47,746 nt of DNA. Source: Desulfobacula sp. (GTDB lineage Bacteria > Desulfobacterota > Desulfobacteria > Desulfobacterales > Desulfobacteraceae). Location of the stretch: the NCBI GenBank assembly GCA_021647625.1, contig JAKIUJ010000004.1, positions 1 through 47,746 on the forward strand, written 5' to 3'. This document shows positions 1-47,746 of this stretch, piece by piece. Each line of letters starts with the position of its first letter. The first letter of the stretch is position 1. The notes under the pieces are model-generated. The model made no database searches. It was not told where the DNA came from and saw nothing but the letters and a program-made list of their open reading frames with translations. The position numbers were made by a program, and so were the translations under genes.

Positions 1-100
1 GCTGACATTATCTGTTTTGTTTTTCATTTATAATTATCGTTTTTGAGTAAACGCTCTTTCTCACGGTAGGTAAACATCTGGCGAAAAACTTGCGTAATTT

Positions 101-808
101 TCAGGTAGAGAAGCGTAGGAATCTACAATAGGTATATGTATAAATAAAAGAGGATACACCATCTTTAATGCCCGTGGTGGTCGATCGGGGCATGGATACA
201 TCATCATACACATAGGTTTGCTGGCCGCCATCTGGGGTGTCAATTTGTGTAATCCTGCCAAACACATCGTAGGTATAGGTGGTTAAAAAGCCGTTCTCGT
301 TTTCAAATAACAAGGGTTTACCATATCTAAAGTCCACGGACGGATATTGGCTGATATGGTTGTATATACCTGTAGAAGGTCGAGTGATCTTTGTTGCATA
401 GGTATCAATTTGGCTGTCATACTCATAAATGGTGACATTGCCTTTGGGATCTGTAATGGATGTTACATTACCATAAATATCATACCCGTACTGGGTCACA
501 GGGCTACCGCCTGTGTCATTATACGCGTATTCGGTCAACAGATTACCGGTCACACTTTCATATGAATAATCAATTTGACGCAATAATCCCGCAACACTGC
601 CGGACAAGGTTTCTGATGTGATTCTTAAGGGATATGTAGCGCCTGTGCCGTAAAAATCATAGGTATAAGTAGTCACGGCATTTTCTGTCAGACCTGTGCC
701 GGAAATTATGGTGCTTTCTATGCTGCCGTGATCTGCAAAATAGGTATAGTCTTCCTGCACAAAGGCCTGGGTGTTGGTATCGTACTGGGTGTCTATTTTA
801 GATGACAA
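101..808 (-). pseudogene. RHS/YD-repeat protein fragment
   Basis: This is an internal piece of an RHS (YD-repeat) surface or toxin-delivery protein. Repeats such as YDIYGNVTSITDPKGNVTIYEYD and YTYDVFGRITQIDTPDGG are characteristic. There is no signal peptide, no RHS core terminus and no toxin tip. The listed start is a TTG, but the frame stays open upstream to a stop near 824, so there is no real start. At the other end the repeat pattern stops at YTYTY and runs into an unrelated nine-residue tail. Both ends are therefore broken, and the 5' side meets the truncated recombinase gene on the other strand. Fragment identity is certain in kind; its original gene is not recoverable here. Confidence 0.75.
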
Positions 809-1696
809 TCTGATAAAGAACTTCTATGGAAAGCCAATTTTAATTCTGACAATTCCATTGAGACTTACGATAAGGCAATTCATTCTTTTTTATCTTTCAT
901 TGGGGTATCTTCTCCACAGGAATTAAGAGAGATTAATCATGGCCATGTGATCGCGTTTAAAAAATATTTACAAAGCCAGGGTCAAAGTCCGCGAACGATA
1001 AATAATAGATTGTCTGCGATTTCTTCTTTGTTTAATCATTTAATTGATAAACAAGTGGTTAAAATTAATGTGGCCCAGGGTGTTCGCCGGATGAAAATTA
1101 ACTCTGACCGGGTTGAGGCAAAAGTGCTGAGTCCAAAGGAAGTCCGGAAAATGTTGAGCATTCCGGATCCGTTCAAGCTCCAGGGATTGAGAGACAAAGC
1201 CATATTGAGCACACTGTTTTTTACCGGCTGCAGAGTGTCTGAAGTCTGCAAGCTCAAGGTAAAGGACTTTTACCAAGAACAAGGGTTTTATATCATGGAT
1301 TTCTGGGTCAAGGGTGGCAAACGAAATCGTCTGGCCATCAACCAGGAGTTGCAGATAACAATAAGAGAATATCTGAGGATGGCCGGCCATGAGGACGAAA
1401 AAGAGAGCTTTTTGTTTTTACCGGTAAAGCATGCTCCCGGAAAAACAGATAAGAAAAGAAAGATGAGTCGGAAGACCATCGATTATTTGTTTAAAAAGTA
1501 TGCAAAGCTCGCTTTGCTTGATGGCGTTACACCGCATTCTGCCCGAGCGACCTTTATCACCCAGGCCCTGGAGAATAATTGTCCTATTGAGGCGGTACAA
1601 AAGACCGTGGGGCATTCTCAGATTAAGACCACCCAGATGTATGACAAGCGAGTTGCCAAGTACCGGGAAAGTGCCAGTTTTGCCGTTAGGTATTAA
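806..1696 (+). CDS. Tyrosine recombinase, 5'-truncated
   Basis: XerC/D-like phage integrase family protein that would cut and rejoin DNA through a phosphotyrosine. The catalytic set is complete: Arg in GCRVSEVC, Lys in GGKRNR, His-x-x-Arg in HSARATF, the second His in GHSQIKTT and the nucleophile in MYDKR. The ORF track starts at a GTG (947), which would remove half of the SAM-like core-binding domain. The same frame is open back to a TGA at 803-805 and encodes convincing N-terminal domain sequence (LLWKANF, IETYDKAIHSFLSFIG) with no start codon. I infer that the gene lost its first codons at the junction with the RHS fragment, although the GTG could still give a short product. Confidence 0.7.
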   Translation, partial: QSDKELLWKANFNSDNSIETYDKAIHSFLSFIGVSSPQELREINHGHVIAFKKYLQSQGQSPRTINNRLSAISSLFNHLIDKQVVKINVAQGVRRMKINSDRVEAKVLSPKEVRKMLSIPDPFKLQGLRDKAILSTLFFTGCRVSEVCKLKVKDFYQEQGFYIMDFWVKGGKRNRLAINQELQITIREYLRMAGHEDEKESFLFLPVKHAPGKTDKKRKMSRKTIDYLFKKYAKLALLDGVTPHSARATFITQALENNCPIEAVQKTVGHSQIKTTQMYDKRVAKYRESASFAVRY

Positions 1697-1761
1697 GTCC
1701 CTCTATATAATAAGGTATAACCGGAGGAAATTCGGTAAATCTTAAGTTTTGCCGAAATAAA

Positions 1762-1798
1762 AAAAGAGGAAGCAAAATTAAATATTACTTCCTCTTTT
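1762..1798. terminator. Bidirectional hairpin terminator
   Basis: A perfect 11-bp stem (AAAAGAGGAAG / CTTCCTCTTTT) with a 15-nt AT-rich loop lies about 65 nt after the recombinase stop. A and T runs on either side would let it work in both directions. The rest of 1697-2099 holds no gene that I can see. Confidence 0.7.
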
Positions 1799-2099
1799 CT
1801 TAAAAAAGCTGATCCACCACGGATCGAATATAGTAATGTATCATGTTTTCAAAAGTGTGGCTATGTCTAATGGTATCGGGTGATTCCTCTCCTAAAAGCT
1901 AATATTGTCCGTTTTAGGTGCATGGATTACCCTTCAAAAAATCTGAAACGCTCTTAAATCGAAAATATGGGGATCATTTTTTACAGCAATTCTGTGAAAG
2001 GTGTTTCTGTTGTAGTTTCGAGTCAGGTAGAGAGAATTTTTAAAATCAACAGGCCAGCATTACAGAATGCTCTCGATGTCCAGTTGATAACACTAATTC

Positions 2100-2630
2100 T
2101 TATTTCTTGGCTTTTTTTAAATCAGAAAATGAAAAATCTTTGACGGACAAAGCTAAATAAGAAATAAAAAACCACCAGCCGCTTAATCCAATGATCATGA
2201 TATTTTGATTATAATAATATCCGTGATACAGCAGTAAAGGTGCTTGATTATCAGATGAAAAAATAAATATGATTGATAAAGCTGAGGCAATTATGGCGGG
2301 AATGAAGTGTACTATACTTGCTGGTCTTATCTTGTAATTTTTTATTAAAGACTGTTTGGTGATAAAAAACATCACTGGCCCCAATAAATAAACAGCTGTG
2401 ATTGGAAAGATGTTCAATATTTTATAATCGTTTAGCAAATCCATTATAAAAAAGATGTAATGGATTTGATATAAGCTAAATACAAAGAATAAATCTAATA
2501 GTAACCAGCTTTTGATAGATTTAACATCAGCAATAAGTTGTCCAACAGAGATAAGAACAGATAGCAGAAATCCATAAAATGTGATGATTAATATCAGAAA
2601 TAATTTTATGTTGCCGATTTGAATTTCCAT
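2100..2630 (-). CDS. Multi-pass membrane protein, likely AraC-type sensor lacking its HTH domain
   Basis: A 176-residue hydrophobic protein with about five or six membrane segments. The order of features (YLLGPVMFFITKQSL followed by VHFIPAI) resembles the membrane sensor half of AraC-family regulators in which about six helices precede a cytoplasmic HTH domain. Here the frame ends at SDLKKAKK, and the three downstream frames give no AraC domain. It may be a truncated regulator or a stand-alone membrane protein. The AraC resemblance is pattern recognition only. AT content is higher than in the greB gene beside it. Confidence 0.5.
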   Translation of the reverse strand: MEIQIGNIKLFLILIITFYGFLLSVLISVGQLIADVKSIKSWLLLDLFFVFSLYQIHYIFFIMDLLNDYKILNIFPITAVYLLGPVMFFITKQSLIKNYKIRPASIVHFIPAIIASALSIIFIFSSDNQAPLLLYHGYYYNQNIMIIGLSGWWFFISYLALSVKDFSFSDLKKAKK

Positions 2631-2676
2631 AACCCACTTGTTTTGAATGCTTTGTTTATTCTAAGATTCCCTAATG

Positions 2677-3180
2677 TTAAAAATAACGAATTTTCGATAT
2701 ATAAAAAATCGTCTCTCCTTTTGGTGAAGAAACCTTGATTTTATCCCCCACTCGTTTTCCTAACATTGCTTTACCTAAGGGCGAATCCATACTAAGTTTT
2801 CCATCAACAACATTAAACTCATCAGGTCCAACAATACGATATTCGACCTCTTCTCCTTCTTCATCCTCGAGGGTAACAAAAGCACCAAAATAAACTTTAT
2901 CCTGATCATCAGGAATATGATTGACCACATTCATTCCGTCGAGACGGTTCGTTAAAAATCGAACCCTGCTATCAATTTCTCGCAAGCGTTTCTTGCCATA
3001 AATGTATTCGGCATTTTCGCTACGATCACCTTGTGCGGCAGCCTTTGCAACTCTATCGGTCACATCTGGACGCTCAACTTTCCACAAGTATTGAAGCTCT
3101 TCAGTTAATTTTCGTTCACCTTCCGGGGTGATATACTTGGAACCTTTTTCTCTAGGAGGACGCCATCTACCCATTTTCAA
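2677..3180 (-). CDS. greB: Transcription elongation factor GreB
   Basis: GreB rescues backtracked RNA polymerase by stimulating cleavage of the transcript 3' end. The 167-residue length is right for the family. It opens with the GreB-type GRWRPPREKGSKYITPEGE. An N-terminal coiled coil spans about residues 15-85, with the acidic tip AAQGDRSENAEYIYGKKRLREID holding the Asp and Glu that coordinate Mg2+. A C-terminal FKBP-like domain with the YRIVGPDE and SPLGKAMLGKRVGD motifs follows. It is intact and stands alone; a short ORF lies just upstream. Confidence 0.95.
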   Translation of the reverse strand: MKMGRWRPPREKGSKYITPEGERKLTEELQYLWKVERPDVTDRVAKAAAQGDRSENAEYIYGKKRLREIDSRVRFLTNRLDGMNVVNHIPDDQDKVYFGAFVTLEDEEGEEVEYRIVGPDEFNVVDGKLSMDSPLGKAMLGKRVGDKIKVSSPKGETIFYISKIRYF

Positions 3181-3216
3181 CTCTCAGTCTTTTAAGGAAG
3201 GTCCCGCATCTGTTTT

Positions 3217-3309
3217 TTAACATCGGCAACCAATTCCATCTGGCATATTGAAACATTTTAAACCTTCATTAAACCAATCGGTTGCAGAAAGTGTGCTATC
3301 TTTATCCAT
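3217..3309 (-). CDS. Short ORF (30 aa), possible broken leader gene
   Basis: An ATG preceded by a good Shine-Dalgarno sequence (AGGAAGG) starts a 30-residue reading frame beginning MDKDSTLSATDWFNEGLKCFN. The sequence resembles the first helix pair of a TPR-type protein and then stops. It lies 36 nt upstream of greB on the same strand. It is probably the remaining 5' end of a truncated gene. I see no other gene in 3310-3664; the 60-aa ORF there is not recognisable. Confidence 0.3.
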   Translation of the reverse strand: MDKDSTLSATDWFNEGLKCFNMPDGIGCRC

Positions 3310-3664
3310 TATATTCCTTCCTATAATGTTTAGGATCTGCGGCTAACCGGATGCCAAAAAAATAGATACTTGCCACAGCTTTTCATCCGGTTTGACCGTA
3401 GCATCCTTTTAGTTGTCCGATCTTTTATATATATGGGGATTTCTAAAAATGCCAATGTTTCATTTAATACGGGCATAACAGGTTCAAACATCTGCGGTTT
3501 ACCCGTCAGCATGTTTTTGTTAGGCTCTCCGCTTTTATCATTCTAATATTGTTTATATTTTTCAACGTTTGTTGTATTTTTTCAACAAACCATCTATACT
3601 ATACAACCATATTGAATTTTCAAATGAAATATATTGAAAAGCTTACCATTATTTCAGGTTTAGT

Positions 3665-5027
3665 ATGGCACAATCATCAATTAAAAATGGTTTTCATATT
3701 TATCAGCCTCGCAATCCCAAAGCAAGCGCTTATTACAAGTGCGTTGAAAGTCATTTTGAAGAATTAGAGCAAGCATGGGATGATATGTATAAATCCCGTT
3801 ATGGCTATTGGCGCACATATGTCATGACTGTGATTTACAAATATCTGGATTGTGGAGATCTTCATTTTGGATTTGCCAGGGTGCGTTGTGAAGATTGTGG
3901 TCATGAGTATTTGTTGGCATTTTCTTGTAAGCGTCGGCATTTTTGTCCCTCATGCCATCAGAAAAGGGTTGTTGAGTATGGAGAATGGTTGCTGACTAAT
4001 GTTTTAAAAGATGTCCCTTATAAACAATGGGTTTTCAGTATCCCCAAAAGATTGCGGATTTATTTTCTTTATGATCGCAAATTGCTGGCAAAACTCTCTA
4101 TATGTGCATGGAATGTTATCACGGCTTACCTTAAATCCACTGTGCTATATGATGATGCTGTTCCCGGCGCCAGTATTGCTGTTCAGACCTATGGTGATTT
4201 TCTCAACTTCAATCCTCATCTCCACGCCATAGTTTTAGATGGATCTTTCCTGGAAGATGGCAGCTTTCAGACTGCATCAGTATTTATGCTTGAAGACCTG
4301 GAAGAGGCATTTCAGTATGAGGTGCTAAAAATGCTCAAGAAAGAGGGAAAGATAAATGATACTATTATTGAGAACATGCTTTCATGGCACCATTCCGGGT
4401 TTTAACGTGTATATTGGTGACAGAATTGAACCTGATGATAAAGCCGGACTTGGCAATCTGGCAAGATATATCATTCGTGCCTGTTTTTCCCAGGAAAGAA
4501 TGGTTTATGTCCCGGCAAAAAAATCTGATGATGGTGTTGCCAAAGTTATTTATACATCCAAAGATAGAAAAACCCGAAAAGTGTTTACTGCTTTGGAGTG
4601 GCTCGCCAGGTTGGTAACACATATTCCCAGCAGATATGAGCATACTGTCAGATATTATGGATATTTTTCAAACAAGTCCAGAGGAATGAGAAAGAAGGCA
4701 GACGCTGATGATGTGATCCAGACAATCATACCAAATGATATGTCTTCCAGCGAAGCAAAACAGAATTGGGCTCGTTTAATTCAAAAAATCTATGAGGTCG
4801 ATCCTCTTGTCTGCCCAAAATGCCAGGGTCAAATGAAAATCATCTCTATCATTGATGATTTTGAAATAATAGATAAAATTTTAAAACATCTGAATCTCTG
4901 GGATATCCGCAACCATGATCCGCCGGAGATAGAAGCTGTTTATATTCCTGAATTAACATATATTGAAGATTCAGATTATGATAATTCAGGCTCACAGATT
5001 CCAGTATTTGACACCTTTTGGAGTTGA
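3665..5027 (+). pseudogene. IS91-family transposase, frameshifted
   Basis: Rolling-circle transposase in two frames. Residues 1-246 carry the N-terminal zinc-finger cluster (CEDCGHEYLLAFSCKRRHFCPSCHQKR) and the HUH metal motif (NPHLHAI). The second ORF continues from NVYIGDRI through the catalytic LARYIIRA region to a C-terminal CPKCQGQMK zinc ribbon. The join is at 4395-4402, where the first frame reads GGG TTT TAA. Skipping one T gives GGG TTT AAC and restores the expected HSGFNVY. So there is a +1 shift, either a one-base insertion or, less likely, recoding at a stop. Only one catalytic Tyr is visible; the position of the other is Asn. The gene is otherwise full length. Confidence 0.85.
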
Positions 5028-5161
5028 TATTTTTAAAATTGAGTTGAGGGATTACAGGTGTCCTATACTCAAATTCAGCCGTTTCCGGTCAATTTTAACA
5101 AAAATCACATTGTTTTTATTCATTACAACTGTCCGTCTAATTTTCCCCTGAACAGCTTTTT

Positions 5162-5206
5162 ACCCAACCCAGGAAGGGCACATGTTGTGCCCTTCCTGGG
5201 TTGGGT
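5162..5206. repeat. Perfect 20-bp hairpin downstream of IS91 transposase
   Basis: ACCCAACCCAGGAAGGGCAC, then ATGTT, then its exact complement. A 20-bp stem with a 5-nt loop lies 135 nt after the transposase stop. IS91/ISCR elements have a replication origin end downstream of the transposase that includes inverted repeats, so this may be that end. A simple strong terminator is the alternative, although it is followed by GCATATTTC rather than a clean T-run. Confidence 0.6.
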
Positions 5207-5335
5207 GCATATTTCATATATTTTTTTCTATTTCTTGACAAAGGGCAAAAAAGCATTTACTTATCCTTTTCAAATTTTCTCGATCACAAGATATGGTGTT
5301 TAGCGGTTAGGATCACAAAGAGGAAATCAGCCATA

Positions 5336-5705
5336 ATGGATAGTAAATTGACACAGTTTATTTATACCATCATTAAACACCATGGCATTACTCATTTGGC
5401 TCAAGAATATCTGTTGAACCGACCCCCAGGCCTTACTTTGATCACCGGTCCTATTGCCTCTATTTTGCTGAGGGACCTGCGGAAAGTGTATTGACCGCTG
5501 CCTGGTTCGAGCTGTTACCGAACAGGGTCATGACAAGGTAAAATGCCGGTTGCACCTGGCCCAATCCAGGAAATACGTAATAAAGACTTACCAGTTTGAA
5601 GGATATGGGTGCGGGTTGTGTCAGACAGGGGTCCCCTCCTGTGAGGCCGGTATTCCGGTTAAGGCTGCCAGACGGGCACGGGAGAGGGGGGAGGACTTCC
5701 GATGA
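5336..5705 (+). pseudogene. Cys-rich small protein gene split by a frameshift
   Basis: The first part starts at ATG 5336 with AGAGGAAA upstream and reads MDSKLTQFIYTIIKHHGITHLAQEYLL...LLRDLRKVY-stop (5492-5494). The adjacent frame continues with DRCLVRAVTEQGHDKVKCRLHLAQSRKYVIKTYQFEGYGCGLCQTGVPSCEAGIPVKAARRARE and stops at 5705. Joined, they give a protein of about 120 residues with a CGLCQTGVPSC motif that could hold metal. I do not recognise the family. The two frames fit end to end with no gap, so a single indel is the simplest explanation. It may be cargo or a neighbour of the IS91 copy. Confidence 0.5.
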
Positions 5706-5842
5706 CGGTCATTACTTTACTGCCCCTTCATCTACTATTCCAATAATTTGAAAAATATTATTTACAGCTTTATGACGATTGGAACGCAGGACCGTTTTCC
5801 GACCCTGCCTGAATAATTTAATCAACTAAAAAATTACCTTTT

Positions 5843-6634
5843 TTAAAGTTTTTTTCTGTTAACACCTGCAAGACCTAAAAGGCCAAGCCCAAAGAGAAAC
5901 ATTGTGGCGGGTTCCGGAACAGGGTTCGTATCTTGACCTGTAATTTCCATGACAGAGAGTTCAAAATTATAGTTCCCTGTTTGGGAAAACAGTTTATCTG
6001 ATAGACCTTCGTAGATTAACCTTCCATAAAATCCAAATTGATATTGTTGGCCTGCTGTCAATGTGTCAGAAAAAGAAAAAGACTGAGATAAAGATCCTCC
6101 ACCTATTCTCTTTGTAAACGAGTTGTTCCCTCGTGGTCCAAATGAAAAATCAGCGTAAAAGGCCTCATGTGTACCAATAAAATTCCCTGTGAGATCTAAT
6201 AAAGCATTTGTTTCCGGGGTAAAGTAGAGCGTAAAAAAAGAGGTAGCGTTAAGCCCCACTCCAACATCATCTCTCCAAACATCATTATGTGTATAATCCG
6301 CTGTAATTTTAGTATCTGTCATTTTTGCAAGAAGCTGGCTGGAGGAGGTAAAAAGCTGTGATTGTTGACGATTTGTTACTGTGGCCTGTAAATCATATAT
6401 ATTAGTATCAGGATCTTTAGAAGCTGCACCCTTTATTGCTGTCTTATCAAAATCTCCTGCTGAAACCATATCCGGGAGCGCCGTTTTGGTCCCTGAATGT
6501 TCACCAAATTTATACCCGGCATTGACCCGCCTCCATGTCTCATCTATAGTTGCTGCATACGCTTGAGTCGTCATAGTCAGACAAATCATGGTGAAAAACA
6601 AAATTCCAAAACTTTTTTTGCTCAATGGTATCAT
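5843..6634 (-). CDS. PEP-CTERM sorting-domain protein
   Basis: Secreted protein of 263 residues. It has an N-terminal signal peptide (FGILFFTMICLTMTTQAYA) and a C-terminal PEP-CTERM anchor (NPVPEPATMFLFGLGLLGLAGVNRKKL): PEP motif, hydrophobic helix and basic tail. Exosortase is expected to cut and attach such proteins at the surface or release them into the matrix. The middle (about 30-235) is beta-rich and has no domain that I recognise. No exosortase is present in the window. A GG-N10-GC promoter lies about 100 nt upstream, and the gene is divergent from the second PEP-CTERM gene. Confidence 0.85.
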   Translation of the reverse strand: MIPLSKKSFGILFFTMICLTMTTQAYAATIDETWRRVNAGYKFGEHSGTKTALPDMVSAGDFDKTAIKGAASKDPDTNIYDLQATVTNRQQSQLFTSSSQLLAKMTDTKITADYTHNDVWRDDVGVGLNATSFFTLYFTPETNALLDLTGNFIGTHEAFYADFSFGPRGNNSFTKRIGGGSLSQSFSFSDTLTAGQQYQFGFYGRLIYEGLSDKLFSQTGNYNFELSVMEITGQDTNPVPEPATMFLFGLGLLGLAGVNRKKL

Positions 6635-6734
6635 AACTTCCCCTTTTCTTTCTCTATGTGTTAAATTTTTAGTCGTCTAATATTCATTATGCGGCCTTTA
6701 AACGCAGTGACTATTCTCATTATTTAGATTAATA

Positions 6735-6753
6735 CAGCAAAATACATACCAAA
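6735..6753 (-). promoter_or_regulatory. Predicted sigma-54 promoter for the minus-strand PEP-CTERM gene
   Basis: On the minus strand the sequence reads TTTGGTATGTATTTTGCTG. The invariant GG and GC are separated by exactly 10 nt and the -12 element is TTTTGCT. It matches the element upstream of the other PEP-CTERM gene (GGTAT...TTGCT). The predicted start lies about 90 nt before the ATG. The -24 box is a weak match to TGGCAC, so this rests on the paired occurrence. Confidence 0.5.
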
Positions 6754-6962
6754 GACCACTATGCTATTATTTTTGAAACCTGGTTTATGGCAATACATAA
6801 GTAGTGAGACCTTTGATCAACTCAGGCCAGGAAAGCGCTACTTATCCCAAAACAGACAGGCCGGTGAAAGGCTGGCAATATTCGGATCACGATAAAACCA
6901 GGAGTCTTTAATGAATTCGAGGTCCCCATTTTAATATTTATCAAACCGGCTGATTTTAAACC

Positions 6963-7002
6963 TGGCTGATATCAGCCAATCTGGCTGTACGATAACAGCC
7001 AG
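6963..7002. promoter_or_regulatory. Tandem palindromes, candidate activator-binding (UAS) sites
   Basis: A perfect 16-bp palindrome TGGCTGATATCAGCCA (6963-6978) is followed two bases later by CTGGCTGT-ACGATA-ACAGCCAG (6981-7002). The two share the half-site TGGCTG, and a related CCGGCTGAT lies just upstream near 6946. They sit about 110-150 bp upstream of the predicted start of the plus-strand PEP-CTERM gene, the usual distance for an NtrC-type enhancer. PrsR, encoded next door, is the obvious candidate protein. Confidence 0.45.
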
Positions 7003-7082
7003 CAGCCAGACAAACCCCATACCACTCACCTCATTTTGTTTCATAACATTGTAATACCGATTGATTATCAGTCTTCATACGA

Positions 7083-7101
7083 TCCGGTATAAATATTGCT
7101 C
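7083..7101 (+). promoter_or_regulatory. Predicted sigma-54 promoter for the plus-strand PEP-CTERM gene
   Basis: TCCGGTATAAATATTGCTC has GG and GC exactly 10 nt apart and TATTGCT at -12. It lies about 105 nt before the ATG at 7204, so the leader would be about 94 nt, similar to that of the divergent PEP-CTERM gene. Conclusion from motif spacing plus the neighbouring sigma-54 activator. Confidence 0.5.
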
Positions 7102-7203
7102 TATCGTTATCCATCGGTTTCGTCCTTCGTGGATGACAGATGATTTTTTAAACAGAGTCCGGATATGAACAACCCGGGTTCAATCAAAAAAGGAGTAAGA
7201 TTT

Positions 7204-7824
7204 ATGAAAAGAAAAATTTTTTTAATCCTGGCAGCTGTTTTTTTATACTGCACGACACTCCAGGCAGCAACCATAGTAGACACAGGCCCGGGAACAACAG
7301 GCCTCCGGGACTTTGGAACTGCCCAGTGGCTTTCCAGCCGGTTCACCCTTGATCAGGATTATTTTATTACAGATATCGCCGGCTGGGTGGTATCAGAAGA
7401 TCGTGCAGGACAAAGGTTTTCCATCTCGATTTATCACAACGACAATGGAGAAACACCCGGCACTCATATCTATACAAATGGTGCCGTCATATCCGGTACG
7501 GATTATGCCAGCTGGGAAGGATACCATATCAGCTATCAAAACGGGCTTGAACTTCTTTCCGGAGATTACTGGGTCAATTTCGAAAAACGGACGGCCAACG
7601 TGGATGATTACGATGGTTTCATGCCCTACAACTCTGCAAATCCTTTGGTTCATGGTGCTGTAATTACCGCACCGCTAACGCTCTGGAGTGAGTTTGATGA
7701 TTTAAAATTAGGCATCCGTATAACCGGAGACCTTGTAAACCCAGTTCCGGAACCGGCCACACTGTTTCTATTCGGCAGCGGCATGATAGGACTTGCAGGT
7801 ATCAACCGGAAAAAATATTTGTAA
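7204..7824 (+). CDS. PEP-CTERM sorting-domain protein
   Basis: Secreted protein of 206 residues. The ATG at 7204 is chosen over 7165 because AAAAAAGGAGT lies just upstream and the protein then begins with a clean signal peptide (MKRKIFLILAAVFLYCTTLQA). The body (about 22-180) is beta-rich; the phrases FTLDQDYFITDIAGWVVSED and SISIYHNDNGETPG suggest a jelly-roll-like fold of a type often found in PEP-CTERM proteins. It ends NPVPEPATLFLFGSGMIGLAGINRKKYL, a standard PEP-CTERM anchor nearly the same as that of the divergent gene. It ends 25 nt from the convergent prsR-like gene. Confidence 0.85.
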   Translation: MKRKIFLILAAVFLYCTTLQAATIVDTGPGTTGLRDFGTAQWLSSRFTLDQDYFITDIAGWVVSEDRAGQRFSISIYHNDNGETPGTHIYTNGAVISGTDYASWEGYHISYQNGLELLSGDYWVNFEKRTANVDDYDGFMPYNSANPLVHGAVITAPLTLWSEFDDLKLGIRITGDLVNPVPEPATLFLFGSGMIGLAGINRKKYL

Positions 7825-7849
7825 ATATTATTTTTATAAGATCGGAACC

Positions 7850-9172
7850 TTATCCCTGCTGCGTCCCGATTCCATACTTCTGGAGACGGTATCTTAATGC
7901 ACTTCGTGTGATACCAAGCTCTCTTGCGGCCTGGGACTGATTCCAGCGGCACTTTGTCAATGCGACCAACAAAAGGTTCTGTTCCTGGGCAACCAGGTCC
8001 AGGGGGGAGGAGTGATCACTTGCACGCCGCAGATTTTCGGTTTTGGGTTTCAAAAACAAATGCTCCGGCAGAATCATATTATCATGGCTGATGAGGACAG
8101 CCCGTTCCATGGTATTTTTTAATTCCCGTACATTCCCCGGCCAGGAGTGCCTTTGCAGCAATTCTCGACTTTCCCTGGAGACCTGAACCCCTGGCTGGTT
8201 GAACTCAGTTGCAAAATATTCAATAAAATAATCGGTTAAAATATCAACATCTCCCGGCCGCTCCCTTAGTGCCGGCATTGTCAGACAGACCGTGTTAAGT
8301 CGATAAAAAAGATCTGCCCTGAATATTTTTTTCAGAATCATATCTTCCAGATCCAGGTTGGTTGCTGACAATATCTTGACTGAAACCGGCCGGGATCGGG
8401 TACTGCCGACCGGGGTGATTACTTTTTCCTCTACAGCATGCAAAAGCTTAGGCTGCAGTGCTAAAGGGAGGTCTCCGATTTCATCTAAAAAGATAATACC
8501 GCCGTCTGCTTTGGAAAATGCACCTTCCCTGTTATCTGTTGCACCGGTAAATGCTCCTTTTTTATGTCCGAAAAGCTCACTTTCGAGAAGATCCCGCGGA
8601 ATGGCGGCACAATTGACCCGTACCATGGGGCCTTCAGATCGTCTGGACGACTGATGAATAGCTCTTGCAGCCAATTCCTTTCCGGTCCCGGACTCTCCGG
8701 TAATCAAAACCGAGCTGTCTGTGGATGCAAAAAGAGAGATATCCCGGCGGACTGTTTCCATGATCTCACATTCCCCCATCAACTGTTCTTTTATAGTTCC
8801 GGCATGATTCTTTGAGGCCAGCGCCTGCCCGGCAAGGGTGATCAACTGGTTATGGTTCACCGGTTTTGTCACAAAATCAAACGCCCCCTGCTTCATGGCG
8901 GTAACGGCTGTTTCAACCGTTCCAAAAGCAGTGAGGATAATCACTGGAATATCTGAAAAATTTTGTTGCCCAAACGCAAGGACTTCAAACCCATCCATCG
9001 GTTTCATCTTAATATCCGTTATGACAATATCAGGCCCCCACGTCTTCCAGACCTTAATTCCCTCTTTCCCGTTTTCAGCAGTTGTTACCTTAAACCCGTT
9101 ATCTTTCAGGACCATTCCCAATATCCGCCTCAACCGGGCTTCATCTTCTATCAGTAAAATCTTTTCATTCAT
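7850..9172 (-). CDS. prsR: Sigma-54 response regulator, PrsR-like
   Basis: NtrC-family activator of 440 residues. The receiver domain (1-120) has acidic residues ED at 9-10, phospho-acceptor Asp53, and Lys103. The AAA+ domain (about 130-370) has Walker A GESGTGKE (159-166), an intact sigma-54 contact loop GAFTGA (206-211) and Walker B GGIIFLDEIGD. The C-terminal Fis-type HTH reads WNQSQAARELGITRSALRYRLQKYG. It overlaps the kinase gene by 4 nt. Family membership is firm. The PrsR name is inferred from the kinase type and from the adjacent PEP-CTERM genes with matching sigma-54 promoters. Confidence 0.85.
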   Translation of the reverse strand: MNEKILLIEDEARLRRILGMVLKDNGFKVTTAENGKEGIKVWKTWGPDIVITDIKMKPMDGFEVLAFGQQNFSDIPVIILTAFGTVETAVTAMKQGAFDFVTKPVNHNQLITLAGQALASKNHAGTIKEQLMGECEIMETVRRDISLFASTDSSVLITGESGTGKELAARAIHQSSRRSEGPMVRVNCAAIPRDLLESELFGHKKGAFTGATDNREGAFSKADGGIIFLDEIGDLPLALQPKLLHAVEEKVITPVGSTRSRPVSVKILSATNLDLEDMILKKIFRADLFYRLNTVCLTMPALRERPGDVDILTDYFIEYFATEFNQPGVQVSRESRELLQRHSWPGNVRELKNTMERAVLISHDNMILPEHLFLKPKTENLRRASDHSSPLDLVAQEQNLLLVALTKCRWNQSQAARELGITRSALRYRLQKYGIGTQQG

Positions 9173-11703
9173 TGTTTTCCCTGTACGCTCCTGTCTGAAA
9201 TAATTGCACGATTCAGGTCATATCCTTTCTTTGTCACACCTGTTGCCAGCGGTTTCAAAGGAAGCCGGATACGCACCGTCACCCCTTTTATCGTCCTGTT
9301 GAAAAGCTGGATGGTTCCGCTGTGAGCCGATATAAGCTGTCTGCATACCACAAGCCCCAATCCAAGCCCCTTTTCCTTGGTTGTAAAGAAATTATTAAAG
9401 ACCTTATCCTTGTGTTCATTTTCAATTCCGGGTCCGGTATCTTTTATGTTCAACTCAATTTTATCCTGATATACTGCCGCCTCCAGAATAACGTTTCCAC
9501 CGTCAGGCATCATATCCTCACTGTTATTGATCAAATTATGAAGCACCTGGGTCAGTTGTCTTAAATCCCCATACATGGTGGGAAGATACTCTTTTATCCG
9601 GCATTCGATATCTATTTCAGGATTATGGTGGTCTGAGTGACGCCACCTTAGAACAAGCCGTGGCAGTTCCTTATTCAGATCAATTTGCCCGAGGACGGGC
9701 GGACGCTGCTTGGCAAGCCCCAGAAGGCTGGTAATGGTCATACTCAGGTGCTCCACCTCATCCATGATATAATGCAGCATCTCTTTTTTTACTGTTTCCG
9801 ACTCTTTTCCCTGTTCAAGATACTGGGCTGAACTGTGAATGATTCCCAGGGGATTTTTCAATTCATGGGCCAGCATGGTGGACATTTCACCCACAAGGAC
9901 CATTTTTTCCTTATGTACTTTCTGGCTGAAAAGCTCTTCTAACTGCCTTTTGCTTTCAATCAATGTTTCATACCGCATGGCATTTTCCAGAGCAATGGCG
10001 GCCTGGTTGGCAAAGCTGGAAAAAAGGTGAAGATCCTCTTCCCGGAAAAAACGGCCATCCTTTCGCGGACCGATGATCAGAAACCCGGGACTGGACCGGG
10101 TAGATTTCAAAGGAAAAACCAGTGTATAATTCTCTTTCTTAATCAGGCCAAGCTCATTTTCGAGCGCTTTTTCATCCCCCTTGTAATGGGTAAGCAAAAA
10201 AGAGCGTTCCGTATCTTTAAATATGGAAAACAATCGGCTTTCTCCCCAGGGATACGCTTCGATATTCACATTTTCCGGATAACAGCGGGACTGATTTTCT
10301 TCCACAAGAATCAATGCCGCCCCAGTGATGCCTATTTTCTCCGGCAGTTCCCCTACAATGGCGTGTAAAAGATCCGGCCACCTGAGTGATGCGGTTATCT
10401 TATCACTAATTTCATGAAAGATTTTCGCCGGAACCGGACGTCGCCGGTAGAAGATACGATCAATATATTTTTCTATCCAGGAAATAGCAGGCTGAAAAAA
10501 AAGTATGGTGCCAATGGTAAATAATAAAAACAGCTCCTCAGACAAGATGCTCCTTCCGAAAAACCATCGCTTTAACCCGGCGATTACCAGTGAATACACC
10601 AGAGACAGAATCACGATAAGGGCTGTATATGAAACAATCCTGCTGACCATTTTATCCACATCAAACAGGCGATACCGAACCAGGGATAAACAAAGGGAAA
10701 GGGGAACGCTTGTGGCCATTAAAGTCACGGTGTGCAATGAAATCAGGGGACGGTCGATGATCAGCTCAGGCAGAAGATAGAGGAACAGGTATGGAGAAAT
10801 TCCGAAAACAGCGGCTATCAATGGAGTAAGCAATTGGTTTTTAATTGATGGATCCGATGATGTATACACATCAAACACATGCTTGGAAAATGTACCAACA
10901 ATGATGAATGGAGCTGCCCAGTTTCTTACCCGGATCAATTGACTGAAAAAAGCACTGCTGTCGTCTGCCAGACCCCAGGCCGCCAGAATGCTTACCAGAG
11001 GAGGCATAAGATAAAAGAGAACAATCAGAAAGGGCCGGCCGGTTAAAAGGTCCCTTTGTTCAGGGTAACGCAGGACAAAATGAGCCCAGGATGAAAAGGC
11101 AATCCAGATACTGATAACAACCACGATATAGTACCAGAACACAACGGCTGGCTGGAGAGAACCAAAAGAGAATGGAATGTCAGCCGACACCGCAATAGCA
11201 AAAGATATCATTGAGATCAGAAATATGTGGGACGGCTGGTCTGCCGGTGACCGGGTAAAGGCTGTCAGGCTCAGTACAAATAACACCAGAATAACCAGGA
11301 GAAAAGGGAAGGCTGAAGCAATAAACTCAATAAGAGATAAGGGCCTTGCTTCAAGTGGCAGCATTATTTTTTTCGAATTACGGAGGATAGTAATATCATG
11401 GGTTGGAACACTTGAAAACGGGGAAAGAAAAATTGAATAAAGCCGCTTATCATAATCCTGGTGATTTACCTGAACAATCAGATCACCTGGTTTGATTGTT
11501 TCAACAGAGGCTTCCACGGAAGAGACATAAAACCCTTTCTGGCTGAAATCGAGAGAGATTCCCGTTGTTCCCTGTATGAGCGTTACCCAGCAAAAAGAGA
11601 TAAAAATAACAAAAGAGAGCCCAGCATATCCGAAAAAGAAGATCGGGGGTCTGAAAAACTTTGCTTGCGAAGATGATGTCCCTGTACCCTTTTTAATCAA
11701 CAT
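9169..11703 (-). CDS. prsK: Membrane sensor histidine kinase, PrsK-like
   Basis: An 844-residue kinase. One membrane helix (20-45) is followed by a PDZ-like periplasmic region (about 50-118, IKPGDLIVQVNHQDY), then about seven more membrane helices (125-405), a cytoplasmic GAF domain (about 430-575), HisKA with phospho-acceptor His613 in MLAHELKNPLG, and a HATPase domain with NLINNSED, DTGPGI and GLGLGL boxes. The GAF-HisKA-HATPase order behind a multi-pass membrane region fits the PEP-CTERM kinase PrsK; the PDZ-like insert is additional. It is the first gene of a two-gene operon with the regulator. No clear promoter was seen upstream. Confidence 0.8.
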   Translation of the reverse strand: MLIKKGTGTSSSQAKFFRPPIFFFGYAGLSFVIFISFCWVTLIQGTTGISLDFSQKGFYVSSVEASVETIKPGDLIVQVNHQDYDKRLYSIFLSPFSSVPTHDITILRNSKKIMLPLEARPLSLIEFIASAFPFLLVILVLFVLSLTAFTRSPADQPSHIFLISMISFAIAVSADIPFSFGSLQPAVVFWYYIVVVISIWIAFSSWAHFVLRYPEQRDLLTGRPFLIVLFYLMPPLVSILAAWGLADDSSAFFSQLIRVRNWAAPFIIVGTFSKHVFDVYTSSDPSIKNQLLTPLIAAVFGISPYLFLYLLPELIIDRPLISLHTVTLMATSVPLSLCLSLVRYRLFDVDKMVSRIVSYTALIVILSLVYSLVIAGLKRWFFGRSILSEELFLLFTIGTILFFQPAISWIEKYIDRIFYRRRPVPAKIFHEISDKITASLRWPDLLHAIVGELPEKIGITGAALILVEENQSRCYPENVNIEAYPWGESRLFSIFKDTERSFLLTHYKGDEKALENELGLIKKENYTLVFPLKSTRSSPGFLIIGPRKDGRFFREEDLHLFSSFANQAAIALENAMRYETLIESKRQLEELFSQKVHKEKMVLVGEMSTMLAHELKNPLGIIHSSAQYLEQGKESETVKKEMLHYIMDEVEHLSMTITSLLGLAKQRPPVLGQIDLNKELPRLVLRWRHSDHHNPEIDIECRIKEYLPTMYGDLRQLTQVLHNLINNSEDMMPDGGNVILEAAVYQDKIELNIKDTGPGIENEHKDKVFNNFFTTKEKGLGLGLVVCRQLISAHSGTIQLFNRTIKGVTVRIRLPLKPLATGVTKKGYDLNRAIISDRSVQGKQ

Positions 11704-12089
11704 GAGTCAGATCGTGCCTTGTCATATTAGGATCATGAATTAAGATGTCAGAAATTTTTACGGAAATATGGTTTGAAGTCAAGGACAAAAACTGTTGTCT
11801 CACTGGATCACACGTTCAAACGGTTGCAAGGAGGCCCCCATTGTTACCACAATTTGTTTAAATGAGCAGTTTATAATTATATCCTGACTTTGAAATACAG
11901 CAAAAAACATGCCGATCCATCCTCAATCGCATTCAAAACACAATTCTCGCATCACATCTGTCCGTAACCGGGCAATCTGGTGATACAATATCTATTGCCC
12001 TAAAAAATAAAGCAATTTCCAAGAAACGGATTATTCCGCAGGCTGGTGATCAACGACAAAGTTTCCAAAGTCATGCAGGGGGTGTTGTC
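11704..12089. other. Intergenic region between prsK-like gene and IS91 copy 2
   Basis: No intact gene. The frame of the transposase is open for about 60 codons upstream of its ATG (ILNRIQNTILASHLSVTGQSGD...), but this looks like unrelated or decayed sequence. A short inverted repeat (GGGCAAT...ATTGCCC) lies near 11970-12000. The left end of the IS could not be placed. Confidence 0.4.
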
Positions 12090-13181
12090 ATGAGTGATAT
12101 TCAAAAAATCTTCCAAATGTATGGATCACAATATATGGCGCTTTATGGTGATAGAATGCCGCAGTCTCATAAGAAAATCATCCGGGATATCATTAAGTGT
12201 CGAAATGGCGCCTTTGGCACAATGGTGTATGAGTGCAGTGAGTGTCGCAACCTGCATTTTGTCCACTGTTGCTGTGGCAACCGGCATTGATCCAACTGTC
12301 AGCAGAGCAAAGCGGATCAATGGCTTAACCAGCAGATGAAAAAACTTTTGCCAACCCATTACTTCCTGTTAACAATTACACTCCCTCAAGGTCTTCGGGG
12401 GATTGTAAGATCTCACCAGCAACAATCTTATAGCGCACTGTTTTCATGCACCAATAAAGCCCTGAAAAAATTAGCACAGGACACACGATTTGTCGGATCT
12501 GATCAAATCGGATATCTGGCTGCCCTTCATACCTGGGGCGGTATGCTCCAGTATCATCCCCATTTGCATATAGTTATTCCAGGAGGCGCCCTGTCTGATC
12601 ATAATGATCAATGGCTTTCTTCCAGGCAGGATCTATTCGTGCACACAAAACCTCTGGCAATCATTTTCAAAGCCAAATTCAAGGATACAATGAAAAAAGC
12701 CGGGCTGCTGGATAAAATAGATCCCTCAGTTTGGAAACAGCAATGGGTGATTGACAGCCAGGCTGTGGGGCAGGGACAAAACTCCCTGCGTTATCTTTCA
12801 AGATATGTATTCCGTGTTGCTATCACCAACAATCGTATTAAAAGCTTTGAAAATGGTGTTATTAAATTCCTGTACAAAAACCGTGAAAAGAAAAAGTGGA
12901 AAATCATGGCACTTTCTGCCATGGAGTTTATCAGACGATTTTTGCAGCATGTTCTTCCCAAAGGATTTATGAAAATCAGGCATTATGGTTTTCTCAATCC
13001 CAATAGTGCATTGCCAATAGAGAAGATCCGTGAACTCATTTCATTCATCCATGACATTGTTGCACTTTTTACTCAAATCCGGGAACCTGCAGCAATACCT
13101 GGTATTAAATGCAGCCATTGCGGGCATGATTTGAAATTTGTCTTTTTTGCAAAGCCTGAGGCACGGAGCAGGCCCGGATAA
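12090..13181 (+). CDS. IS91-family transposase with one in-frame TGA
   Basis: Y2-type rolling-circle transposase of 363 codons, a different subfamily from the copy at 3.7 kb. It is in a single frame, interrupted only by TGA at 12288-12290. Before it: zinc-finger sequence CSECRNLHFVHCCCGNRH; after it: SNCQQSKADQWLNQQ, then HUH motif HPHLHIVIPGG, the two catalytic Tyr in LRYLSRYVFRVAI and a C-terminal CSHCGHDLKF ribbon. Family members normally have Cys at the TGA position (GNRHCPxCQ). The ORF track therefore splits it into 66 and 281 residues. It is either a single nonsense mutation or a selenocysteine codon. The RBS is GGGGGTG before ATG 12090. Confidence 0.8.
12285..12322 (+). promoter_or_regulatory. 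Stem-loop spanning the in-frame TGA of the IS91 transposase
   Basis: CATTGATCC (12285-12293) is exactly complementary to GGATCAATG (12314-12322), enclosing 20 nt. The TGA codon lies inside the 5' arm. Bacterial SECIS elements are stem-loops starting at or just after UGA, so the geometry is suggestive, but the loop shows no obvious guanine-led apical hairpin. It could be chance. Confidence 0.3.
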
Positions 13182-13443
13182 CTGCACGAAACTGATTACC
13201 CGGTATTGGTCAGCTTTACAAACAGCCTGTGACATTGGCATGTTTTTGTACCCGTGCGCCAAATTGCCGGTATTTTAATTTTTGACCTGGATTTTTATAG
13301 CTGAAAACGGCCTTGTTTTTGATATTTACATTAGGAGAACGATCCTTTTTAACAAATTTTATCACATTCGATCTTTAAATTTCTGGCCTTCAAGTTACAC
13401 ATCCAGCAAATCGCTTACCTTTTCCCCTAATGATCCGCGGCTT

Positions 13444-13510
13444 CATGAACCATAGGATTAGTACCGAGCCTCGTGCCTCGGCACGGTTACTAATCCTTTA
13501 TTTGTTATGC
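13444..13510 (-). repeat. attC-like site at the 3' end of the two-gene cassette
   Basis: Read on the minus strand, GCATAAC (matching RYYYAAC except at one base) follows the last gene and includes its stop codon, as is common in integron cassettes. Seven bases later there is an imperfect palindrome GGATTAGTAACCG...CGGTACTAATCC with an extra unpaired base, and then GTTCATG. Size, structure and position fit an attC recombination site; the outer core box deviates from GTTRRRY. Confidence 0.45.
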
Positions 13511-14035
13511 AATTTCATGTAATGGTAGATTGACATAAACACGGTCTGATATTGTAGAAATTGTTGAAATATCATATTTTCTTCCCAATTTCGGGATCCA
13601 ATATCTGCCATGTGCTAACCAATGACGATACTTGAGAGCACCAATAAAATCAGAAATGATACTTTTGAAATTTGGGTACTCAGATTTCCATATTGTTAAA
13701 ATTTCATTCTCAAGTGAAACATTTTCCCCCTTTGATTTATGTAGCTCTCTAAACTCCCGTGACAAGTCGTCTTTGTGCTTTTTTGTGGCGCGAATAATGT
13801 AATCAATCCTGAAACTTGCTTCTATTGTGCTTAGAATATTAAATGATATATTTTTTTCTAACTCTGCAAGATGAAGATCGAAAGATTCAATTAATTCATT
13901 TTTTGTTAAACCAATATAATGTTGATTTTTCACTTTACTGCTTGCGATACCTTCTCTATAATAATTTAAGGACTTAGAAGTGGTATGATAATATAGAAAT
14001 ATTTCATTCAAATTCTGGTGTTGATCAGAAAACAT
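13505..14035 (-). CDS. HEPN-like protein (candidate ribonuclease)
   Basis: A 176-residue, mostly helical protein. Near the C-terminus, LKYRHWLAHGRYW contains Arg137-x4-His142, the RX4-6H signature of HEPN RNases found in toxins and abortive-infection proteins. An acidic helix (IEASFRIDYIIRA, 71-83) precedes it. No other domain is recognised. The gene follows its partner by 6 nt on the same strand and its stop codon lies within an attC-like core, so the pair appears to be one mobile cassette. A defence or toxin role is inferred from the motif and setting, not shown. Confidence 0.55.
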   Translation of the reverse strand: MFSDQHQNLNEIFLYYHTTSKSLNYYREGIASSKVKNQHYIGLTKNELIESFDLHLAELEKNISFNILSTIEASFRIDYIIRATKKHKDDLSREFRELHKSKGENVSLENEILTIWKSEYPNFKSIISDFIGALKYRHWLAHGRYWIPKLGRKYDISTISTISDRVYVNLPLHEIA

Positions 14036-14041
14036 ATTAAA

Positions 14042-14578
14042 TTACCCTCCGATTACTTCTAACACTGCATCCGAAAATGAATCACTATCAAGTTCAATGT
14101 ACTTAATGGCCGGAGGTGGTGTTGAAATTTTCCATACCCATTCTGGTTCTTCTTTCTTCTCTTCTGGTTTAGGTTTGTCACCAACTGCTATATCTACCTT
14201 TATGGATGGACCACCTGATTGTTTCGGGACTAATACAAATTTTATTATCCCATTCTTTCCTTTCATGTCTATCCGCCCCTTAGCTCCGATTAACAACGTA
14301 CCAATAGGTTCTAATAAAATTTGCTCACTGGCGATTTTAATTATCATGTTATTTGCATTGTATATACCGATATGCTCTTCATTTATCTCCTTGTTCTTGT
14401 ATTCAAAAGAGATGACGTCACTATCTTCAAGATCATTTAACCAACTTTCAATTTGACCATATATTTCATTTAAAGATTGTAGCCATTCATCTTTGTGTTT
14501 TTCCCAATCTATTTTTTCCTCATCAACTGCATTTTGTTTCTTGGCATTAATGAATACCTGTAAGTCTTTTTTTCCCAT
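14042..14578 (-). CDS. Uncharacterised partner of the HEPN-like protein
   Basis: A 178-residue soluble protein that I do not recognise. It has a charged helical N-terminus (1-55), a beta-rich middle (about 55-130, IGTLLIGAKGRIDMKGKNGIIKFVLVP), an acidic-basic proline-containing linker (KPKPEEKKEEPEW) and a C-terminal segment. There is no signal peptide or membrane helix. It is the first gene of the two-gene cassette. GGAGG at 9 nt before the ATG is a good RBS. In a toxin-antitoxin reading it would be the antidote or regulator, but the sequence gives no direct evidence. Confidence 0.5.
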   Translation of the reverse strand: MGKKDLQVFINAKKQNAVDEEKIDWEKHKDEWLQSLNEIYGQIESWLNDLEDSDVISFEYKNKEINEEHIGIYNANNMIIKIASEQILLEPIGTLLIGAKGRIDMKGKNGIIKFVLVPKQSGGPSIKVDIAVGDKPKPEEKKEEPEWVWKISTPPPAIKYIELDSDSFSDAVLEVIGG

Positions 14579-14606
14579 GTTAATTTACCTCCGATTTTAT
14601 TTTTAT

Positions 14607-14707
14607 GCATAACGCTGAAAATGAGCTGACACAAAAGCCGCTGAAATATTTGGATTTAACGAAAAATCGGCTCGGCTTTTGTGGTCAGCTCCATTTTTTT
14701 GTTCAAG
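14607..14707 (-). repeat. attC-like site at the 5' end of the two-gene cassette
   Basis: On the minus strand a long imperfect hairpin, ATGGAGCTGACCACAAAAGCCG paired with CGGCTTTTGT-GTCAGCT-CAT, has two unpaired bases on one arm. It ends in CAGCGTTATGC about 30 nt before the first cassette gene. Extrahelical bases on one strand, a variable loop of about 30 nt and a terminal GTTATGC box (complementary to the GCATAAC at the other end of the cassette) are attC hallmarks. The outer box, CTTGAAC, deviates from consensus. Confidence 0.5.
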
Positions 14708-14758
14708 TAAGCCGCTCCGCGGCAGATTAAGCCATACAATCATTGTTCAATTCCATTA

Positions 14759-14837
14759 CTCATGGTATCTTCTTACCGGCTTGCAGGTCGGTATCTTCGC
14801 CCGACAAGGTTTAAAGAAGAAAGGAAGATACCATGAG
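14759..14837 (+). promoter_or_regulatory. Inverted repeat masking the recombinase ribosome-binding site
   Basis: CTCATGGTATCTTC (14759-14772) is the exact complement of GAAGATACCATGAG (14824-14837), which contains the start codon and part of the Shine-Dalgarno sequence of the recombinase gene. A second GGTATCTTC (14790-14798) could pair with the same target. In a long transcript the start site would be sequestered; a transcript beginning after 14800 would be free. Confidence 0.5.
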
Positions 14838-15867
14838 CAATTTAATCAAACGTTTCAAAGAAGATCTCCAACTTGCCGGTTATGCAAAAAGGAGTATTCA
14901 ATCCTATACCAGCGCAGTTTTAAAACTACAACGCTTTTACAATAAACCATTAGAAGATATCAGCGAAGAGCAGTTACGTCAATACTGGCTTTGCTGCCAG
15001 AATGAGTTTGGTTGGAGTGCTGCTACACTGCGTATCAGCTACTCTGGTATTCAGCATTTTTTTACCAGAACGCTGGTTCAATCCTGGAACATTTTCAACA
15101 ACATCAAATGGAAGCGTGAGCAAACCTTACCAACTATTCTGAGCCTGGAGGAGGTCAGGCAAATTATTTATGCCCTTCCCACTGTGCAAAGCCATACTTT
15201 TTATTTGACATTGTATTCCATGGGACTGCGGTTGAGGGAAGCTACAACACTCCAGGTTAAAGATATTCTTTCCGACAGGGGACTTGTGCATATTCACTGC
15301 GGTAAAGGGGCCATGGACAGGACAGTGCCTTTACCTGAAATCACCCTGTTGGCTTTACGCAAATATTATAAAACACATTGCAATCCCAAATGGATATTCC
15401 CTGCTTTGGGCCGCAACGGCGGTAAGAATGCCCAATATGCCAAAAGTCACGTGAGCGACAGTGGCGTTCAAGGCGTTTTGCGATCTACTTTGAAACGCCT
15501 GAAGTTTAAAAAACATGTTCACCCTCATGTATTCCGCCATGCGTATGCGACTCATCTGCTGGAAGCCAATATCCCCATACGGCATGTTCAAAAAATATTA
15601 GGCCATAAAACGCTTAAGAGCACCATGATTTATCTGCATGTGACCACACAGGCTCAAGTCAGAGGCTGTAGCGGTAATTGTTTTTGGCAAGAAGCATCCA
15701 TGCTTCTTTTATATCAAATTATTTTACTCGTGTTCCGAACTTTTTTTAAAAATTTGATAAAAACTTTACTAACCCGAATATTTACGTTTGATGGATTGTT
15801 TTGTCTCCATGAATCTATTCTATCCTTACTCATTTTTTTATCATTTGGTAATAAACACCGCCTATGA
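14833..15867 (+). CDS. Tyrosine recombinase of the IS91-companion type, altered 3' end
   Basis: Site-specific recombinase. The SAM-like domain covers about 1-90. The catalytic domain has Arg in GLRLREATTLQ, Lys in GKGAMDR, HVFRHAYATHLLE, GHKTLKS and the nucleophile in MIYLHVTT. It resembles the recombinases that often accompany IS91-like transposases. After LHVTTQAQV (about residue 276) the sequence turns into an unrelated hydrophobic tail of about 65 residues, so the native C-terminus has been replaced at about 15660. All catalytic residues remain. ATG 14833 has AGGAAG upstream. It lies beyond the HEPN cassette rather than next to a transposase. Confidence 0.75.
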   Translation: MSNLIKRFKEDLQLAGYAKRSIQSYTSAVLKLQRFYNKPLEDISEEQLRQYWLCCQNEFGWSAATLRISYSGIQHFFTRTLVQSWNIFNNIKWKREQTLPTILSLEEVRQIIYALPTVQSHTFYLTLYSMGLRLREATTLQVKDILSDRGLVHIHCGKGAMDRTVPLPEITLLALRKYYKTHCNPKWIFPALGRNGGKNAQYAKSHVSDSGVQGVLRSTLKRLKFKKHVHPHVFRHAYATHLLEANIPIRHVQKILGHKTLKSTMIYLHVTTQAQVRGCSGNCFWQEASMLLLYQIILLVFRTFFKNLIKTLLTRIFTFDGLFCLHESILSLLIFLSFGNKHRL

Positions 15868-16032
15868 ATAATAGGAAATTTTGGGTTAATCAAATTTTTA
15901 ATATCAGTAAAAAAAGTGAAATAGATTGAAAAAAACTATAGGGACAGTTCTAAAGGCCTGAACGTGAACAGGTTCAAAAGAATAGATAGGGTCTCCATCC
16001 GAAAGAGAATTCGGCAATTGTCGTATAGACAC

Positions 16033-16062
16033 ATTCGATACTTTTTATAGATATATTCGATA
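16033..16062 (+). promoter_or_regulatory. Direct repeats ATTCGATA upstream of the reductase operon
   Basis: ATTCGATA occurs at 16033-16040 and 16055-16062, 22 nt apart (about two helical turns), in a very AT-rich stretch 115-145 nt before the first gene of the operon. This could be a tandem operator. A short hairpin (AAATCC-TTGA-GGATTT, 16147-16162) then precedes the RBS GGGAGAGGG. The rest of 15868-16177 holds nothing I recognise. Confidence 0.35.
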
Positions 16063-16177
16063 TATTTTTAAATATAAATTGGAACAATCAATTTGATCTG
16101 ATTTGCATACCTAAAGTATAGATAGGCGCTGGATAGTGATGATATGAAATCCTTGAGGATTTTTTGGGAGAGGGTGA

Positions 16178-17473
16178 ATGAAAATGACTGCACAAACTAG
16201 TGAATGGAAAAAAATCGCGCTTGATGTCGGTATACAAAACATAATTTCTGATGACTTCGCAAAAAAACACGCCATGATATACCAGGGGCAGAAAAATCGA
16301 CCCAAAGCGATGGCGTACTTTGATCAAGCTGCTTTAAATACTTTTAAAGCCCGTGGTGTTGAGGAATTGATAGAACATAAAAAAAACGGTTCAAAAATTG
16401 TTGGAACTTTTTGTACCTTTGTGCCCGATGAAATAATAATAGCAGCAGGCGCCATTCCCATAAGGTTGAGCGCCGGCACGGAATTGTCTATTGCTGATGC
16501 AGAGATTATCCTTCCCCGGGAGATTTGCCCGATGATAAAGTCGTTCGCGGGTCTCATACTGGCAAAGAGTTCTCCCTATTTTGAACTCGTTGACTTTCTC
16601 GTTGGTGAAACTACCTGTGACGGCAAGAAAAAAGTATGGGAATTACTCCAGCAATATATTCCTGTTCATGTGATGGAACTCCCCCAGAAGAAGGTCCTGA
16701 CGGCAAGGAATTTGTGGGCCAGGGAAGTCTTTTTATTAAAAGAGAAGATGGAAATTGAGACGGGAAATAAAATCACGGCTGAAAGTTTAACGCGAGCAAC
16801 ACAGATTGTCATGGCAAAGCGAAACGCCCTTCAACGGCTTGCTAATCTCAGGAAAAGCAGCCTCCTGCCCATTAGCGGGAAAGATGCATCCCTTGTCTAT
16901 CAAGTTGCATTTTTGGATGATATCAGACGGTTTACCTCAAAAGTGGAAATCCTCTGCGATGAACTTGAAAAAAGGATTAAGGAGAGCGAGGGCGTCGTGG
17001 ATTCTTCCGCTCCCCGTATCATGATCACAGGGTGCCCCATGGTGATGCCTGACTGGAAACTGCACCATATAATAGAAACCAGTGGTGCTGTCGTTGTCTG
17101 TGATGATACTTGCTCCGGTGCAAGATGTCACATAGACCCTGCATCAGCATCAGACTGGAGTGCCGATCCCAGTGACGTGGCTACGCAAATCAAAGCATTA
17201 GCGGACTGGTACCTCAACATACCATGTCCCTGCTTCACTCCGGGGTATTGTGAGGTTTTGCAGGCAACGCAGATGGCAAAAGATCATAAGGTAGACGGAG
17301 TGATTTATTATGTACTGCAATTTTGTCACGGTTTCAACATAGAATACTACAAGTTTGAAAAGCACTTTAATGACCTGGGAATCCCAATATTCAAAGTTCA
17401 GAGCGACTACAGCAGTGAAGATACAGGACAGTTGCAAACAAGAATAGCAGCCTTTCTGGAAATCATTTGTTAG
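16178..17473 (+). CDS. Double-cubane-type reductase (HgdB/BcrB superfamily)
   Basis: A 431-residue protein of the 2-hydroxyacyl-CoA dehydratase / benzoyl-CoA reductase superfamily. Six Cys (79 GTFC, 117 REIC, 147 TTC, 312 DTC, 350 IPC, 383 QFC) match the six Cys of the paralogue at 32.1 kb in context and nearly in spacing (38, 30, 165, 38, 33 against 38, 30, 167, 28, 33). Six ligands fit a bridged [8Fe-9S] double-cubane cluster, as in proteins that carry out very low-potential reductions powered by a BadF/HgdC-type ATPase. No such ATPase is encoded in this operon. Extra Cys (286, 308, 317, 352, 358) are absent from the paralogue. It is the first gene of the operon. Substrate unknown. Confidence 0.8.
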   Translation: MKMTAQTSEWKKIALDVGIQNIISDDFAKKHAMIYQGQKNRPKAMAYFDQAALNTFKARGVEELIEHKKNGSKIVGTFCTFVPDEIIIAAGAIPIRLSAGTELSIADAEIILPREICPMIKSFAGLILAKSSPYFELVDFLVGETTCDGKKKVWELLQQYIPVHVMELPQKKVLTARNLWAREVFLLKEKMEIETGNKITAESLTRATQIVMAKRNALQRLANLRKSSLLPISGKDASLVYQVAFLDDIRRFTSKVEILCDELEKRIKESEGVVDSSAPRIMITGCPMVMPDWKLHHIIETSGAVVVCDDTCSGARCHIDPASASDWSADPSDVATQIKALADWYLNIPCPCFTPGYCEVLQATQMAKDHKVDGVIYYVLQFCHGFNIEYYKFEKHFNDLGIPIFKVQSDYSSEDTGQLQTRIAAFLEIIC

Positions 17474-17514
17474 GACCACAAAAAAAAGAAAGGTATATCA
17501 AAAAAGGAATAAAT

Positions 17515-18429
17515 ATGGAAAGACTCACACGCGAAATCAAAGAATTTGCCATGAATGCCGGAGCTGTCCTGGTGGGTTTTGCAGGCAGGGAGTGTTTTAA
17601 GAGAATACCGACTGTCAGTCCCGATCAATTGTTTCCCGAGGCTGAATCGGTTGTTGTGATTGCCTGCCGGGGGATGAATGCCCGCGTGGGGCAGTATAGT
17701 CCAACCTGGAACGCCCAGGAGCACAAAACAGGAAGGCGAAACACACTTCTGCAAGTTCTGCAAAAGACTTCTGATTTTATTGAAAACAAGGGTTATGAGT
17801 GTTTTCCCGTGGGCTGTAACGGTGTGTTTCAAGGGGCAGCGGAAGCAGCGCAAAAGTCGGTAAAACATCTTTCCTTATCTTCTGAAGGCGAATTTTTTGG
17901 ACGTAAAAAGTTTGAAAAAGCATACTGGAAAAATTACAAATGTGTTTCCCATATGCATCTTGCAGTAGAAGCAGGACTCGGTGAAATCGGGTGGTGCAGA
18001 GGATTGGTTACTCCTCAGTTCGGACCGCGGATAATCCTTGCAAGTATTATAACGGACGCTTTGCTGAAACCGGATGAAAAAATTAAAGCCCCGGTCTGCA
18101 AAAAGGAAGAATGTGGAAAGTGCATAGAGTATTGCAGATCAGGGGCATTAAGTCCGGGTTACGGCTATAATATCACCAAATGTATGATACGGGTTGGAGA
18201 ACTTCCTCCTGTGGAAACAATCAATCGAAAAGATGAGAAGGAGTTGAGTCGTTACTTCATCGGGCAGAGTGCCGGTACCAGGGTCCCTGTGCTGGATAAC
18301 GAAAACATCCGTACTGCTGCCGGCGGGATGTGTAGCATGTGTATTGTGGCCTGTCCCGTTGGCCGGCAAAGGCCGGTTAAGCCACTGGCAACGCAGGGAA
18401 GGCCGTCTGTCGAATTTAATCTTCTATAG
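17515..18429 (+). CDS. QueG/RdhA-like Fe-S protein, copy 1
   Basis: A 304-residue cytoplasmic protein related to epoxyqueuosine reductase (COG1600) and to the Fe-S half of reductive dehalogenases. The signature HMHLAVEAGLGEIGWCRGLVTPQFGPR (about 146-172) is shared with that superfamily. Cys195, 200, 203 and 207 (CKKEECGKCIEYC) and Cys273, 276 and 280 (CSMCIVACPVG) can hold two [4Fe-4S] clusters. There is no Tat signal, unlike respiratory dehalogenases, and the full QueG C-terminal domain is lacking. The ATG at 17515 is preferred because of AAAAAGGA; the track start at 17467 overlaps the upstream gene. A close paralogue lies 5.4 kb downstream. Likely an electron carrier or reductase for the operon. 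Confidence 0.75.
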   Translation: MERLTREIKEFAMNAGAVLVGFAGRECFKRIPTVSPDQLFPEAESVVVIACRGMNARVGQYSPTWNAQEHKTGRRNTLLQVLQKTSDFIENKGYECFPVGCNGVFQGAAEAAQKSVKHLSLSSEGEFFGRKKFEKAYWKNYKCVSHMHLAVEAGLGEIGWCRGLVTPQFGPRIILASIITDALLKPDEKIKAPVCKKEECGKCIEYCRSGALSPGYGYNITKCMIRVGELPPVETINRKDEKELSRYFIGQSAGTRVPVLDNENIRTAAGGMCSMCIVACPVGRQRPVKPLATQGRPSVEFNLL

Positions 18430-18548
18430 GAAAAATAAATTGGTATCACAAAGTATGACGCATAACCAGAGCGGCCTTTCGGCTCTACCGGGGGCAGCTT
18501 GATTCAGTTTCTAATTTCAAAGTGTAAACAATCAAAGGAGAGATGCAA

Positions 18549-20141
18549 ATGAAACAATCAGATGATTATATCAAGCAATTCGAAAATGGTAAGGTTTCCC
18601 GGAGGCAGTTTTTTAAATACATGATTGGTCTGGGACTTTCTATCCCAACCATAAATTCGATATTGGCGGCGGCAGGGCCTGGAGTGATGGCTTCAACACC
18701 CGTTAGAGGGGGGCGCTTAAGAATTGCAATGGCTGGGGGCAGCCAGACGGAAACCCTGGATCCGGCGAAGAGCTATTGTTATACAGATGGTCAGCGTTGT
18801 CAATCACTCTACAATACGCTGATCCGTCCCAGTTCCAGCCTCACTCCCGAACCCGAGCTTGCCGAGTCCTGGGAGGCAACCGAGATTGCAGATGAATGGA
18901 TTTTCAAGCTCAGAAAAGGGGTTGAGTGGCATAATGGCCGGAATTTTCAGGCAAAAGATGTGGTTTATTCACTGCGCCGCATACTTGACCCCAAAACAGG
19001 TTCGGGAGGGAAGGCATATTTGGCGGATGTGGCCGATCTTAAAGCTGAGGATTCTCACACGGTTCGCATCAAGCTCAAGCGATCCGATGTCGATTTTCCA
19101 CTTGTCCTTACACATGGAAATTTTCGCATTGTTCCTGATGGCTATACAGACTTTGATAACGCGATCGGTACTGGTCCCTTTAAGCTCAAAAGCTTCAAGC
19201 CGGGACATGGTTGTCTTCTTGAAAGAAATCCAAACTATTGGAAGAGCGGTCTGCCGTATGTGGATGAAGTCGAATCTTTCAGCATCCCTGATAACGTTGC
19301 CCGGGTCAATGCGTTGCTGGCCGGGGATATTCATCTCTTGAATATTCTTGATCCGGAGTTTACTAATAAAATCGAGTCATCTCCAGGGACCCGGGTCTTG
19401 TCATCTCCGTCAGGCTTACGCGTTCCGTTCATTATGAAGTGCAACGTGCCTCCGTACGATAATCCGGATGTACGGCTGGCACTGAAACTCCTTATGGATC
19501 GAGAAAAATACAACAAGATCGTTTACGGTGCTAATGCTCAAATCGGCAATGACCACCCCATTGCACCGATTTATTCAGATTTTTGCGATGCAATTCCCCA
19601 GCGCCAGCATGATCCGGAAAAAGCAAGGTTTTTACTCAAAAAGGCGGGCGTTGATGGATTTACCTTTGATCTGCATGTTTCAGATGTCGGGATTGGAGGA
19701 AAAAAAGGTGCTCTCGTTTATAGTGACATGGCTGCCAGGGCCGGTGTCAATGTAAAGGTGATCAAAGAACCCACTGACGGTTTCTGGAAAGCTGTCTGGC
19801 TGAAAAAGGCATTTCTTATATGTTCATGGTCCATGAGGCCTACTGCCAGTATGCAAATGGCAATAGCATTTACATCTAATTCATCCTGGAATGATACATT
19901 CTGGAAGAGGCCCGATTTTGACAAGCTGCTTTTAGAGGCAAGATCAACCTTTGACAAAAAAAGACGCAAGGAACTGCATTGCGAGTTACAGTATATGATC
20001 TGTGATGACGGGGGGACAATTATCCCGAGTTTTGTCAATCTGCTCGACGCCGCTTCCACAAAGGTGAAGAATATCATTCTCCATCCGTCAATAGATTCGG
20101 GTTTTCGCAATATTCCGGAGGCCTGCTGGCTGGAGTCATGA
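18549..20141 (+). CDS. Dipeptide/nickel-type ABC substrate-binding protein with Tat signal
   Basis: SBP_bac_5 family periplasmic receptor of about 530 residues, collecting the substrate for the importer encoded next. ATG 18549 is preferred to 18543 because it lies 8 nt from GGAG. The N-terminus has a twin-arginine motif (VSRRQFFKYMIGLGLSIP), so it is probably exported folded. Family landmarks include ETLDPAKSYCYTDGQRCQSLYNTLIRP, LAESWEATEIADEWIFKLRKGVEWHNGRNFQAKDVVYSLRRILDP and IGTGPFKLKSF. Substrates of this family range from peptides to nickel chelates and opines; the sequence does not decide. The stop overlaps the next start (ATGA). Confidence 0.9.
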   Translation: MKQSDDYIKQFENGKVSRRQFFKYMIGLGLSIPTINSILAAAGPGVMASTPVRGGRLRIAMAGGSQTETLDPAKSYCYTDGQRCQSLYNTLIRPSSSLTPEPELAESWEATEIADEWIFKLRKGVEWHNGRNFQAKDVVYSLRRILDPKTGSGGKAYLADVADLKAEDSHTVRIKLKRSDVDFPLVLTHGNFRIVPDGYTDFDNAIGTGPFKLKSFKPGHGCLLERNPNYWKSGLPYVDEVESFSIPDNVARVNALLAGDIHLLNILDPEFTNKIESSPGTRVLSSPSGLRVPFIMKCNVPPYDNPDVRLALKLLMDREKYNKIVYGANAQIGNDHPIAPIYSDFCDAIPQRQHDPEKARFLLKKAGVDGFTFDLHVSDVGIGGKKGALVYSDMAARAGVNVKVIKEPTDGFWKAVWLKKAFLICSWSMRPTASMQMAIAFTSNSSWNDTFWKRPDFDKLLLEARSTFDKKRRKELHCELQYMICDDGGTIIPSFVNLLDAASTKVKNIILHPSIDSGFRNIPEACWLES

Positions 20142-21085
20142 TCTTACTTTTGGTTAGACGCTTTTTATTAGGCATTGTAACATTATGGGTAGCCTCGATC
20201 CTGGTGTTCGCAGGGACCGAGATCCTGCCCGGTGATGTAGCTTCAGCAATTCTCGGGCAAAGTGCAACACCGGAGACCATAGCGGCCATTCGCCAACAGC
20301 TCCGGCTCGATCGGCCTGCTCCAGTGCGTTATGTTGTGTGGCTGTCTCACATTGTGCGCGGCGAATTGGGTAATTCTCTCACAACCGGACGTGCCGTTTC
20401 CGGTATCATATCGGACTCGCTTAAAAACACAGTTGTACTTGCCGCTCTGACAGCCTTTTTTGCCGTCCCGCTATCACTCGGACTGGGGCTGCTTTCTGCG
20501 GCATACCCGGACAGCCTTCTTGACAGGGGTATTTCGATCTCGTCGCTGGTAGGAATTTCCCTGCCCGAGTTTTTTACAGGGACTTTGCTTGTTCTTGTAT
20601 TTGCAGTAACGTTTCACCTTTTGCCGGCAGTAAGTGTCGTCTCGGAGTTTTCTTCTTTTATGCATAAATTCCGTGCGCTGGTATTGCCTATACTGACACT
20701 AACACTGGCCGTCCTTGCTCATATGACACGGATGACCCGGGCCGCCATTCTGGATACTTTAGGTTCCCATTACGTAGAGATGGCTATCCTCAAAGGAGTG
20801 CCCAGGAGCCGTATCATCCTGCGGCACGCTCTTCCCAATGCCCTGGGACCTATTATCAACGTCATTGCCATAAACATCGGTTTTCTGGCCAGTGGGGTTG
20901 TGGTCGTGGAATCAGTATTTGCATATCCGGGTCTTGGACGATTGATCATCGACGCTGTTTCTTTCAGAGACATCCCTCTTGTCCAGGGAACAGCAATGAT
21001 TTTTTGCGTTTTTTACATAGGTGTTAATCTTTTGGCAGATCTGCTTGTGCTGACGACTAACCCCCGTTTATGGGACAAAAAATGA
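20138..21085 (+). CDS. ABC importer permease, DppB/OppB type
   Basis: A 315-residue inner-membrane permease with six helices. It starts with the typical RRFLLGIVTLWVASILVFAGTEILPGDVA and carries the EAA loop that contacts the ATPase (EMAILKGVPRSRIILRHALPNALGPI). It overlaps the binding-protein gene by 4 nt and the next permease by 16 nt, so translation is probably coupled. Complete. Confidence 0.92.
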   Translation: MILLLVRRFLLGIVTLWVASILVFAGTEILPGDVASAILGQSATPETIAAIRQQLRLDRPAPVRYVVWLSHIVRGELGNSLTTGRAVSGIISDSLKNTVVLAALTAFFAVPLSLGLGLLSAAYPDSLLDRGISISSLVGISLPEFFTGTLLVLVFAVTFHLLPAVSVVSEFSSFMHKFRALVLPILTLTLAVLAHMTRMTRAAILDTLGSHYVEMAILKGVPRSRIILRHALPNALGPIINVIAINIGFLASGVVVVESVFAYPGLGRLIIDAVSFRDIPLVQGTAMIFCVFYIGVNLLADLLVLTTNPRLWDKK

Positions 21086-21975
21086 AAAAGCCATTTGTCT
21101 GGAAAAAGCAGCAAGAAAATACCAAAGACGAGACAGTTAAGCATCAGGCACGATTCCTGTTAACCTGGACGGCACGCGCCGGCATGGTGATTCTGGCGAT
21201 AAACATCCTGGTTGCCCTTGTCGGCCCGATGATAGCGCCTCATTCAGCAGGTGAGATTTTAACTACCACTGCTTTTGCACCACCCGGTGAGGCAGGGCTT
21301 TTGGGAACAGACTATCTGGGCAGGGACCTCTTCTCCCGGATGCTCCATGCAGGAAGGCTGACAATCGGACTTGCCCTTGCCGGTACAATGCTTGGATTTT
21401 TAATCGGCATGACCGCAGGCTTTACCGCGGCTGAAGCCGGTGGTTGGATTGACAGCATAATCAGTCGGGCTGTCGATGTTATGATTTCTTTTCCCCCAAT
21501 TTTACTTGCTCTAATCATAATTACAGGACTGGGCAGTTCCATTGTTGTTCTGATAGTCGCTATAGCCATTCCTCATGCATCACGGGTAGCTCGTGTTTCT
21601 CGCGCGATTGCTATGGATATCGGTTCAAAGGCGTTTGTCGAAGCTGCCCGGGCCAGAGGTGAAGGAACGTGGTCAATCATACGACGTGAGATTTTGCCCA
21701 ACTCGCTGGGACCGTTAGGATGTGAGTTTGGAGTGCGCGTTGCGTATTCAGTATTGAAGCTGGCTTCCTTAAGTTTTCTCGGATTAGGAATACAGCCCCC
21801 GGCCGCGGACTGGGGGCAAATGGTGCGTGAAAACATGTCCGGACTTATCTACGGATCATGGGCAGCGCTTCTGCCGGCAGCAGCAATCGCTTTATTTGCT
21901 GTGGGAATAAATCTTATTGTTGACGAGATGGGAGGGCAGACCGGTCGTGAAATTTCAAAGGAATTGTTGAAATGA
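21070..21975 (+). CDS. ABC importer permease, DppC/OppC type
   Basis: A 301-residue second permease. After a 30-residue charged N-terminus it has the family's first helix, then LLGTDYLGRDLFSRMLHAGRLTIGLALAG, and the EAA loop VEAARARGEGTWSIIRREILPNSLGP. The helices match a heterodimeric Dpp/Nik/Opp importer. ATG 21082 is an alternative start. It overlaps the ATPase gene by 4 nt. Confidence 0.92.
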   Translation: MGQKMKKPFVWKKQQENTKDETVKHQARFLLTWTARAGMVILAINILVALVGPMIAPHSAGEILTTTAFAPPGEAGLLGTDYLGRDLFSRMLHAGRLTIGLALAGTMLGFLIGMTAGFTAAEAGGWIDSIISRAVDVMISFPPILLALIIITGLGSSIVVLIVAIAIPHASRVARVSRAIAMDIGSKAFVEAARARGEGTWSIIRREILPNSLGPLGCEFGVRVAYSVLKLASLSFLGLGIQPPAADWGQMVRENMSGLIYGSWAALLPAAAIALFAVGINLIVDEMGGQTGREISKELLK

Positions 21976-23864
21976 AAACATCACTGAAAATCGAAAATCT
22001 TGTAATAAACGGAAAGAATTCTTCAGGCTGGTTTCCCATTGTTCAAGATGTAAGTATTGAAGTTAAACCCGGTCAAGTCGTTGCTATCATCGGAGAATCA
22101 GGGGCAGGTAAAACAACCTTGGCCTTATCTCTATTGAGCTACACACGTCCTGGAACACGAATCGTCCAGGGCCATGTATATCTCGGTGATAAAGATATAC
22201 TGGCCATAAACTTTGAGAAGCGCCGTCAGCTTCGCGGGATGAAAGTGGCATATGTAGCACAGGGCACAGCAGCGGCCCTCAACCCGGTAATCAGGCTGGG
22301 CAAGCAGATAGCTGAATGCCTGCTGGTTCATGGAATCGGTTCTGTGGCCTCTGCGCGCAAACGCACAAAGGAGCTGCTGCAACTTTTGGATTTGCCGGAT
22401 CCGGAAAAGTTTGCCCAACGCTTCCCACATCAGGTGAGCGGTGGACAGCAGCAGCGAGTTATGGTTGCCATGGCCATGGCCTGCCTGCCTGAGTTTCTGG
22501 TTTTCGACGAACCCACCACAGCCCTTGATGTTACCACCCAGATTGAGGTTCTTAAGGCTATAAAAGCCGTGATTAGTGAGAACGGAACCGGTGCGATCTA
22601 TGTGACACACGATCTTGCGGTTGTGGCACAGGTTGCCGATTGGATCGTGGTTATGCATGACGGCAAAATTATCGAAGAGGGAAAAACTGAAAAAATTCTT
22701 AATAATCCCTGGAAGGAATACACGAAAGAGTTGTTAAAAGCCGTACGCCTGATCCCGGATAATTCAGAATATTTCAACACTGACAGGCAAAAAAAGATTG
22801 AGAGCAGTGTGCCTGTCTTAATGATCAAGGCGATCCGGGCAAGTTACGAGAAAGGGTCGTGGCTGCATCCAATTTCTGAAAATCAGCATATTTTGCGCGG
22901 GGTGGATTTTTCGATTGGCCCGGGTGAGGTTGTCGCTCTTGTTGGTGAATCGGGCAGTGGGAAAAGCACCATGGCCCGGGTGATCGCAGGGTTGCTGTCA
23001 CCAAATTCCGGAAAAGTCATGTTCCAGGGTACAAATCTTGATCCAATGGTCCGGGGACGATCACTTGATCTATTGCGCAGAATTCAAATCGTATTTCAGA
23101 GTCCCGATACAACCTTGAATCTCGTAAAACGCATCGAAGAAGCAATTGGCCGCCCTTTAGAGTTATATTTCAAAATGAAGGGTAAACGGAAACGTGATCG
23201 GGTTGAAGAGCTGCTTAAAATGGTTGAGCTTCCGCCTGATTATGCGGATCGTTATCCATCGGAATTATCAGGCGGAGAGAAGCAGCGCATCGCTCTGGCT
23301 CGTGCTTTTGTTGCAAAGCCGGACCTTATTCTCTGTGATGAAGTGCTTTCCGCCTTAGATACCGTGGTGGGCGCGACCATTCTCAATCTGCTGAAAGATT
23401 TACAGGCGCGGCTGGGTGTTGCATGCCTGTTTATTTCACATGACCTTGCTACCGTTGCAACAATTGCTGACCGCGTGGTTGTTCTCTATGCCGGCCGAGT
23501 GTGTGAAGAGGGCTCCACTGGGGAGGTATTTTCACCGCCTTTTCATCCATACACAGCTTTGCTTATAGCCTCTGTGCCGGAACTGCGCTGCGGCTGGTTA
23601 GAGGACGTGCTGGTCTCACAAATCGATGTAAAAGACGCAGGAGTGGCCCCAATGGATTCTGGGTGCGCGTTCAGGACCCGATGCATTTTTTATATTAAAG
23701 ACATTTGTGATCTACAGGCACCCGTGGGAAAAAAGAACTCAGAGAGCCATATTATATACTGCCATCGTGAAATACACGAGTTGTCAGCTGTAAAGAGTGA
23801 CAAATACAAAATGACAGGTAAAGGTGGTTACAGGCAGTCCCTGGTAAGGAGGTGTTGTGGATAG
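21972..23864 (+). CDS. Fused double ATPase of the dipeptide/nickel-type importer
   Basis: A 630-residue protein with both ATPase domains (DppD- and DppF-like) in one chain. Domain 1: Walker A GESGAGKT (41-48), signature VSGGQQQR, Walker B FLVFDEP. Domain 2: Walker A GESGSGKS (325-332), signature LSGGEKQR, Walker B LILCDEV; here the usual DEP is DEV. The C-terminus has the oligopeptide-transporter extension with four Cys (GCAFRTRCIFYIKDIC...YCHRE). It completes the importer and overlaps the next gene, whose RBS (AAGGAGGTG) lies inside it. Confidence 0.92.
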   Translation: MKTSLKIENLVINGKNSSGWFPIVQDVSIEVKPGQVVAIIGESGAGKTTLALSLLSYTRPGTRIVQGHVYLGDKDILAINFEKRRQLRGMKVAYVAQGTAAALNPVIRLGKQIAECLLVHGIGSVASARKRTKELLQLLDLPDPEKFAQRFPHQVSGGQQQRVMVAMAMACLPEFLVFDEPTTALDVTTQIEVLKAIKAVISENGTGAIYVTHDLAVVAQVADWIVVMHDGKIIEEGKTEKILNNPWKEYTKELLKAVRLIPDNSEYFNTDRQKKIESSVPVLMIKAIRASYEKGSWLHPISENQHILRGVDFSIGPGEVVALVGESGSGKSTMARVIAGLLSPNSGKVMFQGTNLDPMVRGRSLDLLRRIQIVFQSPDTTLNLVKRIEEAIGRPLELYFKMKGKRKRDRVEELLKMVELPPDYADRYPSELSGGEKQRIALARAFVAKPDLILCDEVLSALDTVVGATILNLLKDLQARLGVACLFISHDLATVATIADRVVVLYAGRVCEEGSTGEVFSPPFHPYTALLIASVPELRCGWLEDVLVSQIDVKDAGVAPMDSGCAFRTRCIFYIKDICDLQAPVGKKNSESHIIYCHREIHELSAVKSDKYKMTGKGGYRQSLVRRCCG

Positions 23865-24780
23865 TTTCACGAAAGAAATCAAAGAATTTGCCATAAAGGC
23901 AGGAGCAGACGATGTCGGGATTGCAGGAAAGGAATGTTTTCAAAGAATACCGACTGTCAGACCGGATCAATTACTTCCCCAGGCTGAATCGGTTATTGTT
24001 ATATGCTGTAGAAGGATGAATGCCCGCGTAGGCCAGTATCAGCCATCCTGGAATGCTGTAGAACATCGGACCGCTGCAATCAATATTATAATGCAGGTTC
24101 TGCTGCAGACATCAGGTTTTATAGAAGACAAAGGATATGAGAGCTTTCCTATAGGCCTGCATGGGGTATTTCATGGGGCAGGTGATGCAGCACACAATGC
24201 CATCAAACATCTTGATATAACTCAGGAAGGTGAGATCCTTGGACGTGAAAATTTCGAGAAAACATATTGGGAAAATTACAAATGTCTTTCCCATATGCAC
24301 CTGGCAGAGGAAGCAGGACTCGGAGAAATCGGGTGGTGCAGGGGGCTTATCACTCCTCGGTTCGGTCCGCGGATTTCACTTGCAAGCATTGTGACGGACG
24401 CTTTTTTAGAACCGGATAAAAAACTTGAAGAGCCGGTCTGCAAAAAAGAAGAATGTGGAAAATGTGTTGAGTACTGCCGTTCAGGGGCACTGACTCCGGA
24501 TTATGGCTATAATGCCACTAAATGTATGATGCAAATGGGAGAGATCCCTCCTGCGGAGGTAATCAACCGAAAAGATGAAAAAGAGTTGAGACGTTACTTC
24601 ATCGCCCAGACTGCCAGTGTCGGGGGCGTCAGAATTCCGACGCTTGATACTGCAACCAGCCGCACTGTTGGAAGCGGGGGGTGTGGTATGTGTATTGTGG
24701 CCTGCCCTACAGGTCAGAGGAGACAGGTAAAACCACTGGCAACACAGGGAAAATTATCTATTGGTACCAATCTTATGTGA
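23857..24780 (+). CDS. QueG/RdhA-like Fe-S protein, copy 2
   Basis: A 307-residue paralogue of the protein at 17.5 kb and plainly similar along its whole length (KEIKEFAIKAGADDVGIAGKECFQRIPTVRPDQLLPQAESV; AEEAGLGEIGWCRGLITPRFGPR). It keeps the Cys motifs CKKEECGKCVEYC and CGMCIVACPTG, so both [4Fe-4S] clusters should be retained. The start is GTG, fixed by a strong AAGGAGGTG. Two copies kept on either side of the importer suggest a heterodimer or two successive electron-transfer steps. No Tat signal. Confidence 0.75.
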   Translation: MDSFTKEIKEFAIKAGADDVGIAGKECFQRIPTVRPDQLLPQAESVIVICCRRMNARVGQYQPSWNAVEHRTAAINIIMQVLLQTSGFIEDKGYESFPIGLHGVFHGAGDAAHNAIKHLDITQEGEILGRENFEKTYWENYKCLSHMHLAEEAGLGEIGWCRGLITPRFGPRISLASIVTDAFLEPDKKLEEPVCKKEECGKCVEYCRSGALTPDYGYNATKCMMQMGEIPPAEVINRKDEKELRRYFIAQTASVGGVRIPTLDTATSRTVGSGGCGMCIVACPTGQRRQVKPLATQGKLSIGTNLM

Positions 24781-24849
24781 GGGGTTGGATTGGCAGCTAT
24801 AGTAACTTTTTGAGATTATTTAGAGTTATAATCAAGGAGGAAAGTTGAA

Positions 24850-26916
24850 TTGAAATTTTCAAACATGGATGAAAGTATAGTCAGAACCCCCTGTCGTTTT
24901 TGCCGGGGACAATGCAGTCTCAAGCTGCATATAAAAGAAAAACGAATTGTCAGGGTAGAAGCCGACCGAAATGATCCGATGAGTCACGGATATATATGCC
25001 CCAAAGGAAAAGCGATTCCCGAAATTCTTAATGCGCCTGACCGTCTTATGCATCCGCTTCGAAGAGACGGCAATAATTGGAAAAGAATTTCGTGGCAGGA
25101 AGCAATTGGCGAGATTGCAGACAAACTGAAAACAATCAAAAAAGAAGATGGTGCACATGCTACCATAATCCATATGGGACAAGAAGGGGTTATTCAGGAT
25201 ATCGAGCCATTGATACAAAGGTTTTGCAATGTTTATGGAACTCCCAACTTTTCCTCTGCTTCAAGTCAATGCTACTGGGCAAAGGAAATCGGGAATGTTT
25301 TGACTTGCGGTTCATTTCCGGAACCTGACCTTGAAAATGCAAACTGCATCATGGTGTGGGGTTCAAATCCCGGATCATCAAATCCTTTGAGGGCCCGCAG
25401 CATACTTAAAAAGCAAAACCACGGCACAGGCCTGGTCGTCATTGACCCTGCGGCAACAGCCATAGCAAAGAAAGCTGACATACACCTGCAGATAAGACCC
25501 GGCACTGACGGCGCCCTGGCGCTGGGTATGTTGAATATTATTCTGAGCAAAAATCTCTATGACAGAGAGTTTGTAGAAAAATGGACAATCGGCTTTGATG
25601 AGATAAAGGCGCTTTGTGCTGAGTTCCCACCGGAAAAAGCCCAGGAAATAACCTGGATACCGGCAGCACTGATAGAACAAGCAGCTATGTTATATGCCAA
25701 GACTAAGCCGGGCTGTATAATTCAGGGAAATGCTTTAGAACTTCATACGAATGCGGTTCAGTCGATTCGCGCTATAGCTGTCCTGGAAGCAGTTACCGGC
25801 AATTTAGATATCAAAGGCGGAGCTTTAATGAACCGCCCGGCGTACATCAATGACATTACTCTTAAGGAATTGCTGCCGCCAGACCCAAAAGCCCTGGGTT
25901 CTTCGGACTATCCGTTGTTTTACGAGTTTACACGTAATGCTCAGGTAAATATGCTGGCAGAGACAATCCTTACGGACATTCCTTATCCAATAAAAGCCAT
26001 GATTATTGCAGGGGCTAATCCTTTACTGACATTTCCGAACATCAAAAAGATGGAAAAAGCACTCAATAACCTGGACTTCATTGTTGTTATGGACATGTTC
26101 ATGACCAAGACAGCCAAACTGGCGCATATCGTACTGCCTGCGGCAACTATATTTGAAAGAAGTGAGTTATGGGGCATAGCACAGTTTCAATCCAACAAAA
26201 AAATTGTCTTTGCTGATAAGGTAGCAGAAGCCCCTCAAGAGTGCTGGCCGGACTGGAAATTCTGGTTTGAACTTGCTAAGGCGATGGGGTACCACAAGTA
26301 TTTTCCATGGGATGATATTGAACAATTGTATGAGTTCCGATTGAAGTCGAAAGGGATTAAAATTGACAAGCTGAGAAAGAGCAGCAGAAATACAATTATA
26401 TTAGGTTCAAAGGAATACTATAAGTATAAGAATAACGGTTTTCAAACTCCATCTGGAAAAGTGGAAATCTATTCAGAAAGAATGAAGGACATAGGTGTTG
26501 ATCCGTTACCCGTGTACAAGGAGCCCGCCGAAAGCCCGGTTAAGAAAGGAGTGCTCGTGGATCATTACCCTTTAGTCCTTACAACAGGGGCAAGGATTCC
26601 AGAGTACATCCATTCCCGGTTTCGCAATATTCCTTCTCTTAATGAAAAGGTACCTGAGCCATGGGTGGAAATTCATCCGGAAACAGCTATGAGTCTGGAT
26701 GTTGAAGATGGTGACAAAGTAACCGTGGAATCTGATAGAGGCAGCATAAAACTCAAAGCAAAGGTTACCGGAAAAATCAATCCGCGAGTTGTCCGTATCC
26801 TGCACGGATGGGATGAAGCCAATGCTAATATTTTAACAGACGATACAGCCCTCGACCATATCTCAGGATTTCCACCATTTAGATCATTGCAATGCAGGGT
26901 AAAAGGAAACAATTGA
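24850..26916 (+). CDS. Molybdopterin (bis-MGD) oxidoreductase, cytoplasmic
   Basis: A 688-residue DMSO-reductase-family catalytic subunit. The N-terminal [4Fe-4S] cluster is bound by Cys15, 18, 22 and 50 (CRFCRGQC...YICPKG). Cys141 (SSASSQCYWAKE) is at the usual metal-ligand position, so Mo or W would be Cys-ligated. MGD-binding phrases include VWGSNPGSSNPLRARSI and AGANPLLTFPN, and the C-terminal domain has PEPWVEIHPETAMSLDVEDGDKV. There is no signal peptide and no adjacent ferredoxin or membrane subunit, so the Fe-S proteins of the operon may be its partners. The TTG start at 24850 is chosen because AAGGAGG lies 9 nt upstream. Substrate unknown. Confidence 0.85.
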   Translation: MKFSNMDESIVRTPCRFCRGQCSLKLHIKEKRIVRVEADRNDPMSHGYICPKGKAIPEILNAPDRLMHPLRRDGNNWKRISWQEAIGEIADKLKTIKKEDGAHATIIHMGQEGVIQDIEPLIQRFCNVYGTPNFSSASSQCYWAKEIGNVLTCGSFPEPDLENANCIMVWGSNPGSSNPLRARSILKKQNHGTGLVVIDPAATAIAKKADIHLQIRPGTDGALALGMLNIILSKNLYDREFVEKWTIGFDEIKALCAEFPPEKAQEITWIPAALIEQAAMLYAKTKPGCIIQGNALELHTNAVQSIRAIAVLEAVTGNLDIKGGALMNRPAYINDITLKELLPPDPKALGSSDYPLFYEFTRNAQVNMLAETILTDIPYPIKAMIIAGANPLLTFPNIKKMEKALNNLDFIVVMDMFMTKTAKLAHIVLPAATIFERSELWGIAQFQSNKKIVFADKVAEAPQECWPDWKFWFELAKAMGYHKYFPWDDIEQLYEFRLKSKGIKIDKLRKSSRNTIILGSKEYYKYKNNGFQTPSGKVEIYSERMKDIGVDPLPVYKEPAESPVKKGVLVDHYPLVLTTGARIPEYIHSRFRNIPSLNEKVPEPWVEIHPETAMSLDVEDGDKVTVESDRGSIKLKAKVTGKINPRVVRILHGWDEANANILTDDTALDHISGFPPFRSLQCRVKGNN

Positions 26917-27046
26917 TACACCAACTATCACCGGGATCAGAGCCTATGCCGTGGCGCAAGGGCATTATTTCCTGAAGTTCAAACAATACTGGTATCGGCG
27001 GACAGGATTCCAAACCATACAACAGAAGCCTCTTAACACAATGATT

Positions 27047-27517
27047 TTATATTCTTAAACTCGCAATAAGACGTTCAGGTGTCTGGAAAAAAGCAAAAAC
27101 ATCCAGGATATCCTTTACCAAAAGATCTGCTACCAAAAGGGATGATGAGGCAAGTCCTTCATCTCCAAGTATTGCAATGCCGATACAGGCTTCTTTGAGC
27201 ATCAACCTGTCATTGGCACCATTTCCCACACAGATGGTATGCGCAGATCCAAGAGTGTTGATATAATCCAGTTTCTTTTGATCCTGATCACCCTTGGGGA
27301 TAATGGTTAAAACAGCATCAACACCCAGGAGTTGTTTTTCAACAAATCCAAATGTATCTGCCGTAATGACATGAAATTTAACCTGATTTGAAAATTGAGC
27401 AATGCCTTGTTTTACGCCTTTGATTAATGTTCCGTCTTTCGCAATAGTGCCATTGTAATCAAAGATCACATGTTCAATGTTGATTTGTCCAAATCCTGGA
27501 ATATTAATTTTTATCAT
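27047..27517 (-). CDS. HAD-family protein (soluble P-type-ATPase-like)
   Basis: A 156-residue compact HAD fold of the 'soluble P-type ATPase' group (COG4087-like). Motif I is FDYNGTIA, with Asn where most HAD phosphatases have the second Asp. Motif II is VITAD, and motif IV is VGNGANDRLML. The acid/base Asp is thus replaced, which may shift or weaken phosphatase activity, as noted in P-type ATPases, where this position is Lys. It is 60 nt downstream of the pstB-like gene on the same strand and probably the last gene of that operon. Confidence 0.7.
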   Translation of the reverse strand: MIKINIPGFGQINIEHVIFDYNGTIAKDGTLIKGVKQGIAQFSNQVKFHVITADTFGFVEKQLLGVDAVLTIIPKGDQDQKKLDYINTLGSAHTICVGNGANDRLMLKEACIGIAILGDEGLASSSLLVADLLVKDILDVFAFFQTPERLIASLRI

Positions 27518-27577
27518 ATGTCTATCCTTTTTTATTGTATGGTTTGGGTCTAATACCCGGCTTGCGGCGGGGATTCT

Positions 27578-28279
27578 TTATTGTTTGCTCAATTGCCGGT
27601 TGGACAGGACAAGTGTTGTGTCGGCGATCCTTTTTATCTGGTCCATGTAGTGGGAAACCATGATAATCGTGCAATCTTGTTTCAATATTACCAAAAGTTG
27701 TTCAATCATTTCCACCGAAGTTTCATCCAGAGAAGAGGTCGGTTCATCCAGCAATAGAATTTGTGGGTTTAAAACCAGGGTTCTGGCAATACAAAGCCGT
27801 TGCTGCTGGCCACCGGAAAGCAGGCTTGCATCCTGGGTAAGCCGGTCTTTGACTTCCTCCCACAAAAATGCTTTTTTCAACGCCGTTTTAACCTTTTCAA
27901 AGTTTGAATCCCGGTTTTTTTCTCCAATCAGTTTAAGTGGGAAGGCAACATTTTTATAAATGCCCATGGGTAGCGGATTGGGTGTTTGAAATACCATTCC
28001 CACTTTTTGGCGAAGTTGCGGAAGTGGATATCCAGGGACTGTAATCTCTTCAAAACCATTTTCGAAATCGATATTTATGATTCCCTGGCTTTTTGCTCCA
28101 TCGATATTTTCCCAAAGGCGGTTCAGGGTCATTAAAAAAGTGGATTTTCCTTGTCCTGACGGGCCTGTGATACAAGTGATGCAATTTTTTCGAATATCAA
28201 GATGAATATCTTCAAGTATAAGATTTGTATTATAATAGAACCAAAGGTCCCGGATTTGTATTTTTATCTTGTTCGTCAT
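27578..28279 (-). CDS. pstB: Phosphate-type ABC ATPase
   Basis: A 233-residue ATPase. Walker A is GPSGQGKS, the signature LLSGGQQQRLCIAR, and Walker B ILLLDEPTSSLD, followed by the switch His in MVSHYMDQ. The PstB-like residues VGMVFQTPNPLPMGIYKNVAFPLKL fit the Pst family, although it is shorter than classical PstB (about 255). It lies 6 nt after the pstA-like gene. Confidence 0.82.
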   Translation of the reverse strand: MTNKIKIQIRDLWFYYNTNLILEDIHLDIRKNCITCITGPSGQGKSTFLMTLNRLWENIDGAKSQGIINIDFENGFEEITVPGYPLPQLRQKVGMVFQTPNPLPMGIYKNVAFPLKLIGEKNRDSNFEKVKTALKKAFLWEEVKDRLTQDASLLSGGQQQRLCIARTLVLNPQILLLDEPTSSLDETSVEMIEQLLVILKQDCTIIMVSHYMDQIKRIADTTLVLSNRQLSKQ

Positions 28280-28285
28280 GATTTA

Positions 28286-29170
28286 TTAATAGCTGAACCT
28301 CTGCTTTTGATCAATTGTGTTTTTAATCCAGTGTGCAATACAAAAGAGTCCTGAACAGATCAGCAGCAGTATAAGGGCAGCGCCATATCCTTTCATCAGT
28401 TCGGACGGGTCTGAATATTCCGATGCAATATAATAAATGTAAAATGGCAGAGCCTCAAAATTTGAAAAAATGGATTTGGGGATACCAGCTGTGGCGACAA
28501 CCCCGGTGAGCATGATAACCGCTGTATCTTCCGCGCATCGTCCAATGGCAAGAACAAGACCGCTGACAATATCGGACAAAGCCGTGGGTAAGAGTACAAA
28601 GATAATGTTTTCAAGCCGCGTTGCCCCAAGGGCGGGTGCAGTTAATCGAACTTGAAAAGGCAGACTTTCCATAGCAGTCTGGGTCGTTTTAACAATATAG
28701 GGCAGTACTAAAAATGCCAGGGACAGGGCTGAAATTAACAGGCAGGGGAAAATCCGATTGCTGAAAAAATGATGTAAAAAAATAGTAATGGAAAATCCGA
28801 AAAGCCCAACAACAATAGAGGGTATCCCGGCAAGGATATCAACCATCAGGCTGAAAAACCATTTTTGATTTGCCGGTGCATACTCTGAAAGGTAAATGCC
28901 TGATGCAATACCCACGGGCATCGCAAAGCTGATAGCCAGCAATATCAAGGAAAGGGTACCGATAATGGCCGGGAAAAGACCGCCAAACACCTGGCGTTTT
29001 AAAAGAAGTCCATCTAAAGGACGGGTATCGGCAAATATCAGGTCGAGATTGATTGTTTTGTATCCTTTCACAACAAGGAAACCAATAATGATACTCACTG
29101 CTGATATCAGCAGCAGAGCACAGCCCCAGGAGAAGGCGACAAGCAATCGGTCAAAAAATGGTTTTTTCAT
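28286..29170 (-). CDS. pstA: Phosphate-type ABC permease A
   Basis: A 294-residue permease. I place the start at 29170 (MKKPFFDRLL), because the longer frame to 29245 runs inside pstC and the ATG at 29170 overlaps the pstC stop as ATGA. It has six membrane helices and family phrases SGIYLSEYAPANQKWFFSLMVDILAGIPSIVVGLFGF and LGATRLENIIFVLLPTALSDIVSGLVLAIGRCAEDTA. Confidence 0.85.
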   Translation of the reverse strand: MKKPFFDRLLVAFSWGCALLLISAVSIIIGFLVVKGYKTINLDLIFADTRPLDGLLLKRQVFGGLFPAIIGTLSLILLAISFAMPVGIASGIYLSEYAPANQKWFFSLMVDILAGIPSIVVGLFGFSITIFLHHFFSNRIFPCLLISALSLAFLVLPYIVKTTQTAMESLPFQVRLTAPALGATRLENIIFVLLPTALSDIVSGLVLAIGRCAEDTAVIMLTGVVATAGIPKSIFSNFEALPFYIYYIASEYSDPSELMKGYGAALILLLICSGLFCIAHWIKNTIDQKQRFSY

Positions 29171-30024
29171 CCCTGTTGTCTCCTGTCCAGAATGCGGGCG
29201 GCAAGGATGCCGCAGCTTGTCAGAAGATACAGGACACTGCCGCAAATAAAAATGGTTTTAAATTCAATACTGTCAAAATCGGCAGCAATGATCATGGCGA
29301 TGTGTGCCGTTAAAGTTCTTGCCGAGTCCAGAATGGAAGACGGCAGCATTACGGAGTTTCCACTGATCATAAGGGCAATCAGGGTATCCCCCATGGCTCT
29401 GCCGAATCCAAGAATAAGCCCGGTTAATAGACCTGGCCAGGCATGGGGGATGATGACATAAATTAATTTTTGAAATGGTGTTCCGCCCAGTGCGTCAGCT
29501 GCAAGAAGAAAATTTTTGGGAACACGTGCAAAACTTTGGGAAAAAAACAGGATCATGGTGGGACAGATTAATATCCCCAGCATCAGTGATGCTGTTAAAA
29601 TGCTCATTCCCGAACCATAACTGAATACTTGTCTCACAACCGGTACCAGCAGGAATACCCCGACAAAACCGTAGATAACCGTTGGAATGGCGGTCATGAA
29701 TTGAACCAGCTTTTTTAATAATTTCCCCGGGCCATGGGGGGATGTGATCTGGATGAAAAAGGAGCATCCAAGGCTGATGGGAAAACCGATCAATAAGCTT
29801 AAGCCTGCAATATAAAGTGTTCCAACAATCATCGCCAATATGCCAAACTGCCCATGGCCCGGAGACCATGGGTCAGTCAAGATATTCATCAGCAGTCCGC
29901 TTTCCAATACAGGCAGGCTTAGCAGGATCATGAATCCTAATATGAGAAGGGTTGCTGCCCCGCTTAAAACAGCAGCACCTGAAAAAAATAGTTGTGCAAG
30001 ATTTTCTTTAACAGCAAATCGCAT
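29167..30024 (-). CDS. pstC: Phosphate-type ABC permease C
   Basis: A 285-residue permease with six helices and Pst features FMTAIPTVIYGFVGVFLLVPVVR and ADALGGTPFQKLIYVIIPHAWPGLLTGLILGFGRAMGDTLIALMISGN. It shares one base with the pstS stop (TAATG) and four with pstA, so the three are translationally coupled. Confidence 0.87.
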   Translation of the reverse strand: MRFAVKENLAQLFFSGAAVLSGAATLLILGFMILLSLPVLESGLLMNILTDPWSPGHGQFGILAMIVGTLYIAGLSLLIGFPISLGCSFFIQITSPHGPGKLLKKLVQFMTAIPTVIYGFVGVFLLVPVVRQVFSYGSGMSILTASLMLGILICPTMILFFSQSFARVPKNFLLAADALGGTPFQKLIYVIIPHAWPGLLTGLILGFGRAMGDTLIALMISGNSVMLPSSILDSARTLTAHIAMIIAADFDSIEFKTIFICGSVLYLLTSCGILAARILDRRQQG

Positions 30025-30839
30025 TATTTTACAGGAATAAAACCCTTTTGAGCAGCAATAGCCTGACCGTCAGGGCTTAATAAATAGTCAATGAATTTTT
30101 TGGCAATTCCTTTTGCACTTCCCTTTGTATTGCTGAAAAGTCCCCTGGCAACTTTGTACTGACCTGTCCTGACCGTTTCAAGGGTTGGTGTTACACCATC
30201 TAAGGTGACCTGCATAACCGTGCTGTCAACATATCCCACAGAGATATATCCAATGGCATACGGGTTATTGACGACAGCAGATTTCATGGCACCGTTTGAA
30301 GCGACAAAATTGGCTCTTCCTATGATTTCCCCTTTTTTCAGCGCTTTTTTCCAGAATACCGCGCGCGTCCCGCTGGATGCATCTCTGGTGTATATGTTTA
30401 TGGCCCTGTCATCTCCGCCAAGATTTTTCCAATTGCTAATTCTTCCGGCATAGATATCCTGCAATTGTTTGTTGGTCAGCTTTTTAACAGGGTTGTGCGG
30501 ATTGACAACAGCGGCAACACCGTCAATAGCCCATTTGTACAGGGCAAGACCGTATTTTTTTACTTCGGTTTCGGTAGCCTGCCTTCCTGAATTTCCGATA
30601 TTGACAAGACCTTCTCCCACCTGTTTGATGCCTGCCCCTGATCCGCCTCCGGCAATGATGATCTGAATATCCGGATTAAAGGTCATGATCCTTTTTGCAA
30701 CTTCCTTCATGACAGGAATATGGGCAGTACCGCCTGAAATTCGCAGTATTCCTTTTTCTTCCTTGAATGCATCTAATCCGGATGCCAAACAAAATCCTGC
30801 TTGCAGAAGTATAATGGCTAAAACAATTATTTTTTTCAT
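30024..30839 (-). CDS. pstS: PstS-like phosphate-binding protein
   Basis: A 271-residue periplasmic binding protein (PBP_like_2 type). It has a signal peptide (MKKIIVLAIILLQAGFCLASG), the anion loop GGGSGAGIKQVGEGLVNIGNSGR and a second ligand loop RDASSGTRAVFWKKA. The ligand is most likely phosphate, but related proteins bind other oxyanions. It is 21 nt downstream of the rhodanese gene. No PhoU gene follows, so regulation may differ from standard pst operons. Confidence 0.85.
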   Translation of the reverse strand: MKKIIVLAIILLQAGFCLASGLDAFKEEKGILRISGGTAHIPVMKEVAKRIMTFNPDIQIIIAGGGSGAGIKQVGEGLVNIGNSGRQATETEVKKYGLALYKWAIDGVAAVVNPHNPVKKLTNKQLQDIYAGRISNWKNLGGDDRAINIYTRDASSGTRAVFWKKALKKGEIIGRANFVASNGAMKSAVVNNPYAIGYISVGYVDSTVMQVTLDGVTPTLETVRTGQYKVARGLFSNTKGSAKGIAKKFIDYLLSPDGQAIAAQKGFIPVK

Positions 30840-30860
30840 ATGAATCCCCTTAATTTAGTT

Positions 30861-31433
30861 TTAATGTCGATATACCCGGCTTCGATCAAGCGCGTATGTC
30901 CATGGTGCACCGGAATTTTTCCATCCATTAACAAGGCGTTTGCCGTTTTTATAACTCCCGGGGATATTTATGGTGCCCCCTTCAAATCCGTCTATGATGT
31001 TATAGACGTTTTTAAAACCGGCTGCGGCCATGAGGTTTACAGATGCAGCACTTCTTGCACCGGATCGGCACATTACAAAAATAGTATCTGTTTTTTTGAA
31101 TTTCTTTCTAACCTCTTCTATAAAATTTTCATTTGCAGTCATTGATATCTTCATCGTCAGCAGATTAACGCTTTTATTTAAGAATTTTAAGGGAATATTG
31201 ACAGCCATGGGGGCATGACCGACAAAAATGTATTCACCAGGGGTTCTGACATCCAGTATTTTTATTTTATCCGGATTGACTTGCCATTTGGCATAGGTTT
31301 GCTGTGCAGTTATATAAAGGTTTAAAATCGTTTGTTTCTTTTTCGGTACAGGCGGCTGTGCACCAAAACAGCTTAAAGAAAAGCTGAGAACAATAAACGG
31401 GATAATTAAGGCGGAATATATTCTTTTTTTCAT
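30861..31433 (-). CDS. Secreted rhodanese-domain protein
   Basis: A 190-residue sulfurtransferase-like protein. The start at 31433 (MKKRIYSALI) has GGAG 8 nt upstream and gives a proper signal peptide ending near CFGA. The rhodanese domain (about 45-150) has ILDVRTPGEYIFVGHAPMAVNIPL and an intact active-site loop VMCRSGARS with the catalytic Cys. It appears to be the first gene of the Pst-like operon and would act in the periplasm. The link between a sulfur-handling enzyme and an oxyanion importer is unusual. Confidence 0.85.
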   Translation of the reverse strand: MKKRIYSALIIPFIVLSFSLSCFGAQPPVPKKKQTILNLYITAQQTYAKWQVNPDKIKILDVRTPGEYIFVGHAPMAVNIPLKFLNKSVNLLTMKISMTANENFIEEVRKKFKKTDTIFVMCRSGARSAASVNLMAAAGFKNVYNIIDGFEGGTINIPGSYKNGKRLVNGWKNSGAPWTYALDRSRVYRH

Positions 31434-31501
31434 TTTTTTCTCCATTTCCATTAAAATCAAGGTTTAGTCTTATATAAACATAATTATTTGTGTGACCCGG
31501 C

Positions 31502-31969
31502 CTATTTGCATAACCCTTTAAAAACCTGTCTTAAGATTGTGTCTTTAATCGGATAGAACAGGACCGATTCTGAATCGTTTGTATTTGGAATTTGTCTTGG
31601 CTCGTCCGTGGAGTTTTTCCTTACTATTGTCTCCTTGATGGAAAAGCAGAAATGATCAGCTCCCCGATTTATCTCAAGCCATTGACTGCATTGGTCATGG
31701 GAGCCGATAAACAGAACAAAAAGCACGTGTTTTTTGATAGACACTATAAGCCTGTATCCATTACCCAGCCGGTACTTAATACAACTTTTAACTCGCAGCT
31801 CACCATGGTGGCTTAAGGACCCAATGCAGTTAAACTTTTTTTTTGATGTCTTAAACAAAAACAAAATATCAAACGCTTTTTTTACCGCTTTTTTTGCTTT
31901 GGCACCGGATTTGTTAAGTCTTATGCATTGTTTCTTAAACCGGGGGTGGTATTTGATCTGCTCAATCAT
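31502..31969 (-). CDS. RelE/ParE-like toxin with C-terminal extension
   Basis: A 155-residue protein. Its first about 95 residues match the small mRNA-interferase fold (IKYHPRFKKQCIRLNKSG; KYRLGNGYRLIVSIKKHVLFVLFIGSHDQCSQWL). The remaining about 55 residues (GADHFCFSIKETIVRKN...) are not part of the usual domain. The ATG overlaps by ATGA the end of a short upstream frame (LLQLVLDEITLRSKTFSPAEIDTK) that has no good start and may be what remains of an antitoxin. Toxin activity is uncertain. Confidence 0.6.
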   Translation of the reverse strand: MIEQIKYHPRFKKQCIRLNKSGAKAKKAVKKAFDILFLFKTSKKKFNCIGSLSHHGELRVKSCIKYRLGNGYRLIVSIKKHVLFVLFIGSHDQCSQWLEINRGADHFCFSIKETIVRKNSTDEPRQIPNTNDSESVLFYPIKDTILRQVFKGLCK

Positions 31970-32084
31970 TTTGTATCAATTTCAGCTGGACTAAAAGTTT
32001 TGCTACGCAATGTGATTTCATCCAGCACCAATTGTAATAGGGCCGATATGTTTGCAAGAACCTCATTATACCTTAAGATTAAAA

Positions 32085-33224
32085 TTAAATCATTTCAAGA
32101 AATGCTTCGATCCTTACCCTGAGTTGCTCTGTATCGGATTCAGAGTAATCGGTTTCAATATGCAGGTATGGCAGTTTACAATTGTCATTAACAAATTTTT
32201 GTACCTGCACAGCTTCAATATTGTATGTATGACAGGCCTGCCAGGTGAGGTCCACAACACCATCGATTGAAAATTGTGAGATCATTTCATCAAGAAGGTC
32301 TATCCGTCCCTGATTCGGGCTCATCACAGAGCACGGAATAGACAGGTATTGTTCGGCAAGCGCTAAAAAAGGTTCTTTGGTCTCATCAATCTGAAAGGTT
32401 TGCTTATAACCACTACAGTTTTCAAAGGCCACGACATTGGCACCGGATTCCTCAATAATTTTAACCACCTTGTCAGATCCTAAGCCAATGGGTACCCCGG
32501 TCAGAAGAATTCGGGGCGTATCAATTTTATAAGGGGTGTCTCCATTTTTGATCAGAGTGTTGCAAACATCAATGATTTCATCAATCAGGTCAATACCTTT
32601 TTGTTTGTCGGCGAAAAAACCGGTTTTAAACAGTATTTCAACAAGTTCCATACCGGTTAAGGGTGAGGGTGTAGCCTTTGTTATATCCATCAGCCTTTTT
32701 TTAGCTTTCCGTTCCCGGTTCAACAATTCAATGGCGCTGGTGATTTTTTCCCGGGTAATTTGATTGCCGGTCATGTCTTCTATAACGGTTTTCAGATTTA
32801 AAATTTCATTTTTCCAGGGTTCCAGAAACAGGTCAAAATTTTGCTGCTGGGGAAGCTGCAGCACGTGAACCGGTTTGATATCAGACATGAGCTCAAACAT
32901 TTTCTTTTTCCCGTCACAGGTTGTGTCTGCAACAATTATATCTGAGAATCTGAAAAACGGGCATGTATCTGACACAGCAAAACCATAGCTGCTCTTGATT
33001 AAAGGGCAAAGGTTCCTGGGAAGGGTTTCCTCTGCCACTTCAATCGGGTCATGGCGCGTCCCGCACAAGGGAAGCGGGATGGCCCCTGCTGCCACAGCAA
33101 GCTCAGTGGGTGCATACAGGCAATAAAACCCGATAGCATGGTTTCCTTTTCTCTTGTGTTCTTCTATATCGTTAATGTTTAGTTCGGCATTCTGCTGAAG
33201 TTTTTTTAAAAGTTGCTGTTTCAT
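32085..33224 (-). CDS. Double-cubane-cluster reductase
   Basis: A 379-residue protein of the HgdB/BcrB superfamily, fitting the double-cubane-cluster group. Six Cys (35 GFYC, 73 NLC, 103 TTC, 270 ENC, 298 IPC, 331 QAC) have the context expected for ligands of a bridged [8Fe-9S] cluster. Such proteins receive electrons from an ATP-hydrolysing activator and reduce small, hard-to-reduce molecules in vitro; physiological substrates are not established. The activator gene precedes it with a 4-nt overlap, so the two form a complete system. Confidence 0.88.
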   Translation of the reverse strand: MKQQLLKKLQQNAELNINDIEEHKRKGNHAIGFYCLYAPTELAVAAGAIPLPLCGTRHDPIEVAEETLPRNLCPLIKSSYGFAVSDTCPFFRFSDIIVADTTCDGKKKMFELMSDIKPVHVLQLPQQQNFDLFLEPWKNEILNLKTVIEDMTGNQITREKITSAIELLNRERKAKKRLMDITKATPSPLTGMELVEILFKTGFFADKQKGIDLIDEIIDVCNTLIKNGDTPYKIDTPRILLTGVPIGLGSDKVVKIIEESGANVVAFENCSGYKQTFQIDETKEPFLALAEQYLSIPCSVMSPNQGRIDLLDEMISQFSIDGVVDLTWQACHTYNIEAVQVQKFVNDNCKLPYLHIETDYSESDTEQLRVRIEAFLEMI

Positions 33225-33982
33225 TTGATTTGCTTTCCATTTTCCATTGCAATAAGTGCGGCGCCGACTGCGCCATTTATTTCAGGGGGTTGCGGTACTA
33301 ATATTTCTCTTTGGGTCATCTGTGCCAGCCGTTCAACAATAAAGGGATTGTTGGCAACCCCGCCGGTAAATACAACCGGTCCCTTGGGGCAAACCCTGTT
33401 CAGCATTGAAACTGCTCTTTTTAGAACGGCAAGATGCAGTCCCCTGGCAATTTCATTGGGGTTTTCTCCTTTTGCAACCAGTGAGGTCACCTCAGATTCT
33501 GCAAATACGGTGCACATGCTGCTGATACTAAGGTCTTTTTTTGCAATCATTGCTTCATTCCCAAAGGTATCAATACTGAACCCAAGGGTTTTGGCCATGA
33601 TTTCAAGAAATTTACCGGTTCCGGCAGCACACCGGTCATTCATTTCAAATTGGATCACTTTGCCGGAATCATTAAGCTTGATAACTTTACTGTCCTGACC
33701 ACCGATGTCCAGAACTGATAAAACTTTTGGGAAAAAATGGACAGCCCCTCTTGCATGGGCCTTTATCTCGGTGATGGTCGCTGTATTGTGCTCAATTTCA
33801 AAAAGATTTCTTCCGTATCCCGTTGCTAATATTCGATCAAATTTTAATCCGTTGATTAATTGTTTTGCCTGGCCGATGGGGTCAAATCCGGTATCTGCTT
33901 TCCGTATTTCACTGATGTCCCCATTCTTTATAGTGACACATTCAATTGACCTGGAGCCAATATCTATACCTGCACTGATCAT
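33221..33982 (-). CDS. BadF/HgdC-type ATPase activator of the double-cubane reductase
   Basis: A 253-residue ASKHA-fold ATPase. Nucleotide-binding motifs are GIDIGSRSIEC, LDIGGQDSKVIKL and FTGGVANNPFIVE. The two Cys in NDRCAAGTGKFLE and SSMCTVFAESEV would hold one [4Fe-4S] cluster across the homodimer. It drives electrons at very low potential into its partner. It is the only such activator in the window, so it may also serve the reductase at 16.2 kb. Confidence 0.9.
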   Translation of the reverse strand: MISAGIDIGSRSIECVTIKNGDISEIRKADTGFDPIGQAKQLINGLKFDRILATGYGRNLFEIEHNTATITEIKAHARGAVHFFPKVLSVLDIGGQDSKVIKLNDSGKVIQFEMNDRCAAGTGKFLEIMAKTLGFSIDTFGNEAMIAKKDLSISSMCTVFAESEVTSLVAKGENPNEIARGLHLAVLKRAVSMLNRVCPKGPVVFTGGVANNPFIVERLAQMTQREILVPQPPEINGAVGAALIAMENGKQIK

Positions 33983-34762
33983 AAAAAAATATTCCTATCA
34001 ATTAAAATTAACTATTCATAGATCAGGCAGATAAGCAAAATCAAATTGATTGTTCTGATTAAAAACAGGTTCAATATCGAATATTACTATATGGTTAATC
34101 GTGATATTAAATATTCTATTATTCTAAGTTTTTTCTCATATGTTTTTATATGATTATGCGGATGTGAAGAATCGGAGAAATTGCAGGATTTATTGCCGCA
34201 AGCTTGGCATATGGCAGGGTTGAAATGATTATGAAGAGTGTTGGCCATGTCCTTGACATGGCTTTTTTAAAAGCAGTATTTAAATCTAAATATCAGACTT
34301 GTCTTCTATAACAAACTGGCTGATAAGGGTCTCAAGCTTTTTTGTATTAAGACTCATGTGATCAGCGTCAGTTATAATACGCAAGGAAAAAATATTTGTC
34401 GTTGATCAGTATTTGGAAATTGGATAAAATTTGATCGGATAATTCATCCGATATTGACGCTTAATTTGAGCAAAAAACTGTCTTGACATTGGGGTCCACT
34501 ATAGTCTGACATGGTGTAAGCCTCCCGAAATTTTTGAAAGTTGGCCTATTCTCCCATGCTATTGCTCCAATTAGAAGATGCGGTTCCTTGAGCGCTTACA
34601 CAATACCGATCAATGATATCTGCAAAATTTTTGACGTCCCCATTCAAACCCTTACTGTGCGTGTCTTTGAAAAATAAAATTGATTTCAGAATTCAACAGT
34701 ACCGTTCCTATAACATCCTGAATATTCAGAGGTATTTGATTTAAGAAAAAGTTAAGTTTTCA
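33983..34762. other. Gene-poor stretch with one gene fragment
   Basis: About 780 bases of AT-rich sequence with no intact gene. The only recognisable coding remnant is at 34168-34311. No convincing RNA gene or repeat was seen. Confidence 0.5.
34168..34311 (+). pseudogene. Fragment resembling a TIGR02757 (DUF2400) protein
   Basis: An open stretch reads RIGEIAGFIAASLAYGRVEMIMKSVGHVLDM, very like the conserved N-terminal 'GFIAASLAYGRV' segment of TIGR02757-family proteins. A stop precedes it and the match ends after about 32 residues, so only a scrap is left. Confidence 0.45.
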
Positions 34763-35392
34763 TTACTCATTTGAAAAAACAAGTCTCACACCAAATCCTA
34801 TAAATATAGATCCTGGCAACCACCGCTTGAATAGTGAGGATTTGAAAAAAAATTGTAGCTTATTAGAAGCTTTTGATGCCAGTAAAATATAAAAAATGCA
34901 CACCGCCGTTCCCAACAAACTAAACAATATTCCCAATAAAAAAATTTGAGCAATTGGTGTTCTGGATGCTTCATCAACAAACTGTGGCAAGTAAGATATA
35001 AAAAAAATAGCAATTTTGGGGTTCAGGATATTTATTAGAATTCCTTTTGTGAAGGGGGTTATTTTTTTTTGATGTGACAATGTCGACATATCTTCACCGC
35101 TATCTTTTGTAATAACGAAGGATAGACCAAGATAGATTAAATATGCCGCTCCTATTATTTTCAAAAAGCCAAATATCACAGTAGATTTGAGTATCAAAAC
35201 TGATAATCCACAAGCAGCAGCAAGCACTTGGAGAAAAAAACCGACTTGAAGCCCCCATACCGCATCCATCCCGCATTTAAATCCTTTAGAAGTCGTTTGC
35301 AGAATGGCATAAATTACCGCTGGCCCTGGGATTAGACATGCAATAGTGCTTGTGATTATAAAAACCAATAGTGTTTCCATTGAAGGGATCAT
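34763..35392 (-). CDS. LysE/RhtB-family exporter
   Basis: A 209-residue inner-membrane exporter of amino acids or similar small molecules. It has about six helices and family motifs CLIPGPAVIYAILQTTSKGFKCGMDAVWGLQVGF near the N-terminus and GILINILNPKIAIFFISYLPQFVD in the middle. Complete and apparently single. The substrate cannot be told from the sequence. Confidence 0.88.
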   Translation of the reverse strand: MIPSMETLLVFIITSTIACLIPGPAVIYAILQTTSKGFKCGMDAVWGLQVGFFLQVLAAACGLSVLILKSTVIFGFLKIIGAAYLIYLGLSFVITKDSGEDMSTLSHQKKITPFTKGILINILNPKIAIFFISYLPQFVDEASRTPIAQIFLLGILFSLLGTAVCIFYILLASKASNKLQFFFKSSLFKRWLPGSIFIGFGVRLVFSNE

Positions 35393-35453
35393 TCAGTTCT
35401 CCTTGGTGATTTTGCATAGCGAATAATTATACTGTTCTGATAAGGCTTATACA

Positions 35454-35639
35454 TCATTTTCTTAAAATTCTTTGAATTACTCTTGATAAGACCTCTTCAA
35501 GTATCGAATAATGCCTGCCCCTATATATTAGCAGACCATCTCCATAAAACGTTGTAGTTGTTATTCCCCAGTTATTTACCGTATCAGCAGTGACAGATTT
35601 GGGATCACTCATTGCTGCCATTGCCACGTCAAACTTCAA
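35454..35639 (-). pseudogene. Possible binding-protein fragment
   Basis: About 61-70 residues without a proper start (KGLKNISKTAVLLKFDVAMAAMSDPKSVTADTVNNWG...GDGLLIYRGRHYSILEEVLSRVIQRILRK). The 'KFDVAMAAMS' phrase recalls SBP_bac_3 proteins, and a full SBP_bac_3 gene lies next to it, so it may be a decayed relative. Weak call. Confidence 0.3.
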
Positions 35640-35719
35640 TAGTACCGCTGTTTTTGAAATATTTTTAAGACCTTTTTATCGGATAAATTCCCTGCCTGTT
35701 CGAATTTATCTCCCTTTTT

Positions 35720-36469
35720 CTATTCTCTTGGCTTTAAAGAGCCAAAATACATATGCCATTTATCAAAAATTGTTTTTAGTTCGCCGGTTTTTAACAATTC
35801 CTGAATACCTTGATCATATATGGCAATCAGCCTTTTTGATTTTTCAGTGTTTGCAAAACGTAAATATAAGTTCTTTTCAAAAATAACGCGCATTTCCATC
35901 ATATCCATATCTGATTTATGTGTATTCACATAAATTCTCAAATCTGAAAAGGGGTGTATAAAAAAATCGCCTCTTTTTATTTTAACCAGTTCCCATCCTT
36001 GTTCCTGCTTATTTACCTCATTTAATATTACATCAACATCAAGATAGTGTGAGAAACCATATCCTCGTAGCCAGACCACCTTTTTACCTTCTATACTTTT
36101 TTGTCCCAGCCATTTATCTATGATACCCTTACGATATATTACTCCTATGGGTTCGCTGTCTATGGGATATCGGGGAAAGAGATCGTCAGTCTTGGAAGCA
36201 TAATATCCAATAAGCATGACGTCAAATTTTCGATTTTGCATCATTTTCTTGGCTCTTATCCAGGGAAGAATACGAAAGCTTATTTTTATCTTAGATGGTT
36301 CATATATCCTTCTGAGAATCTCAAAATACAGGCCGGTTCCGTCTCTATTTGTTACATTTTCCCAATAGGGAGTTGCGATGTTTATTGATGTAATTTTCAC
36401 ATTTTGGGCATGCAGGTCTGAAAATATGAATAAAATAATAAAAATCATAAAAACAATTCTGTTTTTCAT
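35720..36469 (-). CDS. SBP_bac_3-type periplasmic protein
   Basis: A 249-residue secreted protein. Signal peptide MKNRIVFMIFIILFIFSDLHA is followed by a type-II binding fold (FEILRRIYEPSKIKISFRILPWIRAKKMMQNRKFDVMLIGYY; YDQGIQELLKTGELKTIFDKWH). No permease or ATPase lies nearby, so it may be an orphan receptor or sensor input instead of a transport component. It is 15 nt downstream of the GNAT gene on the same strand. Confidence 0.75.
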   Translation of the reverse strand: MKNRIVFMIFIILFIFSDLHAQNVKITSINIATPYWENVTNRDGTGLYFEILRRIYEPSKIKISFRILPWIRAKKMMQNRKFDVMLIGYYASKTDDLFPRYPIDSEPIGVIYRKGIIDKWLGQKSIEGKKVVWLRGYGFSHYLDVDVILNEVNKQEQGWELVKIKRGDFFIHPFSDLRIYVNTHKSDMDMMEMRVIFEKNLYLRFANTEKSKRLIAIYDQGIQELLKTGELKTIFDKWHMYFGSLKPRE

Positions 36470-36484
36470 GGTTTTTTCCTCTCA

Positions 36485-36964
36485 TTAATTTATTATTAGT
36501 TCCATATACACATCTGCTGTTTCGTATATAGTATCTTCAGGAACAGAAGCATGCTTGAACCCAAGTGATTCATACAGATGGACAGCAGTGGTCAGTTTTT
36601 TATTTGATACAAGGATGAGTTTTTTAAATCCCATTTTACGAGCTACTTTTATTGACTCTACTGTAAGCATACGACCAATTCCTTTTCCCTGGATATCTTG
36701 CGAAACTGCAAGTTTCGCAAGTTCTGCAGTACTATCGTCTTCCCTAATAATTGCACAGGTTCCCACCACAAAGCCTTCCATCATGGCCATCAGTATTTTA
36801 CCACCCTGTTCAACGATAACCTGTCGTGGCTTGTCAAGATATTTTAAATCTGCAGGTTCGAAAAGTTCATAATTTGTAAGCCATTCCAGGTTCAACTGTT
36901 TAAATACTTCAGCATATTTGTCTGCAAAAGGTATAATTTGTATTTTATCACTAAATAGAATCAT
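36485..36964 (-). CDS. GNAT-family N-acetyltransferase
   Basis: A 159-residue acetyltransferase. The acetyl-CoA-binding motif A reads AVSQDIQGKGIGRMLTVESIKVARKMGF (Q-x-x-G-x-G), preceded by AELAKLAV and followed by VSNKKLTTAVHLYESLGFK. Complete single domain. The acceptor is unknown. It forms a pair with the periplasmic binding protein gene. Confidence 0.88.
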   Translation of the reverse strand: MILFSDKIQIIPFADKYAEVFKQLNLEWLTNYELFEPADLKYLDKPRQVIVEQGGKILMAMMEGFVVGTCAIIREDDSTAELAKLAVSQDIQGKGIGRMLTVESIKVARKMGFKKLILVSNKKLTTAVHLYESLGFKHASVPEDTIYETADVYMELIIN

Positions 36965-37321
36965 TATTGGTCCCTATAAAATTAAATTTTAATATTCTTT
37001 GGATACAACTTTATTATTAATTATTAATTATTACAATACTTGTTGACCTGATATTTTGTTATTTGACCCATAAGACATAGACATAAATTACACACTCAAT
37101 TTACTATGAAAACCGATTAAAAAAAACTTGAGAACAGATTTATTGAAAGAAAGATTAAAGTTAAACAAAACAACTATTTTAGCGGTCATCAAACTGCCTA
37201 ACGCCCATTATAATAGTCAAAGCTTGATTTGAAACAAAAAGAATGCTACCATAATGACTGTTACAATGCTCATTATCATAGTTAATGGCTATTATAGTAA
37301 TCATTTTTTCGGGTGGCACTT

Positions 37322-37654
37322 ATGGCAAAACAAAGAACATATTCGAAATACGCTCAAGAAGCGGCTCAATTACTTGGAAAGCAAATCAAGCTTGCTCGTA
37401 AACAAAGAAAGTGGTCTGAACAAAATTTGGCTGACAGGGCTGGTATATCAAGAACAACACTACAAAAAATAGAACGTGGTGAAATGACCTGTGCAATTGG
37501 GCTGGTCTTTGAGACTGCTGCTTTAGTGGGACTCAACTTATTTGAACAAGACAGGCTCCCTCTTTCGATAAGCATAGAGAATGCAAACAATAAATTAGCT
37601 CTCATGCCACGCCGTATCAAACCTAAAACAAAGGCGGTAGATGATGACTTCTAA
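37322..37654 (+). CDS. hipB: HipB-like antitoxin (XRE family)
   Basis: A DNA-binding antitoxin of about 110 residues. The ATG at 37322 is preferred to the GTG at 37313. HTH: NLADRAGISRTTLQKIERGEMTC (about residues 35-57). It neutralises and co-represses with HipA, whose gene overlaps by 14 nt. The long AT-rich region upstream (36965-37321) holds inverted TATAATAG/CTATTATA pairs (37209-37216, 37289-37296) that could be operator sites, and no gene. Confidence 0.85.
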   Translation: MAKQRTYSKYAQEAAQLLGKQIKLARKQRKWSEQNLADRAGISRTTLQKIERGEMTCAIGLVFETAALVGLNLFEQDRLPLSISIENANNKLALMPRRIKPKTKAVDDDF

Positions 37655-38903
37655 GAAAAACAATGAAGCCTTTGTTTGGATATGGCTACCGGATGAAACA
37701 CAACCCGTTGTAGCTGGAAAACTTGAGGCTGAGAATGGTTTTATCCATTTTAACTATGGTAAAAGTTACCTTGGACGCATAAACGACAAGAATCCGGCCA
37801 TTTCAATATATGAACCGGAACTACCTTTAAAATCAGGAATCTTACCCCTATCCGACGGCTTGGAAATGCCCAACTGCATAAGAGATGCAGCTCCAGATGC
37901 ATGGGGGCGACGTGTAATTATAAATAGAAAGCTGGGGCGAAAAGGAACAGATACGGATACAGCCGACTTGAGTGAGCTTACCTATCTTTTGGAATCTGGA
38001 TCTGATCGGATTGGAGCACTTGATTTTCAGCTTTCACCGGCTGAATATATCCCCAGATCGGCTAATAATGCTCGTTTAGAAGAATTGTTAGAATCTGCAG
38101 AAAGGGTTGAACAAGGCGTCCCGTTAAAGCCTGAACTGGATCAAGCACTTTTCCACGGTAGTTCAATCGGCGGTGCAAGGCCAAAAGCCTTAATTGAAGA
38201 TCATAACACCAAATACATTGCTAAATTTGCTTCCAGCAGTGATATCTACAGCGTCGTTAAGGCGGAATTTATTGCCATGAGATTGGCAGCACTTGCAGGG
38301 CTTGATGTTGTCCCTGTTAAATTGGTTGAAGCCGCAGGCAAAGATATTCTGCTGATCGAACGTTTTGATCGCATCAAATCTGAAAATGGTTGGACACGCA
38401 AAGCAATGATTTCAGCTTTGACTATATTCGGTTTAAACGATATGACAGCCCGATATGCAAGCTATGAAGATCTTGCAGAAATCATTCGTCATCGCTTTTC
38501 TAATCCTAAAGATACTCTCAGGGAAATGTTTAGCCGCCTTGTATTTAATATACTGTGCGGAAACACTGATGATCATGCCAGAAACCATGCTGCTTTCTGG
38601 GACGGTAAAGAGCTTACGCTTACTCCTGCATATGATATCTGTCCACAAGGTCGGGCGGGAAATGAAGCATCCCAGGCTATGAAAATTTCAGGAGATAATA
38701 ACCTCAGCCAATTGAAGTATTGTCTTGAGACCGCACACCATTTCTTACTGTCTAAAAAAGAGGCCTTGTCAATATGCGAGCACATTAAGGGGGTTATTCA
38801 GCAATATTGGGATAAGGTGTGTGAGGAAGCATATCTTCAGGATGTAGATAAAAAACTGCTCTGGAAACGTCAGTTTCTAAATCCTTTTTCATTTGAAAAA
38901 TAA
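37641..38903 (+). CDS. hipA: HipA-like serine/threonine kinase toxin
   Basis: A 420-residue HipA-type kinase. The N-terminal couple_hipA region (about 1-110) is followed by the kinase with glycine-rich GSSIGGARPKA, Lys in YIAKFAS, LLIERFDR, catalytic loop CGNTDDHARNH and metal-binding AYDICP. All key residues are present. The E. coli homologue phosphorylates glutamyl-tRNA synthetase; the target here is inferred. Operon with hipB. Confidence 0.9.
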   Translation: MMTSKKNNEAFVWIWLPDETQPVVAGKLEAENGFIHFNYGKSYLGRINDKNPAISIYEPELPLKSGILPLSDGLEMPNCIRDAAPDAWGRRVIINRKLGRKGTDTDTADLSELTYLLESGSDRIGALDFQLSPAEYIPRSANNARLEELLESAERVEQGVPLKPELDQALFHGSSIGGARPKALIEDHNTKYIAKFASSSDIYSVVKAEFIAMRLAALAGLDVVPVKLVEAAGKDILLIERFDRIKSENGWTRKAMISALTIFGLNDMTARYASYEDLAEIIRHRFSNPKDTLREMFSRLVFNILCGNTDDHARNHAAFWDGKELTLTPAYDICPQGRAGNEASQAMKISGDNNLSQLKYCLETAHHFLLSKKEALSICEHIKGVIQQYWDKVCEEAYLQDVDKKLLWKRQFLNPFSFEK

Positions 38904-38951
38904 AATGAACCTTTGCCAGCTTACGCACGCGATCTTATCGCGTGGATAACA

Positions 38952-38997
38952 ATCTTTGCCGCTCAGTAACCCCCGATCCCTTCGAGCGACTTTGTTC
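38952..38997. repeat. Dispersed repeat, remnant of an antitoxin 3' end
   Basis: ATCTTTGCCGCTCAG(T/C)AACCCCC(G/A)ATCCCTTCGA occurs here and at 45875-45920 with few differences. At the second site it codes, on the minus strand, for the last residues of a CopG-like antitoxin (FEGIGG-stop); here the minus strand reads TKSLEGIGGY-stop. It is therefore likely a leftover of another copy of that gene. A looser relative is near 39655. Confidence 0.5.
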
Positions 38998-39006
38998 TGC
39001 TTTTAT

Positions 39007-39273
39007 TTATTCATAATGTGTCCACATGCAAATAATTTTTACTGTTTTTTCATCCGCTATAACTTGATAAACAATTCTGTGTTGAATATTTAAACGTCTT
39101 GAATAAGCACCAGCTAAATCACCAACAAGCTTTGCATAAAATGGTGGGGTTTGGAATGGATTCCGGCGTATAATATTAATAATTTTTTCGGCTTTTGATT
39201 TAAGATTAGAAGCAGATATTTTTTGAGCATCTTTTTGAGCTTGTTTGGTAAAAACAACTCTCCAACTCACCAA
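39007..39273 (-). CDS. yoeB: YoeB/Txe-family mRNA interferase
   Basis: An 88-residue ribosome-dependent RNase toxin. Sequence landmarks are WRVVFTKQAQKDAQKI, GAYSRRLNIQHRIVYQV and the terminal IICMWTHYE, the family's catalytic C-terminus. It overlaps the antitoxin gene by 7 nt. Complete. Confidence 0.92.
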   Translation of the reverse strand: MVSWRVVFTKQAQKDAQKISASNLKSKAEKIINIIRRNPFQTPPFYAKLVGDLAGAYSRRLNIQHRIVYQVIADEKTVKIICMWTHYE

Positions 39274-39509
39274 TCCAAATCCTCTTTACAGTCCTCACTT
39301 GGAGTTTCCAAACCGTCACGAATAGATTCACGCATGTTTGGAATATTCAAAAGATACATTGTCTCTTGAATTGAACGCCAGTCATCTTCGGATATGAGGA
39401 CTGCATTACCCCTTTTCCCAGTAATAACAATAGGCTCATGTGAAAGGGCTGTCTGATCGATGAGCCGATATAGCTTTGTGCGTGCTTCTGTAGCTGATAA
39501 TATAGCCAT
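39267..39509 (-). CDS. yefM: YefM/Phd-family antitoxin
   Basis: An 80-residue antitoxin. The N-terminal DNA-binding part is AILSATEARTKLYRLIDQTALSHEPIVITGKRGNAVLISEDDWRSIQET, followed by an acidic toxin-binding tail (LETPSEDCKEDLDW). It represses its own operon from the promoter directly upstream. Confidence 0.92.
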   Translation of the reverse strand: MAILSATEARTKLYRLIDQTALSHEPIVITGKRGNAVLISEDDWRSIQETMYLLNIPNMRESIRDGLETPSEDCKEDLDW

Positions 39510-39531
39510 ACTACCCCTTTTATTTTTATAT

Positions 39532-39560
39532 ATAGTACGTCATAGCGTACGCATTGTCAA
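39532..39560 (-). promoter_or_regulatory. yefM-yoeB promoter and operator
   Basis: On the minus strand TTGACA and TACTAT are separated by 17 nt, a near-consensus sigma-70 promoter. Two GTAC-centred palindromes (GCGTACGC and ACGTACT) lie between and over the -10 element, as expected for a YefM-type operator made of two spaced core palindromes. Confidence 0.7.
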
Positions 39561-39731
39561 GTTTTTTAACAGAACCTTGAACTGAACTGCCTGGGATTTG
39601 ATAACGATAAGCTCTGCATGATTAAAATTTATGATAAAACCAATACTTTTGGGAGTCGCTCAGTAACCCCAGGTCGGATTCGACGTTTTGTCCTGTGACG
39701 GTCAAGGTTTATGTAACCCAATTCTCAACCT

Positions 39732-40280
39732 TTAAAGATTGCTGTCAACGATAATACCCAGGGCATAATCTGTGATTTCAAGTGCTTTTAAATATTCAGA
39801 TGACATCCAGCCGTATTCATGGCCGATGATATCAGTCCACTCAAAATATAGAAAACTAAAAGAGGGGTTTTCATTGACAATATGGAACAATGCATTGTTT
39901 GCTAAGATAATAAGATCTTTTTCGCTGTTAATACGTCGAAAAAATGAATAATCCATTGTTCCCGGCATTGCAAGATTTCTTAAATGTTCCCAACTATAAA
40001 AAGCGGCCACGGTACCGGACTGATTTTTGACGTGATAAAACAGACTTTGAGCGGCAACTGCCATATTGGGCAGGGCATTGTTCGTTAACACACCATGGGA
40101 ATAGGGTTCAAGGGATGTGAAAACAGAAAAATGAGACGGCAGGGTCATGGTGGGTTTAACCGTGTTTACATGATAACTGTATGAGCCGATGTTCATAAGA
40201 TAATCAAGTGTAGGCGTATGTGCTTTTTCCAAAGCATCACTTCTCAACCCGTCAATAATGACAAGCAGTGTATTATTCAT
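39732..40280 (-). pseudogene. Alkaline phosphatase/phosphodiesterase-family protein, C-terminally truncated
   Basis: A 182-residue N-terminal half of a type I phosphodiesterase/nucleotide pyrophosphatase-like enzyme. Metal ligands seen: Asp in VIIDGLRSDA, nucleophile Thr in KPTMTLPSH, and the DIIGHEYGW motif. The last metal-binding Asp-His and His motifs are missing because the frame stops at IIVDSNL. Its 4-nt overlap with the permease remnant upstream suggests it was the final gene of an ABC operon, as in phosphonate loci. Probably inactive. Confidence 0.65.
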
Positions 40281-40892
40281 TTTTCACCTCTTTTTTTTGT
40301 GATTTCATAAAAACAGGCCCCTGCAATGGTTAATAGAATGGAAATAACACCAAGGGCGTTCATGGCAGGGCTGATAAAAATTCTGAGTTTGGTGCCGATA
40401 TAAATCGGGTAGTGTCTGTTCATCCAGGTATTCCAGAATAAAAATGTTGAAATGCCAAGAATAATGCCGGGAATCAGGATCGGAGAGACCATAATACCAT
40501 ATAAAAAATCCGAAAATACAGAACCCTGTGAAAATTTCAAATCTAATAAACATAAAACCCAGGCACAGGCGTGCCAAAATCTTAGAGTATGCTGTTCCCA
40601 GGTTCCAGTTGGCGGTTTCATAATTGGTGTAAATAATCTGTGCAAACCAGAAACTGGAAGGACGTCCAAGCAGTTGAGGCGCTGCAACCGAACCTGCCGC
40701 CAGCATAAAACTCATTATACAGCCAACAGCTATTTCTGGTTTTGAATGGGGAATAACAATTTTCCAGTGAATTCTCGGCCAGGAACCTCCAAGATCCCTT
40801 GCACCTTCAATCTGGTTTGTGTCGAGACTTTCCATGGCATTATACAAAGGAAATACCATAAAAAGAATATACGCATAGATCATCCCTAACAC
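40277..40892 (-). pseudogene. PotB/PotC-type permease genes, decayed and run together
   Basis: Two frames hold pieces of polyamine/phosphonate-type permeases. One (40305-40892) begins MIYAYILFMVFPLYNAMESLDTNQIEGARDLGGSWPRIHWKIVIPHSKPEIAVGCIMSF and matches the 3' half of a PotB-like protein. The other (40277-40687) has DFLYGIMVSPILIPGIILGISTFLFW and matches a PotC-like protein. Both lack their ends and sit in different frames. This is debris of an importer. Confidence 0.65.
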
Positions 40893-40995
40893 TTATGAAC
40901 CAGGGATCCATGCCGGAGGTTGCAAAAACAACCGCACCTGTAACAGTTTTTTTAATAAAATTTCTTCGATTAATTGATTCTTTTGTTTTGCCCAT
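40846..40995 (-). pseudogene. 5' end of a Tat-exported binding protein
   Basis: ATG 40995 with AAGGAGG upstream begins MGKTKESINRRNFIKKTVTGAVVFATSGMDPWFISV, a canonical Tat signal peptide (NRRNFIKK). The frame then runs directly into the permease remnant and stops. The rest of the binding-protein gene and the start of the permease gene have been deleted. Confidence 0.6.
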
Positions 40996-41465
40996 GGGAA
41001 ACCTCCTTCAGGTTAGATTTATTTTTCAAAGCAAGGATACAGGTATCGTGTTAGGTGAGTATTCGTCAGTGATGAGCGTTCTATTATATTGATTGTCTAA
41101 ATTGAAATGATGATGAGCACCATTTTTGGGTATAAAGGGTTTTTTATTTCACTAATGAATTACTTTTCACCTACAGCAACACTCTGACTCCACTGGGATT
41201 CGCGTTTGTTGCTGTCGTTTTCCAAGGTGTTGCTCATTAAATTTTTGTGCAAGTTAAGAAATGAAGCGAGGAGTAATCACGGTTATGGAATTTTCGGCCA
41301 GGCATTACAAAATTGAGCTTATTTGATATTAACATAAACAATCTATCTTTATATTAAGCAAAGTTAGTCCGGTACACTATCTTTTCACATAAAAACAAGT
41401 TATTTAGACAAGGACTAATTTTATTAATAAAAATTTGATTTTGATAACACCAAGTGAGATTGAAT
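40996..41465. other. Intergenic region upstream of the CXXCH protein
   Basis: About 470 AT-rich bases between divergent units. I see no gene, RNA gene or strong repeat. It must hold the promoters of the decayed ABC locus and of the plus-strand gene at 41466. Confidence 0.4.
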
Positions 41466-43145
41466 ATGGATAGTATCAGACTGCTTAAGGTAAAATTCAA
41501 CTTTTTTTGTTTCCATTGGTCATTATTGACTTTCGTTATTCTTACGGTGCTCTATCCCTGCACAGTCACTTATGGAGGAGAAAACAATTCCCCATTTATT
41601 CTATTTGCGGGCAATGAATACAAATCTTTAAAATCAGACGAGTTGCTTGCATGGATTAATTCGTTAACAAAAGAGAATCCAATAAATTATATTACTGTCA
41701 TAGAGCCTTTACCAAACACCATTTTACCTCCGGACATGGCTTCCCCGGTATTTGTATGGGAGGACCCGGTAAAAAACTCTGCCTGGCTTATCACGATAAA
41801 AAAAAAAGGAGAAACCCTGCTAAAGGCATTTCTCAATAACCAGTGGTGGATACCTGAGTCAGACACCTGGAATAAAATAAAAAAAACGGCCGGGCTAAAA
41901 CCGATTGAGCTGGTTATACAAGGAATTGGTGGTTGGAATGGTAGAGAAATATTATCTGAAAACAGTATTTATTTAAGTTTTTCAAGGGATCGGGTTGATG
42001 CACGGTTAATGTTCATTAGAAAGCCTCTCCCCTTTTCAAATGCCAGTCAAAATCCGGAGCTATCCCAAATACTTGCCGGCAATATTTCCGCCTACCAAAA
42101 ACCGGATATCATTATGTCCGGCCTCAATACGTGTTCCAATTGCCATACTTATTCATCTGATGGCAAAGTATTTGCACTGGACATTGATTATGGCGGGGAT
42201 AAAGGTGCTTTTGCAATGGCGCAGGTTCAATCGGATATGAAATTAGACAACAATAACATTTTTTCCTGGAATAAAATCCCTGTAAGAAAACCGGCGCTTT
42301 ACAGCATGGGACTATTTGGCCAGCTATCTCCGGACGGAAAATTCATCACGGCAACAGTGAATGAAAGGGCATTATTTATTATTTTGGATGATTTATCTTT
42401 CTCTCAGCTTTTTTTTCCGTTAGCAGGACAAATTGCAATTTTTGATCAAAAGACAAAAAACTTCAAATTATTGGAAGGGGCAAGCCATACGTCCATGGTA
42501 TATACATCCCCATCCTGGAGCCCGGATGGTAAAATTATTGCATTTTCCGGAATTCCCACAAACTCCAGACAGATTCAAACCCTATTAAATAAAAAACAAT
42601 TGAATAAAAATCCGAGACAAAATATAAGAGATTTGAATAAAAAATATCCAGTTCAGTTTGATATTTACACCCTGCCGTTTAACCACGGGGATGGTGGCTC
42701 GGCAAAACCTTTGACAGGTGCAAGCCGAAATGGATACAGTAATTATTTCCCCAGATACTCTCCTGACGGCAAATGGATCGTATTTACCCAAAGCCCGACA
42801 GGGATGTTACTCCAACCGGATAGCAAACTAATCATCATTCCATCAACAGGCGGTAAAGCAAGACCATTAAGCAGCAATCAACCGATTATGAATTCCTGGC
42901 ATTCCTGGTCACCGAACTCAAAATGGCTTGTTTTTTCCTCCAAGGCTCGTTCTCCCTATACTGAATTATACCTGACTCATATAAATGTTCAAGGAGTCTC
43001 AAGCCCTGCTATTCGTCTTTTTCGCTTTAGCAGCAATAATTTTGCAGCCTTGATTCCGGAATTTATTCCAAATCACAAAAACATACCCGAAATAATAGCG
43101 TTTGAATCTCTGAAAACCGTAAAAATAAAAAAACATGACCAGTGA
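41466..43145 (+). CDS. Secreted TolB-like propeller protein with a c-type heme motif
   Basis: About 559 residues. A signal peptide or anchor (FHWSLLTFVILTVLYPCTVTYG) is followed by an unrecognised N-terminal domain (about 45-205), a CXXCH heme-binding motif (NTCSNCHTYSSDGK) and WD40-like/PD40 repeats (LSPDGKFI, WSPDGKIIAFS, YSPDGKWIVFT, WSPNSKWLVFSS). This would be a periplasmic or outer-surface monoheme protein. The start at ATG 41466 was chosen over the GTG at 41454; neither has a strong RBS. A hairpin terminator follows. Function unknown; a role in electron transfer or sensing is possible. Confidence 0.8.
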   Translation: MDSIRLLKVKFNFFCFHWSLLTFVILTVLYPCTVTYGGENNSPFILFAGNEYKSLKSDELLAWINSLTKENPINYITVIEPLPNTILPPDMASPVFVWEDPVKNSAWLITIKKKGETLLKAFLNNQWWIPESDTWNKIKKTAGLKPIELVIQGIGGWNGREILSENSIYLSFSRDRVDARLMFIRKPLPFSNASQNPELSQILAGNISAYQKPDIIMSGLNTCSNCHTYSSDGKVFALDIDYGGDKGAFAMAQVQSDMKLDNNNIFSWNKIPVRKPALYSMGLFGQLSPDGKFITATVNERALFIILDDLSFSQLFFPLAGQIAIFDQKTKNFKLLEGASHTSMVYTSPSWSPDGKIIAFSGIPTNSRQIQTLLNKKQLNKNPRQNIRDLNKKYPVQFDIYTLPFNHGDGGSAKPLTGASRNGYSNYFPRYSPDGKWIVFTQSPTGMLLQPDSKLIIIPSTGGKARPLSSNQPIMNSWHSWSPNSKWLVFSSKARSPYTELYLTHINVQGVSSPAIRLFRFSSNNFAALIPEFIPNHKNIPEIIAFESLKTVKIKKHDQ

Positions 43146-43157
43146 TAATTAAGGACC

Positions 43158-43186
43158 CCCTCAAAAATAACCTTACATTTTGAGGG
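43158..43186 (+). terminator. Hairpin terminator
   Basis: CCCTCAAAA / TTTTGAGGG, a 9-bp stem with an 11-nt loop, lies 12 nt after the CXXCH-protein stop codon. Confidence 0.6.
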
Positions 43187-43239
43187 CCGATTCATCCTGC
43201 CGGTAGCGTTGTGAAACAACTATATACCATAAAAAGCAC

Positions 43240-43268
43240 TTCTCCGGGGAGGCAGATTCTCCGGAGAA
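43240..43268 (-). terminator. Hairpin terminator for the minus-strand pair
   Basis: On the minus strand TTCTCCGG...CCGGAGAA is followed after four bases by TTTTT. It lies just past the stop of the lipoprotein gene. Confidence 0.55.
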
Positions 43269-43275
43269 ATTTGAG

Positions 43276-44586
43276 TTATAAGCCAGATCCTTTAAAAAGG
43301 GCTTTCTGGGTTTTAAGATTCCATACGGAATTTTTTGCAAGCCCATTTGTTTTTTTAAAGGCCATTAGTGATCGTTGGGAACCTTTTCCAAACGCACCGT
43401 CAATTTTCATCGTATAAAAACCGAGTTCAGACAGCCTTTTTTGAATTATTTTTGCATCTTTTGCAACAGCCGGATTTAAAAAGACCATGCCGGATGAAAA
43501 TGATCCATTCGAGACACCCGGATTATCCGAAACAACAGTGGCGGTATCAAATTTTTGTTTTTTGAATGCCTTAAGATACGGATTCAAAGGCTTTTTATCC
43601 TGTGTATCATAATTTTTAACAGAGCTGAAACGGCTGATATATTTCAATTCAGTGTTTGCCGGATCAATGCCCGGATTGAACTGTACATGGAAAAACACTT
43701 CTTTATCATAGGCATCCAGTGCGAATTTCCCGCCAACAATTCCCACAGTCCATCCATCATCATTCAAATAGTAAGGATTGGATAAGGTGTTGTTCGATAC
43801 TTTTTCATCCTTTGATACCGTCATAACAAATCGGCTTTCCGGCCGGAGTCTTTCTTTACAAAACACCAGTACACAATAGCTTTTAGGTATTGAATCAGAC
43901 TTGTACTTCATCCGGCCTATAAAAGAAAGCTGGTCGTATTGCTCGCGCTGAATCCTTTCCCCCTTAGTCGGTTCCATTGTAACCGCCTTTTGCTGTGCCA
44001 GTAAAAAAAGGCTCGTATAGTCATTCTTTACTTCAGGCGATGCATTCGTCACCACCTCCCGGGGCAGAATAAATGCCTGGATCTCTGGATATGGGTTGGG
44101 CAAAATTTCATATTCAGTAGTTGTTATAAAAATATCATTTTTCGCAACAACATAATCAGCCATTACTCGGACATAAGCGGAACGACCAATGGCATCTGAA
44201 AAATACAATCCAAATTCCAACAAAGAGTAGCGAACGTGATCCAACGCTTTTTCTGTTTTAAAATAAATAATATCAATAAATTTTACATCAAACCGTTTAT
44301 AGGAAAACAGGTCCTCCATAAATTCATGTTTCCCATTCGGATCAAAATTGACATTGGGGATGTTCTTATCTCCACCCCGGATTGCATTGATCATGGCTGC
44401 CATTACATGCTCAACATCACCGGGAAGATCCTTCCGGTTAACAATAATCCTTTCAGGCAGCTCAACCACGTCTTCCTTGACCTGAGCATTTTTAAACGGA
44501 TCGATCCGTTTCATGGACTCAACACATCCCGAAGTTATTAGCAGCATATTCAGAACAAATAGGTACAAAACAAATCGTTTTATCAT
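43276..44586 (-). CDS. Lipoprotein with peptidoglycan-binding domain
   Basis: A 436-residue protein. The signal peptide ends in lipobox LITSGC, so it should be lipidated. The middle (about 50-360) is not recognised. The C-terminus (about 375-432) is a PG_binding_1 domain (IIQKRLSELGFYTMKIDGAFGKGSQRSLMAFKKTNGL). It thus links a membrane to the cell wall. It is in an operon with the upstream gene (18 nt apart). Confidence 0.8.
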   Translation of the reverse strand: MIKRFVLYLFVLNMLLITSGCVESMKRIDPFKNAQVKEDVVELPERIIVNRKDLPGDVEHVMAAMINAIRGGDKNIPNVNFDPNGKHEFMEDLFSYKRFDVKFIDIIYFKTEKALDHVRYSLLEFGLYFSDAIGRSAYVRVMADYVVAKNDIFITTTEYEILPNPYPEIQAFILPREVVTNASPEVKNDYTSLFLLAQQKAVTMEPTKGERIQREQYDQLSFIGRMKYKSDSIPKSYCVLVFCKERLRPESRFVMTVSKDEKVSNNTLSNPYYLNDDGWTVGIVGGKFALDAYDKEVFFHVQFNPGIDPANTELKYISRFSSVKNYDTQDKKPLNPYLKAFKKQKFDTATVVSDNPGVSNGSFSSGMVFLNPAVAKDAKIIQKRLSELGFYTMKIDGAFGKGSQRSLMAFKKTNGLAKNSVWNLKTQKALFKGSGL

Positions 44587-44604
44587 GTGAAATCCTCCAA
44601 AGAA

Positions 44605-45336
44605 TTACTTGTAGATATTGTGACCGCCCGGAGTGGTAAAATCCGGAGGGGGCAAATGGTTGACGGGTTGTTTATCAGAACTTTCCGTATTGTCATACAT
44701 AAAGCCGCCAACCACTCCAGTTACAGCATCTACCCCCTGTTTGCCTGTAGACATTTTTGATAAGATAGCAGAGCTTACAGATTTTTTAGCGCCATCTTTG
44801 AGAGATTCTTTTACGGATTTTCCTTCTGCAAGGCTCCCTGCAGTGGTAGCCGCCCCATCTCCTATGATAGAGATAATAACAATGGTCGGTGCAACAGCCG
44901 GGGCCGCTACTAATCCAATGACTGCGCCGGCCCCAGTGGCAGCATATCCTGTTCCCTTGGCAATAGTATGATTCCGATTGGCTTTATCCATCTCACCAAA
45001 TGCTTTCTTTTGCTCATGTCTAAAAATACGGTTCCGTTTCTTCTTATATTCTTTCCATTGTTTATCTGTCCAATGTTTGGGCTTGATTTTCGCTCCCCAG
45101 GGATCCCGCTTTTCGACAGGTGGATTTTTTACAAAATCCGGGATTCGAAATTCCGGTTCAATATTTTCATCATCCCACCTTGGCGGAGGCCCCCCCAAAC
45201 TTCTGGAACCAATGATATCTTGAGTTTCCCCGCCTTCGCCTCCCCCATAACCAAAGACAGTCGTATGTAACGGTGCTCCCAAAACGAAGACCGTGGCGAC
45301 TGTCCACAGAATCATTTTAAAAATTACCTTCCCCAT
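44605..45336 (-). CDS. Secreted protein with glycine-zipper region, unknown function
   Basis: A 243-residue protein with a signal peptide (MILWTVATVFVLGAPLHTTVFG), a proline-rich charged segment (PPPRWDDENIEPEF; HWTDKQWKEYKKKRNRIFRHEQKK) and a Gly/Ala-rich hydrophobic stretch (GTGYAATGAGAVIGLVAAPAVAPTIVIISIIGDGAATTAG) that could insert in a membrane. The organisation recalls toxin-carrier or cell-envelope proteins, but I do not recognise the family. First gene of the pair with the PG-binding lipoprotein. Confidence 0.6.
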   Translation of the reverse strand: MGKVIFKMILWTVATVFVLGAPLHTTVFGYGGGEGGETQDIIGSRSLGGPPPRWDDENIEPEFRIPDFVKNPPVEKRDPWGAKIKPKHWTDKQWKEYKKKRNRIFRHEQKKAFGEMDKANRNHTIAKGTGYAATGAGAVIGLVAAPAVAPTIVIISIIGDGAATTAGSLAEGKSVKESLKDGAKKSVSSAILSKMSTGKQGVDAVTGVVGGFMYDNTESSDKQPVNHLPPPDFTTPGGHNIYK

Positions 45337-45637
45337 GCCATTCCTCCTTATTTAAATCCGTTAACGATCAATCCCCTTGCCAATCGTCCAATACCCATAT
45401 GGATGCCTGCAACGGCAGAATATTTGATACGACAGACTAATCCTATTCAGTTAATTCAATGCCATTGTTTTTGAGAAATTTCCCAAATGCGGCATCAATA
45501 AAAATATCATATCCAGTATCGGTTTAAGCCATTGTTGCATAATTACATTATTAGTTGTCCTTTGTTGTGGTATCTCTTCATCCGGGCATTCCGGTATGAA
45601 TTTATTTTTAATATATTTAGTGGCTGACCGAAAACTC

Positions 45638-45763
45638 GTGTTTGGACGAAAAGTTGCCCATATGCAAGGCGCAAGAAATGCTGAAACCGGAGTGTACTAC
45701 TGTACATGAGGATTTCAGGATTTTGCAGCAATGAAGCAGATGGGTGGGTTTTCGTTCAAACAC
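45638..45763. repeat. MITE-like imperfect palindrome, about 126 bp
   Basis: The ends GTGTTTGGACGAAAA and TTTTCGTTCAAACAC are near-perfect inverted repeats (one mismatch). Inner segments also pair (GCCCAT with ATGGGT; ATGCTGAAA with TTTCAGGAT; TGTAC with GTACA at the centre). The whole element could fold into one long hairpin and contains no gene. It is typical of a non-autonomous palindromic repeat. Confidence 0.6.
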
Positions 45764-45885
45764 TATTTAGCAAATTTTTTTTGTACTGACAACAAGTCCC
45801 AATTGAATATCTTCAGCAATCTTTTTTTCTTCTCCTGCGTATTGCTGCACTTTTATTCGATAAGCCGGGTTAAAATCTTTGCCGC

Positions 45886-46056
45886 TCAGCAACCCCCAAT
45901 CCCTTCGAACGGCTTGTTCGGCCTTGGTTTCTCTATCAGGTACCCAGAAACATAACGGTGCAGAACACTAGACATAAGTGTTTGATACGGAATTCCATTC
46001 TCCACAGCAAGAGCTTGGATTTCCTCTAAAACTTTAGAAGAAATTCTAATATTAAC
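45886..46056 (-). pseudogene. CopG-like antitoxin, N-terminally truncated
   Basis: The frame reads VNIRISSKVLEEIQALAVENGIPYQTLMSSVLHRYVSGYLIEKPRPNKPFEGIGGC-stop, typical of ribbon-helix-helix antitoxins with the 'GIPYQTLMSSVLH' core. A TGA directly precedes it and there is no start codon, so the first strand residues are missing. No toxin gene lies beside it. Confidence 0.6.
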
Positions 46057-46124
46057 TCACTAATCAAGACATAGTTCCACCTGTGAATAGAGTTAGATAA
46101 AATGTCCCCAATCACCGAAAAATG

Positions 46125-47024
46125 TTAATTTTCTTTTAGGGAATTATTAGAGGAATCCTCTATATTAGCGCAATTGCATCCTTTAACTTTCTCATTTTTA
46201 ATCATGAGCGGCTCAAGAATTATTCTAAACAACAGCGCTGCCAAAATCGCACCACAAACCGGGCCCGCTACATATACAATGAGAAAACCATAATTATTAT
46301 CAGGAAAAGCTGCTGTACCCCAACCGGCCATAAAGGCAAACAGTCTTGGGGACAAATCTCTTGCCGGATTTAAACCTGCCTGGGTTAATGGAGCAATAAT
46401 CGAAATTATAAGAGTAACGGCGCTACCGATAAATAGCGGAGTAAGAGAGTCGTCCGGCCGTCCCACATTGCAGCCTTCGGTCAAAGAAAAAATAAAAAAG
46501 ACAAGGGCAAATGTACCAATTGATTCTGCAATAAAAGCATTCCACATTGTCACATCTGCAACTTTAACAATTCCCGGATTTGGATAAAATTCACCAAATA
46601 TCATTGCAGTAATATTTGAATCAGGATTCCCGCGTTGAATACCGTGTATCATTTCAAAATTAACTATTGAACTGTTTAGCAAAACATACAAAACCGCAGC
46701 GGCAATGAACGCACCGAAGAATTGGGCAACCAGATAAATCGGCAATTTTTTAACTGTCATTCTTTTGGCCACTACCATTGCAAAACTAACCGCAGGATTT
46801 AAGTGGGCACAAGATATATACCGGGTTGAATAAACGGCAAGAGACACACCAATGCCCCACAGCGCTGCGATTTGAAACAAACCGCTATGTGATGAAAACA
46901 ATACGGTTACAGCAGTAGCCCCACAGCCAAAGAATACTAAAATAAATGTTCCAATGGATTCTCCAACAAAACTACTATATATCTCGCTGCTGTTTTCCTT
47001 GTTGAGACCTTTATTTATATCCAT
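46125..47024 (-). CDS. MIP-family channel (aquaglyceroporin)
   Basis: A 299-residue channel with six helices and both half-helix motifs, HLNPAVSFA and GLNPARDLSPRLF. Asp after the second NPAR is typical of glycerol-conducting members, so it probably passes glycerol or other small neutral solutes as well as water. The ATG at 47024 is preferred to the TTG at 47030. The short C-terminal tail is Cys/Asn-rich. Next to a CobW-type GTPase gene, 36 nt downstream of it. Confidence 0.9.
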   Translation of the reverse strand: MDINKGLNKENSSEIYSSFVGESIGTFILVFFGCGATAVTVLFSSHSGLFQIAALWGIGVSLAVYSTRYISCAHLNPAVSFAMVVAKRMTVKKLPIYLVAQFFGAFIAAAVLYVLLNSSIVNFEMIHGIQRGNPDSNITAMIFGEFYPNPGIVKVADVTMWNAFIAESIGTFALVFFIFSLTEGCNVGRPDDSLTPLFIGSAVTLIISIIAPLTQAGLNPARDLSPRLFAFMAGWGTAAFPDNNYGFLIVYVAGPVCGAILAALLFRIILEPLMIKNEKVKGCNCANIEDSSNNSLKEN

Positions 47025-47060
47025 TACCAATACCCTTTGCCCCGGATAAAAACAAATTAT

Positions 47061-47746
47061 TCAGCTTGCCTGCATGGGATCAAAAACAGATTTTTGTGCA
47101 AGTTCAGGATACTCCAGACTAAGGGCCTCAAGTTCTTTAATCACTTCAGGAGATCCAATAAACACCACATTATTAATTAAAGGTGAGCAGTCTTTTACAG
47201 GTGTGTAAATTTCAACAGTATGCCGGGACATAACAAGGTTAAAAAGATAAGTGACCGGGCCCTGGCCAAGCACTCCTTTTGCCCGTATGAGTTTTTTGGG
47301 AAACTGCGGGATAATTATTTTAAATGATTCAATATCATTCCCTTTCCAGGAATATACTGCCGACATCAATCTGTCCGGCGGTGTGGCATTTGTATCCGGA
47401 TTTTCCATAAGTTTTTCAATGGCTGTTTCCAGTTCTTCAAAGGATACCGGATCTTCCATATCAACCGTTAGGAATGCAGGTTGTGACTGAATAAAAAACC
47501 TGTCCATGGGTATGTCGGCATATGTTGTTTCATAGAACTCAGGAGAGGTATTGTGGGTCTTTACGATATCTTTTATAGTACTGATAGTTTTCGCAGATGC
47601 AAGATCGACCTTATTAATCACAAACAAGGCAGATGATGCAATTTGCTTTTCCACAGAGACAAAGGTTTCATAAGCCTCTTCAAAACAAGCAGCATCAATG
47701 ATACAGATCTGATCCTTCATTTGAAACCGGTTCTTAAAAATAGACA
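47061..47746 (-). CDS. CobW/P47K-type GTPase, 5' end outside the window
   Basis: The frame is open through the right edge (IFKNRFQMKDQICIIDAACFEEAYETF), so the ATG at 47720 is internal. The visible part has the G4 motif FVINKVDLA and the C-terminal CobW domain region (RLMSAVYSWKGNDIESFKIIIPQFPKKLIRAKGVLGQGP). The Walker A and CxCC metal motif would be beyond the edge. Members are metallochaperones; the metal cannot be told from this part. Confidence 0.75.
   Translation of the reverse strand, partial: SIFKNRFQMKDQICIIDAACFEEAYETFVSVEKQIASSALFVINKVDLASAKTISTIKDIVKTHNTSPEFYETTYADIPMDRFFIQSQPAFLTVDMEDPVSFEELETAIEKLMENPDTNATPPDRLMSAVYSWKGNDIESFKIIIPQFPKKLIRAKGVLGQGPVTYLFNLVMSRHTVEIYTPVKDCSPLINNVVFIGSPEVIKELEALSLEYPELAQKSVFDPMQAS

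Follow-up and report, generated by a model that had tools for sequence, protein, structure and literature searches.

Two palindromes with TGGCTG half-sites, lying between a pair of divergent PEP-CTERM genes in Desulfobacula sp., very probably serve as the upstream activating sequence of the two-component system encoded beside them, which would drive genes for exported surface proteins. On the best reading of the sequence comparisons, both the operator and the regulon of this AtoC/PrsR-like two-component activator are new. The stretch of DNA analysed (47,746 nt of contig JAKIUJ010000004.1, hereafter the window) belongs to a 4.27 Mb, 93% complete draft genome (G000), and its relevant features are:

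5843 to 6634, minus strand: PEP-CTERM protein gene, 263 aa (PF07589 38.9 bits, TIGR02595 25.7 bits)
6736 to 6751, minus strand (read 6751-6736): predicted sigma-54 -24/-12 promoter TGGTATGTATTTTGCT, 15.1 bits, 211 nt from the operator
6963 to 6978, unstranded: N4 palindrome TGGCTGATATCAGCCA, perfect, proposed as the operator by an earlier sequence-only reading
6982 to 7001, unstranded: N8 palindrome TGGCTGTACGATAACAGCCA, 20 bp with 8-bp arms counting the flanking C/G, the nearer of the two to the plus-strand promoter
6963 to 7001, minus strand: putative composite enhancer/operator, N8 palindrome TGGCTGTTATCGTACAGCCA + GAT + N4 palindrome TGGCTGATATCAGCCA, from an alignment of 7 copies (E=3.5e-11 within G000; this copy was among those used to train the profile)
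7085 to 7100, plus strand: predicted sigma-54 -24/-12 promoter CGGTATAAATATTGCT, 10.6 bits, shuffle p=0.02, 83 nt from the operator edge
7204 to 7824, plus strand: PEP-CTERM protein gene (TIGR02595 23.8 bits, cut-off 16)
7850 to 9172, minus strand: NtrC/AtoC-type response regulator with receiver, sigma-54 AAA+ domain with GAFTGA and Fis-type HTH ending ITRSALRYRLQKYGI, the presumed activator
9169 to 11703, minus strand: membrane sensor histidine kinase with long hydrophobic N-terminal half, GAF, HisKA and HATPase, the presumed partner of the regulator

Both divergent genes encode a C-terminal PEP motif followed by a transmembrane helix and a basic tail, with PF07589 and TIGR02595 scores that exceed the cut-offs; the start of the plus-strand gene was set at the ATG at 7204, which is preceded by AGGAG. 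A sigma-54 scan with an approximate position-weight matrix, whose weights we made ourselves from the known consensus, gave TGGTATGTATTTTGCT and CGGTATAAATATTGCT as the best sites upstream of their respective genes, and none of 200 shuffles scored as high as the former (p <0.005). The two sites share GGTAT and TTGCT boxes in a GG-N10-GC context (TGGCACG-N4-TTGCW-like) and lie 101 nt (minus strand, to the ATG at 6634) and 103 nt (plus strand, to the ATG at 7204) before their start codons, so that leaders of ~90 nt are predicted for both genes, as the sequence-only reading had described. The TGGCTG palindromes it had placed between the genes were also recovered; they span 39 nt, and the centres of the N8 and N4 palindromes are 21 bp apart, equal to two helical turns. 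No consensus IHF site was found near the operator.

The 16-mer alone is just mildly unusual, since TGGCTGN4CAGCCA with up to two mismatches occurs five times in the window where 1.5 occurrences are expected. The arrangement CAGCCA-N2-5-TGGCTG-N4-CAGCCA, however, matched four times across 243 relatives (the window, G001, G003 and G075) against one match for the reversed control; on these counts the palindrome pair, as opposed to the single 16-mer, is not a product of chance. A search among relatives with the kinase as query recovered distant homologues, of which those of G001, G003 and G034 (Desulfospira joergensenii DSM 10085, operator at L038 4769-4806) have TGGCTG palindromes nearby; kinases at operator loci share just 40-42% identity. 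In all, scans of the 243 relatives placed the composite at 10 places in seven genomes, with the consensus architecture TGGYTG-N8-CAGCCA / 2-4 nt / TGGCTG-N4-CAGCCA in both orientations.

Kinase relatives (E<=1e-100) were present in 10 of the 243 genomes. Six of the seven operator genomes have the kinase, with the element near the kinase-regulator pair, and in G000, G001, G003, G034, G075 and G184 (6 of the 10 kinase genomes, spanning two families, with G184 in the different one) the composite is found within a few kb of that pair. All four genomes with the exact operator core fall among the 10 kinase genomes, for which our own arithmetic gives a chance probability of ~1.5e-6. In G075 the kinase is on a different contig from the exact-core operator, and a second, slightly degenerate operator adjoins it (L046 = G075:C7); copies in trans, on other contigs, occur in G003 and G075. 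The remaining operator genome, G017 (78% complete), had no kinase match at the cut-offs used.

A covariance model built from the seven copies, searched over the 243 genomes and then over 390 genomes of the class (overlapping sets), found the operator in seven genomes. Its E-values are rough (short calibration) and include training copies; only three sites are independent: the G017 operator (E 1.4e-10), followed by a sigma-54 site and a lipoprotein-like operon; one in G003 (C775, E 4e-6), before a sigma-54 site and a beta-helix protein gene; and a weak one in G075 (C46, E=0.0017) before a PEP-CTERM gene, with the sigma-54 site 543 nt away. A scan of genome contigs returned four close kinase relatives, none from genomes beyond those found by the other searches, and most remaining matches covered the kinase domain only. 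No TGGCTG composite was found near the more distant kinase relatives of G013, G016, G018 and G114. Repeated palindromes of GGTTCA/TGAACC type, seen mostly by eye, are present beside the distant kinase-regulator pairs of G016 and G013 (L135:5989-6026; L042 near 6200), and are possibly the operators of that subclade.

The distance from operator to promoter is close to fixed. At eight of the 10 places a sigma-54 site that faces outward and scores >=9.5 bits is found 73-97 nt from the operator edge; at seven of the eight, such a site is at a distance of 81-84 nt (83, 84, 84, 84, 81, 83 and 84), where 84 nt equals eight helical turns; random positions in the same loci had a site at 70-100 nt in 1.4% of cases. 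The genes behind the spaced sites encode PEP-CTERM or other exported proteins, to which the operator is tied across genomes. In the window, the plus-strand promoter is at the recurrent spacing (83 nt) and the minus-strand promoter is not (211 nt). Divergent sigma-54 sites are present at 73 and 84 nt in G001, with a PilZ protein as the product of the second gene, and at 151 and 97 nt in G184, which suggests that a single operator is used divergently in both. PilZ-domain genes also occur downstream of the regulator gene in relatives (L037:10325-10636, L046:10847-11158), hinting at a c-di-GMP link, and none was noticed beside the window pair.

The adjacent regulator has the domains PF00072, PF00158 and PF02954, the GAFTGA motif reported for it can be read in its translation, and its gene overlaps that of the kinase by 4 nt. 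Many other sigma-54 activators are encoded in the genome, and the assignment of the operator to this one therefore rests on linkage. Palindromes do not specify the protein which binds them, and in such a genome they might be bound by a different regulator, either a repressor or another enhancer-binding protein. We consider this improbable, as the operator is linked to this clade of activators in six genomes from two families, its near-fixed spacing to sigma-54 sites points to an enhancer-binding protein, and the sister group departs in both half-site and recognition helix. The operator-associated regulators group in a single clade (support 99/98) with a common helix, ITR[SG]ALRYRL: all end in ITRSALRYRL except that of G034, which has ITRGALRYRL together with a variant half-site pair, TGGCGG/CCGCCA. 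Sister regulators carry ITRNTLRYR[MI] (ISRNTLRYRM in G114), and the TGGCTG element is absent from their loci. At the sister-type locus of G137, CGGTGCAAATCCACCA-CCAC-TGGTGCTGCATATCCACCA is positioned 76 nt upstream of a sigma-54 site that precedes a PEP-CTERM gene, which fits the expectation if helix and half-site change together. This pairing is a correlation across few events.

Phosphorylated dimers of NtrC-family regulators nucleate an AAA+ ring, which activates sigma-54 polymerase by DNA looping. By this biology and the geometry of the sites, the membrane kinase of the adjacent pair (9169-11703) would sense an envelope or environmental signal and phosphorylate the regulator (7850-9172), two dimers of which would occupy the two palindromes, N8 and N4, at a distance of two helical turns. 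The bound dimers would nucleate the AAA+ oligomer, which would loop across to polymerase at the -24/-12 site of 7085-7100, 83 nt off, and probably also to its divergent counterpart at 6736-6751, a distance of 211 nt. Genes for exported surface proteins would thereby be switched on, in this case those of two PEP-CTERM proteins. What the comparisons establish is the sites and their conservation, the linkage to this kinase-regulator clade, the recurring distance to sigma-54 sites and the copies in trans; the signal, phosphorylation, the binding of the regulator with its dimer stoichiometry, and activation are inferred. The operator as first proposed, TGGCTG-N4-CAGCCA, is supported by conservation and by linkage in six kinase genomes; it is incomplete, as the N8 palindrome belongs to it equally.

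The sequence-only reading had named the neighbours PrsK/PrsR, the system named in 2006 in the work that described sigma-54 promoters before PEP-CTERM genes (Haft, PMC1569441). If this were a canonical PrsK/PrsR regulon, the palindrome would be a PrsR box common to the PEP-CTERM genes of the genome. Sigma-54 sites do precede most of those genes, an enhancer-binding protein adjoins the two in the window, and the regulator matches TIGR02915 (PrsR) over its full length, though below the cut-off (346.7 vs 502.6). It ranks only 18th in its genome for that model, however, and no protein of the genome reaches 502.6; the kinase scores 107.1 vs a cut-off of 300 for TIGR02916 (PrsK). Orthologues behave likewise, with five regulators at 359-368 and two tested kinases at 101 and 81, all below the same cut-offs. 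The curated cut-offs thus rule out PrsK/PrsR identity for the pair, and by these scores the regulator is a relative of PrsR and not PrsR itself. The promoter architecture differs as well, the window having a two-palindrome TGGCTG element ~84 nt from the promoter, whereas Haft motif 1 ends in TTTACA and is ~63 nt from motif 2 (PMC1569441). Together with the distribution of the motif before the other PEP-CTERM genes of the genome, this leaves a canonical PrsR regulon very unlikely.

On that distribution, the description of the locus as a PEP-CTERM regulon in miniature does not hold for this genome. Among the 17 PEP-CTERM genes above the Pfam cut-off in the genome, 15 have readable upstream DNA and 13 of these have a plausible sigma-54 site upstream, with weaker sites at L017 and L021 and a distance of 272 nt to the ATG at L012; sigma-54 promoters before PEP-CTERM genes are general in this genome, an association already published (PMC1569441, PMC9850573). 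The sequence-only reading had expected TGGCTG-N4-CAGCCA before other PEP-CTERM genes and had named a lack of enrichment there as refuting it. Within this genome that is the outcome, for in a genome scan the motif was absent from them and showed no enrichment: the exact 16-mer has four copies in the genome, the three outside the window all lying within open-reading frames. By profile search the window holds the sole copy of the composite operator, and a longer N7 palindrome pattern taken from the window had just one chance-level match elsewhere. Several of the other upstream regions (L007-L011, L013-L015 and L020) instead have an AT-rich palindrome, TATGAAaTTTTTTTCATA, in common. In leave-one-out scoring of the regions upstream of the other sigma-54 sites against order-2 resampled sequence, TATGAAaTTTTTTTCATA gave p 0.003-0.010 in five of 10 regions (combined p ~8e-7), and was not detected in the two PEP-CTERM upstream regions of the window (p 0.46-0.84). 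It may be the enhancer through which the genome's main PEP-CTERM regulon is controlled; its likeness to Haft motif 1 is limited to TTTACA within some copies, judged without the published logo.

The system resembles several which are already known. PrsK/PrsR systems (PMC1569441), including that of Desulfovibrio vulgaris DVUA0057 (PMC3333781, PMC4641369), likewise combine a two-component sigma-54 activator, PEP-CTERM targets, -24/-12 promoters and an upstream activator site. DVUA0057 is a predicted PEP-CTERM regulator for which DAP-chip showed binding at its five predicted PEP-CTERM targets (PMC3333781), and PMC4641369 has a predicted DVU0110/DVUA0057 motif. In Aquincola tertiaricarbonis, the PEP-CTERM gene pepA has a mapped start site behind -24/-12 motifs and requires RpoN1 for transcription, although this is another organism with another upstream site, and no activator was shown (PMC9850573). 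The best curated matches of the window pair are AtoC (397.5 bits, regulator) and AtoS (165.9 bits, kinase domain), far below the equivalog cut-offs of 714 and 646. As in zraP-zraSR, the target is transcribed divergently to the genes of a sigma-54 regulator pair. Unlike AtoSC/ZraSR, however, the window kinase has a long hydrophobic N-terminal half plus GAF, and the targets are PEP-CTERM and other exported proteins. No description of an operator with this sequence was found in the open-access literature, a search whose coverage stopped short of supplements and of the DVU0110/DVUA0057 motif of PMC4641369.

That the palindromes are non-regulatory (a cluster arisen by chance, a repeat element, or an RNA hairpin or terminator) is hardly credible: such inverted repeats could fold and TGGCTG palindromes also occur inside genes elsewhere, but the element is rare among the 243 genomes, occurs in both orientations, lies upstream of both predicted start sites and keeps its two-site architecture and promoter distance at loci whose targets are otherwise unlike. 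We think it likely that the operator of the adjacent pair belongs to an undescribed two-component sigma-54 surface-protein regulon, in which a two-palindrome enhancer stands at a nearly fixed ~84 nt from its promoters and half-site and recognition helix change together across sister clades, with the PEP-CTERM genes of one genome divided among two or more enhancer codes. This would give sigma-54 activators of an uncharacterised family a partner and a precise, testable operator, and it suggests that no single PrsR-type control governs every PEP-CTERM surface protein, even in one genome. The paired changes of helix and half-site offer a natural series for studying DNA recognition by the Fis-type HTH domains of enhancer-binding proteins.

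Exosortase (TIGR02602, PF09721; EpsH family) had no match in this 93% complete draft with its 17 PEP-CTERM genes; incompleteness of the draft is the plainer reading, because most genomes tested (11 of 16) have one. At L013, the leader that separates the sigma-54 site from the PEP-CTERM start contains a c-di-GMP-I riboswitch (RF01051, 42.4 bits; 2219-2296, minus strand), and the L015 leader looks similar but scores below the gathering threshold. The PEP-CTERM gene at L021 is apparently frameshifted near its start, through either mutation or an error in the draft.
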